The notes beneath the pieces were generated by a model, which was given only the letters and a program-made list of their open reading frames with translations, was not told the DNA's origin and searched no databases. DNA of 64,000 nt from Phycisphaeraceae bacterium (lineage in GTDB: Bacteria; Planctomycetota; Phycisphaerae; Phycisphaerales; UBA1924). Shown piece by piece: positions 1 to 64,000 of this stretch; within the stretch, counting starts at the first letter, position 1, and each line of letters opens with the position of its first letter. Location: contig JAJTHN010000030.1 in the NCBI GenBank assembly GCA_021297895.1, positions 1 through 64,000 on the forward strand, given 5' to 3'. Both the position numbers and the translations under genes were made by a program.

Positions 1-84
1 GCTCCTTCAATGCCCTTCGAAGCTCCTTCAATGCCCTTCGAAGCTCCTTCACATGCGTTCGAAGCTCCTTCATCGGGCACCGAA
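1..84. repeat. 21-bp tandem array A (cut by the left window edge)
   Basis: Four consecutive 21-bp units start at 1, 22, 43 and 64. The first two are identical, the third differs at a few bases and the fourth only keeps the first nine bases. The unit begins gctccttca and ends ttcgaa. Because 21 bp is seven codons, a reading frame through it repeats a heptad. On the minus strand an ATG at 73 opens a frame of about 24 codons reading KELRRAL-type heptads up to the window edge, which has the pattern of an amphipathic helix. The array may continue to the left, and whether it is coding cannot be decided here. Confidence 0.85.
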
Positions 85-145
85 CAGGCGTCAGGGCCCT
101 TGGTCGGACCCTCGATGGCCACCGCCGCCGCCCTGAACGGTGATG

Positions 146-271
146 ACCGATCACTCCACCGCGCTGACCGATAACCACACCGCGTGGGCCGATGGCCGAA
201 GGCCGCTGACCGATGGCCCAAGGCCGCTGGCCGATGGCCGAAGGCCGCTGGCCGATGGCCGATCCCCGCCA
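146..271. repeat. 21-bp tandem array B
   Basis: Six units of 21 bp start at 146, 167, 188, 209, 230 and 251. Units 3 to 5 share the form gccgatggccgaaggccgctg with one or two changes. The first two and the last are more diverged. The sequence is unrelated to the array at 1-84 although the period is the same. The array lies just after the stop codon of the minus-strand gene ending at 276, so it sits in that gene's 3' region. No spacer structure is present, so this is not a CRISPR. Confidence 0.85.
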
Positions 272-275
272 GCGA

Positions 276-1988
276 TCAATCCGGTGCCGTCACCGTGTAG
301 CGGATCTTCACCGCCTGGATCGTCTTGTTGTTCGCCGGGCCCCAAAGGCTGCTCACCGGATGGACACGCACCAGCACCGGGCGGTCGGCGCTCACCGGCG
401 CGCCGGTGGGGAAGTTGAACACCGCGGTCTTGGGCGATGAGCTGGCCGAGGAGAGCGGCAGGTTCGTGCCGACGGCGGTGAAGTTCGGGACCTCGGGGTT
501 GTACACCAGCACATCCATCGCCAGGTTTCCGAAGATGTCGTTGTCGATGTAGAACGCCGTGGCATCCAGGATGATCGCCCCCGGCGGCAGATCGACCTGC
601 GCGATCAACGCGGTGTTGGTGCCGTCCGGACCGCCGGCACCGCCCGTCAGCGGGAACATGTTCACCGGCTGGCCGCTCTCAGCGGCGAAGGCCGTGAAGG
701 CGACCGTCGTCGAACGGATCCGATCGGCCGCGTACCGGAAGCCGGTGGCCTTCACCTCGCCGACAACATCGAGTCGGGTCGTCGGCGTGAGGGTTCCGAT
801 GCCCACCGAGCCCGAGTCCGTGCGCATGGTCAGGCCCCAGCCCGCGCCGGCGTAGCCGAACATGCCGATGTTCGTGTCGCTGGCCATGCCGATGAAGGCC
901 CGCTCGATCGGAGCGGACAGCGGCGAGGCGAAAATCAGGCCCGGCGAGTTGTTGCTGGCCCCCGATTCTCCGCGGATCAGGCCCCGCGTGAACAGATCGA
1001 TGCCCGAAGCCGTCCCGGCGAAGTTCGCGAACGTCGCGTTGTCGGCCGTGACGGCGGAGTTGGCCGTCTGCGCGGTCGTGGCGGTGCCCGCGGTCGTCGC
1101 GACCGCGGCCTGATCGGCAAAGAGCGCACGCGGAGAAGGGGCCAAGCGCGTTCGCGGGGCCAGCGTCGTGTACGCGCCCCCGCCGCCGCTCTGCCGCACG
1201 CGCACCTCCATGTACCGCGCATCGCTGATGGCCGTCGCGAAGGGGCCGAAGTCCAGGTCCGCCGTGACAAGCCCGCCGGTGACCGCGACGTTGCTCGCCG
1301 AAGCCGGTCCGCCGACGATCGTGCCGCCGGTGGGCGCATCAAAGAGCGTGGCCTCGAGGTCGAACAGTCCGCTGGCGGGCAGGCCGGAACTCTTCAGCGA
1401 GCCCTGGAACGTGATCGCCGACGGTGACGGACCGGCGGGGCCGAAGGTCACGCTGAAGGAGGCCGGTCCGGCCGCGGGGAGCACGCCCGGGAGATAGCTC
1501 AAGGAGTATCCCAGGCCGTAGGTCCCCGGCGGGAGCGTGACGGTCTGGTTCAGCGTGCGGCCGGAGACGTTCACCGCGCCGCCGGTCAGCGAGAAACTCA
1601 CCGAGGCGAAGGATGCGAGATTGTCCGATGCGGTGATCGTCGCGCTGATGGGCGTCGTGACCGTGAAGTTCGCGCCGAAGGCTGCCAGAGCCGCCGGCAG
1701 ACCCCCCTCGGGCGGGTTGGTCCAGACGACAATGTCGCTCGAGAACGTCACGCCGGTCGGCGAAATGTTGCTGGTGAAGCCCATGGTGTTGGCGCTGCCC
1801 GGTCCCTCGCCGCTGTCGAGGTTCCCGTTGACCACGCCGGTCACCGAACTGGAGACACCGTCGGGCGTGTTCCCGGCAAAGACCACGAACTGCCGGATGG
1901 AGTTGGTGTACGTCACCTGCGCGCGGGCCGGCGAGGGGACAAGCAGGATCAACGCGGCGAAAAACAGGCTCAGAATGCGCAGCGGCAT
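276..1988 (-). CDS. Secreted protein with tail-fibre-like C-terminal region
   Basis: 570 residues. The start at 1988 is chosen because an AGGAG lies at the right distance and the protein then opens with a clean signal peptide (residues 1-23, hydrophobic core, AxA before Gln24). An upstream in-frame extension to 2159 would hide this signal. The middle is Thr/Ala/Gly-rich and looks beta-rich. Near the C-terminus the protein has a GSVGIGT...PTTRLDVVG...KATGF stretch. This pattern is known from phage tail-fibre and bacterial surface proteins that trimerise or carry adhesive tips. The role is not known; an extracellular or surface-attached protein is the inference. Array B lies directly after its stop codon. 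Confidence 0.8.
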   Translation of the reverse strand: MPLRILSLFFAALILLVPSPARAQVTYTNSIRQFVVFAGNTPDGVSSSVTGVVNGNLDSGEGPGSANTMGFTSNISPTGVTFSSDIVVWTNPPEGGLPAALAAFGANFTVTTPISATITASDNLASFASVSFSLTGGAVNVSGRTLNQTVTLPPGTYGLGYSLSYLPGVLPAAGPASFSVTFGPAGPSPSAITFQGSLKSSGLPASGLFDLEATLFDAPTGGTIVGGPASASNVAVTGGLVTADLDFGPFATAISDARYMEVRVRQSGGGGAYTTLAPRTRLAPSPRALFADQAAVATTAGTATTAQTANSAVTADNATFANFAGTASGIDLFTRGLIRGESGASNNSPGLIFASPLSAPIERAFIGMASDTNIGMFGYAGAGWGLTMRTDSGSVGIGTLTPTTRLDVVGEVKATGFRYAADRIRSTTVAFTAFAAESGQPVNMFPLTGGAGGPDGTNTALIAQVDLPPGAIILDATAFYIDNDIFGNLAMDVLVYNPEVPNFTAVGTNLPLSSASSSPKTAVFNFPTGAPVSADRPVLVRVHPVSSLWGPANNKTIQAVKIRYTVTAPD

Positions 1989-2106
1989 GGCGGAATGCTC
2001 CTGGATGGGCACGGGCGGAACCCCGAGCCTTGACCGTACCACACCGCCGCGGATTTGCCATCCCCGCAACGCCAAATCCGCTCGCACGATGCCCCCCGGC
2101 GGTGCG

Positions 2107-2862
2107 TCAGGCCTCCATCGGGGCCGGCCGCACGCCGAAGACACGCTCGACCGTCGCACGCAGAAGGTAAATGAACGGTGTGGTCAGGATCGCGATCGCA
2201 AACTTGATCGCATACCCCTTGGCGGCGGCCGTCAGCGTGAATGCAAGATCGGGCGGACGGCCATCGGCCAGGGTGCTGAAGAGAGCGAGCACGGTCATGA
2301 TCGCGGTGGTGTCGACCGCCTGGCTGATGACGGTCGAACCCGTCGCACGCAGCCAGAGCAGACGCTCACCGGTCAGACGCTTGAAGGCTCTGAACGACCA
2401 GATGTCCGTGAACTGGCCGCACAGGTAGGCGATCATGGAGGCCATGATCATCGTGCCCGAGCCCGAGAGCACCGCGTCGAAGGCCGCTTCATCGATGAAG
2501 GTCCTCGACGGCTCGGCGGCGGGCGCCCGCGTGGCGAAAAAGAGAAAACCGAACGCCAGCAGCGACATCGCCAGCCCGATGAACGTCACCCGACGGGCGC
2601 CACGCTTGCCGAAGTACTCGTTGAGCAGGTCCGTGAGCAGAAAGGTGATCGGGAACGCGAACATGCCGACCGAATGCTCGACATGCAGCTCGATCCCGCC
2701 GATATTGACGGTCCCGAAGAAGAAGAACTTGGAGCCGACGATGTTGGCAAGCAGCAGACACGTGACAAAGATGGCCGTCAACCAGAGATAGAGAAGCTGC
2801 GCCCTGCCGAACGTCACCGCCGATTCGCCGTCGGGACGCGCTCGCTCAAGCGTTGAACTCAT
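2107..2862 (-). CDS. yhhQ: Queuosine precursor transporter (YhhQ/VUT family)
   Basis: 251 residues with about six hydrophobic segments. The family hallmark is visible near residues 30-95: ANIVGSK, then a Phe-rich stretch, then FPITFLLTDLLNEYFGKRGAR. Members of this family (formerly DUF165) import preQ0/preQ1 or queuine-type precursors across the inner membrane for tRNA queuosine modification. No other queuosine gene is in the window. The short N-terminal tail is hydrophilic. The gene is 118 bp upstream of the secreted-protein gene on the same strand and may or may not share its transcript. Confidence 0.88.
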   Translation of the reverse strand: MSSTLERARPDGESAVTFGRAQLLYLWLTAIFVTCLLLANIVGSKFFFFGTVNIGGIELHVEHSVGMFAFPITFLLTDLLNEYFGKRGARRVTFIGLAMSLLAFGFLFFATRAPAAEPSRTFIDEAAFDAVLSGSGTMIMASMIAYLCGQFTDIWSFRAFKRLTGERLLWLRATGSTVISQAVDTTAIMTVLALFSTLADGRPPDLAFTLTAAAKGYAIKFAIAILTTPFIYLLRATVERVFGVRPAPMEA

Positions 2863-3048
2863 GCGGAGATGCTAGCCCTCGCCCGACCGCGGCTCGCCGG
2901 AGCCCTGATGGGCAATGAGGCCGATGCGCTCGGCACCGGATGCTCTCGTTTCTACGCCCACCAACGTCAAAGCGACTTCGATCACCCCCCGGCCGCGTCC
3001 GTGAGCCCGACACGACGCTCCATCGAGCCGCGGACGTCGTTCTGAGGA

Positions 3049-3333
3049 GTGCAACGCCGATGCGGCATCTTCTGCGCCCGCTTCACGTGCGGTATGAAGA
3101 TCCAGGTCGTCTCTGCCTCGAGGCGCGGCGTTCAGGTCCCCATCATCGCCGTCACCGCGAACGCCTGCATCGAAGACCGTCAGCGTTGTCTCGATGCTGG
3201 TTGCAACGATGTACTGACGAACCCCTATCGGAAGCCAAGCCTCCTTCGTGCCGTGGCAGGGGTGCTCGACGATCACCGGCCGCCGTTGGGTCGGTCGGTC
3301 TCGGCGCAGACGCTTGCCCGCCGACCGGAGTGA
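3049..3333 (+). pseudogene. Remnant of a response-regulator receiver domain
   Basis: Translation of about 3130-3290 gives VPIIAVTANACIEDRQRCLD followed by AGCNDVLTNPYRKPSLLRAV. This matches the second half of a CheY-like receiver domain (consensus PIIALTAN..EDR..CL.AGMDDYLSKP). The conserved Lys of the SKP motif is replaced (TNP), and the N-terminal half with the phospho-accepting Asp is absent: the codons before it do not resemble a receiver. No kinase or effector domain adjoins it. It is best read as the decayed end of a hybrid histidine kinase or response regulator. The surrounding stretch 2863-3370 holds no other recognisable gene. Confidence 0.65.
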
Positions 3334-3369
3334 TCAAGGAGCCGCCGGTGACCGAGTTCCGGACGGAGA

Positions 3370-3401
3370 AAGAAACAGCCCCGAGCGGCGCTCGGGGCTG
3401 T
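3370..3401 (-). terminator. Intrinsic terminator after the PDZ-protein gene
   Basis: Inverted repeat acagccccgag (3375-3385), 5-nt loop, ctcggggctgt (3391-3401). Read on the minus strand the 11-bp stem is followed by TTCTTTCTC. It lies about 30 bp after the stop codon of the gene ending at 3432. Confidence 0.8.
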
Positions 3402-3431
3402 GCGGAGATCGTCGGATGTGCGGCGCTCGCT

Positions 3432-5822
3432 TTACGGCCGACCGGGCATTCCTGGCAGCCGCGGCATGCCCGGAAGCCCCGGCATTCCGTCGGCCGGTGC
3501 CTGCGCCGGTGCGGAGGGGCCGGTGCCAGCGGGGTCGATGTTCACCTTGACGATGCGACCCTTGTTCATGCGCTTGACCGAGAGCTTGAACTCACCGCCA
3601 GCCTTGATCGCCGCCTCGAATTCCTTGACGTTGGCGACAGGAGCGTCATTGACGGAGGTGATGATCTCCATCGGCCGCAGGCCCGCGACGGCGGCCTTGG
3701 AGCCCGACTCGACCTTGGACACGATGATGCCGCCCTCGCTGGCGGGGATCTGGAAGTAACGGCGGACTTCGTAGGTCAAGTCGCGAGTGGTGGCGCCGAG
3801 TTCTTCGCTCTTGAGGCGAGGGGCGGAGTTGAAGTGGGCCGGACCCTGGGTGACGGTCATGGGAACACGGACAGTTTCGCCGTTGCGGAGCAGTTCTACT
3901 TCGAAGCGTGTTCCGAAGCCGACCTCGGTCAGGGCCATCGTGATGAACGTCTCGGCCGAGCCCCAGGGCTGGGGCAACTGGTCGAAGTACTCGCTGGGCA
4001 TGCTCTCGAGCATGGCCCAGTACTCGTCCATCATGCCGCCCATGCCGCCGTCCTCGGCCACGACCTCGAGCGGCTTGGGCTGCTTGTCGATGTGCAGACG
4101 CAGCAGGATGTCGCCGTCTTTGAGCCCCGCCGCGGCGGCGGGGGAACCCTCGTAGATGTGCGTGATGAAGCCGCCGATGCGTCCGCCCTTGGTCTGCTTG
4201 AGGCACTGGTTCGCTCGGGCCAAGTCCGGCGTCATGCCCTGCAGTTCGACACCGAGCCAGGCGATGCGGTTCTCTTCCGCCTCGCTCAGCGGTCGGTTGT
4301 CGGTGTCGAAAGCGTCGCCGCCGCGGGCGATCTCGGCGCGGACGAGCGCGGCGGGAATGCTGGCTTCGGCGGCGTAGTAGCTCCAGCCGCTGTCGCGTCC
4401 CGACGCGACGATCTTCTGGCGGCGCGTCAGAGGCAGCGCAAAGAGCGACATGTCGGTGGTGAAGTAGAAGTTTGAGTACGTGCCGCTCTCCCAAGACGAA
4501 GAGCCGGAGTACATCGGCAGGATCGGCAGAACCGTGTCCTTGTGCGAGCGGGCGAGGCCCATGACACGGTCCTGGTCAAGATACGCAACGCGGGTGTCCT
4601 CGTGCATCGTGACCGCGGCACGAAGGAGAAGATCATTGCGGAACGAAAGCACCGGCTCCGAGGAAATCGCCGGGGCCGACGGCGCGGGCGCTTCGAGCGT
4701 CGCGACAAAGGCGTTCCAGTCGCGGAGCGAGCCGGAGAAGCTCGCCGGTGTCGAGTTGCCGTCGGGCCAGAAGACGCGGACACGCTCGAGCCGCGCGGTG
4801 CGCTTGGCGCCGAAGCTCGCCAGCACGAGGACCGTCCGGTTGTCCAGCACGACACCCAGCGTGTTGACCTCGGTGCTCGACTCGTCCTCGTCGCCACGAC
4901 CACCGAAGGACATGGCGAACGGAGATCGGTAGCGGAAGCCGGAGCCGTCCGAGGCGTCGTCGCTCCGCGGCGAGCGGAAGTTGATCATGATGCGAACGAT
5001 CGATGAATCCGAGGTCGCATCGAGACCCTTGAGCATCGCGTCCATCGCGGGTGCCTCGATGAGGTCCCACGCGTCCGGCGCCGATCGCCACGAACCGTCC
5101 GCGGGCAGGTCGGTGCCATCGAGCAGGCCAACGGCCGCGCCCGTGCGATCGACCGCAACGCCGAAGATTGCCGAGGACGTCGTGCGGCGACCATCTTCCC
5201 ACGTATTGGCGCTGCCGCCCATGGGCGAAACGGTCGTGACCCACTGCGTGTCGAACCGCCCGGCGGTCACGGCGAAGTACGGTCCGGGCTTCTGCGGCTC
5301 GAACTTCAGGGGTGTTGCGCCCGCAAGCGGCTGGGCAAGATCGATGAAGTACCCGCGGCGCGACTTGGCCCACGCGCCGGGACGCGCTTCGACCACCTGA
5401 TCCTTGAATCGGACCTTCAGCGACTTGATGAACCGGGGGTGAAGATCGATCGTCTCGGCGTACACGCGCGTCGGCGAGACAAGGTATCCCGTGAGCACCG
5501 CGGGCCGCTCCTGAGCCGTCAGCGTCACCCAGTTGAAGTCATCCGGAACACCGGGCATACCGCCGTCAGCGAAGCGCCAACGGGACGACCAGCCCATGCG
5601 CGAGTCGCCCGCGGGCGGTTCGCCCTTGTCGTACTGCGGCGTGACCTCGATCTGAACAATCGCGTTGTTGACCGTCGCGGTAATCGCCGTGATTTCCGTG
5701 TCGCTTAGGCGAGCGTGCGTGCCCGGCGGAGCTGCCGCGTCGGGCGCGGCGATGGCGGTTGCCAGACCCGCGGACGAAACCAGAAGACCGATCGCGCAGA
5801 ACCTGAACGTGCGATTCAACAT
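3432..5822 (-). CDS. Exported PDZ protein, apparently protease-dead HtrA relative
   Basis: 796 residues; the start at 5822 follows AGGGGAA and gives a signal peptide (residues 1-25). Residues about 50-240 align by eye with the trypsin-like fold of HtrA proteins (VLTGYLVSPTRVY where HtrA has GSGVLISATGEVL; YFIDLA where it has TDLALL). The catalytic His-containing WHV and the GNSGG nucleophile motif are missing. A second similar degenerate block (LGVVLDNRTVLVLASF, about residue 320 on) follows. Two PDZ domains close the protein: WLGVELQGMTPDL...GSPAAAAGLKDGD and GIIVSKVESGSKAAVAGLRP. The last 30 residues are a Pro/Gly/Met repeat. The downstream neighbour of an active HtrA gene; a scaffold or adaptor role in the periplasm is inferred. 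Confidence 0.75.
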   Translation of the reverse strand: MLNRTFRFCAIGLLVSSAGLATAIAAPDAAAPPGTHARLSDTEITAITATVNNAIVQIEVTPQYDKGEPPAGDSRMGWSSRWRFADGGMPGVPDDFNWVTLTAQERPAVLTGYLVSPTRVYAETIDLHPRFIKSLKVRFKDQVVEARPGAWAKSRRGYFIDLAQPLAGATPLKFEPQKPGPYFAVTAGRFDTQWVTTVSPMGGSANTWEDGRRTTSSAIFGVAVDRTGAAVGLLDGTDLPADGSWRSAPDAWDLIEAPAMDAMLKGLDATSDSSIVRIMINFRSPRSDDASDGSGFRYRSPFAMSFGGRGDEDESSTEVNTLGVVLDNRTVLVLASFGAKRTARLERVRVFWPDGNSTPASFSGSLRDWNAFVATLEAPAPSAPAISSEPVLSFRNDLLLRAAVTMHEDTRVAYLDQDRVMGLARSHKDTVLPILPMYSGSSSWESGTYSNFYFTTDMSLFALPLTRRQKIVASGRDSGWSYYAAEASIPAALVRAEIARGGDAFDTDNRPLSEAEENRIAWLGVELQGMTPDLARANQCLKQTKGGRIGGFITHIYEGSPAAAAGLKDGDILLRLHIDKQPKPLEVVAEDGGMGGMMDEYWAMLESMPSEYFDQLPQPWGSAETFITMALTEVGFGTRFEVELLRNGETVRVPMTVTQGPAHFNSAPRLKSEELGATTRDLTYEVRRYFQIPASEGGIIVSKVESGSKAAVAGLRPMEIITSVNDAPVANVKEFEAAIKAGGEFKLSVKRMNKGRIVKVNIDPAGTGPSAPAQAPADGMPGLPGMPRLPGMPGRP

Positions 5823-5952
5823 GAAGCATTCCCCTGTGTGAAGTCGATTCGACGATGGTGAACGGATGGCAGGTGCCTGGGCGGCACGCCGTCGGAAACG
5901 CTGATGCGAGGGACGCCGCGCCGGGGTCGACGCGAGGCGAACGAGTACGAGC

Positions 5953-7353
5953 TCACTCCTTCGCGTAATCGCGCTGAAGGTCAAGAACAACCTGACGCTG
6001 GAGGCCGGCACGGAGCACCGTCAGGACGATGCGGGGCCTCGTCTCGATGGCCTCGATCGTGGCTTTGTGCCTGGCCTCAACGTCGGCAAGAGTCATGACG
6101 TCGGTCCCGTCGACCTTCAGGATGATGTCGCCGCTTCGCAGGCCCGCGTTGGCGGCGTTTCCGGGCCACTTCACCGCGTGCACAAAGACACCCTTGCTGC
6201 GGTAAAAGTGGACATCCGGATTCTCGAACTGGTTGATCTCCTTGACCGTCAGGTCCCAACGCTTGCAGGCGAGCTCCTTGCCCTCGACCGCACCCTTTTC
6301 TCGCGGGCGGATGCTGACCTGCATGTCCTTGTCGCCGCGGCGAATCGTGAACGTTGCGTCGGAGTCCTTGGCCAGCAGGCCCAGCGTTCGGTAGACGGCG
6401 GGAAGGTCCTCGCGGGTCAGCCCGTTGAGCGCCTTGCCGTTCACGGCGAGGATGCGATCGCGGGCGAGGATGCCCGCGCTCCGGGCGGGGCTGTCGGGGT
6501 CGGTCTCGGCGACGATGACCCCCTCGGTTCCGTCGAAGTACGTGTCGCGGTCAAAGTCACGCAGCGGCTGGAGCTGAAGGCCGAACCAAGTCCAGTCCAC
6601 GCGGCCGGATCGGCGGAGCTGCTCAACGAGCACCTGCACGATGTCGCTCGGAATTGCAAAACCCATGCCCTCGGCCCAGCCGGACATGCCGCGGGCGTTG
6701 ATGCCGATGACCTGACCGTCGGTGTTGATCAGGGGCCCACCGGAGTTGCCAGGATTGATCGGGGCATCGGTCTGGATCCAATGGCTGTACTCGCTCACGG
6801 ACTCGAGATAGCGGTTGGCGCACGAGACGATACCGATGGACACCGAGCGATTCAGGCCCCATGGCGCGCCCATCGCCATGACAAAGTCACCCTCGCGAAG
6901 GGCGGCGGAGGAGCCGAACGTTGCGAAGGGCAACGGGCCAGTTTTGTCGTCGGTCACAAGCTGAAGCAGCGCCAGATCGGTGTCTTTGTCCGAGCCGACG
7001 ATCTTGGCCCGGAAGGCCCGGCCGTCGCTGAGCAAGCAGCGGACCGACTCGGCCTTGTCGATGACGTGCCAATTGGTGAGCACTTCGCCGGTGGCCGAGA
7101 TCAGCACCCCCGATCCGGAGGATTGCTGAGACTTCTTCTCGCCGAAACTGTTGTCTTCGAACACGACACGGATGTACACAACGGCGGGAAACACGCGGTC
7201 CTTGCCGTCCTGCACGATCTGGCGGAAGTCGGGCCTTGCCTGCATCGCCGCGGGCGGCTGTTGGCCGGCGACCGGTGACATGAGGGGGCTTGCGGGAGCA
7301 CCCATCAATGCAATACCGAGAGTGAGGGAAAGGTACGAACGGTTGGTGGGCAT
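5953..7353 (-). CDS. HtrA/DegP-like serine protease with PDZ domains
   Basis: About 466 residues, exported (hydrophobic N-terminus). The start is ATG at 7353; an ATG two codons upstream at 7359 is also possible. The catalytic triad is intact. Numbered from 7359, His98 is in LTNWHVI, Asp128 in DTDLALL and Ser206 in PGNSGGPL. Two PDZ domains follow, around residues 270-350 (SPARSAGILARDRILAVNG) and 390-450 (NAANAGLRSGDIILKVDG). S1C proteases degrade or refold damaged envelope proteins. The gene lies 130 bp upstream of the protease-dead relative on the same strand, so the two may be expressed together. I leave the symbol open because degP, degQ and degS cannot be told apart here. Confidence 0.92.
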   Translation of the reverse strand: MPTNRSYLSLTLGIALMGAPASPLMSPVAGQQPPAAMQARPDFRQIVQDGKDRVFPAVVYIRVVFEDNSFGEKKSQQSSGSGVLISATGEVLTNWHVIDKAESVRCLLSDGRAFRAKIVGSDKDTDLALLQLVTDDKTGPLPFATFGSSAALREGDFVMAMGAPWGLNRSVSIGIVSCANRYLESVSEYSHWIQTDAPINPGNSGGPLINTDGQVIGINARGMSGWAEGMGFAIPSDIVQVLVEQLRRSGRVDWTWFGLQLQPLRDFDRDTYFDGTEGVIVAETDPDSPARSAGILARDRILAVNGKALNGLTREDLPAVYRTLGLLAKDSDATFTIRRGDKDMQVSIRPREKGAVEGKELACKRWDLTVKEINQFENPDVHFYRSKGVFVHAVKWPGNAANAGLRSGDIILKVDGTDVMTLADVEARHKATIEAIETRPRIVLTVLRAGLQRQVVLDLQRDYAKE

Positions 7354-7359
7354 GAGCAT

Positions 7360-7695
7360 GTATGCGAGTGTACGGGTTGTTGGTTCAGCAAGTTTCGCGA
7401 AGTGCGCTCATTTTGTTGAGACCAACAGGTTCCTAGGATTTTGGGTGATATCCCGAATTCCAACGTGAGGGGAAGCCAACACGCTGAGATACGGTCCGCT
7501 CCGACTGTGGGCGTGATGTCAATGGCGGCCCATCACGAGTGCAGCGAAGAACGCAGCAAGTTTCGGCGGACGAAGCTGGCTCGCCGCGTCTTGCCCAGTG
7601 CGCGACGACCGGCGACCCCGGAGCGCACTGCGTCGGATGGCCGGACATCGACTGCGACGCTCGCCACTTGGCAGGCGGAGACCGCGAAGAGCCGC
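7360..7695. other. Intergenic region without a recognisable gene
   Basis: 336 bp between the HtrA start and the tRNA-Gly terminator. Short open frames exist on both strands but none shows a ribosome-binding site, a family resemblance or a plausible composition. The part next to 7360 must contain the HtrA promoter; no clear -35/-10 pair was found. Confidence 0.5.
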
Positions 7696-7731
7696 AAAAA
7701 AGAACCAGCCTCGGGCAGAACCCGAGGCTGG
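7696..7731 (-). terminator. Intrinsic terminator of tRNA-Gly
   Basis: A perfect 11-bp inverted repeat: ccagcctcggg (7705-7715), 5-nt loop, cccgaggctgg (7721-7731). On the minus strand it is followed by TTCTTTTTT. It starts 11 bp after the 3' end of the tRNA gene. Confidence 0.9.
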
Positions 7732-7741
7732 AGAGAGTCAA

Positions 7742-7813
7742 AGCGGGCGAAGGGACTTGAACCCTCGACCCTCACGTTGGCAACGTGATGCTCTACCACT
7801 GAGCTACGCCCGC
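7742..7813 (-). tRNA. tRNA-Gly (GCC)
   Basis: 72 nt. Acceptor GCGGGCG pairs with CGCCCGC, the D-arm is GCTC/GAGC, the anticodon stem TCACG/CGTGA encloses the loop TTGCCAA (anticodon GCC), and the T-arm holds TTCAAGT. The discriminator base is U, as is usual for glycine tRNAs. The 3' CCA is not encoded. It is a single-gene transcription unit with its own promoter and terminator. Confidence 0.96.
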
Positions 7814-7916
7814 ATATGCACTTGTCAGGCCAGGCGCCTTCGCGTGGCCAAAGGCCGAACCAGGGTGGTTCGGGAACGCGGCATAAACGCCGCCTCCCGA
7901 CCCGGAACGGGCCAAG

Positions 7917-7945
7917 AGAATAGACCGGTTGTCGGCGTGCGTCAA
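7917..7945 (-). promoter_or_regulatory. Sigma-70-type promoter for tRNA-Gly
   Basis: Read on the minus strand: TTGACG (7945-7940), 17-bp spacer, TATTCT (7922-7917). Five of six -35 bases and four of six -10 bases match the consensus with ideal spacing. Transcription would begin near 7909, about 95 nt before the mature tRNA. The rest of 7814-8133 shows no gene. Confidence 0.65.
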
Positions 7946-8133
7946 CCCATGCGGATCACCCGCAGGTATGGCCACTTGATTCGGGGCCTCTGATCCTCTC
8001 TGAGATGGGTTCTCTCCCGGATTTCAAGTTTTCCCCGCGATATGCACGATCCTCCCGAAAGTGAGGCGGGCAGCCTGCCCGTGTTGCCCAAGGTCCCCAG
8101 GTTGTCGCCGGGACTGTTGGGCTGCCCTGCCTC

Positions 8134-9645
8134 GTGCCGGAGCCGCGACTCGTGCGCACCATCGCGATCATCAACCAAAAGGGCGGCTGCGGCAAGACGA
8201 CGACCGCCATCAATCTCGCCGGAGTCTTCGCCAGGCGCGGAGCCCGCGTCCTCCTGGTGGATCTGGACCCGCAAAGCCACTGCGCGGCGGGGCTGGCGAT
8301 TCCTGAGCAGCGCATCGATGTGCAGATCGGCGACGCGATGCTCGCGGTCGCGGAGAAGCCGGACAAGTCCATCGACTGGACGCGCCTGCTCTGGCGTGTG
8401 TCGAGGAATCTCGACCTCGCGCCCAGTTCGGTGCGTCTGGCGGCAATCGAGGCGCCGCGGGCGGGTCTGGCGGGTCAGCCCGACAGTGAGCGAAGGCTGG
8501 ATCAGGTCCTCACCCGGATCGCCGACCAGTACGACCTTTGCCTCATCGACTGCCCGCCTTCGATCGGGCTGCTGACCTACAACGCGCTCGTGGCCGCCAA
8601 CGAGGTGCTGATCCCCGTGGAGACGGGTTTCTTCGCACTTCAGGGTGCGAGCAAGCAGGTGCTCGCGATCAAGAGTCTGTTCAAGCGGTTGAACGTCGCG
8701 CCGACGTATCGGCTCTTTGCCACGCTGCACAACCCCGACAGCACGCTGCAGAACCAGGTGCTCGATGAGTTCCAGAGGCGATTCGGCGATGGGGTGATCC
8801 CGGTAGTCGTGCGGCACGACCCCAAACTCCGCGAGGCCGTGCACTTCGGCCAGCCGATCATCGAGACCGCGCCCGATTCGCAGGGCGCGGCGGACTATGC
8901 GGAGCTTGCGTCCTGGCTGCTGACCAACACCCCGGCGCAGCAGGCCGGCGCGCTGGCGTCGACCATGCCCGGACCGGTGGCCCACGCCGCGGCGGCACGC
9001 GGAATTGCCGAATCGGGCGCGGTGCGGGTGATGCCAAGCGCCACCGATCGCGTGCTCAATACGCCTCACGCCACCGCTGCGGCGCAGCCGGCACCCGGTC
9101 CGCAGCGAGAGGAACCGATGCCGACCACCCGCGCGGCGGATGTGGCCCAGCGGCTCAGCCGCGGGCGGGCCGACGAGGCGATGTCGGCCGCGGCGGCGGA
9201 GCAGGTTCCCGCGTCGGCAGATCTTCTTCCGCGCGGTGCGGTCTTCGAGCCGCGGATGGTGCTCACGCCCGTGCACGAGCCGCGGCCGCTGCTGCGTGGC
9301 GAGGTTTCGAGCGCGGGCCTGCTGGGCATCAAGGTCACGCGTCAGGGTGTGCTGTTCGTGCAGCCCGCATCGCTCGGCTCGCGCGTGAGCATCGCGGGGG
9401 ACTTCAACGGCTGGTCGCCATCGGCGACGACGATGCGGCTCAACCCGACGCTGGGCGTGCTCGAAGCGCTGGTGGCGATCCCCGCGGGAACGTTCCAGTA
9501 CAGGCTGGTCGTTGATGGCCGCTGGTGCGACGACGAGTACAACCCGAGCCTGGCGACGAATCCCTACGGCGAACGGAACAACGTTGTCCACGTTCCGGCG
9601 GGACAGGACTCATCGTTCCTGGAGGCGCTGAACGCGGTAGGCTGA
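8134..9645 (+). CDS. ParA-family ATPase fused to a glycogen-binding (AMPK/CBM48-type) domain
   Basis: 503 residues from a GTG start; a second GTG lies six codons later. Residues 8-260 are a ParA/MinD ATPase: deviant Walker A KGGCGKTTT (16-24), VLLVDLDPQS, and LCLIDCPPSIGLLTYNAL as Walker B. Residues 270-400 are an Ala/Pro-rich linker. Residues 405-487 are a CBM48/AMPK-beta-like beta-sandwich with the GDFNGWS signature (422-428), a Trp-containing YRLVVDGRW motif and an NPYGERNNVV end. ParA proteins position chromosomes, plasmids or protein assemblies; AMPK-type CBMs bind glycogen or act as protein-contact modules. No parB or parS-like repeat follows. A second ParA-like gene begins 22 bp downstream. 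The fusion is clear from the sequence; what it positions is unknown. Confidence 0.88.
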   Translation: MPEPRLVRTIAIINQKGGCGKTTTAINLAGVFARRGARVLLVDLDPQSHCAAGLAIPEQRIDVQIGDAMLAVAEKPDKSIDWTRLLWRVSRNLDLAPSSVRLAAIEAPRAGLAGQPDSERRLDQVLTRIADQYDLCLIDCPPSIGLLTYNALVAANEVLIPVETGFFALQGASKQVLAIKSLFKRLNVAPTYRLFATLHNPDSTLQNQVLDEFQRRFGDGVIPVVVRHDPKLREAVHFGQPIIETAPDSQGAADYAELASWLLTNTPAQQAGALASTMPGPVAHAAAARGIAESGAVRVMPSATDRVLNTPHATAAAQPAPGPQREEPMPTTRAADVAQRLSRGRADEAMSAAAAEQVPASADLLPRGAVFEPRMVLTPVHEPRPLLRGEVSSAGLLGIKVTRQGVLFVQPASLGSRVSIAGDFNGWSPSATTMRLNPTLGVLEALVAIPAGTFQYRLVVDGRWCDDEYNPSLATNPYGERNNVVHVPAGQDSSFLEALNAVG

Positions 9646-9667
9646 GCGGGTCGAGACAGAAGGGCGC

Positions 9668-11515
9668 ATGGATGCGCCCGGCTCCGAGACGACGCTCGGG
9701 GCGCTCCGAGACAGAAACGCGCACAGAGACATGGATGTCCTCATGGTCGCGGACTCAGGAAGTTCATCATCATGGCCGTCGGGCGATCGCAGGGGTGACG
9801 GTGCGGGCGGTCGCCACGGGTCGGGTGCCGATGGGGCGGGTCGCGATGGTGCGCAGGGTGCGATTCCCGATGCCGGCAACGCGGCCCGCGGGTCGGCCGA
9901 GTCCCACGGCGACAGCACGCGTGCCGGTGCGGTCTCGCGGCGGGGGTCGCTGCCGACGATCAACGCCGATGACTTTGATGCGCTGGCGGATTTGTTTCTC
10001 GGCGAGGTGTCCTCGGGCCCTGCCAAGGGATCGCCGAGCCAGACGACGATGCCGACCGGCAGCGCGAACGCAGCGGCCCCGGCGGACCCGGTCGAGCGGT
10101 CGGTCGGCGAAAGTCCGCGGTTGTCCGCCGCGACCGGTCCGGGGGGCGATCGCGGGAGGCTGGAGTTGCTGCTTGTTGGGCACTTGCCCGTGATGACCTC
10201 GGCATGGGTGGGGCAGTTTGTCCGTCAGGAGTCCCAGCCGACGGAGCGGTCGGTGGCCTCGGCGCTGGCGTTCATCCGCATGCACGACGAGCGTCTGCGG
10301 ATCGAGCGGTACGCATCTGCGGTTCGTACGAGGGGCGACATCGCCGACGACGCAAGCGGTGCGGCGATCATGTACGAGCCGGGCGATGAGCCGATCGCGC
10401 TGTGCCTGGCCGAGCCGCGGGTGCTGGTGTGGGCTCAGGGCGCGATCGATGTGCTGGCGGCGCAGCCCGGGCTCTTTGCGCGCGTGCATGTGCTGACGGC
10501 CGGAGACGAGACCGGCGTCGTCAACGCATACCGCACGCTCAAGAGCCTCGTAGATGCGTGGCGGCGGGGCGGGCACCCGGTGGCGACGCAGCCGCGGTTC
10601 GCATTGAGCGTGCTGGGCGTGCCGATGGATCGTGCGCGGGCATCGCACGCGAGGCTGAGCGAGGCGTGCCGATCGTTTCTTGGGCTGGAACTGGAGTTCC
10701 ACGCGAGCATCGAGCGGATCGGCTCGGCGGCGGTGCTGCCGATGCCGCCGCGGGTGGTGTTCGATGAGGAGACCGGCTGGACCGTCGGCGAGGTGATCTC
10801 GGCGGTCGCTCGCCCGGTCGCGATGCCCGACCCGGAGCCCGACGTGAGTCGCGGCGAGCCGGACGCCGCGGTGATCGATGGCGATGAAGGCATCGAAGTC
10901 CTGTCGGATCTCCGTTTGGCCGAGCCGGCGCTCGATGACACCTCGGAGTTTCAGGCCATCAATCCCGGTTTGCCCGGGGCTCCCGATCCGGCCACGGCCG
11001 CGGGCGCGGAGACGACGTTTGCTGCTCAGATCTCCGGCGCGATGGCCCATGGGGCGTCGGCGGCGGGTGCATCGCCGGCATCGGCGGGTGCAAGTGCCGC
11101 GGCGGCGCCCGTGGCCGATGAGAGCGAGAGACCGACGGGGGCAGAACTGGATCTGGCGCACTTCGTCCCCGGGCTTGCGGGAATCGCGGCGCGATGCCCG
11201 TATGCGGAAGAGGTTCAGTTGGCGGTCGATGCGTTGGGGAGGCTGCACCTGCTAGCGCGTGCGGATGATGACGACGCGTCGGCGATCGAGTGGTTGACAG
11301 TCGCCAGCGCGTGGGCGACCGAGCATCTCAAGTTGCTGGGCATGACGCTGCCGACGGCGCAGCGGCTCGATGAATCGCTCCGTCCGACGCTGCACCTTTT
11401 CAGCGATCGCGCCTCGCGTGTTCGCCGGCTGCTTGATACCGACATGCGTGTGCACGTGCTGGCGGATACGAGCCGGGCGGCGCAGGCGGGGCTTGTTGCG
11501 GTGGCGTTGAACTGA
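9668..11515 (+). CDS. Hypothetical protein, Walker-less ParA/FlhG-like partner
   Basis: 615 residues; a later ATG at 9731 is possible because the first 90 residues are low-complexity (Gly, Ser, Asp). From about residue 165 the sequence LELLLVGHLPVMTSAWVGQF sits where a MinD/FlhG protein would have its P-loop, but no GKGGxGKT is present. Residues about 276-360 read GDETGVVNAYRTLKSLVDAW and then RARASHARLSEACRSFLGLE. This resembles the TSITDAYALIK and FL..L.YLG portion of FlhG/MinD. Another Ala-rich linker precedes a C-terminal domain (about 500-615) that I do not recognise. Placed 22 bp after the ParA-CBM gene, it is probably co-transcribed. The ParA-like reading is by eye only. Confidence 0.7.
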   Translation: MDAPGSETTLGALRDRNAHRDMDVLMVADSGSSSSWPSGDRRGDGAGGRHGSGADGAGRDGAQGAIPDAGNAARGSAESHGDSTRAGAVSRRGSLPTINADDFDALADLFLGEVSSGPAKGSPSQTTMPTGSANAAAPADPVERSVGESPRLSAATGPGGDRGRLELLLVGHLPVMTSAWVGQFVRQESQPTERSVASALAFIRMHDERLRIERYASAVRTRGDIADDASGAAIMYEPGDEPIALCLAEPRVLVWAQGAIDVLAAQPGLFARVHVLTAGDETGVVNAYRTLKSLVDAWRRGGHPVATQPRFALSVLGVPMDRARASHARLSEACRSFLGLELEFHASIERIGSAAVLPMPPRVVFDEETGWTVGEVISAVARPVAMPDPEPDVSRGEPDAAVIDGDEGIEVLSDLRLAEPALDDTSEFQAINPGLPGAPDPATAAGAETTFAAQISGAMAHGASAAGASPASAGASAAAAPVADESERPTGAELDLAHFVPGLAGIAARCPYAEEVQLAVDALGRLHLLARADDDDASAIEWLTVASAWATEHLKLLGMTLPTAQRLDESLRPTLHLFSDRASRVRRLLDTDMRVHVLADTSRAAQAGLVAVALN

Positions 11516-11549
11516 TCGCGTGGCGTGCGCGATGCTCGGACAAAAGCAA

Positions 11550-11576
11550 ACCGGCCCGCCGAGGGGGCGGGCCGGT
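11550..11576 (-). terminator. Hairpin terminator after clpX
   Basis: Inverted repeat accggcccgcc (11550-11560) and ggcgggccggt (11566-11576). On the minus strand the stem is followed by TTGCTTTTG. It lies 34 bp after the clpX stop codon. The T-tract is interrupted, so termination may be partial. Confidence 0.65.
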
Positions 11577-11609
11577 CGAAGCCTGGGTCCGAATGTGTGG
11601 GGCGATGAC

Positions 11610-13034
<1,425 letters not shown>

Positions 13035-13140
13035 GGAGAATCTCAAGTCGAGAAAGTCGGGCTGGAATGGCTGAACGTCGTTGCAGTGTATCGGCCTGAT
13101 CAGGAGCGGAATCGAGCGGCGGCCGCGCCGATTCCTCGAT

Positions 13141-13908
13141 TTAGTTCTCGGTCCCCGTGCGGTCCACAGGCGTTCCCCCGGTTGTCCGACGAGGTTCGGC
13201 CTCCGGAGGGGGCGACATGCCGCGGTGGGTCTGCTGAGAACTATCGCGGAGGTCTGCTGAGCCGACTTGAGCCTCATCGCGGGCGAGCCGAGCACCATCG
13301 CCGCCTTCGGCGTTTCCACGCGCCGGGCCTGCCGAAATGCGCGTGCCCGAACTGGTCTGCTCCCGTCGGGTGATCGTAGTTGGTGCCGATGATGGTGCGG
13401 GGGCCGGGGCTGGTGCTGGGGCCGGTGCTGGGCCCGGGTTAGCCGGACGAGGCGTCTTGGCGGGGGTACGAACGGATTGCGAACTTGGTCCTGGAGCGGG
13501 TGGTACCGCCGCGGGGCGAGCGGGACGATGCGCAGGAGTTGCTGATTCAACAGGCGTCGCCGCGGAGGGTTTCAATGCGCCGTCCGCTGAGCCGGCTGCC
13601 GCAGCGGGGCGGGCAACGCTCGCACGCAGTCCGGCGGACATCTTGGCCTTGACCGCAGAAAACTCCGCATCCGTCATTTTGCCCTCGGCGTGCATCTGGC
13701 GGATGGAGTCCATCAGCGAGACGGATGGGGGTGCATCGGCGGATGCCTTCATCCGCCCGCGGATAAACATGATGGTGACGTACCCGAGAATCAGCACGCC
13801 GATGAGGATGCCGATGACCACCAGCAGTTCCGTAACGTCGCCTTTCTGGCCGCCGATGCTGGCGGCTTGGGCGAGAACGGGGGTGGGGGGTGCGTGGACG
13901 GGGTGCAT
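13141..13908 (-). CDS. Single-pass membrane protein with short SHOCT-like motif and Pro/Ala-rich tail
   Basis: 255 residues. One transmembrane helix lies at about 28-50 ([20 protein letters not shown]). A cytoplasmic stretch [20 protein letters not shown] with KAKM after it resembles the SHOCT motif, a short helical pair often found at protein ends and thought to mediate oligomerisation. The remaining 150 residues are dominated by Pro, Ala and Thr, including a run of PAPAPA, and are probably disordered. The gene starts 12 bp after the stop codon of the gene at 13921-14709, so the two form an operon. Function unknown. Confidence 0.65.
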
Positions 13909-13920
13909 GACGCGGTGGCC

Positions 13921-14709
13921 TCAGGCTTCGCCCTGCTCACTGCCGATGGCATCGCGCAGCGGGACGACGAGATTCGGTACGACGCGGGCGCGGAGGAGTT
14001 CCTCGCCGGTGCGGGTGAGGGTGCTCAGGGTCGCGGAGAGTTCAGAGACATCTTCGAGCGAGCCGTACTTCCGGAGGGTCACATACACGGAGATGGGAGC
14101 CGGCTCGAACTCGCCGCTGACCACGGCGCGCATCGGCGTGCGGGTTTTGACCTCGAAGTGAACCTGAAGGTCGCAGGAATCGGTCATGCCCAGGCCCAGA
14201 ACGGGCTGACACTCCAGCGGAACACCGGGCGCGCCCGGCTCGACCATTCGGGCCAGCGGGCTACGGGAGTGACCTCCCGCGCCGTCGCCGGCGATCAACG
14301 CGTCAAAGACGATCGCGTCGTGGTTGCCCGAGGCAATGAGGTCGAAGCCGAAGAGCAGCTCGAGGTAGTCGACGTCGAGGGGGCTGATGCTCAGGAAGTA
14401 TGGGGCGGTTTCGAGCACCAGTTCGTGGAGGCGATAGGCGTCGCGAGGGGTTGGCGGATTGACGACGCCCGAGCGGATGCTCAGCCGCCGCAGGCTGAGC
14501 CACTGCTGCACGGCATCGGGGCTGTCCGCCTCGAGGGCCAGTTCGTTGCTGTATCGCCGGAACCGCCGCATGGATGGGAACTCGCGGCGGATGCGGTCGA
14601 ACATGCCCAGAACGGTCTCGCGGCCGCTGGGCAGATCGAGTTTGAGGGCCAGGCGCTGGTTGATGTAGAAGTCCGAGCACAGGGCCTTGTACGAAGTCAC
14701 GTCGCTCAT
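13921..14709 (-). CDS. Conserved hypothetical cytosolic protein
   Basis: 262 residues from the ATG at 14709; an upstream in-frame extension to 14817 is Pro/Arg-rich and unlikely. The protein has no signal peptide or membrane helix. It starts SDVTSYKALCSDFYINQRLALKL and contains GRETVLGMFDRIRREFPSM and a later LFGFDLIASGNHDAIVFDAL. I do not recognise the family. It is the first gene of a two-gene unit with the membrane protein at 13141-13908. Confidence 0.65.
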   Translation of the reverse strand: MSDVTSYKALCSDFYINQRLALKLDLPSGRETVLGMFDRIRREFPSMRRFRRYSNELALEADSPDAVQQWLSLRRLSIRSGVVNPPTPRDAYRLHELVLETAPYFLSISPLDVDYLELLFGFDLIASGNHDAIVFDALIAGDGAGGHSRSPLARMVEPGAPGVPLECQPVLGLGMTDSCDLQVHFEVKTRTPMRAVVSGEFEPAPISVYVTLRKYGSLEDVSELSATLSTLTRTGEELLRARVVPNLVVPLRDAIGSEQGEA

Positions 14710-14871
14710 GGCATGCTCGGGAGGTCGTGCCGCGGGAGTGGCACGGGGAATGGGATCAAGAGAAGGGTAGTCGACGAAGTGGGGGGTGATGTCCGATGAT
14801 CTACGTATCGGCCGCAATCGAACGGGTGTTCAGGCGTTTGTCACAGCAGCCGACAGGCAAGGAGACCGGAC

Positions 14872-15255
14872 ATGGGCGAAACCTGCGTGACTCGCGTGCG
14901 CGGCTGGTGGATTGGCGCGGCAGTGAGGAATCGGGCGCTCGTGCTCGGCGTTCTCGTGTCCGGCGCGATGCTCGGCTCGTGCGCCGGCAAGGCGAGCACG
15001 GCCGATGGGGCCGGCGGCGCGGGCTCGCCGATGGGCGGCTCGGCGGGGTCGGCGAATGCCGGGACGCTCGCGGCGGTGAACGACCGTTGCCCGATCATGG
15101 ATGAGCACCCGGTCTCGAAGCGAACGGACCCGGACCTGACCCGGCGCTTCAAGGGCGAGTTGGTCGGCTTCTGCTGCGACGACTGCCCCGGCGCGTGGGA
15201 CGCGCTGAGCGATCAGGAAAAGAGCGCGGCGCTGGCAAAGGTGCGCAGGCGCTGA
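14872..15255 (+). CDS. Lipoprotein with Cys-rich metal-binding (YHS/TRASH-like) end
   Basis: 127 residues, preceded by AAGGAG. The N-terminal hydrophobic segment ends in a lipobox (MLGSC), so a lipid-anchored protein is predicted. After a Gly/Ala linker, residues 75-120 read NDRCPIMDEHPVSK...FKGELVGFCCDDCPGAW, with a CP-I-M start and an FCCxxC core. Such domains bind copper or other soft metals. No metal transporter adjoins it. It is transcribed divergently from the gene at 13921-14709. Confidence 0.75.
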   Translation: MGETCVTRVRGWWIGAAVRNRALVLGVLVSGAMLGSCAGKASTADGAGGAGSPMGGSAGSANAGTLAAVNDRCPIMDEHPVSKRTDPDLTRRFKGELVGFCCDDCPGAWDALSDQEKSAALAKVRRR

Positions 15256-15285
15256 TGCCGCGGCGATCGACGGAGGCGTGACGGA

Positions 15286-17499
15286 TCAGTCCTGCGATGT
15301 GAGGCTGTCGCCGGGAAGGTCGAAGCCCTCCGGCGCGGGCATCGCGCCGGCATCGGAGAACGTGTCGGCCAGAGACTGCGCATCAGCACCAACGACCGCG
15401 GCCTCGGCGAGGCTCTGTGCCGCGGCATCGACGACGCGTTCCATTTCCGTCGCGCGATCGCTTGCGGGCGGCTTGATCTCGGCAATGGACTCCTCGAGAA
15501 AGCCGGCGAGCTTGCGCGAGCGGACGGGGTGCTGGAGCTTCTTGAGGGCCTTGGCCTCGACCTGGCGGACGCGCTCGCGGGTGACCTTGAAGATCCGGCC
15601 GACTTCTTCCAAGGTGTAGGTGTAGCCATCGCCGATGCCGTAGCGAAGCTTGATGATCTCGCGCTCGCGGTACGTCAGGGTCTTGAGAACGTGCTCGAGG
15701 CGTTGCTTGAGCGTCTCGCCCGTGGCGCTCTGGCTTGGCGAGGCGCAGCGGGTGTCCTCGAGGAAGTCGCCGAAGGATGAGTCTTCGGTCTCGCCGACGG
15801 GGCGATCGAGGGAGACCGGCTGGCGCGAGATCTTGACGACCTTGCGGACGTCCTCGACGGACATGTTGGAGGCCTTGGCCAGTTCGTCGATCGTGGGCTC
15901 GCGGCCGAAGAGTTGGAAGAGCGTCTTTTCGCTGGCGCGAAGGTGGCTCATGGTCTCGATCATGTGCACGGGAATGCGGATCGTGCGGGCATGGTCGGCG
16001 ACGGCGCGGGTGATGGCCTGGCGGATCCACCACGTCGCGTAGGTGCTGAACTTGTAGCCGCGCTTGTACTCGTACTTGTCGACGGCGCGCATAAGGCCGG
16101 TGTTGCCTTCCTGGATGACATCCAGAAAGGACAGGCCGCGGTTGCGGTACTTCTTGGCGATGGAAACGACCAGGCGCAAGTTGCCGCCGGAAAGGTCGCG
16201 CTTGGCCTGCTCGTACTCCCAGAAGACGGTCTCGATGGCGTGGAGGCGTCGGCGGATGGCGTCAGGCTCTTCGAGCAGTTCGCGCTTGTAGCCGTCGAGT
16301 TCCTCGCGCATGACGGCGACTTCTTCCAGTGCGTACTGGCCCGGCTTGCGGGTGGCACGCCGGATTTCGTGCGAGAGCTCGTGCATTTTCCGGCACATGG
16401 ACCGGAGCTTGCGCATCAGCGGGATGATCCGGCCCGTGCGCAGGCAGAGTTCCTCGGCAAGCACGCTCATGCGGCGGCGGCGGCCGGCGATACGTTCGCG
16501 GAGTTCCTCGCGCTCATCTTCGCTCAGCGGCGAGGTTCCCTTGCCGTCGCGCTGAGTTCCGGCGCAGAGGGTTGCCCAGTCGGCGCGATTGTGGGCGAGC
16601 AGGCGCTCGAGCGTCGCGAGGTTCGCGGGCATACGCCGCAGGATGCGGTCCTTGTGGTTGGGCTCGAGCGTGCTGATGCGCATCGTGCGGTCGAAGGGCA
16701 ATTCGCCCGTCTGCACCTGGCGGAGCACCGCGACGGCCTGGTTGACGATCCAGTCGGTCTCCAGGCAGCGACGCCGGAAGATCATGCGCGTGGTCTCGAT
16801 CTTCTTGGCCAGACGCACTTCCTCGGTGCGGGTCAGCAGCGGGATCGAGCCCATCTGGGACAGGTACATGCGCACCGGGTCATCGATGCGGCGGTCGCCG
16901 GTGACCGTTCGACGGCTGCGCTCGATGGGCAGTTCGAGATCGACCTCATCGCCGTCATCGCGGAGACCGGCATAAGCCTCGCTGTCCTCGGCGAGGCGCT
17001 CGAGATTCGAACGCGCCGCCCGGGATGCATCGCGCGATGTCCCGTTTGTTCCGGGAGCCGATGACGACGTCGAGGAGTTGCTCGCGCCGCCGGCCCAGTT
17101 CATGCGGATCCAGCCATCGCCGCCGGTGCGTTCGCCGCCGACGACGGTCATCGCGCGCGAAGGGCCGCCCTTGATCGCCGGGGCCTTGGCGGCCGGGGCC
17201 GCGTCCTTGTCGCTCGCGGCGACGCCTCCGCAGCCCGCAGCGGCTGCGCCGGCATCGCGCGTTGAGCGGTACAGGCGTGCGCGGTACTCCATCTCGTCGA
17301 TGAGTTCCAGGCCCATGCGATCGACCTGCGAGAGCAGTTCGTGCAGCCGGCCCGCGTCAACCCAGTCATCGGGAAGGGCGTTGTTGAGTTCTTCGTAACT
17401 GAGCCACCCCCGCTGCTGCGCGGCGGAGAGAATCGGCGGCAGCGGGTCGGGCAAGCGAATGTTCAAGCGATCCTCCAGCCTCACGCGTGTTCGACCCAA
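15286..17499 (-). CDS. rpoD: Principal RNA polymerase sigma factor (sigma-70, RpoD)
   Basis: About 737 residues if the TTG at 17499 is used; GTG at 17484 is an alternative start. Region 1.2 ([19 protein letters not shown]), region 2 ([36 protein letters not shown]), region 3 and region 4 ([31 protein letters not shown]) are intact. A non-conserved block of about 240 residues lies between 1.2 and 2, as in many primary sigma factors. After region 4 the protein continues for about 65 acidic/Ala-rich residues, longer than usual. dnaG lies 236 bp upstream on the same strand, matching the classical dnaG-rpoD order, but rpsU is absent. Confidence 0.95.
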
Positions 17500-17735
17500 G
17501 TCCAGTCCGCCCGACGCCGCGAATCACGATCACCCACGTCTGTGCCGAGCCTGGCCCCCGTGGGCGATGCGTCGCGGCGAGCGAATCTTCAGCGATCAAC
17601 CATCGACCGACTCTGAGCCACCAAAAGCGGAACACTCAACAATCCGGCCCACGAGTACGCCGCTCACCTCAGAGCGGAGAAGGAACGAGCGAGTGTCGCT
17701 CCCTTGTTAAACGTACACCCGTTTCCGTCTCGGGG

Positions 17736-19799
17736 CTACCCCGATGTCCAAGGTCGTGGCATGGTTCGAGGGTCTCTCCCAACTGTGCGTTCTACCTCGC
17801 GCAGCCGCGCGAGCCGTTCGGCCGCGGCGAGATTCGGATCGGTGGCCGCAGATGGCGCGCCCCCGGATTCAGCGGCGTCCGGCGCGGGTCGATCGGGAGA
17901 TTGCCCTGCTCCGGCGGTCGGTGGCACGGGGTCAAGGGTGCCGCTGAGAGCCGAGCGGGTGGCGTGCTGCCGGCAGAGATCGAGGATGCAAGCCTCAAAG
18001 GCGGCGCGAAGTTCTGATGCCCGGTCGCTGAAACGAGCCTCGATATCCGCGGCGAGGCTGACGGCGAGCGTGCTGACGGCCAGCCCCTCGGGCGAATCGT
18101 CGATCTCGGCACGCACTTCTGCGAAGGTCATCGTCGGGCCGCGTTCGCGCCAGAGCCGCAGAACGTGGCGAGCGAGGGATGCGGCGCTCGCGGAGGACTG
18201 CGGCGCACGTTCGAGCACCTGGGCCTGAGAGTCTGTCAGCGTGCTGAGCACGCTCGGCTCGGTCAGCGCGATCGCGATGGCCAAGCCCGCGGCCGAGCGG
18301 ATGATCGCGGTGCTCGAGGTATCGACGCCGCCGGCGGAGGCGGTGCTGGTGACGGGCGCGCCCGTCGGGCTGTTGGCGGCGCCTTGCGACGCGGTGCCCG
18401 GAGCCGGTCGCGCTGCGCGCGATGACTTGATCGCCGTCCAGATCGTTGCTTCATCCACTCCGGCGATGCGGGCGACCTGGCGCACGATCATCTGCTGGCG
18501 GATCGGAACGATCTCCTTCAGGCCGAGTTCGGCCAGTCGCTCGACCTCATCCTGCACCGCGGCGGCCTTGGCGGAGAGCCCGAGCGAACGCGTGCGAGTG
18601 GCGAAGCGGGCGAATCGGTAGGCCAGCGCGTCCTGCGCCTCGGCGATGACCAGATCGAACACCGCGCGGCCGGCGCGGTCGCCCTCGCCCTGCTGCTTGA
18701 GCAGTTCGTCGGGGTCTTTGGCGGATGTCAGGCCGCGGGCGCGCACATCCGAAAGTGTGGCGATCCGGACATCCAGCCCGGCGCCGAAGAAGACCTCGAT
18801 CGCACGGTCGGCGGCCTTCTGGCCGGCCTCATCACCGTCGAAGAACAGCACGATCTTTGAGCAGAGCCTCTGGAGCACGCGTGCGCCGAGAGGTGTCAGC
18901 GCGGTGCCGAGGGTCGCGACGACGTTGGTGACGCCGGCCTGGTGGCAGGCGATCGCGTCCATGTAGCCCTCGGTCACGATGGCGACGCCGGAGCGCTTGA
19001 TGGAGTCGGCGGCGAGATTGAGCGCGTAGAGCGTTGCGCTCTTGTTGAACAGCGCGGTCTCGGGCGAGTTGATGTACTTGGGTTCGTCCGCGTCGTTGAG
19101 CCGCCGCCCGCCGAAGGCCACGACGCGGCCGAGCTGGTCGTGGATCGGGAACATCAGCCGGTTTCGGAACGCGTCGTAGACGCCCGAGCCGGACTCGCGG
19201 CGCTTGAGCAGGCCCGCGGCGACGAAGGCGTCGGCGTTCATGGCCTTCTTCTCGAGCGTGAGGACCAGGCCGTCCCACTTGTCGGGCGAGGCGCCGATGC
19301 CGAAGCGCGCGATGGTCGCGGCGGTGAGGCCACGCCTGTCGGCGGTTGCGCGTGCCGCGGAACCGTGGTCCGCGTGTTCGTAGATGGCGCGGAAGAAGGC
19401 CTGGGCCGTGGCGTTGGCACCGGCGAGTTCTTCCTTCGATGCGCGGGCAGGAGCGTCAACGGTGGAACCGTCTCCCGGACCTGCTGCGGTCCTGGGCTTG
19501 AAGGGTGTGAGGGTGATGCCGGCGCGGTCGGCGAGGTACTCGAGGGCCTCGCGGAAGGAGAGTTTGTGGTGATCCATCACGAAGCGGATGGGATCGCCAG
19601 CGGCGCCGCACGAGAAGCACTTGTAGATCTGCTTGTGCGGGACGACGTACATCGATGGCGAATGGTCATCGTGAAAGGGGCACAGACCGACAAACTCGCG
19701 GCCCTTCTTGCGCAGGGAGACCTGCTCGCCGATGAGCCGGACAATGTCCGTTGCGGCGAGGACCCTTTCCTTGTCGTCGTTGAATGCGCCCGGGGGCAT
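17736..19799 (-). CDS. dnaG: DNA primase
   Basis: 687 residues from the ATG at 19799, preceded by AAAGAG. DnaG makes the RNA primers for replication. The CHC2 zinc ribbon is at residues about 36-64 (CPFHDDHSPSM...YKCFSCG). The TOPRIM core includes VTEGYMDAIACHQAG (catalytic Glu) and LFFDGDEAGQKAA (DxD). The C-terminal helicase-interaction region is diverged and contains an Ala/Ser/Thr-rich stretch. The start overlaps nothing, but the divergent phoU gene begins 182 bp away. Downstream is rpoD. Confidence 0.95.
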   Translation of the reverse strand: MPPGAFNDDKERVLAATDIVRLIGEQVSLRKKGREFVGLCPFHDDHSPSMYVVPHKQIYKCFSCGAAGDPIRFVMDHHKLSFREALEYLADRAGITLTPFKPRTAAGPGDGSTVDAPARASKEELAGANATAQAFFRAIYEHADHGSAARATADRRGLTAATIARFGIGASPDKWDGLVLTLEKKAMNADAFVAAGLLKRRESGSGVYDAFRNRLMFPIHDQLGRVVAFGGRRLNDADEPKYINSPETALFNKSATLYALNLAADSIKRSGVAIVTEGYMDAIACHQAGVTNVVATLGTALTPLGARVLQRLCSKIVLFFDGDEAGQKAADRAIEVFFGAGLDVRIATLSDVRARGLTSAKDPDELLKQQGEGDRAGRAVFDLVIAEAQDALAYRFARFATRTRSLGLSAKAAAVQDEVERLAELGLKEIVPIRQQMIVRQVARIAGVDEATIWTAIKSSRAARPAPGTASQGAANSPTGAPVTSTASAGGVDTSSTAIIRSAAGLAIAIALTEPSVLSTLTDSQAQVLERAPQSSASAASLARHVLRLWRERGPTMTFAEVRAEIDDSPEGLAVSTLAVSLAADIEARFSDRASELRAAFEACILDLCRQHATRSALSGTLDPVPPTAGAGQSPDRPAPDAAESGGAPSAATDPNLAAAERLARLREVERTVGRDPRTMPRPWTSG

Positions 19800-19981
19800 C
19801 TCTTTGGACAGTAGCAAGCGCGAGCGGACGGGCGGGGCGGTGCCGGATGGGCCTCTTGTGGCGGGCCGCGTGGCACGGAAAGCGGGGCTCGCGTGAAACC
19901 GGTGGTATGCTTCCAACGGACGCAGAGATGTGGATGAGCAGTTCGGGAGGCGGGGGACGGGGGCGGGTTGACGGAGGACTT

Positions 19982-20731
19982 ATGCCGCGGACGCCGGAAG
20001 GGTTTTCGAAGCGACTCGATGAGATCAAGGGCGCGATGGTCGTGCAGGGGCGGCGGGTGCAGGCGCTTGTGGAAAAGGCGTACGAGGCGGCCTTTGCGCG
20101 CGATGTGGAAGCCGGCGCGGCGATCGCGCGGCTGGACGAGGAGATCGATCGCGTTGATGTGGAGATCGAGCGCACGACGGTTCAGTTGCTGACCGAGGCC
20201 TGCGGCGACGGTGCGGCGCTGCTCCCCGAGCAGGTGCGCCTGGCGCTGACGATCGTGAAGATCAACAACGAACTCGAGCGCATCGCGGACGTTGGCGTGA
20301 ACATCGGGCAGGAGGTCGCGGCGCTCCGTGCCGCCAGCGAGACGGGGGCCGCGGGTGCGGGCGGGCTTGCGAGCATGCCGCCGGCCTTCCGCGTGCTGAC
20401 CAACAGCGTGGTCGGAATGGTGCGCGACAGCGTGACGGCGCTGGACAAGGTCCACGGCGAGACGGCGCGGGTGGTGCTGTTGAGCGAGGAGGCGGTGGGG
20501 GAATTCAAGAAGGCGCTGGTCGCGGATGTGCAGAAGCAACTGGTCGAGGGCGGCGGCAAGGGGCGGATGAGCCAGGCGCAGGCCGCGGCGTTGCACGACA
20601 TCGCGATGTACTCGCTCGTGATGGCGGATCACTGTACGAACATCGCCGAGCAGATCCTGTACGTCGCGACGGGGCGGATCATGCGGCACATGAAGGGGCA
20701 CTGGGAAGAGGTCACGCTCGGCGAGAAGTAA
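19982..20731 (+). CDS. phoU: PhoU-like phosphate uptake regulator
   Basis: 249 residues. The ATG at 19982 is chosen for the GGAGG six bases upstream. PhoU folds as paired three-helix bundles that hold metal clusters and relay the state of the PstSCAB transporter to PhoR. Visible features are KINNELERIADVGVNIG (first metal-site helix, E/DxxxD type) and DIAMYSLVMADHCTNIAEQI (second). No pst, phoR or phoB gene is nearby, so the gene works away from its usual operon. It could equally be one of the stand-alone PhoU-domain proteins. Confidence 0.85.
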   Translation: MPRTPEGFSKRLDEIKGAMVVQGRRVQALVEKAYEAAFARDVEAGAAIARLDEEIDRVDVEIERTTVQLLTEACGDGAALLPEQVRLALTIVKINNELERIADVGVNIGQEVAALRAASETGAAGAGGLASMPPAFRVLTNSVVGMVRDSVTALDKVHGETARVVLLSEEAVGEFKKALVADVQKQLVEGGGKGRMSQAQAAALHDIAMYSLVMADHCTNIAEQILYVATGRIMRHMKGHWEEVTLGEK

Positions 20732-20799
20732 GCGGCGGCGGGGGGCCGCGGCCGCGGGTGGATCGCACAGCGCTCGATGCGCGCGGGCTACGCTGCGGT

Positions 20800-21975
20800 A
20801 TGTCCAAGAAGTCCAACCAAAAGAGCACCAACCAGGCCCCCGGCGCGGAGGCCGCGGTTGTGAGTACGAAGAACAGCGTTCGCGCGGGCAACGGCTCCGC
20901 GGCACCGGCGTTCGATCCCAACGCGGCGGCGCCGCCCGGAGCGGGAATCTTCGGGCTCGCGTGCGAGCGGGCATCATCGCGCGTGGTGATCACGCCGGTC
21001 CAGTTCGACGCGACGACCAGTTACGGCGGCGGCGCGAGCGCGGGGCCGGGCGCGGTGTTCGAGGCTTCGATGCAGGTTGACCTGCTGGATCATCAGTTCG
21101 GCGATGTGTGGAAGCACGGCATCTTCATGGCCGAGGCGAACGGGAAGATCGCCAAACTCAGCCGCAAGGCCCGGGCGCTGGCCGAGCCGATCATCGAGGC
21201 CGGCGGCATCGACGCGACGGAGGGCAAGGCGGGCAAGCGTCTGCGAAAGGCGCTGACCAAGGTCAACGCCGCCAGCGCGACGGTCAACGAGCACGTGTAC
21301 GAACGCACGCGCGATGTGCTCAAAGAGGGCAAACTCCCCGGGTTGCTCGGCGGCGATCACAGCACGCCGCTGGGCGCGATCCGCGCGTGCGCCGAGCACC
21401 TTTCCGCGTCCAAGGGCGGCAAGGGTGAGGGCCTGGGCATTCTGCATGTCGATGCCCACATGGACCTGCGCGATGCCTTTGAGGGGTTCACGTACTCGCA
21501 CGCATCGGTGATGTTCAACGTTCTGCGCGAATGCAAGGGTGTGTCGAAGATCGTGCAGGTCGGCATTCGGGATTACTGCGCCGCGGAGAAGCAGGTTGTT
21601 CAGGCCAGCAAGGGGCGTGTAAGCGTGTTCTACGACCAGGACATCGCCGACGAGATCAACGGCGGCGGGAACTTCCTGTCGATCGCGCGGCGCGCGGTCG
21701 AGAGCCTGCCCGCGAACGTCTATGTCAGTTTCGATATCGATGCGCTCGAGCCCTCGCTCTGCCCGCACACGGGCACGCCGGTGCCGGGCGGGCTGGCGTT
21801 CGCTCAGGCGGCGCTGCTGCTGAAGGTGCTCAGCGACAGCGGGCGACGCGTGGTCGGGTTCGACCTTGTCGAGGTCTGCCCGAGCCCGCGGCGTGATGAT
21901 CCGCCGATCGATGAGAGCGTCGGGGCGCGCGTGCTGTACAAACTCTGCGGCGCGGCGTGCGCGGCGGGGGCTTGA
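20800..21975 (+). CDS. Ureohydrolase (arginase/agmatinase/formiminoglutamase family)
   Basis: 391 residues from ATG at 20800. Mn-binding motifs are complete: GGDHS (first His), LHVDAHMDLRD (DxHxD) and SFDIDALEPSLCPHTGTP (DxD). Enzymes of this fold hydrolyse guanidino groups to release urea, using agmatine, arginine or related substrates. The protein is longer than a typical 300-350-residue member because of a disordered 40-residue N-terminus and a Lys-rich insertion (about residues 135-175). The motif set does not separate agmatinase from arginase. It is 68 bp downstream of phoU on the same strand. Confidence 0.88.
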   Translation: MSKKSNQKSTNQAPGAEAAVVSTKNSVRAGNGSAAPAFDPNAAAPPGAGIFGLACERASSRVVITPVQFDATTSYGGGASAGPGAVFEASMQVDLLDHQFGDVWKHGIFMAEANGKIAKLSRKARALAEPIIEAGGIDATEGKAGKRLRKALTKVNAASATVNEHVYERTRDVLKEGKLPGLLGGDHSTPLGAIRACAEHLSASKGGKGEGLGILHVDAHMDLRDAFEGFTYSHASVMFNVLRECKGVSKIVQVGIRDYCAAEKQVVQASKGRVSVFYDQDIADEINGGGNFLSIARRAVESLPANVYVSFDIDALEPSLCPHTGTPVPGGLAFAQAALLLKVLSDSGRRVVGFDLVEVCPSPRRDDPPIDESVGARVLYKLCGAACAAGA

Positions 21976-21993
21976 GTTTCCCGGATCTACGCG

Positions 21994-22866
21994 TCAGTCT
22001 CGGGGTGAATCGATCCAGCCGTACGCGCGGCCGGGGTTGCTGCCGAACGATGGCGCGAGTTGGTGCCATCGCGTGCCGTGGCTGCTGGCGTACATGTGGT
22101 TGGCGGTGATCACCCGGTCCTTGCGGCCCCAATCAACGGGGATGACCGAGCCATCGAGGAACGCGACGTACGCCTGACCGGAGTGCCGGTCGGCGAGGCG
22201 GTCGGTGTTGGAGAACATGCCATCGGGGACGGGGCCGTTCCACTGCGCGTCGTCCTCTTCGACGAACACGGGGATGCCGTTGACGGCCTGGCGCTCGGCG
22301 TCCGCGGGCGGGCCGCCTGCTGCGTCGCCCCGTGTGTCGATGGCGATGAGCGTGGTCGAGCCCATGCGGACGCCGGAACTGCCGTAGATCATGGTGTAGT
22401 CGAAGTTGATGTCGCGGCTGGACGGGTCCATGTCCCAGATCGCCCGCTGCGGCTGGAACTTGGGCAGGCTCCACGGGGCGGTGTTCAGATCCGGACGCGT
22501 GGAGCTCAGCGCCCGGCGGCGCTGGGTGGGGCACTGCCAGACGCTGGTGTAATCGCTGACGTACGCGAACGCGGGGCCGAGGACGGCGGGGTTGTCCGGC
22601 GCGACGGAGCGACGCGGGTCCTTCGGCTGGCTGTGCCAGTAGCGGAATGGTGCCGTCGATCCGGCCTCCCAGATGCGATCCCGGTTGTCCAGGGCGTACG
22701 CGTTCATCGCGATGCCCATCTGGCGCGTGTTGTTGGAGCAGACGCTCGCGCGGCCGGCCTCGCGCGCCGAGGCGAGGCTCGGCAGCAGGATCGCCAGCAG
22801 CAGCGCGATGATCGCGATGACCAGCAGCAGTTCGACGAGCGTGAAGCCGGATCGGCGCGTGCGCAT
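21994..22866 (-). CDS. Prepilin-type protein with H-X9-DG signature
   Basis: 290 residues. The start at 22866 follows GGAG and leaves a class-III (prepilin) leader: [20 protein letters not shown], with cleavage expected between Gly7 and Phe8. The hydrophobic helix then leads to [20 protein letters not shown]. Near the end [15 protein letters not shown] fits the H-X9-DG box known from large planctomycete and verrucomicrobial families of type II secretion-like pseudopilins. Processing by a prepilin peptidase at the inner membrane is expected; none is encoded here. The gene converges on the ureohydrolase gene with an 18-bp gap. Confidence 0.92.
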
Positions 22867-23017
22867 GGTCGTGCTCCGGATGCCGCCCGGCAGGTTGAAG
22901 GGCCCGGGCGTCGGGCGGTTGCGTCGAATGCCCGCCGCGTGGATCGGCGGACGCGTGAATGTGGCGCAAAGACCCGCTCGGGGGAGGCGCAAGCGGCTGG
23001 GGCGATACACTGACGCG

Positions 23018-23479
23018 ATGGCCGCGGACGATGTGCGTTTCGAGATCATGACCAGCATCGCCGATGCGCCGGCAGTCGTGGCGATGATGAACGGCCTGTA
23101 CGATGAAGACCCGGCTTCGGGCCGGCTCGATCGCGGGCGGTTCGGGCGGACGATCGAGATCTTCCTGGCTCAGCCGCAGCGCGGGAGCGTGATGCTCATC
23201 CGCGTAGGGGGCGAGCTGGCGGGGTACGCGTTGCTGGTGCCGTACTTCAGCAACGAGCTGGGCGGCGTGATCCTGTTCATCGATGAGTTGTTCGTGCTGC
23301 CGCCGCACCGCGGGCGGGGGCTGGGGCGCGGGCTGATCGGGTTTCTCGCCTCCGCGCGGCCGATGGACGCCGTGGCCCTTGGGCTGGAGGTCACGCCGAG
23401 CAACACGCGGGCGCGGGGGCTGTACGAGCGGCTCGGCTTTGCGCCGCGGCGGAACACGACGATGATCAGGCGGCTCTGA
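23018..23479 (+). CDS. GNAT-family N-acetyltransferase
   Basis: 153 residues. Acetyl-CoA-binding motif A is [20 protein letters not shown] (R/Q-x-x-G-x-G/A), followed by the C-terminal [13 protein letters not shown] typical of GNATs. The substrate cannot be named. The divergent prepilin gene begins 151 bp to the left, and gltX follows 65 bp to the right on the same strand. Confidence 0.88.
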
Positions 23480-23544
23480 CCGGGGCGGGGCCGCGGGGGC
23501 GGTCGGCGCGGCGGGCGCACCGGAGCGTCTCTAGAATCGGGACT

Positions 23545-25362
23545 ATGAGCGCATCGGACCAGGTCGTCACGCGTTTTGCCCCATCACCCACGGGCCACCT
23601 GCACATCGGCGGCGCTCGCACCGCGCTGTTCTGCTGGGCCTACGCGCGCAAGCGCGGCGGCCGGTTCATGATCCGTATCGAGGACACCGACCAGGCCCGC
23701 AGCAGCGATGAGTCGGCCCGCGGCATCCTTGACGACCTGGCGTGGCTGGGCATCGAGTGGGACGACGGCCCGAGCCACGCGGTTACCGCGTCCGATGTCG
23801 CGGCCGGTGGCGGCGGCCGCGTGATCGGCGCTTCGTGCCGCGATGTCGGCTCGGCGTGGGGCCCGGAGCTGGCCGGCGGGGCGGGGTACTTCCAGGCGCG
23901 ACGCCTGAAGATCTACAACGCCTACATCGAGCACCTGGTCCGCGCCGGGCGTGCGTATCCGGCCTTTGAGACCGCGGCGGAGCTCGATGCGCTCCGCAAG
24001 GCGGCGACGGCGGCCAAGCAGACGTTCAAGTATCCGCGGCCGGCGGATGTCGTGCCCGGCGTGTTCAACGAGACGCGCTGGGAGCGTGCCCTTGCGGGCG
24101 CCGAGCCGCACGTGATCCGCTTCGTGGTTGACGGCGAGGATGTCGTGGTCCGCGATGAGGTGCTCGGGGAGGTGAAGTTCGCCGCCGGTGAGGTCGACGA
24201 CTTTGTCATCCGCAAGGCCGATGGCTTCCCGACGTACCACTTCGCGGTGGTGATCGACGATGAACTCATGGGCGTGACGCACGTTCTGCGGGCGCAGGAG
24301 CACCTGAACAACACGCCGCGGCACGTGGCCCTTCAGCGGGCGCTGACGCGGCTTGCGCAGGACGGCCGCGCGGGCACGCCCTTCCGCACGCCCGTCTACG
24401 CGCACATGCCGCTGATCTTCAACCCCGATGGGGCCAAGATGAGCAAGCGCGACAAGGCCAAGTCGGCGCGCAAGGCGGCCAAGGAGGCGATCGCCAAGGA
24501 CCCCTCGCTCACACCGGCGACGCTGGCCGGGCGCGCGGGGCTGGATGCCGGGCTGGTGGCGGGTTTCCTGGCCTCGGAGAACGACAGCCTCGAGGTCGCC
24601 GCCGGGCTGGCCCGGCTGCTGGGCGTGAGCCTGCCGGAGATCGATGTGTGGGACTTCCGCAAGAGCGGCTACCTGCCGGAGGCGATCACGAACTTCATCG
24701 CGCTCTTGGGCTGGTCGCCGGGCATGAAGGAGAGCGACGGGCGCGATGTCGAGAAGTTCGACACCGCGTTCCTTGCGCAGCACTTCGATCTCTCGCGCAT
24801 CGGGCGCACCAACGCGCGGTTCGACCGTGTGAAGCTGCTGTCCTTCAACGCGGATCTGCTGCAGTCGCTCAGCGATGAGCGGTTCCTGGCCGCGTGGTCG
24901 GCGTGGCTGGCGGCGTTCGAGCCGGCGGTGCACGCGCGCCTGGCGTCGGTGGGCCGGGCCGAGCTGCTGCTGCTGGCGGCGGCGATCAAGCAGCGCTGCA
25001 AGGTCCTGCGCGATTCCTTGGGCCACATCGCGATGTTCCTGTGCGCCGATGCGGACCTGGCGTACGACCGCAAGGCGATCGAGAAGTTCCTGCTCAAGGC
25101 CGGGGAGGATGGTCAGCGCGGCGTGGATCACCTGCGGGCAGTGCGGGAGGTGATCGCGGGGCTGGGGGCGATCGATTCGGGGATCGGCGGCGAGCTGGAG
25201 CGTGCGGCGGCGGGGCGGGGGGTGGCGATGGGCGCGATCGCGCAGCCATTGCGCGTGGCCGTCAGCGGCGGGGGCGTCAGCCCGCCGATCGACCTGACGC
25301 TGCGGATCCTCGGCAAGGCCAGCACGCTGGCGCGGATCGACCGGTGTCTGGGCCAGTGCTGA
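23545..25362 (+). CDS. gltX: Glutamyl-tRNA synthetase with extra segments
   Basis: 605 residues, longer than the usual 470-510. It charges tRNA-Glu (and possibly tRNA-Gln if the organism uses the amidotransferase route). The HIGH motif is PSPTGHLHIGGARTAL (residues 13-28) and the KMSKS-type motif is GAKMSKRDKAK. Two insertions are visible. One is about 35 Gly/Ala-rich residues after WDDGP. The other is a stretch of about 60-70 residues, directly after KMSKR and before YLPEAITNF, that starts with a Lys/Ala-rich helix. Catalytic motifs are intact. A 614-bp gene-free region with a repeat array follows. Confidence 0.94.
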   Translation: MSASDQVVTRFAPSPTGHLHIGGARTALFCWAYARKRGGRFMIRIEDTDQARSSDESARGILDDLAWLGIEWDDGPSHAVTASDVAAGGGGRVIGASCRDVGSAWGPELAGGAGYFQARRLKIYNAYIEHLVRAGRAYPAFETAAELDALRKAATAAKQTFKYPRPADVVPGVFNETRWERALAGAEPHVIRFVVDGEDVVVRDEVLGEVKFAAGEVDDFVIRKADGFPTYHFAVVIDDELMGVTHVLRAQEHLNNTPRHVALQRALTRLAQDGRAGTPFRTPVYAHMPLIFNPDGAKMSKRDKAKSARKAAKEAIAKDPSLTPATLAGRAGLDAGLVAGFLASENDSLEVAAGLARLLGVSLPEIDVWDFRKSGYLPEAITNFIALLGWSPGMKESDGRDVEKFDTAFLAQHFDLSRIGRTNARFDRVKLLSFNADLLQSLSDERFLAAWSAWLAAFEPAVHARLASVGRAELLLLAAAIKQRCKVLRDSLGHIAMFLCADADLAYDRKAIEKFLLKAGEDGQRGVDHLRAVREVIAGLGAIDSGIGGELERAAAGRGVAMGAIAQPLRVAVSGGGVSPPIDLTLRILGKASTLARIDRCLGQC

Positions 25363-25976
25363 GCGCCCGGGTTGGCGGAGGGCTCGCCGGGGGCGATCGT
25401 CGGCCCGCAAGAGGCGGTGTCGGGGCATCACCCGCGATTTTCGCGTGCAATCGGGTATTGGGTCGGTGTTCTCCCGGATCAGGGCGGCGATACGCAAGGG
25501 TTTGTCGCCCGACGGCGCTCCGAAGCTGCACACCTTTTTGAAAATGCTGCACAGCTTTTTGATTTTTCTGCGCGCCTTTTTGAAAATGCTGCACACCTTT
25601 TTGATTTTTCTGCGCGCCATTTTGAGAATGCTGCACAGCTTTTTGATTTTGCTGCACACCTTTTTGAAAATGCTGCGCGCCTTTTTGATTCTGCTGCGCG
25701 CCTTTTCGCTGAGGCGGATGAGCATTTCGGTGCCGCTGGTCACGTCCTTCGGTCGGCCGTGCCGCGTGCGGGCGTTGCGGGGCGGCTTCTCGGGCCGGGT
25801 GGACACCCCCCCTCGCAAGGTGGACCGTCGGCTGATTTTGGCCCCCGCACCCTCTCGCGGTGCGGCGTGTTCACCTTTGCAGGTGAATGCCGCCCAGCCC
25901 CGGCCCGCCGGGTGCCAAGCCCGACCCGCCGGTTGCCAACCCCCGCCGCCGGTTCCTCGCCTCGCGCGCCAGACTC
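25363..25976. other. Gene-free region carrying a repeat array
   Basis: 614 bp between gltX and the epimerase gene. The first 160 and last 260 bp are ordinary GC-rich sequence with no recognisable gene. The middle holds the AT-richer 21-bp array (25526-25714). Several reading frames are open throughout, a by-product of the 21-bp period and high GC, so openness is not evidence for coding. Confidence 0.6.
25526..25714. repeat. 21-bp tandem array C, AT-rich
   Basis: Nine units of 21 bp start at 25526, 25547, 25568, 25589, 25610, 25631, 25652, 25673 and 25694. Each unit starts ctgc(a/g)c and contains a run of five T followed by ga. Two versions of the second half (gaaaatg and gattttt) largely alternate. 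Base composition is far poorer in GC than the flanks. On the minus strand an ATG at 25725 opens onto heptads of the form KKVCSIF, KKLCSIL and KKARRKI, but that frame then runs into antisense gltX without a stop. No spacers are present. Confidence 0.9.
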
Positions 25977-27410
25977 CTAACGCTTCCCGCCCGTCGCCTT
26001 GGCCCACGCCGCCAGAACCTCGGCCTCGCGCTCGCGGGTCAGGCCGGCGCGCAGCCGCCGCGGGTCGGGGAGTTTCGGCGCCGGCTCGCCCCGCTCCGCC
26101 GCCTCGCGCTTGAGCCGCTCGATGTGCTTCTCGCGCCGATCAAAGCTCCCGGGGAGCCACTTGAGCAGGTCGCGGCAGGTCTCCTCCAGCGGGCGGCGCG
26201 TCAGCCCCGCCGAGGCGGCGCGCGCGCCGCTGCGCCGGGCAAAGCCCGCCATCCCGGGGGCGCTGTGCGGCACCCACGCGGGCATGCTCATCCACGGGCC
26301 GACGTTCTGCTCGGCCAGGAAGTCGGCATCGGCCCAGATCGGTTCGAAGTCCTTGACCGTGATCCCCGCCGCCGCCGCGCCGGCGAGGCTGGCGCGCACG
26401 AGTTCGCCCATCGTCGCGTGCCAAGGCATGGTGATCGATCCCACGGCGTTGAACGCCCCCGAGTGCTTGCTCTCGGCCAGCGTGACCAGGAAGCGGCCAA
26501 GGTCGCGGTTGTCGATCACCTGGATCGGCGCGCCGCGCCCTTCCGGCAGGAGGGTCGGCCCACCCTGGCTGATGCGCCACGGCCAATAGGTCAGGCGGTC
26601 GCTCGCATCGCGCGGGCCGCCGATCAGCGCGGGGCGGACGAGCGCGCAGCGATCGCCGAGCAGCCGCAGCGCGGCCTTCTCGCACGCGCACTTGCCCGGG
26701 CCGTAGTGCTCCAGGTCGTCGCTGCGGAAGTCATCGGCGCTGGGGGCCACCAGCGCGTCGTTCTCGTCGGCGTCGATGGTGCCGTTGCCCGCGTAGACGT
26801 TGATGGTCGAGACCATCACGTACCGCGCGATGTTCTCCGCCCCCAGGGCCTCGACCAACTGCGCGACATCGGGCGTGAAGTACGCGCTGGTGTCGATGAT
26901 CGCGTCGAAGGGCTTTTCGCCCGCGACGGCGCGGAGCGATTCCAGGTCGCCGGTCTTGCGATCGCCGCGGAGTTTGCGGAGACGGTCGGCGGGGACATCG
27001 TTGAACCAGTGCGGGTTGCTGCGCCCGCGGTTGAAGAGCGTGACGTGATGGCCGCGGGCCAGCGCGTACTCGACGGCGGGTGGGCCGAGGAAAATGGTGC
27101 CGCCCATGAACAGGATGCGCAGCGGCCGCGGCGCGGGATCGGTCGGCCCCGGCGCGGTGCAGGAGTCGGGCTCGGCAAGGAGGAACGGCGAAGGCCGGCC
27201 GGCGCCCGGATCCGGCGCGCCCCCGGCGGGGTTCTGCGTGCTCGCGGCGGCGCTCCGCAGGCCGGGGATGCCCGCCAGCGTCAGCGATGCGCCGGCCAGC
27301 AGCCCGGCGGTGAGCACCGCCCGGCGACCGGGGTTCGGCAACGGGTGGGCGGCGTCCGGCGGCGAAAGATCGGCGGGCGTGCGGTCGCGGCGAAGCGGAG
27401 GATTGGACAT
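25977..27410 (-). CDS. NAD-dependent epimerase/dehydratase family protein with Tat-like leader
   Basis: 477 residues. The leader has a twin Arg and hydrophobic core (GRRAVLTAGLLAGASLTLAG) suggesting Tat export. The Rossmann fold begins at about residue 97 (RILFMGGTIFLG, nucleotide-binding GGTxFLG). VSTINVYAG and a Tyr-x-x-x-Lys pair (YGPGK) follow the extended-SDR plan. The C-terminal 70 residues are charged and helical. Substrate unknown; sugar-nucleotide or similar compounds are usual for the fold. A Rossmann enzyme with an export signal is unusual but typical of Gfo/Idh-like planctomycete proteins. It is 111 bp downstream of gyrB. Confidence 0.85.
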   Translation of the reverse strand: MSNPPLRRDRTPADLSPPDAAHPLPNPGRRAVLTAGLLAGASLTLAGIPGLRSAAASTQNPAGGAPDPGAGRPSPFLLAEPDSCTAPGPTDPAPRPLRILFMGGTIFLGPPAVEYALARGHHVTLFNRGRSNPHWFNDVPADRLRKLRGDRKTGDLESLRAVAGEKPFDAIIDTSAYFTPDVAQLVEALGAENIARYVMVSTINVYAGNGTIDADENDALVAPSADDFRSDDLEHYGPGKCACEKAALRLLGDRCALVRPALIGGPRDASDRLTYWPWRISQGGPTLLPEGRGAPIQVIDNRDLGRFLVTLAESKHSGAFNAVGSITMPWHATMGELVRASLAGAAAAGITVKDFEPIWADADFLAEQNVGPWMSMPAWVPHSAPGMAGFARRSGARAASAGLTRRPLEETCRDLLKWLPGSFDRREKHIERLKREAAERGEPAPKLPDPRRLRAGLTREREAEVLAAWAKATGGKR

Positions 27411-27521
27411 GCGATCGGGCTCCGGTGGGTGATCGCTGTCACGATGCGCGGGCCGGGCCGTTCCGTCCGCGGTGCGGCTTGGCCACGCAGCGGTGCGGGT
27501 TCGCCGTTCGGCGGCGGCGGT

Positions 27522-30572
<3,051 letters not shown>

Positions 30573-30634
30573 TCACCGCGGATCCCCGCCCGGCGGGAGC
30601 ATCGGCGGGGCGTGAAAATCGCGGTTCTCGCCCC

Positions 30635-31852
30635 GTGACGGATGCCCCGTCGCCGCGGGCCTTACACTCCGCCGTGCAGCACCCGACGAACCACATTTTC
30701 GCCTTTACGCCCGAGACACTCCGCGCCTGGTTTGAGCAGCGTCACCTTGAGGCGTATCGGGCCGATCAGGTGCTCGAATGGGTCTACGAGAAGCGGGTCA
30801 TCGACCCGGCGAAGATGTCGAACATTTCCAAACGCTGCCGCGAGGTTTTGGCGGCGGAGATGACGTTCCTCTCGGGCGTCACGGTCGCCGATCGGCTGGC
30901 CAGCGACGGCACGCACAAACTGCTCATTCAGTGGACCGATGTCGATGCCGCGGCGGCCGCGCCGGCCGCGTTGGGCGACGAGGGTGATGGTCAGGGCGTC
31001 CGCGTCGCGCTGCCGATGCTCGGCGCGGAGGCGTCGGACGGCGAGCCGGTCGCGCCGGATACCTCGCGCCAGACCGAGTGCGTGATGATCCCCAGCGAGT
31101 CGGATGCTGGGCCGCGGCGGACCGCGTGCATCTCTTCGCAGGTCGGCTGCCCCGTCGGGTGCAAGTTCTGTGCCTCGGGCCTTGGCGGGCTCGACGGCAA
31201 TCTGAGCACGGGCCGCATCGTCGAGCAGGTCTGGCGGCTCGGCGGGCTGCCCGATGTCCGCCGCATCAGCAACGTCGTGTTCATGGGCATGGGCGAGCCG
31301 CTCAGCAACTTCCAGAACGTTGTCGGCGCGATCCGCATTATGAACGGGCTCTGGGGCCTGGGCATCAGCGCACGCAAGATCACCATCTCCACCGTGGGCC
31401 TGCCCGCGGCGATCGAGAAGCTCGCGCGTGAACTGGAACTGCCGGTGACGCTCGCGCTGAGCCTGCACGCCCCGACGGACGAGATCCGCCGTCAGCTCAT
31501 CCCGTGGGCGAACTACACCACGATCAAGGACCTTCTGGCCGCGTGCGATTTCTACTTCCGCACGACCGGGCGAGAGATCACGCTCGAGTACACGCTGCTG
31601 CGCGATGTCAACGACCGCCCGCAGCACGCGCACGAACTGGCCCGCCTGGCGCGGACGCTTCGTGCGAATGTGAACCTCATTCGATACAACGAAGTTGCCG
31701 GAATCGCGTTCAATCGGCCGAAGACCGACGATGTGCGAGGGTTTCAGGAGATCCTGCGGCAGTACAGCATCAACGCGCACATCCGCGCCAGCCGAGGCCG
31801 CGACATCGCCGCGGCGTGCGGGCAGTTGCGGCATGAGGCGGCGGGAAGGTAA
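30635..31852 (+). CDS. rlmN: 23S rRNA/tRNA adenine-C2 methyltransferase RlmN
   Basis: 405 residues from a GTG start. RlmN is a radical-SAM enzyme that methylates A2503 of 23S rRNA and A37 of some tRNAs. The 4Fe-4S cluster cysteines are Cys172, Cys176 and Cys179 (GCPVGCKFC). Other family motifs are VFMGMGEPLSNFQNV, ISTVGLPAAI, SLHAPTDEIRRQLIP and the C-terminal SRGRDIAAACGQL with the methyl-carrying Cys. About 45 Ala/Asp-rich residues (102-147) are inserted between the N-terminal domain and the radical-SAM barrel. It is divergent from gyrB with 185 bp between them. Confidence 0.95.
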   Translation: MTDAPSPRALHSAVQHPTNHIFAFTPETLRAWFEQRHLEAYRADQVLEWVYEKRVIDPAKMSNISKRCREVLAAEMTFLSGVTVADRLASDGTHKLLIQWTDVDAAAAAPAALGDEGDGQGVRVALPMLGAEASDGEPVAPDTSRQTECVMIPSESDAGPRRTACISSQVGCPVGCKFCASGLGGLDGNLSTGRIVEQVWRLGGLPDVRRISNVVFMGMGEPLSNFQNVVGAIRIMNGLWGLGISARKITISTVGLPAAIEKLARELELPVTLALSLHAPTDEIRRQLIPWANYTTIKDLLAACDFYFRTTGREITLEYTLLRDVNDRPQHAHELARLARTLRANVNLIRYNEVAGIAFNRPKTDDVRGFQEILRQYSINAHIRASRGRDIAAACGQLRHEAAGR

Positions 31853-32077
31853 GGGGTCGGCTCCGCCGCAGAGCCCCGTCGCCAGAGCCCGATGAGGCGG
31901 TGGCACGCCAAGGGCACGACTCGGCGACGGGCCCCGGCGTTGGGCCCCGGCGACACTGCCCATCCGGATCTTCGGCGAAGACGCCTCAGGTCCGGCGTCC
32001 GGCAGGGGAAGGGTCGGGGGCTGGCCTCGTCCGCGAACGTTGGACACAAGCACCGCGATCGCCGATAGACTCTGACC

Positions 32078-32812
32078 ATGACCACCTCGCACCGCGCTCC
32101 GACCATGCGTCTGTACGATGGCGACACCGACAGCCTGCTGCACGCGGACCTGGCGCCGCAGCGCGTGAGCCTTCTGCCCGGCAGCGGTGCCGCGCCGGGC
32201 GTGGCCGGGGCGGTCGCGGCCAACGAGCGCATCCGCATCATGTGGGGTCAGGACCTGCTCCGCGATGTGCTCGACGGGCGGTACCGCGCGATCGTCGTCG
32301 GCGTCAATGACGAGGACAACTCCCGCGGCATCGTCGCCAAGATCGTCGAACTGGTGCAGACCAGCCAATGGACCGCGCGGGCGGTGACCAGTTACGCCAA
32401 GATGTTCCAGGAGAGCGTGAGCATTCACGCGGCACGTGACCGCGAGCCGTATGTGCTCAAGATCGATCTTGACAGCATTCTGATCCTCGGCCTGCTCCGG
32501 CCCCGAGGCCGCACACACTTCACCGTCGAAGATCTCTATCGCGGCTTCACGACCGTCGCCCGGATGCTCTCGGACCGCGGCGATCGGCTGCCCGTCGCCA
32601 GCGTGAGCTTCCTCAACGCCCACGCCAACACGCTCAAGGGCCCCGACGGCCAGGAGCCGAGTTTCGAGACCGTCCTGCGCACCATGTACAACGCCGGCTT
32701 CCGCGGCGATGTGTACACCGCTCCCGCGATGTGGCACCTCGGTCACGTCGGCGTGTTCCCGAGCTATCCGTTCCCGGAGTCCGTCAGCCGCATGCGCGAA
32801 GGCAGCAGCTGA
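32078..32812 (+). CDS. Conserved hypothetical protein
   Basis: 244 residues, no signal peptide and no membrane helix. Motifs that look conserved are WGQDLLRDVLDGRYRAIVVG, NDEDNSRGIVAKIVELV, LDSILILGLLRPRGRTHFT and a C-terminal YNAGFRGDVYTAPAMWHLGH. The composition and start (ATG at 32078) are normal for the region. I do not recognise the family. It stands alone, with 225 bp without a gene on the left and a convergent gene on the right. Confidence 0.7.
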   Translation: MTTSHRAPTMRLYDGDTDSLLHADLAPQRVSLLPGSGAAPGVAGAVAANERIRIMWGQDLLRDVLDGRYRAIVVGVNDEDNSRGIVAKIVELVQTSQWTARAVTSYAKMFQESVSIHAARDREPYVLKIDLDSILILGLLRPRGRTHFTVEDLYRGFTTVARMLSDRGDRLPVASVSFLNAHANTLKGPDGQEPSFETVLRTMYNAGFRGDVYTAPAMWHLGHVGVFPSYPFPESVSRMREGSS

Positions 32813-32852
32813 TCGGCGTGGAGGCGAGCGCCGCCTGCGGCGTGAGTGTCGC

Positions 32853-33911
32853 TCACCGGCGCGTCGGCGCGATGTCCCAGCGGTAGCCTTCGCCCTCGCG
32901 AGCGACGCGTCCGAGGCCGGGCCACGGCATGTGATACGCCGCGACGAGCGTGCCGTCGGAGCTGAGGCGGTCGAACATCGCCTTGCGTGATGCGACGGCC
33001 TGCTTGCGATCAACGTCGAAGATGATTGTCCAGTCTGGCCGCGCAAAGGCCAGCACGTGGCTATGCGCCAGGTCGCCGAGCACGGCCAGTTGCTCGCTTC
33101 CGCCGTCGATCATGTAACTCGCGTGCCCCGGCGTGTGCCCGTGCGTCGCGATGATCTGGATTCTGGGGAAGACCTTGTCGCCCGGGGCGACGATCTCGAT
33201 CTTGTCCTTGATCGCCGCGAGGTTCTTCTGAATGCTCGCCACCATGCCCGAACGGGCCTCCGGCGGCAGCCCCGTGTCGCGCATGTCTACGGGGTTGCCG
33301 GTCCAGTACTCGTACTCGGCCTTGACGATGAAGTGCCGCGCGTTGGGGAACACCTGCGACCCGTCGGCACGCACCGCGCCGGCGAGGTGATCGCCGTGCA
33401 GGTGCGTGTACACCACGCCGGTGATCGACTCGGGCGCGATGCCCGCGGCCCGCATGTTGTCGATCAGTCGCCCGGTCGTCGGGCCCATGCCCCCGCCGGA
33501 GCCCGCGTCGATCAGCACGCGCTCGCTGCCGATCTGCAGGCACAGGATGTTCAGTTCGACCGTCGCGACATCGAGCGGGTGGTGGGCCTTGGTCAGCACG
33601 CGGTCACGATCGGCCGCGGTGGCCTCCGGCGCGAAGAACTGGCCGATGGGCCCGAGCTTGCCGAAGCCATCGCTCAGCAGCACCGCCGTGAGTTCGCCGA
33701 TCTTCAGCCGCGCAAAGTCCGCGGGCTGCGGGCCTTCGAGCGATGCGGCGCCAGACGGTGCACCGCTCGCGCCCTTGCCCGCCTGGGCGGAGCCCGACTG
33801 GCCGAGCGCCAGCGTCGGCAACGCCGCGGCGGCGGCGCCAAGGGCCGCGAGTGTGATGGCATCGCGACGCGAAAGGGCGACTGCGGAGGTCTGCGTGCTG
33901 GATGTGCTCAT
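32853..33911 (-). CDS. Exported metallo-beta-lactamase-fold hydrolase
   Basis: 352 residues from ATG at 33911, preceded by GGAG. The leader SRRDAITLAALGAAAAALPTLALG is Tat-like, so the enzyme probably folds with its metals before export. Zinc ligands are visible: THLHGDHLAG (HxHxDH), IIATHGHTPGHASY (His), LGDLAHSHV (Asp) and YHMPWPG (His). The order fits the AHL-lactonase/quinoprotein-relay-like branch of the family. The substrate is unknown. It lies 83 bp downstream of the glycogen phosphorylase gene on the same strand. Confidence 0.88.
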   Translation of the reverse strand: MSTSSTQTSAVALSRRDAITLAALGAAAAALPTLALGQSGSAQAGKGASGAPSGAASLEGPQPADFARLKIGELTAVLLSDGFGKLGPIGQFFAPEATAADRDRVLTKAHHPLDVATVELNILCLQIGSERVLIDAGSGGGMGPTTGRLIDNMRAAGIAPESITGVVYTHLHGDHLAGAVRADGSQVFPNARHFIVKAEYEYWTGNPVDMRDTGLPPEARSGMVASIQKNLAAIKDKIEIVAPGDKVFPRIQIIATHGHTPGHASYMIDGGSEQLAVLGDLAHSHVLAFARPDWTIIFDVDRKQAVASRKAMFDRLSSDGTLVAAYHMPWPGLGRVAREGEGYRWDIAPTRR

Positions 33912-33994
33912 GGTGCTGCTCCGATGCGAAACGGGTGCGAGGTTCTTTTGAACGAAGTGGGGGTGGGGGCCGGTCGATCCTGGGGTGGCCGCGT

Positions 33995-36688
33995 TCAGCG
34001 TTGTGCGTGGAACGGTTCGCCGGGAATCGCGGCGGCGAACTCGGGCGTTCCCATGTCCCATGTGATAAGCCCGGGCAGGATCGGGCTGACCAGACGATCA
34101 TCCTTGGGCAGCACGCGGACCGCAAAGCCATGCTGGCCGGAGTGCGCCGGGCTGAATACCCCGGCGAAGCGCTGGACGCCGCCGCCCGGGTGCGAGCCGT
34201 TCTGCGTGGCCGTCTCGGCGGTCATTTCGACGGTCTGCGTGTCGACAAGTTCGCCGAGGCTCGTCACACGCCCGTGCAGAAGCTGCACGTGAACGTCCGT
34301 TGCGCTGAGCGTGCCGAGCGCCACGTTGGCAACCACGCGCACTGGCTGTCGAACGCTGACGCTCGAATCCGGCGTGAGTTTGCTCTCGACGCTGACGATG
34401 CGGATGCCCGCCCAGTGCTCGCGCAGCCGGCGGATGTGTGCATCGAGGTCGCGGGCCTCCGCGGCGTTGTTGGCGTTGAGCCGGACGCCCGCGTTGTGCG
34501 CGGGGAAGTAGAACTTCTGGGCGTAGTCCACCAGCATGCGGTGCGTGCTGAATCGCGGCGCGAGCACCTTGATGCACTGCTTCATGCGCTTGACCCATCG
34601 GCGCGGAATGCCGGACGCGTCGCGGTCGTAGAACTCGGGGATGATCTGGCTCTCGAGCACCTGATAGAGCATGCGGCTCTCGATGTCGTCCATCTCGCTG
34701 GCGCGGGCGGGGTCGTAGCTCTCGCCGCGACCGATGCCGAAGCCGACCTCGGGATCGAACGCCTCGGCCCACCAACCGTCGAGGATCGAGCAGTGCAGGT
34801 TGCCGTTCATCGCGGCCTTCATGCCGCTGGTGCCGGAGGCCTCAAGGCCGTGGATCGGCGTGTTGAGCCAGATGTCGCAGCCCTGGGCCATGCGACGGCC
34901 GATCTGGATGTCGTAGTCCTCCAGGAACACGATCGAGTGCTGCACGCCGGTGGTGCGGATGAAGTCGACGATGTCGCGGATAAGCTGCTTTCCGCCTCCG
35001 TCGGCCGGGTGGCTCTTGCCCGCGATGAGGATCTGAACGGGCTTGTCGCCCTTGAGCAGTTTGAGGAGCCGCTCCTTGTCGCGGAACAGCAGCGTGCCGC
35101 GCTTGTAAGTCGCAAAGCGCCGGGCAAAGCCGATGGTCAGCCGCTCGGCGTCGAGCGTGCTGGCGGCACGATCGATCTCCAGAACGCCCGCGCCGCGCGC
35201 GGCCATCTGCTCGCGGATCTTGCGCCTGGCCCACGCGACGACCTGACGTCGGCGATGCTGGTGCGCCGCCCAGAGTTCCTCATCCGGGATCTCATCGATC
35301 GCGCTCCAGCTTGCCGGATCCTGCGGGGCAAAGTGCCAGCGGTCGGAGAGGTATCGGTCGTACAACTGCGTCAGTTCCGGGCTGATCCACGAGCGCGCGT
35401 GCACGCCGTTGGTCACGTGCCCGATCGGCACGTCGTTCTCCGGGGTGCCGGGCCAGATCCCGCGCCACATGCTCCGCGACACGTGGCCGTGCAACTGGCT
35501 CACGCCGTTGCAGAACCGGCTCGTGCGGATCGCCAGCACCGCCATCGAGAAGTGCTCCTTGCGATCGGCCGTGTTCTCGCGGCCGAGCGCCAGCAGCCCC
35601 TCGCCATCGAGCCCCAGCGGGCCGGACATGTGGCTGATGTAGCGCTCGACAAGATCGGGGTGGAACCGGTCGATGCCGGCGGGCACCGGCGTGTGCGTCG
35701 TGAAAACGTGGCTCGCCGCGACCGCCTCGCGGGCCTGGTCGAAGGTCAGATCGGTGCCCTTGCGGACGCGGGCGATCCGCTCCAGCGCCGCGAAGGCCGC
35801 GTGACCCTCGTTGATGTGCACGACGCTCGGATTCTCGCCCAGCGCGGCCAGGGCGCGAACGCCGCCCACGCCGAGGATCAGTTCCTGCTTGATGCGCGTT
35901 TCGGCGTCTCCGCCGTAGAGGTTCGCCGTGATGTCGCGGTCCTCGCGGCTGTTCTCGGGGAGGTTCGTGTCCAGCAGGTACAGCCGGACCTTGCCAACGT
36001 CGCATCGCCAGATGCACGCGGAGACCATGCGACCGGGGAACTCGATCTGCACGATCATCGGCTTGCCGGTGGATGTGTCGGTCACAAGCGTCAGCGGCTG
36101 GTTGGGCGCGTCGACGTCCTTGTACATCTCCTGCTGCCAGCCATCGGAGTTGAGGTACTGATGGAAGTAGCCGCGGCGATAGAGCAGCCCGACGGCCACG
36201 AGCGGGAGCCCGAGTTCCGCGGCGCTCTTGAGGTGATCACCGGCCAGACACCCCAGACCGCCCGAGTAGATCTGGAAGCACTCGGTGATGCCGAACTCCG
36301 CGCAGAAGTAGGCGACCTTCAGCGGCGTGCCGGACTGCGTGACGGCCCCGGCGTTCTCGCCGAACCAGCCGCGAGACTGCATGTGGGCCTGCAACTGCGA
36401 GTGCACCGTGCCGACAAGGTGCAGGAACGAGCGGTCGCTGGCCGCGCGGTCGAGCCGCTCCTGCCCGATGAGTCCGAGCATGCGGACGGGGTTGTGGTGG
36501 CACTGCTCCCAGAGTTCGCGGTCGAGTTTGCTGAACAGGCCGACGGCGTCGATGTTCCAGCACCACCACATGTTCTGAGCGATCGCCAGCAGCGGCTTGA
36601 GCGGCTCGGGCAGGCTGGGCACGACGCGGAGCGTCTGGATTCGGGCCTGGCTTGGGCTGAGTGTCGTGGACTTGTCGGCGTAGGGCAT
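33995..36688 (-). CDS. glgP: Alpha-glucan (glycogen) phosphorylase
   Basis: 897 residues. It releases glucose-1-phosphate from glycogen or maltodextrin using phosphate and pyridoxal phosphate. The N-terminal block (VPSLPEPLKPLLAIAQNMWW) is the domain typical of the GlgP branch that differs from the Escherichia MalP/GlgP type. Active-site motifs are HINEGHAAF, HTPVPAGIDRF, GFARRFATYKRG and EASGTSGMKAAMNG, the last holding the Lys that binds PLP. About 120 residues after the catalytic part form a beta-rich end. No glgA, glgB or glgC is in the window. The ParA fusion at 8134 with a glycogen-binding-type domain is 24 kb away. Confidence 0.95.
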   Translation of the reverse strand: MPYADKSTTLSPSQARIQTLRVVPSLPEPLKPLLAIAQNMWWCWNIDAVGLFSKLDRELWEQCHHNPVRMLGLIGQERLDRAASDRSFLHLVGTVHSQLQAHMQSRGWFGENAGAVTQSGTPLKVAYFCAEFGITECFQIYSGGLGCLAGDHLKSAAELGLPLVAVGLLYRRGYFHQYLNSDGWQQEMYKDVDAPNQPLTLVTDTSTGKPMIVQIEFPGRMVSACIWRCDVGKVRLYLLDTNLPENSREDRDITANLYGGDAETRIKQELILGVGGVRALAALGENPSVVHINEGHAAFAALERIARVRKGTDLTFDQAREAVAASHVFTTHTPVPAGIDRFHPDLVERYISHMSGPLGLDGEGLLALGRENTADRKEHFSMAVLAIRTSRFCNGVSQLHGHVSRSMWRGIWPGTPENDVPIGHVTNGVHARSWISPELTQLYDRYLSDRWHFAPQDPASWSAIDEIPDEELWAAHQHRRRQVVAWARRKIREQMAARGAGVLEIDRAASTLDAERLTIGFARRFATYKRGTLLFRDKERLLKLLKGDKPVQILIAGKSHPADGGGKQLIRDIVDFIRTTGVQHSIVFLEDYDIQIGRRMAQGCDIWLNTPIHGLEASGTSGMKAAMNGNLHCSILDGWWAEAFDPEVGFGIGRGESYDPARASEMDDIESRMLYQVLESQIIPEFYDRDASGIPRRWVKRMKQCIKVLAPRFSTHRMLVDYAQKFYFPAHNAGVRLNANNAAEARDLDAHIRRLREHWAGIRIVSVESKLTPDSSVSVRQPVRVVANVALGTLSATDVHVQLLHGRVTSLGELVDTQTVEMTAETATQNGSHPGGGVQRFAGVFSPAHSGQHGFAVRVLPKDDRLVSPILPGLITWDMGTPEFAAAIPGEPFHAQR

Positions 36689-36856
36689 GGGGGCCTCAAA
36701 GATGAGATCGCAGCCGACCTCCCGCCGGGCCGGCAGGCCAAGCGTGTCGATGCATCACGAACGATACCGGCCCCGACACCACGTCGTCGGACGGGCCATC
36801 GCCCCATTCGGGCGACCGACCCGAACCTTCACGAAACCTCAATGCGCCGGGCTCGC

Positions 36857-37816
36857 TCAGTGCGTGCAGCCTGCGCCGCAGCCGCCGCCGTGCTGCTGGG
36901 CCATCTGCATGAGCGCCTGGGCCTCGATCTCGGCCTTGTGGGTCGGGGGAGGGAGCGTGTTCAGCACCGCGAGGAACTCGCGGCGGAAGCGGTCCTCCGC
37001 GAAGTTGCCGTTCTGCGCCGTCGCGTACTCGGTCCGGAGCAGTTCCTCGATCTGCACGATGCGGGTCTCGGGCATCGGGTGTGTGCTCATCCACTCGGGC
37101 TGGCTCCTGCCACCCTTGCTCGCATCGCGCAGGATCATCATCACCTGCAACTGCCCGCGCGGGTCGTAGCCTGCGCGAGACATGTACCGCAGGCCCAGCC
37201 AGTCGGCCTGGCTCTCCTCATCGCGCCCGAACTTCAGCAGCATCAGGCTCCCACCGACCTCCAGCGCGGGCAGGATCGTCTGCGCGCCGGTCGCGGCGGT
37301 GGATCCCGCGGGGGCTGAACTGGCCGCGACGTTGGCCAGGCCAAGCCCGAGCTGGAACAACTGCTGCTGACCGATGCGCCGCGAGATGTGCTGCGCGGTG
37401 ACGTGGCCGATCTCGTGCCCCAGCACGCCCGCGAGCTGGGCCTCGTTGGTCATGCGCTTGGCCAGCCCGCGTGTGATGAACACCTTTCCGCCCGGCAGCG
37501 CGAAGGCGTTGAGTACATCGCTGTCAAGGAGCGTGAACGACCATGGCATCGAGGGAAAGTCGCCCTCGGTCAGCCTGGCCATTCGTTCGCCAAGTTCGCG
37601 GACGTACGCCTGCAGCGCGGCGTTCTTGACCTCGCCGCCGAATTCCTGCGTGAACTGCGGGGCGGCCTGTGCGCCGAGCGCGAGTTCCTGATCTCGCGAG
37701 AGCCCCGCGAAGAAGCGCTCGCCGGTGGCGATGTTCGTCGTGCACGCCGACAGAACAAGCGTCAGCATCGACAGGCTCAGCACGATGGTCACACGCAGCG
37801 ATCGGTGAAGGTCCAT
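36857..37816 (-). CDS. M48 zinc metalloprotease, lipoprotein
   Basis: 319 residues. A lipobox (VLSAC, Cys25) marks a lipoprotein. HEIGH (His134, Glu135, His138) is the zinc-protease motif; the third ligand is in EESQADWLGLRYMSRAGYDP. Proteins of the BepA/LoiP type trim or proof-read outer-membrane proteins. The last ten residues read GGGCGAGCTH, an extra Cys/His cluster that could bind metal and is not part of the usual fold. It is transcribed divergently from the methyltransferase gene at 37923. Confidence 0.9.
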   Translation of the reverse strand: MDLHRSLRVTIVLSLSMLTLVLSACTTNIATGERFFAGLSRDQELALGAQAAPQFTQEFGGEVKNAALQAYVRELGERMARLTEGDFPSMPWSFTLLDSDVLNAFALPGGKVFITRGLAKRMTNEAQLAGVLGHEIGHVTAQHISRRIGQQQLFQLGLGLANVAASSAPAGSTAATGAQTILPALEVGGSLMLLKFGRDEESQADWLGLRYMSRAGYDPRGQLQVMMILRDASKGGRSQPEWMSTHPMPETRIVQIEELLRTEYATAQNGNFAEDRFRREFLAVLNTLPPPTHKAEIEAQALMQMAQQHGGGCGAGCTH

Positions 37817-37922
37817 GATCGGCTCCTGTTGGCGGGGGCGAAGACGTGGCGGCTCAGGGACTTCGCTCAGAGTATCGCGGCGGATGCTCGGCGTGTCCAG
37901 AGCGATCGCCTACGCTCCGCTC

Positions 37923-38792
37923 GTGACCAGCCATTCGTCCAATGACGGGCCCGACCCGGCCACGCCCAGCATGCCCGAGGCCGCCAGCCGGTCCGGTGCC
38001 GCGGCGGGCCCGGGCTCCGCCGATACCGCCTGGCGCGAAGAAGAACTCGCCGGAAACGTCCACCAGCGAGGCGACAAGCCCGAGAAGGTCCGGCGCATGT
38101 TCGCCGCCATCGCAGGGTCCTATGACCTGAACAACCGCGTCCACTCCTTCTGGCAGGACCAGCGTTGGCGGCGATTCGCCGTCAAAGTCGCCAAGGTCGG
38201 CCCCACCGACGAGGTTCTCGATGTGGCCTGCGGCACGGGCGACCTGACCCGCGCGTTTGCGAAGGCCAGGCCCAAGCGGGTGCTGGGCGTGGACTTCACG
38301 ACGGAGATGCTCGACATCGCCCGTGCCCGCCGCGTGCGAGATGAGCAGTCGGGCAGCGCGCCGGCGATCATCACGTCGTACGCCGAGGGCGACGCGACAA
38401 AGCTCGCGTTTGCCGATGGCTCCTTCGATGTGCTCTCGATCGCTTTCGGAATCCGAAACGTGGGCGAGCCGGCCAAGGCCCTGGCGGAGTTCTTCCGCGT
38501 GCTGCGCCCCGGCGGGCGGCTGATCATCCTCGAGTTCGACAAGCCGGGCTTCGCCCCGATCCGTGTGCTCAGTGAGTTCTACACCAGCCGCGTGATGCCG
38601 ATCACCGCGACGCTCATCAGCCGCGATCGCTCCGGCGCGTACAAATATCTGCCGCGGAGCGTCTCCACTTTTCTCGATCGCGAGCAACTGGCTCAGGGCG
38701 TGCGGACGGCGGGCTTTGGTGAGGTTCAGCAATGGCCCCTGTCATTCGGCGTGTGTGTCTGCACCCGGGGCGTGAAACCTGCGCGTTCGTGA
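37923..38792 (+). CDS. UbiE/MenG-type quinone methyltransferase
   Basis: About 289 residues from GTG at 37923; ATG at 37884 or 37971 could also serve, and none has a good ribosome-binding site. SAM-binding motif I is VLDVACGTGDLTRAFAKA; then VLGVDFTTEMLDIAR, FDVLSIAFGIRNV and LRPGGRLIILEF follow, as in MenG/UbiE. These enzymes add the ring methyl group to demethylmenaquinone or the ubiquinol precursor. A Ser/Gly/Ala-rich head of about 50 residues precedes the domain. The family also includes other C-methyltransferases, so the symbol is left open. Confidence 0.85.
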   Translation: MTSHSSNDGPDPATPSMPEAASRSGAAAGPGSADTAWREEELAGNVHQRGDKPEKVRRMFAAIAGSYDLNNRVHSFWQDQRWRRFAVKVAKVGPTDEVLDVACGTGDLTRAFAKARPKRVLGVDFTTEMLDIARARRVRDEQSGSAPAIITSYAEGDATKLAFADGSFDVLSIAFGIRNVGEPAKALAEFFRVLRPGGRLIILEFDKPGFAPIRVLSEFYTSRVMPITATLISRDRSGAYKYLPRSVSTFLDREQLAQGVRTAGFGEVQQWPLSFGVCVCTRGVKPARS

Positions 38793-39150
38793 ACCGGATC
38801 GGCCCTTGGACGGGGGTGTTCACCCGCGCGATCCGAACGGGTGCCGATGATCTGCGTCGGGACTCTGATCGGTTTCGGCAGCACCTGCGCGTTCGGCGTT
38901 GCCGCCGCGGCTCGGCCCGGGAAGATCGGGGGCGATCGGCAATTTTTGACATCTTTATTGGACACGCGGCGATTCTCCGCCGATGCTCAGAAGACCGGTC
39001 AGTTTCTCATTGGTTCACGGCGCCATGCTCGATAGCCGGAGAACCAACGTCGGGCGATGTGGAGCGTCGTCCAGAGCACACGCACGGTTCGGTTGAGAGT
39101 GGAACTCTCGCCCGTCCAGGCCCATTCATGCGGGCCGGGAGCAGCGTTCC
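38793..39150. other. Intergenic region upstream of the B12-binding-like gene
   Basis: 358 bp without a recognisable gene. An inverted repeat lies at 39010-39047 (ttggtt ... cggc ... gccg ... aaccaa), a two-part stem that could form in RNA about 100 nt before the next start. A TTGACA at 38946-38951 has no matching -10. No cobalamin-riboswitch box was seen. Confidence 0.4.
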
Positions 39151-39867
39151 ATGTCTCACACCAGCGAGCAGCTCGTTCAGCGTTTCCTCGACATCCTCGT
39201 CACGGGCGATCGTCCCGGCGCACGCGCGCTGGTGCAGCAGGCCATCCGTCAGGGCCTGACCCCCGATGCGCTCATGAGTCAGGTCTTCTGGCCCACGTAC
39301 AAGACCCTCGAGGATCTCGACCGCAACGACCACATCTCGAAGCTCTCTCATCACACCGCCACGAGGCTGCTCCGCATCCTGGTCGATCAGATCGGTGCCC
39401 ACCTGAACTTCCAAGCCCGCAACGGCAAGCGCGTCATGGCCTTCTGCGGACGGACCGAGTGCGATGAGCTCGGCGCTCAGATCGCCAGTGACCTCATGGA
39501 GGCCGCCGGCTTTGAGGTCACGTTCTGCGGCGGCGGGGTCGCCCTCGATGAGATCACCACCACCATTCAGGAACGCCAGCCCGATGTCGTCGTCCTCTTT
39601 GCCAGCAGCAAGGAAGACCTGCCCGGGATCCGCGCCCTGATCGACACCATCCGCGACAACACCGCCTGCGACCGCATCCAACTGGCCGTCGGCGCTGGCG
39701 TGTTTGCCCGTAACCCGGGCCTTGGCGAGGAGATGGGCTTTGACCTCTGGGGTGATGATCCGATCGAGCTCATCACGTGCATCATCGAGGAACCCGAGCG
39801 CCGTGCGGACCCGTCCCAGAGGCTCATCGGCCGCGCGCGGCCCAAGAAGTCCGCGCAGGCGGCTTGA
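39151..39867 (+). CDS. B12-binding-domain protein lacking the ligand His
   Basis: 238 residues. The first 85 are helical like the B12-binding cap of methionine synthase and CarH (VFWPTYKTLEDLD...HISKLSHHTATRLL, where EH is usual). Residues 92-215 form the Rossmann-like B12 domain: RVMAFCGRTECDELGAQIAS, AAGFEVTFCGGGVALDEI, VVLFASS. The normal DxHxxG motif, whose His coordinates cobalt from below, reads ECDELG (103-108), so the His is replaced by Asp105. It could bind cobalamin base-on, another tetrapyrrole, or nothing. A DNA-binding domain is absent. An ECF sigma factor gene lies 314 bp downstream. Confidence 0.82.
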   Translation: MSHTSEQLVQRFLDILVTGDRPGARALVQQAIRQGLTPDALMSQVFWPTYKTLEDLDRNDHISKLSHHTATRLLRILVDQIGAHLNFQARNGKRVMAFCGRTECDELGAQIASDLMEAAGFEVTFCGGGVALDEITTTIQERQPDVVVLFASSKEDLPGIRALIDTIRDNTACDRIQLAVGAGVFARNPGLGEEMGFDLWGDDPIELITCIIEEPERRADPSQRLIGRARPKKSAQAA

Positions 39868-39929
39868 ACAGCCGCAGAGATGACCATCAAAACATCGGGG
39901 AAACCCTCGGTGATCGCCGATACCCTTTC

Positions 39930-39967
39930 CCGGGCCCGATTCGTAGAGAATCAGCCCGGTTTGTTTT
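39930..39967 (+). terminator. Candidate terminator after the B12-binding-like gene
   Basis: Stem ccgggc (39930-39935) with gcccgg (39954-39959), extended inside by gattc/gaatc (39938-39942 and 39948-39952) around a 5-nt loop. It is followed by tttgtttt. A small internal bulge makes it less than perfect. Confidence 0.55.
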
Positions 39968-40181
39968 GAACAGGCGCGATGGCACTTTGCTCGGAACGGG
40001 CTTGGGGCGCATCCGGTGAGATCTCAGGGAGGCAAGCATGGCCCGTACAAGCAAGGCGGCTGCGGCGAGCGGTTCTCGGGCGGTGCGAAGCGGTGGGGAA
40101 GGGGTACCGGCATCCCGGATCGGGCCAAACCCGCCGAAGTCCCTGCATCCAGCGCCGGCGCGATCCGTATACTTTGCCGTG

Positions 40182-40766
40182 ATGACCGCTCCACGCGAAC
40201 GTGCGCTGATCCGACGGATCCTCGCCGGCGAAAAGGCCGCCGCGGAGGAACTCATCAGCCATCACCAGCCCTCGCTCTACGCGTACATGGTCCGTCTGAC
40301 GGGTCGCCCGGAGACCGCCGAGGACGTGACGCAGGAGGCGTTCGTTCGGGCGTTGACGCATCTCGAGCGTTACGACCCACGGTTCAGGTTCTCGACCTGG
40401 CTCTTTACGATCGCCAAGCGGCTCTACGTGAACGCGAACCAGCGTCTTGCCCCGTCTTTCGATACCGAGGTTGTCGCGGGCGCGACGGCCCGCGGCACGT
40501 GGGGCTCGGTGGACTTTGATCGCCTGGAGATCAAGAGTGGGGCGGCCGAGGCGCTGAAGGTGGCGCTGGAAGCCCTGAGCGAGGAGCAGCGCGAGGCGGT
40601 GATTCTGTTCTATCAGTTGAACTGGTCGGTCGAGCAGATCGGCGAGTACATGGACCTGCCCGCGGGCACGGTCAAGAGCCACCTGCACCGTGCACGCAAG
40701 CGCATGAAGGATGCGCTGGAGGCAAGCCGTCAGAACACGGATCGTGTGCGAGAGGCGCTGGCGTGA
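40182..40766 (+). CDS. ECF-type RNA polymerase sigma factor
   Basis: 194 residues from ATG at 40182. Sigma region 2 is clear (HHQPSLYAYMVRLTGRPETA, EDVTQEAFVRALTHLERYDP, FSTWLFTIAKRL). Region 4 follows (ALSEEQREAVILFYQLNWSV, LPAGTVKSHLHRARKRMK). An in-frame extension to 40038 is Ala/Ser-rich and not needed. The last bases overlap the start of the putative anti-sigma gene (GTGA), which predicts translational coupling. The 314-bp upstream region holds a terminator and presumably the promoter, likely autoregulated as is common for ECF factors. Confidence 0.93.
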   Translation: MTAPRERALIRRILAGEKAAAEELISHHQPSLYAYMVRLTGRPETAEDVTQEAFVRALTHLERYDPRFRFSTWLFTIAKRLYVNANQRLAPSFDTEVVAGATARGTWGSVDFDRLEIKSGAAEALKVALEALSEEQREAVILFYQLNWSVEQIGEYMDLPAGTVKSHLHRARKRMKDALEASRQNTDRVREALA

Positions 40767-41476
40767 GCAGTTGGTCGGACGCATATCGGCTTTTTCGTAT
40801 TCCGGGGCTTTGCCGGAAACCCGATCGCTCCGCGATGCTCGAGCGTGAATTGGATGATGCACTCGGCGTACTGCGCGGCCCGCGGATGTCCTGCCCGGAC
40901 ATGACCTCGTCCGTCCTCTCGCGTGTCTGCGAAAAGCGAGCGCTGACTGATTGCCGCGGCGTGCGTCGCCGAGCGATGATTCGCGCCGCGAGCATCGCGG
41001 CGATGGTTGGCGTTGTGTCGTTTGTTGCGGTGGCGGTGTGGCAGTCCCCGTTGCGGCCGCGGCCCGCCGCGCCTCTGTCCAGGGTTGTGCAGACGGCATC
41101 GCTCGATGGCTCCGAGCAGTGGCGAGCCGCGACGGCCCGTCTGATGGCCAATCGGGCGCGGGTCACGGGCGAGCCGGGGGCGATGCCCGAGATGCTCGCC
41201 GGTGCGATGGAGCCGCTGGGTCAGTACCTTGGCGTAACTCTTCCCGCGCCGTCGGACGATATCCGCCGCGCGATGCGTCAGCCGCTGTCGGCTCTGGCAA
41301 CGAGCGTGTCCCCGGCGTCCGGCATGCCATCCGTCGTCCGCGCTGTGGCGAGCCCAGCCGCGGGGATTGAGCGGTTGCTTTCGCGGGTGCAGACTGGGGC
41401 GACGGGCTCGCGTGTGATGCCGACGATTGACGAATCCCTGAGCATCGATAGCAGCGGGTTTGTCTCGCCGCGGTAA
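40763..41476 (+). CDS. Putative anti-sigma factor, single-pass membrane protein
   Basis: 237 residues from a GTG that overlaps the sigma stop codon by four bases. The N-terminal 70 residues are cytoplasmic and contain Cys, Asp and Arg-rich segments (ELDDALGVLRGPRMSCPDMT). One transmembrane helix lies at about 72-93 (AASIAAMVGVVSFVAVAVW). The rest is periplasmic and low in recognisable motifs. There is no standard zinc anti-sigma motif (HxxxCxxC). The assignment rests on position and topology. Confidence 0.7.
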   Translation: MSSWSDAYRLFRIPGLCRKPDRSAMLERELDDALGVLRGPRMSCPDMTSSVLSRVCEKRALTDCRGVRRRAMIRAASIAAMVGVVSFVAVAVWQSPLRPRPAAPLSRVVQTASLDGSEQWRAATARLMANRARVTGEPGAMPEMLAGAMEPLGQYLGVTLPAPSDDIRRAMRQPLSALATSVSPASGMPSVVRAVASPAAGIERLLSRVQTGATGSRVMPTIDESLSIDSSGFVSPR

Positions 41477-41485
41477 CCTTGTTCG

Positions 41486-43252
41486 ATGCCGCGGGGAAGC
41501 TTTGGACACCTCGTGCTCTTTGTTCGTGCCGTCATGGGCGCGACCGCGCCCGTTCTGGCGCTGGTTGTTCTCGCATGCGCGACTCCGGTCCGCGCCTCGG
41601 GCGATCCCGCGATGGATCGTGCCGCGGAACTTGTCCGTCGCCTGCCGCAGTCGTCCGTTCTTGTCGCGTTCACGCCGTCGGGCGAGACGCTCATGGACGA
41701 GGTCGAGCGGCTGATTCCCGCTGGAAATCTCGCCTCGGTCGTTGTTGGTGATCGCACGCTCGCGGCGTGGGCGGCGCTGGCCCGGAAACTCGGCTGGGAG
41801 AAGCGCGACGCCACGCGCAGGCTGATGGGCGGTGTCGCGGTGCTGGTCGTTTACCGCCCGTCGATCGCGAGCCCTGAACTGTCTTGGGCGCTGTTCCTCG
41901 AAGCGACCCCAGAGACCGCGCGGACCATTCACGCGGTTCTCGATGCGCACCCGAGGCAGGTTGTCGGGCGAAGCCCGATCTTTTCGGTCGAGGAGGGCGC
42001 GTTTCTGCTCTCAATCGGGCAGTTGCGCCCGATCGTCGGCGCGAACGACGGCGCAAGCGCGGCCGCGATCACCGGCGGTCGTGGCCGGTTCGTTGTGCTC
42101 GTTCCCGGAGATGAGCCCGCGACTGAGCGGAACGCGAACGCTCCGCGGTTCGCGTCCGCGGATGAGCGGATCGCGGCGATGCTGGCTGTGCTGGAGGGCG
42201 ATGCGGGCGAGTCGCTTCGCTCGACATCCGCGAGCCTGATCCTCCGCGACGCGAGTGTTCATGCCGGAGTCCTCATGCGGGGTGATCGCGTCCCGGTGAT
42301 CCCACCTGCCGCTCCTGGTGGGGCTGTTCGCCGCGGCACGTGGGACGAACTCGGCATGATCTCGCTCTCGTCACACGACGGCGTGCTCAAGGTCGAGGCC
42401 ATGGCCCAGAGCGAGCGATTCGCCGCCGTGCTCTCGGGCGTGCCGGATCTGCGCGCGGACCTGCTGAGCGATGTCGAGCAGCGCCTCGGCGCCGACGCTG
42501 CTCAGGTCAGCGTCCGGCTGCCCGGTGATGCTCAGCGCATCATCGCGCCGCCGCCGATGCTGCCTGCGATGCTGCCGGACCTTCTGCCCGTCTCGAAAGA
42601 GCCAATCGGCCATGTCAGCACGCGCCTGGTCTGGCTTCGCAGCGATGGCGGCGATGTCCCTCGGGTCGCGTTCATGGGCATGGCCCAGAGTCTGGGCGAG
42701 GCCAAGCGAGCGGTCCCGGTCGTCGACGGTCAGGTCGCATCATGGGTCGCGCGGCTGGAACGCGGGGCCAACGGACGAACCGCTCGCGATGCACTCGCGG
42801 GCGTGGCCACGCTCGATCCCGGCGTGCTTCGCGAGGTTGCGATCTCGGTCGGACCCGAGGTGCAGGGCGTTCGACCCGGCGATGCGACGCTCCGCTATCG
42901 CCCGGACCACGCGGGCTGGTGCATCGTGGATCTCGCTTCCGACGGCGTTCCGCAGGACGACGCGGGCCGGCCGCGCGATGCGCTCCGCGTGCTGGGCGAA
43001 ATCGTCGTTCCGGGACAGGCCGCAAACACGGCACCGGGTGCAGCGCCGGAGGTTCGCCGCACGCTGCTGCGGGGCTTCGCCGGGCCGTCGATGGTGCCGC
43101 AGTTGCTCAATGGCGCGATGATGGCGGACCCATCGACGGCGGTGATCTGGCGGCACCTCAAGCGATCGCAGTGGGAGATCTGGCTCGACGACGGAGGCCG
43201 CCTGCGGGCGCTGGTCGAGATGCGATTCGCCGAGGCGCAGCCCGGACGCTGA
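41486..43252 (+). CDS. Exported hypothetical protein of the ECF operon
   Basis: 588 residues starting 9 bp after the anti-sigma gene. The N-terminus carries a signal peptide (hydrophobic stretch [19 protein letters not shown]; an internal Met17 may be the true start). The body alternates beta-type segments such as [20 protein letters not shown] and [16 protein letters not shown]. No known domain was recognised. Arg and Val are abundant. As third gene of the sigma/anti-sigma unit it may be a sensor or the effector of the response. Confidence 0.75.
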
Positions 43253-43473
43253 CGCGTCGTTCCGGCGGATCGGTGAGGGCGAGCGGTGCGAAATCGGGCC
43301 GCCTCGGGCCTATCCTCTCTGCGTTCGCGGCAGGTACGGGATCGTCACAGGCCGATTGGCCCGTCGATTCTGCGTCTTGGCCGAGCAAATGCCGTCCAAA
43401 GCCTGTCCATTTCCCTGATAGATCCCGCACAGGTCCGAAGGTCGACTTCGGAGCGCCGCCCGAGTTCACGCCC

Positions 43474-45378
<1,905 letters not shown>

Positions 45379-45390
45379 TCGCCGCCGGGC

Positions 45391-47334
45391 TCAGGCCGCG
45401 ATCGCGGCCTGGTTCTCTGGAGCGGGATCGCTCGAGTCGGAAGGGCTGGCATCTGCCGCGGGTGTCACCTTCATCAGGGCCTCGTGCAGCCACTCGTCGA
45501 GCACCTGCTGCGACTCGGCGGGTATCTGCGTGAAGCGGTACCCCGCGACCGTGCCCAGTCGCGATACGCGCTTGGTCCACTGCACACACCCGCGTACCGC
45601 GGCCGTCCGCCCCGACTGATCGGAGATGACGAACTCGATCTCCGAGCCCAACGCCGGCAGCTCGCGCCGCCCGAGCACGATCCGAGCGCCGCTCGCGGAG
45701 AGGTCCGCGACGGTGCCGAGGTTCGAGTCCAGTCCCGGGATGACGAATCGGTCGAACTCGCGACGCGTGATCTTGTAGCGCTTGACGAACTCGAGGATCT
45801 TCTCGCTCTGGCCGGAGACCTCCGCCGCGGCGAGCATCGACTGATCGCCGTCATTGGTGCTCAGGGTGCAGGCCTGTGTTGCCTCGGTGATTTCATCGCG
45901 GATGCTGTTGATCGCCGACGCCTGCGCGACGGACTTTGCCCGCAGCGCCTCGGTGAGCGTTGCGACGTGGTCGAAGGCGCCGATGATCTGATTGAGCCGG
46001 TCGCTGGCCGATCGTGTCGCATCGGCGCTGGCGTGGGATCGGCTCACCCCTTCGTTGATCGTCTGCACCGTCGAGTCCATCGCGTTGCTGATCGACGAAA
46101 TCGACGCGGAGATCTCGCTGGTGATCGATGTCGTTCGCTCGGCGAGCTTGCGGACTTCATCGGCAACGACCGCGAATCCCCGGCCGTGTGTGCCGGCCCG
46201 GGCCGCCTCGATCGCCGCGTTCAGCGCCAGCAGGTTCGTCTGGTCGGCGATGTCCACGATCGAAGCGAGCAGGGACTTGATGCTCTCGGTGTGCTCCTGA
46301 AGTTTCTTCACGCGGTCGGCAGCGTCGGCGATCTGGTGGCTGGTCTCGGCGACGCCCCCGGTCACCAGGGTCAGTGCCTCAGTCCCCGCCTTCGCATCGT
46401 CGCGGGCCTTCTGGGCCTCGGTGCTCATGTGCACGACGCTCTCGGAAACGTCCTGGGCGCAGCTGTTCACCTCGTCCATCGCCGAGGAGACGATCTGCAG
46501 CCGGTTCTGCTGCTCAAAGAGCATGCCGCTGAGCCTGTTGGTCGTGTCGGCGATCATCGCGCCGGCCGCCGCGACGTTCACGCCGCGTGTGCCTAGTTCG
46601 GTCGCGAATTCGCGAGTCCGATCGTTGATGTTCCGGAGCGACTCGGCGAGCCTGGAGAGTTCGTCGTTCGCCGCGTCGCGCTCCTCGATGATGAACAGAT
46701 TGCCCTTGGCGATCTGATCGGCCATGCGGACCATTTTGCGCACGCGCACGTTGATCGACCGAACGAGGAGCCAGCCCGCCAGCAGCGATGTCAGGCCCAT
46801 GACGCCCGCGCCCGCGTAGGGCGCCGTCCACACCCGTTGCTCCTGCACGCTCACGGACCCGAGCCTCGTCATGATCATGTCTTCGATTGTGACCAGCCCC
46901 GCGGCGGAGTTCTCCGCGAGCACATTCAGCGGACCGGACTCCAGCGCGCCGACGCCCCGGAGCAGCGCCGTGTGCTCGTTCTGCCAGGTTCCCAGCGAGT
47001 CGAGCGCCGCGACCGACGCGTACTGCTCGCTGTCTCGGATCGACTCGAGGATCTCTCCGCTCCGAAAAAGAGCCGCGTCCAGCTCGGCGAGAGCCGCTCG
47101 GGTGTCGGCGGGTATCTCTCCGCTCGACGCCGACGCGGCCTTCCGCGTAAGGACAGCCGCGGTTCGATGAACGTTCGCCACCTGCACCTTCAGCGGCAGC
47201 AGCGTGTTGGCGATCGAGGCGCGCTCGGCACTCAGTTGATGGACCGCGGCTCCAATCAGCGTCCAAGCTGCCAGTGCCGTCAACGACACGACGCCGAGCG
47301 TCGCGGCGATCTTTGTTCCGAGTGTGAGTTTCAT
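45391..47334 (-). CDS. Methyl-accepting chemotaxis protein with C-terminal PilZ domain
   Basis: 647 residues. Transmembrane helices lie at about 8-30 and 180-200 and bracket a helical periplasmic sensor region. A HAMP domain follows ([20 protein letters not shown]). The signalling hairpin is complete ([38 protein letters not shown]). After it comes a PilZ domain: [10 protein letters not shown] as the RxxxR-type element and DLSASGARI as the (D/N)xSxxG element. PilZ binds cyclic-di-GMP, so the receptor probably couples c-di-GMP to the CheA pathway. No che genes are here. A 20-bp palindrome covers the stop codon. Confidence 0.9.
45392..45411. repeat. Perfect 20-bp palindrome with GCGATCGC core
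   Basis: caggccgcgatcgcggcctg reads the same on both strands. It covers the end of the chemoreceptor gene and is 13 bp after the typA stop. It could form a hairpin in either transcript, but no T-tract follows on either side. Confidence 0.9.
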
Positions 47335-47585
47335 GCGTGTCCGCGGATTGCCCGCGCTTCTCAAGCTCCGGATTCATCGCCCAACTCGGGTTGCCGCTGT
47401 GCCGCCGCGGCGTGGGGTAACCCCGAATGCACTTCCAGAGGTGGGTGGCGGAGGCGAAAGTTGGGCCCTTTGAGTTAAGCATGATCATGTATCGTCGCCC
47501 AATCTCGGTCCTTGCCCTTGCCGGCTCCGATGGACTCTCAACGCGGCTATGCCTATAAGTCCCTCCCGCTGCAACCCGGGCTATC

Positions 47586-47624
47586 TCAAAGCCGGGCCCT
47601 TCGGCCCCCCCGCGAGCGCGATGT
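47586..47624 (+). promoter_or_regulatory. Candidate structured leader upstream of rplU
   Basis: Within the 120 nt before rplU the sequence can pair in two ways: agccgg with ccgggct just upstream, or gggcc with ggccc around a cttc loop (about 47596-47610). Alternative stems next to a ribosomal-protein start are typical of autogenous leaders, but no known motif was matched. Confidence 0.3.
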
Positions 47625-47634
47625 GGAGTTTCCC

Positions 47635-47961
47635 ATGTACGCAGTGATTTCTGAAGGCGGCGGCCAGCGTCTGGTCCGCAAGGACGAGGTTGTTCTCATC
47701 GACTTGATCGATGAGGGCTTGGCCAAGCCGGGTAAGCAGGTCAAGTTCGACAAGGTTCTGGTGCTCGGCCAGGACAAGGGCGACGCGAAGGTCGGCCAGC
47801 CCTATGTCGCCGGTGCGACGGTGACCGCCGAGGTCGTCGAGGGCCTGGTCAAGGGCGACAAGATCTACATCCACAAGTATCGCCGCCGCAAGGGCTATCG
47901 CCGCAAGACCGGCCACCGCCAGCGCTACACGAGCGTGAAGATCACGGCGATCAACGGCTGA
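47635..47961 (+). CDS. rplU: 50S ribosomal protein L21
   Basis: 108 residues, start ATG at 47635 with GGAG upstream. Family motifs: MYAVISEGGGQRLVRKDEV, KVLVLGQDKGDAKVGQPYV, KIYIHKYRRRKGYRRKTGHR and QRYTSVKI. It binds 23S rRNA in the large subunit. In most bacteria rpmA (L27) follows, but here a terminator follows immediately and no rpmA is in the window. Confidence 0.96.
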   Translation: MYAVISEGGGQRLVRKDEVVLIDLIDEGLAKPGKQVKFDKVLVLGQDKGDAKVGQPYVAGATVTAEVVEGLVKGDKIYIHKYRRRKGYRRKTGHRQRYTSVKITAING

Positions 47962-47995
47962 TCGGCGCGGTCGGGGCAATTCGTCGATGTGCATC

Positions 47996-48020
47996 AAGGG
48001 GCTGCTCGCGGCCCCTTTTT
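47996..48020 (+). terminator. Intrinsic terminator of rplU
   Basis: Stem aaggggc (47996-48002) with gcccctt (48011-48017), followed by a T-run to 48020. It is 34 bp after the stop codon and leaves rplU as a monocistronic unit. Confidence 0.8.
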
Positions 48021-48073
48021 CATTTGTCACGGTCCCGGCCCCCGTGAGGAGCCGCTCTGCGCGCTGATCACCG

Positions 48074-48595
48074 TCAGCTCTTGACGCGAACGAACGTGCC
48101 GCGCTCTCGGTCCTTGATCACGCCCGGGAACGCGATTGCTCGACCGTGTGCCGCGGCGTAAACGCCCGGCGCGAGCACGCCGGTGCTGAAGATCGCCTCG
48201 GTGAGGTTCTGCAGCGCGTCGGTGCGAGTCATCTCGAACGGTCGCATCGCTCCGGTGAGCACAACGGGCACAACGGGCCGCAGTGTCGCGTGAAGCAGTT
48301 CGCCGGTGACGCAGAGCGTGTCGGTGCCATGCAGAATGACCACGCCGGCGCAGAGCGCCCCGGAAGTCGTCGCGCCGGCGGCGACCACCGCTCCGCTGAT
48401 CCGCGCGCGGTCCTCATCGGTCATGAGCAGGCTGTCCTTGCTCATGAGCTCGATGATGCTCACGCTCGTGTCCTCCAGGCGGATTCGCCGCAGCATGCGC
48501 CGGACGATCGAGCGGCGGTTGTCGAGCGAGCCGGTCTGCTCGTCGTAGGTCTTTTCGATGGTTCCGCCGGTGGTGATGAGCGTGATGGATCGCAT
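48074..48595 (-). CDS. Single-domain asparaginase-like protein
   Basis: 173 residues against about 330 for a normal L-asparaginase. The N-terminal catalytic domain is present: TTGGTIEKTY (Thr12) and HGTDT (Thr91-Asp92) plus VVLTGAMRP. The C-terminal domain is missing, and the protein ends naturally with FVRVKS. Such short forms exist as a separate family; amidase activity would need assembly into oligomers. It is the last gene on the minus strand of a set that includes a Nudix gene and a small membrane protein. Confidence 0.82.
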   Translation of the reverse strand: MRSITLITTGGTIEKTYDEQTGSLDNRRSIVRRMLRRIRLEDTSVSIIELMSKDSLLMTDEDRARISGAVVAAGATTSGALCAGVVILHGTDTLCVTGELLHATLRPVVPVVLTGAMRPFEMTRTDALQNLTEAIFSTGVLAPGVYAAAHGRAIAFPGVIKDRERGTFVRVKS

Positions 48596-48624
48596 GGGCG
48601 TGGTCCGTGGGTGAGGCGGGGGCG

Positions 48625-48867
48625 TTAATCGTGGCCGCGACGATCGGACTCGATGTCGGACTTTCGGACGACGATGACGCGTCCTTTATCGCCGCCCCGC
48701 CGTGTGCGATCCGGGCGCAAGCCGTACTGGCGACGCCAGAAGAAGAACACGACGACGAAGAGCAGGGCAACGAACGACGTGACGCCGACGGCGATGAGGA
48801 TGTTGGTCTGGTCCATGGCGAGCCAGAGCGGGATCGGCGCGGATTGCTGGATGTTGTCGCGGTGCAT
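48625..48867 (-). CDS. Small single-pass membrane protein
   Basis: 80 residues from ATG at 48867; an internal ATG at 48816 would give 63 residues. One strong transmembrane helix (NILIAVGVTSFVALLFVVVFFFW) is followed by a basic tail rich in Arg (WRRQYGLRPDRTRRGGDKGR). The topology is N-out, C-in by the positive-inside rule. It is 12 bp downstream of the Nudix gene and 29 bp upstream of the asparaginase gene, so it sits in the same transcript. Function unknown. Confidence 0.6.
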   Translation of the reverse strand: MHRDNIQQSAPIPLWLAMDQTNILIAVGVTSFVALLFVVVFFFWRRQYGLRPDRTRRGGDKGRVIVVRKSDIESDRRGHD

Positions 48868-48879
48868 CGGTGGTGGTGC

Positions 48880-49467
48880 TCAGTGGCTCTCATCGCGGAG
48901 GTGCCCTTGGCGCGCGGCCATCATGAGCGCGACCATGGACTTTCCATCGCGGAGTTCGCCGGTCTGGAGCATCGAGAGCGCGACGCCGGCCGGGACGACT
49001 CTGACTTCGATGTCCTCGTCTTCTTCGAGATGCTGGCCGACGTGCGTCAGTTCGGTGGCGAGGAACGCGTGCATCACTTCGTCGCTCAGGCCGGGCGAGG
49101 TGTGAAACGTCGCGATCGGCGTGAGGCGACCCGGCTTGTAGCCCGTTTCCTCGATCAGTTCGCGGGCGGCGCAGATCGCGGGATCCTCGGCCGTGCCGTC
49201 GGCTTTGCGGTCGATCGTGCCCGCGCAGAGTTCCCACGACATCTGGTCCAGCGATGCGCGGTACACGCGGATGAGGACGACCTCCTGACCCGTTGCCGAC
49301 TCGATGACCGGCACGATGACAACCGCGCCCGGGTGCTTGACGTACTGGCGTGTGTGCGTTTTGCCCGAGCCGCCGCGGACTTCGATCTGTTCATAGGCGA
49401 ACTTGCGGCCGATGTGCAGCGTTGTCCGCGAGACGATGCCGGGGGTTGACCTGCTCGTGCTGCTCAT
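48880..49467 (-). CDS. Nudix hydrolase, ADP-ribose pyrophosphatase-like
   Basis: 195 residues. The Nudix helix AARELIEETGY with the preceding AGTID is visible at about residues 81-112; five extra residues (RKADG) lie between the conserved Gly and the Glu. Upstream VVIVPVIE and QMSWELCAGTID match the ADP-ribose diphosphatase branch, which hydrolyses ADP-ribose to AMP and ribose-5-phosphate. Substrate assignment is by resemblance only. It leads the minus-strand group that contains the small membrane protein and the asparaginase-like gene. Confidence 0.85.
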   Translation of the reverse strand: MSSTSRSTPGIVSRTTLHIGRKFAYEQIEVRGGSGKTHTRQYVKHPGAVVIVPVIESATGQEVVLIRVYRASLDQMSWELCAGTIDRKADGTAEDPAICAARELIEETGYKPGRLTPIATFHTSPGLSDEVMHAFLATELTHVGQHLEEDEDIEVRVVPAGVALSMLQTGELRDGKSMVALMMAARQGHLRDESH

Positions 49468-49488
49468 TCGAGAACGCTCCGTCTGGGC

Positions 49489-50697
49489 TCAGTTGGTCGG
49501 TGCGGGCGTGGAGGTCGGCGCGGGCGCGACCGGGGTGGCGGGGACTGCTGCTGGGGGCTCATCGCCGCTGATGATCAGCGGCAAACGCGGGCCTCGCGCG
49601 GCCTCGGGCATGAGTTCGCGGGCTTTGGTGACGACCAGTTCCCATTGCAGCGCGGGGCCGGGGTCGGCCTTGTCACTCTGGATGTGATAGTGCCCGATCA
49701 CGCCGCGGAAGGTGCGCAGGTCCGAGTCGTCCAGTACGTGAGGCACGACCTGACCATCCGGCCCGCGCGGATAGTCGGCAGGCATGTTCGGGAAGATGGT
49801 GCACAGCGCCGCGGTCAGGCGGATGAGCGAGTCGTACTGCTCGGGCGTGAGGTCGTACTGGGTCCGCTCTTTGCCCTGAACCACGCCGCGGACGGGCTCG
49901 GGGCGAATCGGTCTGCCGACGAAGTTGGCAGTGCGCACGCCGCCATCGCCGAGGGTCTCGGGAATGGTGATGCGTACTCCGCCCCGTGCGTCGGTCGTGT
50001 ACCACTGCGCGAGCGGGCTGCGTTCGCCATCGGCATACGCGCCCATGTTGGCGATTTCGACACCCACGGAACGGTCGTTGCTCGTCGTCGCGTGGAAGGC
50101 ACGCTCCTTCAGATCGAGGGTCTGGTAGATCGTGCCGTCGATATCGATCATGAAGTGGACGCTCAACCCGCGGACATCGTGAAGGATGCGGAAGCACTGC
50201 TTGCTCACGCCGCAAACGTCGTAGTGCAGGACGAACTGGTCGACAACGCGCTGCAGGCCGGGAAGGTCCCACCCGCCGCCGCGATACTTGCTGATCTCCG
50301 TATCGGAGAGCTGGCCCGCGCCGTGATACGCGGCGGGCTGCTTGTCACTGATGCGGAAGAAACGTGGCGAGTAGCGCGCGGGGTCACGGTTGGAAGCCTT
50401 GAGCGATTCCCAGCTCGATCGCCCGAGCGGACCGAAGCGGTTCTCGACGCGATACGCGTCGTATCCCCCCGGGTCCGTCCAGAGCACCACCGGCGCGCCG
50501 ACGTGGAACAACTGGCCCGCGACCATGATCTCCTGCCCCGCGCGGCCGAAGCCCTCGGATCCCGATTGCGCGGCCAGCGGTGCGCCCGGGTGAAGATCGG
50601 CCCGTCGGGGCGTGCTGCAGCCGGTGAGCGTGCAGAGAACGCCCGCCAGAAGCATGGTCAAACCGGCGCAAACAGGCGATACGGACGAGGTCAGCAT
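49489..50697 (-). CDS. N-acetylmuramoyl-L-alanine amidase lipoprotein (Ami_2/PGRP type)
   Basis: 402 residues. Lipobox LTGC (Cys27). The zinc amidase fold is marked by QFVLHYDVCG (first His), RAFHATTSNDRSVGVEIANM and GHYHIQSDKADPG (His and Asp ligands). Such enzymes cut the bond between muramic acid and the stem peptide, in cell-wall turnover or recycling. The domain carries a large insertion between the second and third motifs. The C-terminal tail is Pro/Thr-rich. It is divergent from the serine-hydrolase gene at 50801. Confidence 0.88.
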   Translation of the reverse strand: MLTSSVSPVCAGLTMLLAGVLCTLTGCSTPRRADLHPGAPLAAQSGSEGFGRAGQEIMVAGQLFHVGAPVVLWTDPGGYDAYRVENRFGPLGRSSWESLKASNRDPARYSPRFFRISDKQPAAYHGAGQLSDTEISKYRGGGWDLPGLQRVVDQFVLHYDVCGVSKQCFRILHDVRGLSVHFMIDIDGTIYQTLDLKERAFHATTSNDRSVGVEIANMGAYADGERSPLAQWYTTDARGGVRITIPETLGDGGVRTANFVGRPIRPEPVRGVVQGKERTQYDLTPEQYDSLIRLTAALCTIFPNMPADYPRGPDGQVVPHVLDDSDLRTFRGVIGHYHIQSDKADPGPALQWELVVTKARELMPEAARGPRLPLIISGDEPPAAVPATPVAPAPTSTPAPTN

Positions 50698-50800
50698 GAC
50701 TCATGCTAAGGCCCCAAGATGCCCGGCGGGACTCGGGCGATGTCGGACCGGGTGTGGCCCGACGCGCCGCCGTCGCCGCGCACGCGACCTACAACGTGGT

Positions 50801-51952
50801 ATGTCGAACGGGATCGACCTTGCCCAGTTGCTCGCACGCTCGTCGGATGTTGTCCGGCGGGTGCTCGACGACGCTCCGCGGCGTCGCCTGCAGGTCCTCC
50901 TGACGCTGATCGAGCCGGGCACGACAACCCTCGCGCAGCCCGCGGCGTTCCGCGCCGACGACGAGTACTTCTATCCCGCCAGCACAATCAAAACCGCCGC
51001 GGCTTATGCGGCGCTGCTTCGGCTGGACGAACTCTCTCGCGCCGGACACCCGGACCTTTCTCCCCAAACGCCGATGGTGTTCCAACCGTTCCCTGCCGAC
51101 CGGTCGGTGCAGGATCGCGATGACAGCAACATCCGCGGCGGGAGCATCACGATCGCGCACGACTGCCGCAAGATCGCGATGGTCAGCGACAACCTGGCCC
51201 ACAACAGGCTGTACGAGTTCGTGGGGCATCGCGAGATCAACGAGATCACCGCCCGGCTTGTGCGAAGCGAGCCCGGGCGAGAGGTGGTCATCAACCATCG
51301 CCTGGCCGAACCGAAGATCCCGCTGGGCTCCAACCGCACGACGCCGCGGGTCGAGGTCAGGTGCGAGGTTCCGGTTCAGATCCCGCAGCGCACCAGCGAC
51401 CTTCTGCTGGATAGCGAGCACGTTCCGGGTGTGCGTGTCGGGCGCGAACATGTCGACCCGTTGACCGATGAGCGCCGCGCCGGTCCGATGGACTTCTCGC
51501 GGCGAAACCGCATGAGCCTGCGCTCGCTTCACACGCTGCTGCTGACGCTCACGCGGCCGGATCTGCTCCCGCCGCCAACAACGCTGACGCTCAGGCCCGC
51601 ATGGCGCGACATGCTGCTGGAGGCGATGACGATCCCGCCCCGCCTCAGCGACAATCCGCGCTACGAAGCCCGCGAGTACCCCGATCACTTCGCCAAGTAC
51701 CTGCTCCCGGGCCTTTGCCGGCGCTGCGCCGCGGCCGACATCATCGTGACCAACAAGGTCGGCCGGGCCTACGGCTTCTCCATCGAGAACGCCATGATCA
51801 CGCACCGACCCAGCGGCCGATCGATCGCGATCACCGCGACGATTTACGCCAACGCGCGTGAGGTGATCAACGACGGCGGATACGAGGACGAGTCGCTCAG
51901 CGACCCGTTCATGGCCGACCTTGGTGAAGCGATTGCTCGCGAGTTCTTCTGA
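50801..51952 (+). CDS. Beta-lactamase-like serine hydrolase
   Basis: 383 residues; the frame continues upstream but ATG at 50801 is preferred because the upstream extension is Arg/Pro-rich. The three penicillin-recognising motifs are present: SxxK as Ser61-Lys64 (YPASTIKTAA), SDN (129-131, MVSDNLAHN) and KVG (TNKVGRAYG). No signal peptide is visible, so the enzyme may be cytosolic. The family covers class-A-type beta-lactamases, D,D-peptidases and esterases; assignment beyond the family is not possible. Confidence 0.85.
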   Translation: MSNGIDLAQLLARSSDVVRRVLDDAPRRRLQVLLTLIEPGTTTLAQPAAFRADDEYFYPASTIKTAAAYAALLRLDELSRAGHPDLSPQTPMVFQPFPADRSVQDRDDSNIRGGSITIAHDCRKIAMVSDNLAHNRLYEFVGHREINEITARLVRSEPGREVVINHRLAEPKIPLGSNRTTPRVEVRCEVPVQIPQRTSDLLLDSEHVPGVRVGREHVDPLTDERRAGPMDFSRRNRMSLRSLHTLLLTLTRPDLLPPPTTLTLRPAWRDMLLEAMTIPPRLSDNPRYEAREYPDHFAKYLLPGLCRRCAAADIIVTNKVGRAYGFSIENAMITHRPSGRSIAITATIYANAREVINDGGYEDESLSDPFMADLGEAIAREFF

Positions 51953-51964
51953 CGTCGGCCCGCG

Positions 51965-53479
51965 TCAGACCTTGATGAAGATCCGCCGACGCCACAACTC
52001 ATAGCAGAAGACCCAGTAAATCATGAGGTACGTGCCGGTGGCCAGCCACGGCCCAAGGCCACGGCCGACTTCCGCGGCCGCGCGGTCGGTCAACGCGATC
52101 GACAGCACCTCCTGAGCAAACGCGGCCCAGTGCACCTGTAGCGCCGGGAATGCGAACTGCGAACCGAAACTCCCCGGCCCCATCACGCGGAAGTGCATCC
52201 AGAACAGCGTCCAAGTCAGTTCCGCGAGGAAGTACACCGCGATGGCGTTGGAGCCGTAAATCACCCAGAATGACGCCTTCGCCGGGCGATCGCGAAGCAG
52301 AAGCAGATCAACAACCGCCCAGGCGACAAAGACCGCGAACATCATCCCCAGAGCGATCGCGCACGAGGTCAACTGCGATCGCCCCAGATCGGTCGAGGGG
52401 TCGATGAGCCACGCGCAGACACCAAAGCTCGCGGCCATCAAGCCTGCCCCGATCAGCGAGAACATCCATCTCGGCAGCGTCCACGCGTCGAGAATCGCCA
52501 CGAGTGCTCCGAGCGCGACCATTCCGCTGGCAACGCTGAAGAGCACGTAGGTGGGGGTGAAGAAGTCCTTGCTGAAGGGCATCGCTCCGAGCGCGGGGTG
52601 CGCCCACGCGGCCGCCAGAGCACACAGCACGCCGCCCAGCCCTATGAGCACGCCGGCCTTTGCCTTTATCGACGCATCGTGATTGCGCAGGTACTCACCG
52701 GTCAGGACGCCGCCGATCACCGCCGCACACGCGGGCAGGCCTTGCGTGATGGCGGTGCCCAGCCATCCCGCGAATACCCCGAGGATCCGGGCGACCTCCG
52801 GCCACTCCTTGGCGTCCACGAGCGTCCGCATCCAGTCGCCGACGGGGCCGAGCGAACGGATCGAGTGTTCGATGTCGACCCGATCCTTCATCCAGGCGGC
52901 GCGATCCAGCCCGACTGTCTGCGTCAGATCCGGCAACGCGTACCACTTGCCCCAGAGAATCGCCGCGAACAGGACGATCTGCGTCCATCGCGGCAGGTGA
53001 TACACGATCACGCCCACGAAGTACCCCAGCGCGATCAGCGGCAGGATGTCCCAGTGCAGGAATGTCGTCCACGTGATCGGCGTCCCGGTCTCGCCCTTTG
53101 CGCTCTTGGCGATCCAGATCGCGATGCCCAGCATGTAGATGACCAGTGCTCGCCGGAATGCCGAGACAAATCGCCGCGGCACGGTCTGCTCGCGACCGCG
53201 TCCGCCGCTCATGGAGAACGGAATCGCGCAGCCGACGATGAACAGGAACCACGGAAAAACGACATCCGCGAGCCAGTAGCCGTGCTCGCCGTTGTTCCAC
53301 CCCGCGTGCCCGAACCACTCGGGGAACGCGGCCCTGCTCGCCGACAGATTCACGAAGAACATCAGCGCGATGTCCATGCCTCGAAACGCGTCGAGCGCGA
53401 GAAGTCGGGGGCCGGACGCCTTGGCCGGTGGGGGGGTGGCGGTGCGTGGTGCAGCGGCGCCGATCGGTGCGGTGCTCAT
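51965..53479 (-). CDS. HGSNAT-like membrane acyltransferase
   Basis: 504 residues with about ten transmembrane segments; start ATG at 53479 has GGAAGG upstream. The family hallmark is LLALDAFRGMDIALMFFVNL followed by a His/Trp-rich loop (EWFGHAGWNNGEHGYWLADV) and FPWFLFIVGCAIPFS. In animals such proteins transfer acetyl from acetyl-CoA to terminal glucosamine of heparan sulfate. Bacterial members may act on amino sugars of the envelope. Other family motifs include YGSNAIAVYFLAEL. It is 85 bp downstream of the C39-like gene and converges on the serine-hydrolase gene. Confidence 0.86.
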   Translation of the reverse strand: MSTAPIGAAAPRTATPPPAKASGPRLLALDAFRGMDIALMFFVNLSASRAAFPEWFGHAGWNNGEHGYWLADVVFPWFLFIVGCAIPFSMSGGRGREQTVPRRFVSAFRRALVIYMLGIAIWIAKSAKGETGTPITWTTFLHWDILPLIALGYFVGVIVYHLPRWTQIVLFAAILWGKWYALPDLTQTVGLDRAAWMKDRVDIEHSIRSLGPVGDWMRTLVDAKEWPEVARILGVFAGWLGTAITQGLPACAAVIGGVLTGEYLRNHDASIKAKAGVLIGLGGVLCALAAAWAHPALGAMPFSKDFFTPTYVLFSVASGMVALGALVAILDAWTLPRWMFSLIGAGLMAASFGVCAWLIDPSTDLGRSQLTSCAIALGMMFAVFVAWAVVDLLLLRDRPAKASFWVIYGSNAIAVYFLAELTWTLFWMHFRVMGPGSFGSQFAFPALQVHWAAFAQEVLSIALTDRAAAEVGRGLGPWLATGTYLMIYWVFCYELWRRRIFIKV

Positions 53480-53564
53480 TGTCGGTTCCTTCCGTTCCCC
53501 GGCCATCCCTGATCGACTCATCGCTCCGACGTCTCTGTCCGGCATGGGTGCCGGGCAACGATCA

Positions 53565-54860
53565 TCACGGCGCGGTGCGGGCAGGGGTTTCGAGGATGTA
53601 CGCCGTGCCATCGACACGATCGAGCCACACGCGGGTCATGTCGTCCCGGCGGTAGACCAGTTGTCCCTCGCGTGCGGTCGCGACCGCCGGGTCGGCGACC
53701 ATCACATCGCCATCGGCGGTCAGGCCTTCGAGAACAATCAGGTGACCGGCGGTCTTCTCGTACGGGGCGTTTCGCAGTTCGCCGGGGCGCACCTGGATGC
53801 TCGCGATGATCGGCTGCCCTGCGCGAAGCGTGCGTTCGACCTGCGACCAGTCGCTGAAGCGCGTCAGGTATCCCGGCAAGCCCATGGTGAACGCGGCCTG
53901 CACGTTGCGGGGCCAGTTGCCGTAGATGTCGTTGTCCGCGTCGTACGCTCGCTCGGCGACCTGTGCGACGACCGCCGCGTTGCCCGCGTGAGCGAGCACC
54001 ATGCTCACGCTCGTCGGTGAGCAGAGCCGGCCCGAGATTTTCTCGTCCGGCGTCTTCTGCGATCGGAACGGCACGCCGATGCGGAACTCGCCCTCGAACA
54101 TCGCCGGGAGGTTCTCACGAGTTCCTTCGGTTGTCGCCGGTGCCCCGGCGATGAACACCGGGGACTCGCCCGTCACATCACTGAACAGCACGCTGAGGCG
54201 GTGCACACGCACGCTCTGGCCGCGAGTACCCGCGGCGACAATGCGAAGCCGCACGCGATCGAATCGCTGCTCGCTGACGAAGTAGTCCACATCGATCTTG
54301 CCCGAAAGGCGAGCGTTGGCGGAGCCGGCGGACGACCCCGCCGCGTCGGCCCGCATCGCGATCGACCTGTCGAATGTGGTCGTCGGATTCTCCGGCGGCG
54401 CACCCGCGCCCCACCGCCCGACGTACAGCCACGGCGACGTGAAGTTCGTCTCGCTGTCGCCGACCTGCACCTCGACCCGTGTGCCCGCGCCGTCGCTCAC
54501 ATCCAAGTTCCACGAGATCAGCAACTCGTTGAACCGCAGCGGCGCCACGAGCGTCGGCGTCGTCAGCATCGATACACCGGCTTCATCGCTCCCCGCGGGC
54601 TCGAGCACCGCCCAGCCGGACCCGGTGCTCGCGCTCGGTGTCAGCACGCTGCGACGGAGCTCCAGCCCATCGCCGAGTCGCGCCTCGGGCTGCGTATCCA
54701 TGACCAGCAGCCGATGAGTCCGCGGCACAAAGACCAACGGCTCGGGCTCGGGTGCGGGCGTCGTTGAACAGCCGACGATCGCGAGGCTCGCGACAGCCAG
54801 CGATGAACACACGATCGCAGAAACGAACTCATGGCCGGGGCGAGCGCCGCGTTGCATCAT
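53565..54860 (-). CDS. C39-like cysteine peptidase lipoprotein
   Basis: 431 residues. Lipobox IVGC (Cys31). Residues 45-270 are beta-rich and not recognised. From about 277 the C39-type fold follows: VPFRSQKTPDEKISGRLCSP (catalytic Cys), AGHLIVLEGLTADGDVMVAD (His and Asp). Proteins of this type process or degrade peptides outside the cytoplasm. It belongs to the minus-strand envelope group between the membrane acyltransferase and the GHL10 gene. Confidence 0.82.
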   Translation of the reverse strand: MMQRGARPGHEFVSAIVCSSLAVASLAIVGCSTTPAPEPEPLVFVPRTHRLLVMDTQPEARLGDGLELRRSVLTPSASTGSGWAVLEPAGSDEAGVSMLTTPTLVAPLRFNELLISWNLDVSDGAGTRVEVQVGDSETNFTSPWLYVGRWGAGAPPENPTTTFDRSIAMRADAAGSSAGSANARLSGKIDVDYFVSEQRFDRVRLRIVAAGTRGQSVRVHRLSVLFSDVTGESPVFIAGAPATTEGTRENLPAMFEGEFRIGVPFRSQKTPDEKISGRLCSPTSVSMVLAHAGNAAVVAQVAERAYDADNDIYGNWPRNVQAAFTMGLPGYLTRFSDWSQVERTLRAGQPIIASIQVRPGELRNAPYEKTAGHLIVLEGLTADGDVMVADPAVATAREGQLVYRRDDMTRVWLDRVDGTAYILETPARTAP

Positions 54861-54959
54861 GCCCGCAGTCTACCCGATCGCGTCCACGCGCGCAATGCCA
54901 CGGGGCACCATTCCGCCATCTCGCCCCAGCCTTCGCCAGATGCGGCCAGCGGGCGGTGT

Positions 54960-56558
54960 TCAGCGCTTCAGGACCGTCGCAGGACCGGCCCGGCCGACCC
55001 GGTCAAGGCCGATGATCGCAACCGCGTCGGGCGCGCCGGGGCCCGCGGGCAGGTCCACCGACATCACGTCCCGGGGCAGCGGCGTCATCCGCCAGCGGCC
55101 GCCCGAACGCTGCCACAGCACCCGGGTGTGCGTCGTGCCCGCGGCATCGGGCGTGATCGTCAGTCGCCGACCGCTCACGCTGATCGCCGGTGCCTGCGGC
55201 AGCGCAGCACCGCGAGCGAGCCACGGCGAAGCCGGTACAACGGCGAAGTCCTTGTACACGCCGCCGGTCAGGGCGGGCACGATGCCGCGATGGTTGTTCA
55301 TCAGCGGGGTCATCGAGAAGTGAACATTGCCACCGGCGCCGCCCGGGCCGAGCGCTCGCGCGCGGGTTTCTTCGATCTGCGAGACGATCTCCGCGGGCTC
55401 CCAAGAGTCGCGTCCGCGGCGGTCCTTGGCCGCGGCCTGCTCCGGCGTTTCCGCTGACAGAACTCGGCTGGTGTTGTTCCCGGGCCACATGTGCCGTCGC
55501 TGGTCGTTGTTGGCGATCCACCAGTCCAGCAGGCGTGTGTACGACTGCTGCCGAGCGTCAAGCGCCCAGTACAACTGAGGCGTGAAGTAGTCGCACCAAC
55601 CCTCGCGCAGCCAGAGCCGCGCGTCCGCCGAGAGCCCCTCGTACGCGTCGAAGCCCGCGATGCCGGGCGGGTGGCCGGGGCGCCAGATTCCAAAGGGGCT
55701 GATGCCGACCTTCACGTGCGGCTTGGTCTTCTTGATCTCCTCGTACAGCCGCCGCACAAAGTTGTCGATGTTCGCCCGACGCCAGTCGGCCTTGCTCCGC
55801 GTTTCGCCCGCGGCTCGCGCGCGTGCGAACGGCGCGTCATCGGGGAACGGCACGTTGTCCTTCGGATACGGATAGAAGTAGTCGTCGTAGTGAACGCCGT
55901 CGAGGTCGTAGCGGTTGACCAGATCCATGATCACGCGCAGCGAGTGCTCCTGAGCCTCCGGCTCGCCCGGATCCAGCCAGAGAAGGTTGTCGTACTTCCG
56001 CACCAGGTCCGGCCGCGCGATGTTGATGTGATTCGCCGCATCGGGCCCCTCGGCCCGGAAGTGCCGCGACCGGAAGGGGTTGACCCATGCGTGCAGTTCC
56101 AGACCGCGAGCGTGGGCCTCTTCGATCCACATCGCCAGCGGGTCATACTCCGGCGACGGCGGTTTGCCCGACTGGCCCGTGAGGAACTCGGACCATGGCT
56201 CGAGCGACGACGGATAGATCGCGTCGCATGACGGGCGAACCTGGAGCAGGATCGCGTTGAGCTTCAGTTCCACCGCGCGGTCGAGGATCCGGCGCATCTC
56301 CGCCTGCTGCTGATCGCTGGGCAGGCCCTTCTTCGATGGCCAGTCGATGTTCGCGACCGTCGCGACCCACACGCCGCGAAACTCGCGTGGGATCGCCGGC
56401 GGGTTGTCCTTTGGATCGGTCGTGGCCATCCATGCTGACAACGCCGCGTTCGGTGCTGCGCCCGCGGGCGTTTGCGCGGACGCGACGCGCGGCAGCAGCA
56501 TCGAGAGAATCAGCGTGAGAACGAGAGAGAGTCCAGGGTGCCACGTCCGTGTGTTCAT
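54960..56558 (-). CDS. Secreted GHL10-type glycoside hydrolase-like protein
   Basis: 532 residues. The start at 56558 follows GGAG and leaves a signal peptide (LSLVLTLILSMLLPRVASAQ). The domain begins PREFRGVWVATVANIDWPSK and continues LNAILLQVRPSCDAIYPSS, GLELHAWVNPFRSRHF, YDLDGVHYDDYFYP (acidic residues at the barrel centre) and KVGISPFGIWRPG. This is the pattern of the YngK/DUF187 family (GHL10), which has been linked to cell-wall or glycan cleavage. A beta-type C-terminal domain follows after residue 440. It lies 52 bp downstream of the DUF368 gene. Confidence 0.88.
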   Translation of the reverse strand: MNTRTWHPGLSLVLTLILSMLLPRVASAQTPAGAAPNAALSAWMATTDPKDNPPAIPREFRGVWVATVANIDWPSKKGLPSDQQQAEMRRILDRAVELKLNAILLQVRPSCDAIYPSSLEPWSEFLTGQSGKPPSPEYDPLAMWIEEAHARGLELHAWVNPFRSRHFRAEGPDAANHINIARPDLVRKYDNLLWLDPGEPEAQEHSLRVIMDLVNRYDLDGVHYDDYFYPYPKDNVPFPDDAPFARARAAGETRSKADWRRANIDNFVRRLYEEIKKTKPHVKVGISPFGIWRPGHPPGIAGFDAYEGLSADARLWLREGWCDYFTPQLYWALDARQQSYTRLLDWWIANNDQRRHMWPGNNTSRVLSAETPEQAAAKDRRGRDSWEPAEIVSQIEETRARALGPGGAGGNVHFSMTPLMNNHRGIVPALTGGVYKDFAVVPASPWLARGAALPQAPAISVSGRRLTITPDAAGTTHTRVLWQRSGGRWRMTPLPRDVMSVDLPAGPGAPDAVAIIGLDRVGRAGPATVLKR

Positions 56559-56610
56559 TGGGGTCTCCATTCCTGGCCAGTCGGACAATCCTCGCGTCGG
56601 TCCGCGAGCG

Positions 56611-57651
56611 CTACTGAACCTGCCGCTCTTCCGGGTCGAGCCTGGCCAGCAGTCGCGCGGCGACAAGTCCGGCGATGATCAGCACAATCGAGATACCGAA
56701 CTGCATCAGCGTCGGCGAGTAAAACTTCAGTTTCCAGTCGTCCTTGTCGATGCTCGCGAGGTTCTCCGCGGTGATGGTCACGCCCTTGATGACATCGCCG
56801 ACCGCGGGCTGGACGTAACTGGCGAACGGGTACAGACCGATGAACGCACCCATGAGCACGCCCAGCAGCAGGCCGAAGGTGGGGGCCGGGTACTTCTTGA
56901 ACAGCCAACGAAGCAGCACGGCCACGCCCGCGATGCCGATCGCCGCGCCCATGCCAAACGGCACAAGCGTCCAGAGCTCGGCGCTGATCGCGGCGAAGTC
57001 CCGAGCAAGGACACCGTCCTTGAAGCGATCGATCGCCCCGAGAACGGGCACGTACTGGCCCAGGAGCATGAGCAGGTAGGAACCGTCGAGGCCGGGGAGG
57101 ATCGTCGCGCTCGCGGCGATCAAACCGCCGAAAAAGAGCATCGCCGGGCTTGTGCCCGCGGTACCGATGATGTCCGGGTTGTACTTGAAGATCGCCGCGA
57201 GCGATGTGAGCACAACACCGACGCCCATGCCGATCCAGAGCCCGCGCGTTGCGCCGCGTTTGCCGCCCGCGAGGTGCCACACCGTCGGGATCACCCCCAG
57301 CCGCATCCCGATGAGCACGCTGTACACCTCAAAGCGGTAGGTGACCAGCAGCCACTTCATGGGACCGGCAAGAAACGCGATGCTCGTCAGCGCACCGAAC
57401 CCGACCACGGCCACGACCAGCCACGCCGACAAAGAGCGCCATCGCAGGCTCGTCAGGTCGGCCAGGCCGTCCAGAAACGCCTTGTACACACCCATCAGCA
57501 GAAGCATCGCCCCGCCGCTGATACCCGGCACGACGTTGGCAATGCCCATGAGCAGCCCGCCAAGGAGCGATCGCCCGGCCAGAGCGATGCGTCCGCCCTC
57601 TGTCCCGGAGGTTTGCAAAGTGGTCGAACTTGACGGAGTAGATTCGGGCAT
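56611..57651 (-). CDS. DUF368 polyprenyl-phosphate transporter
   Basis: 346 residues with eight or more hydrophobic segments. Signature motifs are GLLMGIANVVPGISGGAMLL and FFGGLIAASATILPGLDGSYLLMLLG, the two inverted-repeat halves (VPGISGGT-like and LPGxDGSxxLL). DUF368 proteins are known to recycle undecaprenyl phosphate across the membrane for cell-envelope synthesis. This fits the peptidoglycan-related neighbours on this strand. Confidence 0.92.
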   Translation of the reverse strand: MPESTPSSSTTLQTSGTEGGRIALAGRSLLGGLLMGIANVVPGISGGAMLLLMGVYKAFLDGLADLTSLRWRSLSAWLVVAVVGFGALTSIAFLAGPMKWLLVTYRFEVYSVLIGMRLGVIPTVWHLAGGKRGATRGLWIGMGVGVVLTSLAAIFKYNPDIIGTAGTSPAMLFFGGLIAASATILPGLDGSYLLMLLGQYVPVLGAIDRFKDGVLARDFAAISAELWTLVPFGMGAAIGIAGVAVLLRWLFKKYPAPTFGLLLGVLMGAFIGLYPFASYVQPAVGDVIKGVTITAENLASIDKDDWKLKFYSPTLMQFGISIVLIIAGLVAARLLARLDPEERQVQ

Positions 57652-57884
57652 GCGAAGGTCCAGGCGGCGGAAGGGAAGGGTGACGGATTCGGAGATCGGT
57701 GAAGACGTTCGTGAGCGGAACGCGGTTCGTGCGGAGCGAGCGAAGTCTCCAACGAGGAGGCACTGTATCGAGGAAGTTCGTGCAAGACCCCGAATCGAAC
57801 GCGATGAGCGGTCATGTCGCTGACGCCCTGACCAACCCCGGACACGGTGGCACCCGCGATTCCCCTCGTCGGTACGCTCAGTTC

Positions 57885-59375
57885 GTGAACACCACCCACA
57901 AGAGCACCCGACATGACCGTCGCGAGCACCAAGCCCGTCGATTTTCTCGAACTCTGGCGGTTTTCGCCACGCTCACGCTGAGCACATTCGCGGCCGCGCC
58001 CGGGTGCGTCACGGAGACCAAGCCCCTGCGTCCGGGCGTGATCCGCCCCGGATCCGCCGGCGGCCCCACCCTGCCCGAGGGGCCGATCGCCCGCCCCGCC
58101 GATGCCGCGGGCGGCGCCGTCGCATCGGGACGGATCGTCTCGGGTGTGGCGACGATCGGCAGTCTGGACTACAACGGGCTGACACTGCCGATCTTCAGCC
58201 CATCCGGAGCGTTTGTCGCGGTGCATCAGGGCCCGCCGCCGACATGGGAGGCGTTGACCGCGCAGGGGCGAGCCGCGCCCGGCACGGGACGAATCATGCG
58301 GCTGAGCATCCGCGAGCGATCCCTCGAGGCGATCACGTCGGGGGCGGACGGGCGCAGGACATTCGACGGCTTGATCCCTGCCGTCGGTGCTGACGAGATC
58401 GCCGGCGCGGTGCTCGGGCGATCGGCGGATGAGCAAGGGTTCCTCGTCGAGCAGCCGATGCCCGACGGCTCGCGACGCATCGGCAAGGTCGACTGGCTCA
58501 CCGGGCGGGTTGATTGGATCGTGCAGGACGGGCGCGTCAATGCGCACGCCGTGCTGCTCCGTGATGGGAGCCTGATTTTCGCCTCGCGCACTGTGGATTC
58601 TGAGCGTTTTGCGCTCAAGCTGCTCCCCGCTGGCGCGAACGCGGCGAGCGTGCTGGCCGATGCCGATGACGATGCGGCGCTCGCCCCGTCTGCCGGCAGG
58701 CGTCACGCTTCGCTCGAGTTTCCGATGCTCTCGCCGGATCAGACCACGATGATCGTTCAGCAGGTTCTCGATGCGCCGCCTGCTCGCGGCGTGCGATGGC
58801 GTTCGTGGGTCCGCCCGAGCACGGATCAGCCGTGGACGCCCGGAGTCGCGATCGGTGTTTCTGGCGTGTTCCCGCCATCGACGACGTTCTTGGCCTCTTC
58901 GCCGATCGATGCCGCGCCGAGCGCGCCGGGGGTGCGTGCGGACGTTTCGCGTCATGTCGCGATCATCGACCCGCGGTCGAAATCGATCGCGTTGCTCGAT
59001 GGTCGGTCGCCATCGGCGCGAGCGATCCGTCAGGGCACGCTCATCGCGTCGATCGCTGGTGCGGGCCGCGTCGATGCCCCGTCATCCGCTGCGGCGAGCC
59101 AGGAGGCGAGCGCAGGACTGCTGATTGCAGACGGCCAGTCTGTTTCCTGGCAGCCTTGGGCGAAGATGCAGCGGAGTCCGGATGAGTCTTCGAAGCCGAC
59201 GGCAGGTTCTGAGCAGTTTGCCGGACTTGGCGCGGGGGCAACCGGGCTTTTATCGAGCCCCGGCGTCGTCCGAGTACTGGCCGGAGAGCCGGGCTCGGCC
59301 CTGGTGCTCGTACCCGAGCGGGGCGGGAGTACCAAACTTGTACTCCTTCGCCTGAGGGTGATGGATCCAAAATAG
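57885..59375 (+). CDS. Hypothetical lipoprotein, possibly beta-propeller
   Basis: 496 residues if the GTG at 57885 is used. The region upstream to 57699 is open but its composition is poor. A signal segment ends in APGC, a lipobox. The body contains repeated LD/GR-type blades (GRIMRLSIRERSLEAITSGA, GKVDWLTGRVDWIVQDGRVN, IIDPRSKSIALLDGRS) resembling WD40/TolB-like propellers. No catalytic motif was seen. It is divergent from the DUF368 gene. Confidence 0.7.
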   Translation: MNTTHKSTRHDRREHQARRFSRTLAVFATLTLSTFAAAPGCVTETKPLRPGVIRPGSAGGPTLPEGPIARPADAAGGAVASGRIVSGVATIGSLDYNGLTLPIFSPSGAFVAVHQGPPPTWEALTAQGRAAPGTGRIMRLSIRERSLEAITSGADGRRTFDGLIPAVGADEIAGAVLGRSADEQGFLVEQPMPDGSRRIGKVDWLTGRVDWIVQDGRVNAHAVLLRDGSLIFASRTVDSERFALKLLPAGANAASVLADADDDAALAPSAGRRHASLEFPMLSPDQTTMIVQQVLDAPPARGVRWRSWVRPSTDQPWTPGVAIGVSGVFPPSTTFLASSPIDAAPSAPGVRADVSRHVAIIDPRSKSIALLDGRSPSARAIRQGTLIASIAGAGRVDAPSSAAASQEASAGLLIADGQSVSWQPWAKMQRSPDESSKPTAGSEQFAGLGAGATGLLSSPGVVRVLAGEPGSALVLVPERGGSTKLVLLRLRVMDPK

Positions 59376-59509
59376 GACAAGCCCGTAGATTTGTCTCAAG
59401 TGTCTGTGGGACAATGGTTTGGACTGAGTCTCGCGGTGCTGTGACGGCTACGACTTGTGCCTTAACAGCTCCTTTATGGCGGAGCAGGCGGCTTTTTTTG
59501 TCACATTTG

Positions 59510-59537
59510 TTGACAGACTCACGGCGTGGTTTATGCT
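59510..59537 (+). promoter_or_regulatory. Strong sigma-70-type promoter for the first CTERM gene
   Basis: TTGACA (59510-59515), 16-bp spacer, TATGCT (59532-59537). The -35 is perfect. Transcription would start near 59544, giving a leader of about 60 nt. The rest of 59376-59509 has no gene; a weak gctcc/ggagc stem before a T-run at 59493-59499 may terminate the upstream lipoprotein gene. Confidence 0.7.
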
Positions 59538-59604
59538 CCACCGTCGTGTCGCGAATCTCTCCGCGACTGTCTCACTAAACCTTGGTAGGAAGAAGGAGAA
59601 GCAC

Positions 59605-60489
59605 GTGAAGAAGTCTGTTCTTTTGGGTCTCGTTTCCGTCGCTGGTCTGGCCTCCGCGGCCCTCGCCCAGAGCCCCCAGCTCGAGCTGCGGATTGTCACC
59701 GATGACAACCCCGCCTCGCCGTTCTTCGGCACCGCCGGCGCTGCTCTGCCCGGCGTGGGCACCACGCTCGTTGGTCTGACGCTGCAGGCTCGTATCACCA
59801 CGACCGGCACGTTCGCCAACTTCGGCATCTCGGCCTTCGGCAACTCGTCGTCGGTCGGTGCTTCGTTCATCCGCCACAACGACTCGGTCTCCAACCAGAC
59901 CAGCGCCCTGTGGTCGAACATCTCGAACGTCTGGAGCCGTGGTCTGACCGGCCAGGACGCCGAGACGCGTGGCGTGTTCAGCCCGTACCGCAACACCGTC
60001 ACGGCCGTGCAGAACATCGAGTCGGGCAACGGCACGTTCACGTCGCCGAACACCGCCTCGCCGTTCACGTTCGGCAACATGCCGAACGGCTTCATCCAGA
60101 CCGGCATCGCGGGTGACAGCGGTGCGCAGATCCGTGCGATCGACGCCGCTCTGTCCGCCTCGGCCACGCCCTACACCAACTACGCCACCGGTGCGACCAG
60201 CACGACGGTCGTCGTCTCCCCTTGGGCCAACCTGTACCGCTTCTTCTTCGCTCCGCGTACGAACGTGGGTGACAACGAGCGTCAGGTCACGATCACCGCT
60301 GGCGGTCGTCTCCGCTGGGGCGGCTCGCAGGGTAACGTCGGCGGCCTGAACATCGTCAGCCCGTCCTCGGTTGGCGCCACCCCCGCGTTCTTCACCTCGG
60401 GTTCCGTCACCTTCACGGTTCCGACGCCGGGCGCTGCCGCCCTGCTGGGCCTGGGTGGTCTGGCCGTCGCCCGCCGTCGTCGCGCCTGA
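59605..60489 (+). CDS. Secreted protein with CTERM-like sorting tail (paralogue 1)
   Basis: 294 residues from GTG at 59605, preceded by a strong AGAAGGAG. Signal peptide MKKSVLLGLVSVAGLASAALAQ. The body has SPFFGTAGAALPG, TTTGTFANFGIS and GLTGQDAETRGVFSPYRNTV. The C-terminus is VPTPGAAALLGLGGLAVARR plus further Arg, which has the layout of PEP-CTERM tails: motif, hydrophobic helix, Arg cluster. PTP replaces PEP. An exosortase-type protease would cut it; none is in the window. Function unknown, probably surface or envelope matrix. It is followed by a terminator and by a paralogue. Confidence 0.88.
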   Translation: MKKSVLLGLVSVAGLASAALAQSPQLELRIVTDDNPASPFFGTAGAALPGVGTTLVGLTLQARITTTGTFANFGISAFGNSSSVGASFIRHNDSVSNQTSALWSNISNVWSRGLTGQDAETRGVFSPYRNTVTAVQNIESGNGTFTSPNTASPFTFGNMPNGFIQTGIAGDSGAQIRAIDAALSASATPYTNYATGATSTTVVVSPWANLYRFFFAPRTNVGDNERQVTITAGGRLRWGGSQGNVGGLNIVSPSSVGATPAFFTSGSVTFTVPTPGAAALLGLGGLAVARRRRA

Positions 60490-60534
60490 GCGACCCGGTT
60501 GGCTGCAAAGCCTTGAGATTCAGCGCTTTTCCTT

Positions 60535-60567
60535 CGGGGGCTTCGCACACGCGAGGCCCCCGTTTTT
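60535..60567 (+). terminator. Intrinsic terminator after paralogue 1
   Basis: A 12-bp stem cgggggcttcgc (60535-60546) pairs with gcgaggcccccg (60551-60562) with one G-U pair, 4-nt loop, followed by five T. Confidence 0.92.
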
Positions 60568-60727
60568 CTTTTTGGAACGACGCGGGGTGGCTCAGATGCC
60601 CTTTCGGAGGAGACCAACGCCCGACATACACCCATTCGGGGCCTGCGGAACCATAAGGATTCCCCGGGGGGGTGCTGAGCGACTGAGAACATCGTGTCAA
60701 GGTGCGAGAGTTTTTTGTCCACTTGGC

Positions 60728-60755
60728 TTGCCTTTGAGGCGATTGTCAGTAGTCT
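60728..60755 (+). promoter_or_regulatory. Possible promoter for paralogue 2
   Basis: TTGCCT (60728-60733), 16-bp spacer, TAGTCT (60750-60755). The fit is only moderate. Because a strong terminator separates the paralogues, a promoter somewhere in 60568-60790 is required. Confidence 0.3.
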
Positions 60756-60807
60756 TTGCTCGTGTGCGGTCCGTCCCGCACGACTTCTACCCCCGGAGGA
60801 TTGAGAG

Positions 60808-61713
60808 ATGACCACGAAGAATGTTCTTTTGTCCCTGACCGCCGTCGCCGGCTTGGCCTCGGCAGCCCTCGCCCAGAATCCGCAGTTCGACCTGCGGATC
60901 GTTCTGGATAACGACCCGGCGTCGCCGTTCTTCGGCACGTCCGAGGCCCGTCTGCCCGGCTTCAACAGCCTGGGCGTCTGGACGACGGCCGTCGGCCTGA
61001 CCATCCAGGCTCGCGTCCGCACGACCGGCACGTTTGCCAACTTCGGCATCGTCCGCTGGACGAACTCGGCCGCAACGGGCTCGACCCGCATCTCGCACAA
61101 CGATGCGACCTCGAACCAGACCAGCAGCCAGTGGTCCAACATCAACAACGTCTGGCAGCGTGGCCTGACCGGCCAGGACGCCGAGACCCGCGGCGTGTTC
61201 AGCCCGTTCCGTAACACCGTTACGAGCGCCCAGAACATCGAGTCCGGCAACGGCACGTTCGCGACGGCCCCCGCCGTCTCGGGCACGTCGTCCACGCACG
61301 GCAACCTGCAGAACGGCTTCATCATGAGCACGCACCCGACGGCTCCGGGCACGTCCCAGATCGTCGCCGCTGACGCCGCTCTCGCCGCGTCCGGTACGGC
61401 CTACCCGAACTTCGCTGCTGGCGCGACGTCGACCACGATCGTCACGTCCCCCTGGGTCAACATCTACCGCATGATCTTCGTGCCCCGCACGAACGACGGT
61501 ACGGATCTGGCCCGTCAGGTGACGGTCACCGCCCGTGGCCGTCTGCAGTACGGCGCTACGCAGGGTACCGTCGGTGGTCTGTTCATCGTGAACCCCGTCA
61601 CGACGACCCCGACGACGCAGACCGTCGCCTCGGTCAGCTTCCTCGTCCCCACCCCCGGCGCCGCTGCCCTCCTGGGCCTCGGTGGTCTGGCCGTCGCCCG
61701 TCGCCGCCGCTAA
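60808..61713 (+). CDS. Secreted protein with CTERM-like sorting tail (paralogue 2)
   Basis: 301 residues from ATG at 60808, with GGAGGA upstream. Signal peptide ends SAALAQ. It is homologous along its whole length to the preceding gene: SPFFGTSEARLPG, GTFANFGIVRW, GLTGQDAETRGVFSPFRNTV and an identical tail VPTPGAAALLGLGGLAVARR. The two arose by tandem duplication, yet each has its own terminator. A role in the cell surface is inferred from the signal and tail. Confidence 0.88.
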   Translation: MTTKNVLLSLTAVAGLASAALAQNPQFDLRIVLDNDPASPFFGTSEARLPGFNSLGVWTTAVGLTIQARVRTTGTFANFGIVRWTNSAATGSTRISHNDATSNQTSSQWSNINNVWQRGLTGQDAETRGVFSPFRNTVTSAQNIESGNGTFATAPAVSGTSSTHGNLQNGFIMSTHPTAPGTSQIVAADAALAASGTAYPNFAAGATSTTIVTSPWVNIYRMIFVPRTNDGTDLARQVTVTARGRLQYGATQGTVGGLFIVNPVTTTPTTQTVASVSFLVPTPGAAALLGLGGLAVARRRR

Positions 61714-61752
61714 TCCCGGCTGAGACGTTCGACCCCATCACGCAAGTGATCT

Positions 61753-61787
61753 CAGGAGCCCTGCGAAAGCAGGGCTCCTGTCTTTTT
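61753..61787 (+). terminator. Intrinsic terminator after paralogue 2
   Basis: Perfect 12-bp stem caggagccctgc (61753-61764) and gcagggctcctg (61769-61780) around a GAAA tetraloop, followed by tcttttt. Confidence 0.95.
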
Positions 61788-61917
61788 GGGCTGCTGAGCA
61801 ACAACAGGTGATTGCCCGCAGCACCGGCAAGAACGGAGACCGGGCGGCGATGCTGATGATGCATCGGCGTTGCGACGCGGCGAGCCTCAGAGCTCCGCAC
61901 ACGCGGCTCGGCAACGA

Positions 61918-62349
61918 CTAGTACCGTGGCACCCGGGGATCGATGTCGACGGACCAGAGATCGATCCCGCCGAACATTGAGTGGACATTCGCAAAGCCGT
62001 GTGCGCGAAGTTGAGCGGTCACGCGCATCGAGCGCATGCCGTGATGACAGTGCACGATGATCGGGCGATCGCGTGAGCCTTGTTCGTCCTCAAGTTCATC
62101 GAGGCGCGACTCGATTGCGTCCATCGGAATGAGCACGGCGCCGTCGATGCGGGCAACGGCGAACTCTTCCGGACGCCGGCAGTCCAGCAGCAGCGGACGA
62201 TCGTCCGATCGAGCGAGAAGGTCGCGCGTCTGACGCGGCGAGACCTCCCATCCTGGCCGCAATTGCGAGCCGACGGGCAGCCCGTCGGGGCCGAGCGTCG
62301 GTCGGGGAAGGTCAGCGGGGGAGCGGGGTGTTCCGGGGGCCGGGTTCAT
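61918..62349 (-). CDS. Rhodanese-like domain protein
   Basis: 143 residues. Rhodanese motifs: LLLDCRRPEEFAVARIDGAV and the catalytic loop IIVHCHHGMRSMRV with Cys101. Such proteins move sulfane sulfur or act as sulfur carriers; the substrate is unknown. The start codon overlaps the recX stop by four bases (ATGA), so translation is coupled to recX. Last gene of the TPR-recX-rhodanese unit. Confidence 0.9.
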   Translation of the reverse strand: MNPAPGTPRSPADLPRPTLGPDGLPVGSQLRPGWEVSPRQTRDLLARSDDRPLLLDCRRPEEFAVARIDGAVLIPMDAIESRLDELEDEQGSRDRPIIVHCHHGMRSMRVTAQLRAHGFANVHSMFGGIDLWSVDIDPRVPRY

Positions 62350-63125
62350 GCATCAGGATACGCGTCGCTGTTATTGAGCTGACGCGTTCGGCCGCCCAGC
62401 ACCTCGGCGACAGCGGCGAAGCAGATATCGGGCGGAAAGCCCCGGCGAGCCAGCAGGCCAAAGAGCCGGCGTCGGCGTGCTTCGGGCTCGAGACGAGCGG
62501 GCATGCGATCGGCCTTTGCGCGTGCGAGCCGGATGGCCTCGTGACGCTGATCCACGCTCGCGAGCGCATCGGCGACAGACTTGGTCGCGATGTCCCGCGG
62601 CACGCCGCGCTGGATGAGTCGCGAAGTCAGCAGGCGAGCACCGGCGGGCTTGGCGCGCATGAGGGAGCGGATGAACGACTGCGCGAACTGGTGATCGTCG
62701 AGAAGCCCGAGACGGGTGAGCTCGGCGAGAACGTCCTTGCAGGCCGCGGCACTGTGGCCGCGACGCGTAAGACGCTGGAGCATTCGGGCACTGGTGATCG
62801 CCTGCTGATTGACGATGTTCAGGGCCAGCGCCATCGCCGCGGCGCGAGCCGCCGCGTGGAGCAGAGCGCGCTCGGGAACGTCGGCGAGGCTCATGCCCAC
62901 GCGCAGTCGCAGATCGGCGACATCGCGCGTCAGCAGCATGGCGATCTTGCGGCGCTCGGCGAGCACCTCGATAAACGCACCCGACCTCGCCGAGCGGAGG
63001 CTGGTGATTCGGTGGGCGGGGTTGAGATCGAGAGATTCGACCGGGCTGGTGGCGCGGCGACCTCGGGCACGGTGCCCGGCGGGGCGATCGGGTTGATCGC
63101 GGGCAGTGGGCATGCGGGGGCTCAT
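62346..63125 (-). CDS. recX: Recombination regulator RecX
   Basis: 259 residues. RecX binds RecA filaments and limits their activity. Helical repeats typical of the family are seen: ALNIVNQQAITSARMLQRLT, GLLDDHQFAQSFIRSLMRAK, RLIQRGVPRDIATKSVADAL and RRRLFGLLARRGFPPDIC. The N-terminal 45 residues are Arg/Pro-rich. recA itself is not adjacent. Both ends overlap neighbouring genes by ATGA, upstream with the TPR gene and downstream with the rhodanese gene. Confidence 0.88.
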   Translation of the reverse strand: MSPRMPTARDQPDRPAGHRARGRRATSPVESLDLNPAHRITSLRSARSGAFIEVLAERRKIAMLLTRDVADLRLRVGMSLADVPERALLHAAARAAAMALALNIVNQQAITSARMLQRLTRRGHSAAACKDVLAELTRLGLLDDHQFAQSFIRSLMRAKPAGARLLTSRLIQRGVPRDIATKSVADALASVDQRHEAIRLARAKADRMPARLEPEARRRRLFGLLARRGFPPDICFAAVAEVLGGRTRQLNNSDAYPDA

Positions 63126-63442
63126 CGCGCCTCGGCCAGTTCCGTCTGCAGCGTACTGAGTTCACCGAGCGCTTTGTGATCGCCGGCACGATGGGCCGCG
63201 GCGATTCCGGCCTGAACGGTCTGACGAGCCTCGGCGAGTTTGCCGGCGGCAAGTTGGCTCCGGGCCTTGTGGAAGTACGCGTAGCAGTACGCGGGATCGA
63301 CGGCGATGGTGCGGTCGTAGAAGTCGATGGCCTGCGCGTGATCGCCGAGTTTGGCGTGTTCCTGGGCGATGCCGTAGAGCACGAAGGTGTCGCGTTCGTC
63401 GAGCGTCAGGAGCTTGAGGAGTTTGGGGAGTCGGTCGGACAT
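63122..63442 (-). CDS. Small TPR-repeat protein
   Basis: 106 residues from ATG at 63442. A TPR pair is visible: DTFVLYGIAQEHAKLGDHAQ (with AIDFYDRTIAVDP) and AYCYAYFHKARSQLAAGKLA (with EARQTVQAGI). No signal peptide. TPR domains mediate protein contacts. It is the first gene of an operon with recX and a rhodanese gene, joined by ATGA overlaps. A 126-bp divergent region separates it from the dehydrogenase gene. Confidence 0.82.
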   Translation of the reverse strand: MSDRLPKLLKLLTLDERDTFVLYGIAQEHAKLGDHAQAIDFYDRTIAVDPAYCYAYFHKARSQLAAGKLAEARQTVQAGIAAAHRAGDHKALGELSTLQTELAEAR

Positions 63443-63568
63443 GGCCAGAGGATATGGGCGAAGGGCGTGCGAGCCCACGGACGGCGCGGGCGGGCGTACG
63501 CTCAGCGTGACGACCGGGTGATGTGCGCCCGGCGAGGTTGTGGTGAGCCGCGGCGTGGAGTACGAGCG

Positions 63569-64000
63569 ATGAGCATCGAACATGGCGTGAAGACCATCGG
63601 CATTCTTGGTGCGGGGCAGATGGGCGGGGGCATCGCACAGGTCGCCGCGGCGAGCGGAATCAGCGTGAAGGTGTTCGACGCGTTCCCCGGTGCGATCGAC
63701 CGGTGCAAGGGCGTGCACAAGAAGAGCATGGGCAAGTTCGTCGAAAAGGGCAAGATGACCCAGGCGGACATGGATGCGGCGATCGGCCGGATCTCCTTCA
63801 CGGATCGGCTCGATGGGCTGACCGGATGCGACTGGATCGTTGAGGCCGTTGTCGAAGATGCGAAGGTCAAGAAGGAGCTTTTCGCCAAGCTCGCGGCGAT
63901 GTACCCCGATCACAATGTTGTGCTCGCGACCAATACGAGCAGCATCAGCATCACGGACATTGCAACGGCCTGCGGCGCATCGGCGTCGAGGGTGGTCGGA
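63569..64000 (+). CDS. 3-hydroxyacyl-CoA (3-hydroxybutyryl-CoA) dehydrogenase, N-terminal part
   Basis: The first 144 codons; the gene runs off the window. GGAG precedes the ATG at 63569. The NAD-binding motif GILGAGQMGGGIAQVAA, then VFDAFPGAIDRCKGVHKKSM, DWIVEAVVEDAKVKKELFAK and VLATNTSSISITDIA match the HBD/PaaH family. It oxidises 3-hydroxyacyl-CoA in fatty-acid or butyrate pathways. The C-terminal substrate domain is not visible. Confidence 0.93.
   Translation, partial: MSIEHGVKTIGILGAGQMGGGIAQVAAASGISVKVFDAFPGAIDRCKGVHKKSMGKFVEKGKMTQADMDAAIGRISFTDRLDGLTGCDWIVEAVVEDAKVKKELFAKLAAMYPDHNVVLATNTSSISITDIATACGASASRVVG

Follow-up and report, generated by a model that had tools for sequence, protein, structure and literature searches.

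The ParA gene of the 64,000-nucleotide stretch of Phycisphaeraceae DNA analysed here (the window), the product of which ends in a glycogen-binding-type domain, appears to be one half of a two-gene module. We suggest, with a probability of roughly 0.45, that this gene and its downstream neighbour constitute a ParA/pseudo-MinD spatial module of the Phycisphaerae, in which the CBM serves as an additional tether to, or sensor of, alpha-glucan. The first-pass annotation had noted the fusion on its own. The fusion itself stands, but a conserved partner gene at 9668-11515 was overlooked, and with this neighbour the lone fusion becomes a two-gene module.

The fusion is encoded in an intact open reading frame at 8134-9645 (+; 503 aa). 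While its existence and end are as first annotated, translation probably starts at the GTG at 8152 rather than that at 8134, giving a gene of 8152-9645 (497 aa), since this is where the proteins of relatives start, with (V/M/L)-(R/H)-x-(I/V/F) followed by NQKGG, and a GGAG is found upstream of it at 8139-8142. In the AlphaFold model, a confident ParA part (~residues 1-262) is followed by a mostly disordered linker containing a helix (residues 327-348) and by a confident beta-sandwich. The joining of a ParA and a glycogen-binding-type domain in one protein is borne out by the profile matches (AAA_31: residues 8-187; e-value: 1.3e-44; PF16561: 42.0 bits), and the motifs named at first reading, GDFNGW (9397-9414) and VDGRW (9511-9525), are both present, as are intact ParA ATPase motifs.

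The ParA/Soj ATPase domain (residues 1-262; 8152-8937, +) contains the deviant Walker A KGGCGKTT (8179-8202, +), with the K-G-G-x-G-K-T P-loop, its signature lysine and the Walker A' and Walker B aspartates, and residues K10, G11, G12, G14, K15, T16, D37, D39 and D133 are invariant in 29/29 ParA rows. This part of the model aligns with Soj/ParA structures (Z 34-37; rmsd 1.7-1.9 over 241-250 residues) and less closely with the McdA fold (Z 30). The fusion shares its fold and ATPase motifs with the Soj/ParA partition ATPases, with 31-37% identity across the top ten Foldseek alignments, but differs from them in its C-terminal glucan-binding-type domain, in the lack of an adjoining ParB and in the partial retention of two positions which we take to be the Soj DNA-binding arginines. 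The first of these is R in 5/29 rows and the second K/R in 20/29, making nucleoid binding by the fusion doubtful. None of the NCBIfam partition-family cut-offs is reached, and the score against the cellulose-associated ParA BcsQ (TIGR03371; 100 bits) falls below its cut-off of 157.85.

The partner gene (9668-11515, +; 615 aa) is located 22 nt after the fusion gene, and its product has no match in Pfam, NCBIfam or PHROGs. The alignment and model place a short helix, DALADLFLGE (9977-10006, +), in an otherwise disordered N-terminus. The middle domain (residues 161-361; 10148-10750, +) resembles FlhG (VIA against 4rz3; Z 11.7; rmsd 3.4; 160 aligned), and partner profile A2 matches FleN (e-value: 0.006); no alignment was obtained between profiles A1 and A2. 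At the place of the Walker A motif stands GHLPV (10178-10192, +), and the G, L and P of this G-x-L-P are invariant in 21/21 aligned rows. A looser scan of 53 partner frames from the named loci, which did not pick up G-x-L-P in 11 and struck the wrong place in a few, yielded GK[ST] in one. Model and alignment together indicate that the middle domain is a MinD/FlhG fold without a Walker A, and as such a predicted pseudo-ATPase. It has the fold of MinD, FlhG and FleN in common with these proteins, from which the partner differs in lacking a Walker A, in its long and disordered N-terminus and in an additional domain at the C-terminus. The latter is modelled as an alpha/beta domain (11117-11512, +), whose similarity to EndoMS (5gke_A; Z 7.7) does not rise above the noise level given for the tool.

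In 20/20 loci fetched from among 60 relatives, the partner lies behind the fusion gene in the same orientation, with gaps of -4 to 131 nt; ClpX, the other neighbour of the fusion in the window, is present in 8/20 of them. The partner furthermore adjoins ParA in 53 of the best 80 named loci and is absent beside it in 25 of the 78 with full sequence, although at least three of these 25 (L104, L110 and L118) have no more than 750 bases of contig left. Nine partnerless loci that were followed up have differing next genes, so that the pairing is not obligatory. Across the neighbourhoods of 95 loci, no family besides the partner occurs in more than 28, and none of the ten annotated neighbour families is a glycogen gene. 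A 3-dehydroquinate synthase upstream of the fusion (L065:4255-5850, +) belongs to a family found in 28/95 loci, on the same strand in 24/28. Two adjoining PDZ proteins, of which one also has a trypsin-like domain, are encoded near the module in the window (3432-6011 and 5953-7359, -) and have no match within the 20 fetched relative loci. The window also encodes, at 45391-47364 (-), a single protein with a methyl-accepting chemotaxis signalling domain and a PilZ domain.

The linker helix (residues 327-348; 9130-9195, +) begins RAADVAQRLSRGR, and its R327 is identical in 29/29 rows. The linker motif is found in 46/53 loci with the partner against 1/25 without it, where shuffled linkers would give 1.5 and 0.6, and in 11/12 CBM-less loci; the association between motif and partner rests on two independent contrasts on the ParA tree and for this reason cannot reach significance. 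Four partnerless loci (L082, L086, L087 and L091) have in common an alternative linker stretch resembling FVNSLADQLESISATADEL, which is possibly the site for a different partner.

The C-terminal AMPK-type CBM48 beta-sandwich (9322-9600, +; pLDDT ~95) matches AMPK1_CBM (PF16561) at residues 415-489 (e-value: 1.1e-10; cut-off: 26.8 bits), while its score against the CBM_48 profile (19.7 bits) is under the cut-off of 22.4. A 72-residue C-terminal piece on its own matches AMPK beta-2 and beta-1 structures (e-values: 1.2e-7 to 2.4e-6). At the AMPK positions W100, K126, W133 and N150, presumably those that contact glucan, the window CBM has W, R, W and N. Among 95 AMPK-aligned CBM rows, which include at least three genes twice (L055/L024, L056/L030 and L075/L012), W100 is retained in 92, K/R126 in 90, W133 in 84 and N150 in 78, as are F97 (92/95), N98 (92/95), Y125 (95/95) and D136 (95/95). 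The AMPK-type assignment made from the sequence has consequently held on both counts on which it could have failed, the profile score and the ligand residues across homologues, and these are also what the fusion shares with the AMPK beta glycogen-binding domain. It departs from the latter at the L146 position, which is F or Y in 75/95 rows, and at T148, which is E in 60/95, and in that the CBM belongs to a kinase subunit in AMPK and is joined to ParA here. A stand-alone CBM of 122 aa, encoded directly after a GT4 and then a GH57 gene in the genome of L099, shares 62% identity with the nearest ParA CBM (L092), 39% with that of the window and 32-33% with AMPK, and this relative behind a GT4-GH57 pair supports a predicted alpha-glucan link for this CBM subfamily. 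At L134:2148-5064, genes for a GT4, a GH57 and a small stand-alone AMPK-type CBM are closely spaced, with a histidine kinase and a response regulator before them, a possible alpha-glucan operon.

The genome of the window encodes an alpha-glucan phosphorylase (DUF3417 + Phosphorylase; 33995-36688, -), located in the window ~25 kb from the fusion, as well as a GH57, a CBM48-bearing GH13 and a GT4 that shows a partial GT5-type match, while no GlgA over the cut-off was found in it. Across the relatives, GlgA exceeds the cut-off in 1/80 genomes, though just 7/14 controls passed it, and GlgB in 13/79; phosphorylase is matched in 63/79 genomes and GH57 in 64/79 (e-value < 1e-30). A reading of the GlgA scarcity as absence of glycogen was rejected, since phosphorylase and GH57 are common and GT4 genes in clusters with GH57 are described for Archaea in passages of PMC11046441. 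Predicted glycogen breakdown is also mentioned in part of a genomic account of the Phycisphaerae (PMC11266412). It is rather unlikely that the CBM48 fold has been reused here as a protein-binding or structural module that binds no glucan. The scarcity of GlgA and the frequent glutamate at the T148 position would fit such reuse, as would L114 and L133, where W133 and N150 are gone and the domain stays, but both tryptophans, the basic residue and N150 are retained in most rows and a close relative is found within an alpha-glucan gene cluster.

ParA is matched in 61/61 genomes of the family and order, that of the window included, with a best e-value of ~1e-63 or lower in 60 and of 2.9e-38 in G026. 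The 80 named loci are the best matches and hence a biased sample, in which 66 have the CBM on ParA, 12 lack it and two are cut by contig ends (L101 and L106). They are mostly labelled Phycisphaerae, Phycisphaerales, Phycisphaeraceae, Sedimentisphaerales or Planctomycetota, with a few Planctomycetaceae, Planctomycetia and 'bacterium', and one labelled Cyanobacteria (L081) comes from genome G033, a member of the same family as the window. Rows for L022, L101 and L106 (contig ends) and for G061 (same genome as G033) were dropped. In a draw of 119 Planctomycetota genomes, the fusion is present in 7/7 of the window's class and in 1/112 others, and none of the other CBM matches (e-value <= 1e-8) lies beside a listed ParA match. 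The exception outside the class, G166, has 5% contamination listed, and both transfer and a mis-binned contig are possible for its fusion (L144:1110-2336, -; 409-aa frame). The phylogenetic spread shows that the ParA-CBM fusion marks the Phycisphaerae (Planctomycetota). Partner matches with e-values < 1e-80 occur in 5/119 genomes of the same draw, each belonging to the window's order. Five genomes from outside the class have weak matches (4e-8 to 4e-4), to frames of 285-394 aa. Within the class the partner is present in 6/7 genomes, directly behind the fusion in G165, and was not found in G041.

On a quick ParA tree of 88 labelled rows (76 with the CBM), with SH-aLRT support only and a long outgroup branch, the CBM label needs four changes, a count that cannot separate gain from loss. 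As the CBM is present on every deep branch, the changes are read as losses, such that the CBM would be ancestral on ParA and have been lost about four times. The partner is kept in 12/12 CBM-less loci with full sequence. ParA and partner are the longest-retained core in the main clade, and the partnerless clades retain the CBM instead. The glucan domain is, judged from these sequences, old but dispensable. We therefore assign it the part of tether or sensor in a positioning module whose main job is a different one, and consider it more likely to be such an addition than the core function.

This bears on the proposal of the first-pass annotation that the fusion positions glycogen granules, for which an alpha-glucan link is supported but which is weakened as a purpose by the approximately four CBM losses and by the lack of any tracking of alpha-glucan enzymes. 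Phosphorylase is present in 50/62 CBM-plus against 12/16 CBM-less genomes (p 0.73) and GH57 in 51/62 against 12/16 (p 0.50), with no association for GlgB (p 0.28) or branching-like GH13 (p 0.09, with the trend reversed), in a comparison of low power owing to the few CBM losses, for which presence lists were compiled by hand and G026 was taken out of the 63 CBM-plus genomes for want of a clear orthologue. Two CBM-plus genomes, G077 and G089, have no phosphorylase, GH57 or branching-like GH13 match in these searches. Glycogen would be the cargo if ParA rode the nucleoid while the CBM held granules, spacing them and sharing them between daughters as McdA does with carboxysomes. The retained ligand positions, the phosphorylase, GH57, GH13 and GT4 of the genome and a ParA fold near Soj and, less so, McdA make this conceivable; however, cargos of ParA proteins are usually held through a separate adaptor, the Soj arginines are kept in part only, and ATPase and partner persist where the CBM is lost. 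We regard this reading as unlikely, and if glycogen is a cargo it is probably not the only one.

That no parB adjoins the fusion gene proved correct, as the ParB_N matches of the window's genome, which are weak (best e-value: 1.6e-8), lie on contigs C26 and C27 and the fusion on C52. ParB_N proteins are found in 10/10 genomes. Where one shares a contig with the fusion gene (which is CBM-less in G024), the distance is no less than 35 kb, and the ParABS hallmark of a parB beside parA is seen in none of the ten. It is improbable that the fusion is the chromosomal ParA working with such a distant ParB, with CBM and partner as regulators, as its nearest structures being Soj might suggest, given that a second ParA is encoded in the window's genome (C17:18184-19257) and in many relatives and that the NCBIfam partition cut-offs are not reached.

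In the favoured two-gene module, the ParA half, with its ATPase motifs and Soj fold, would act as an ATP-dependent dimerising switch, and the pseudo-ATPase encoded next to it in most lineages, if not all, may be its cognate partner. The acidic DALADLFLGE helix of the partner could contact the arginine-bearing helix in the ParA linker. The CBM48, from its fold and ligand residues, would bind alpha-glucan and tether the ATPase to glycogen; alternatively, glucan status may bias the ATPase cycle through it. The glucan arm would in either case be an added input; lineages without the CBM retain ATPase and partner. McdA/McdB and PomXYZ likewise combine a ParA-type ATPase with a cognate partner, which in passages of PMC7993993 activates via a basic N-terminal peptide, whereas here the N-terminal helix of the partner is acidic and the basic helix is on ParA itself.

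A candidate role for the module is the positioning of the division site or nucleoid in cells without FtsZ. A search for FtsZ was positive in 0/10 genomes and in 13/14 controls, which makes a division role attractive and agrees with published accounts as far as excerpts of these extend (PMC6952346 and PMC5147048); how the Phycisphaerae divide without FtsZ, in a manner resembling binary fission, is presented as an open question in part of the former. Quite unlikely as a complete scheme is that ParA and pseudo-MinD place the division site or nucleoid in these FtsZ-less bacteria, with pseudo-MinD replacing ParB or MinE and the glycogen-binding domain letting the mass or position of the storage polymer steer the process. 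If true, it would connect the carbon reserve of the cell directly, at the molecular level, to the geometry of its cell cycle.

ATPases of the ParA/MinD type place many cargos. No paper on a ParA-CBM48 fusion, or on a ParA/MinD ATPase with its own polysaccharide-binding domain, was among the top-ranked open-access matches, and no such fusion is mentioned in the excerpted text of three ParA background papers (PMC10241942, PMC7229837 and PMC8262871). In E. coli, glycogen is reported (PMC12706056) to shift nucleoids and division sites by phase separation. A conserved ParA with predicted glucan binding and a dedicated partner would offer a gene pair with which a link between glycogen and the nucleoid or division may be tested in the Phycisphaerae.
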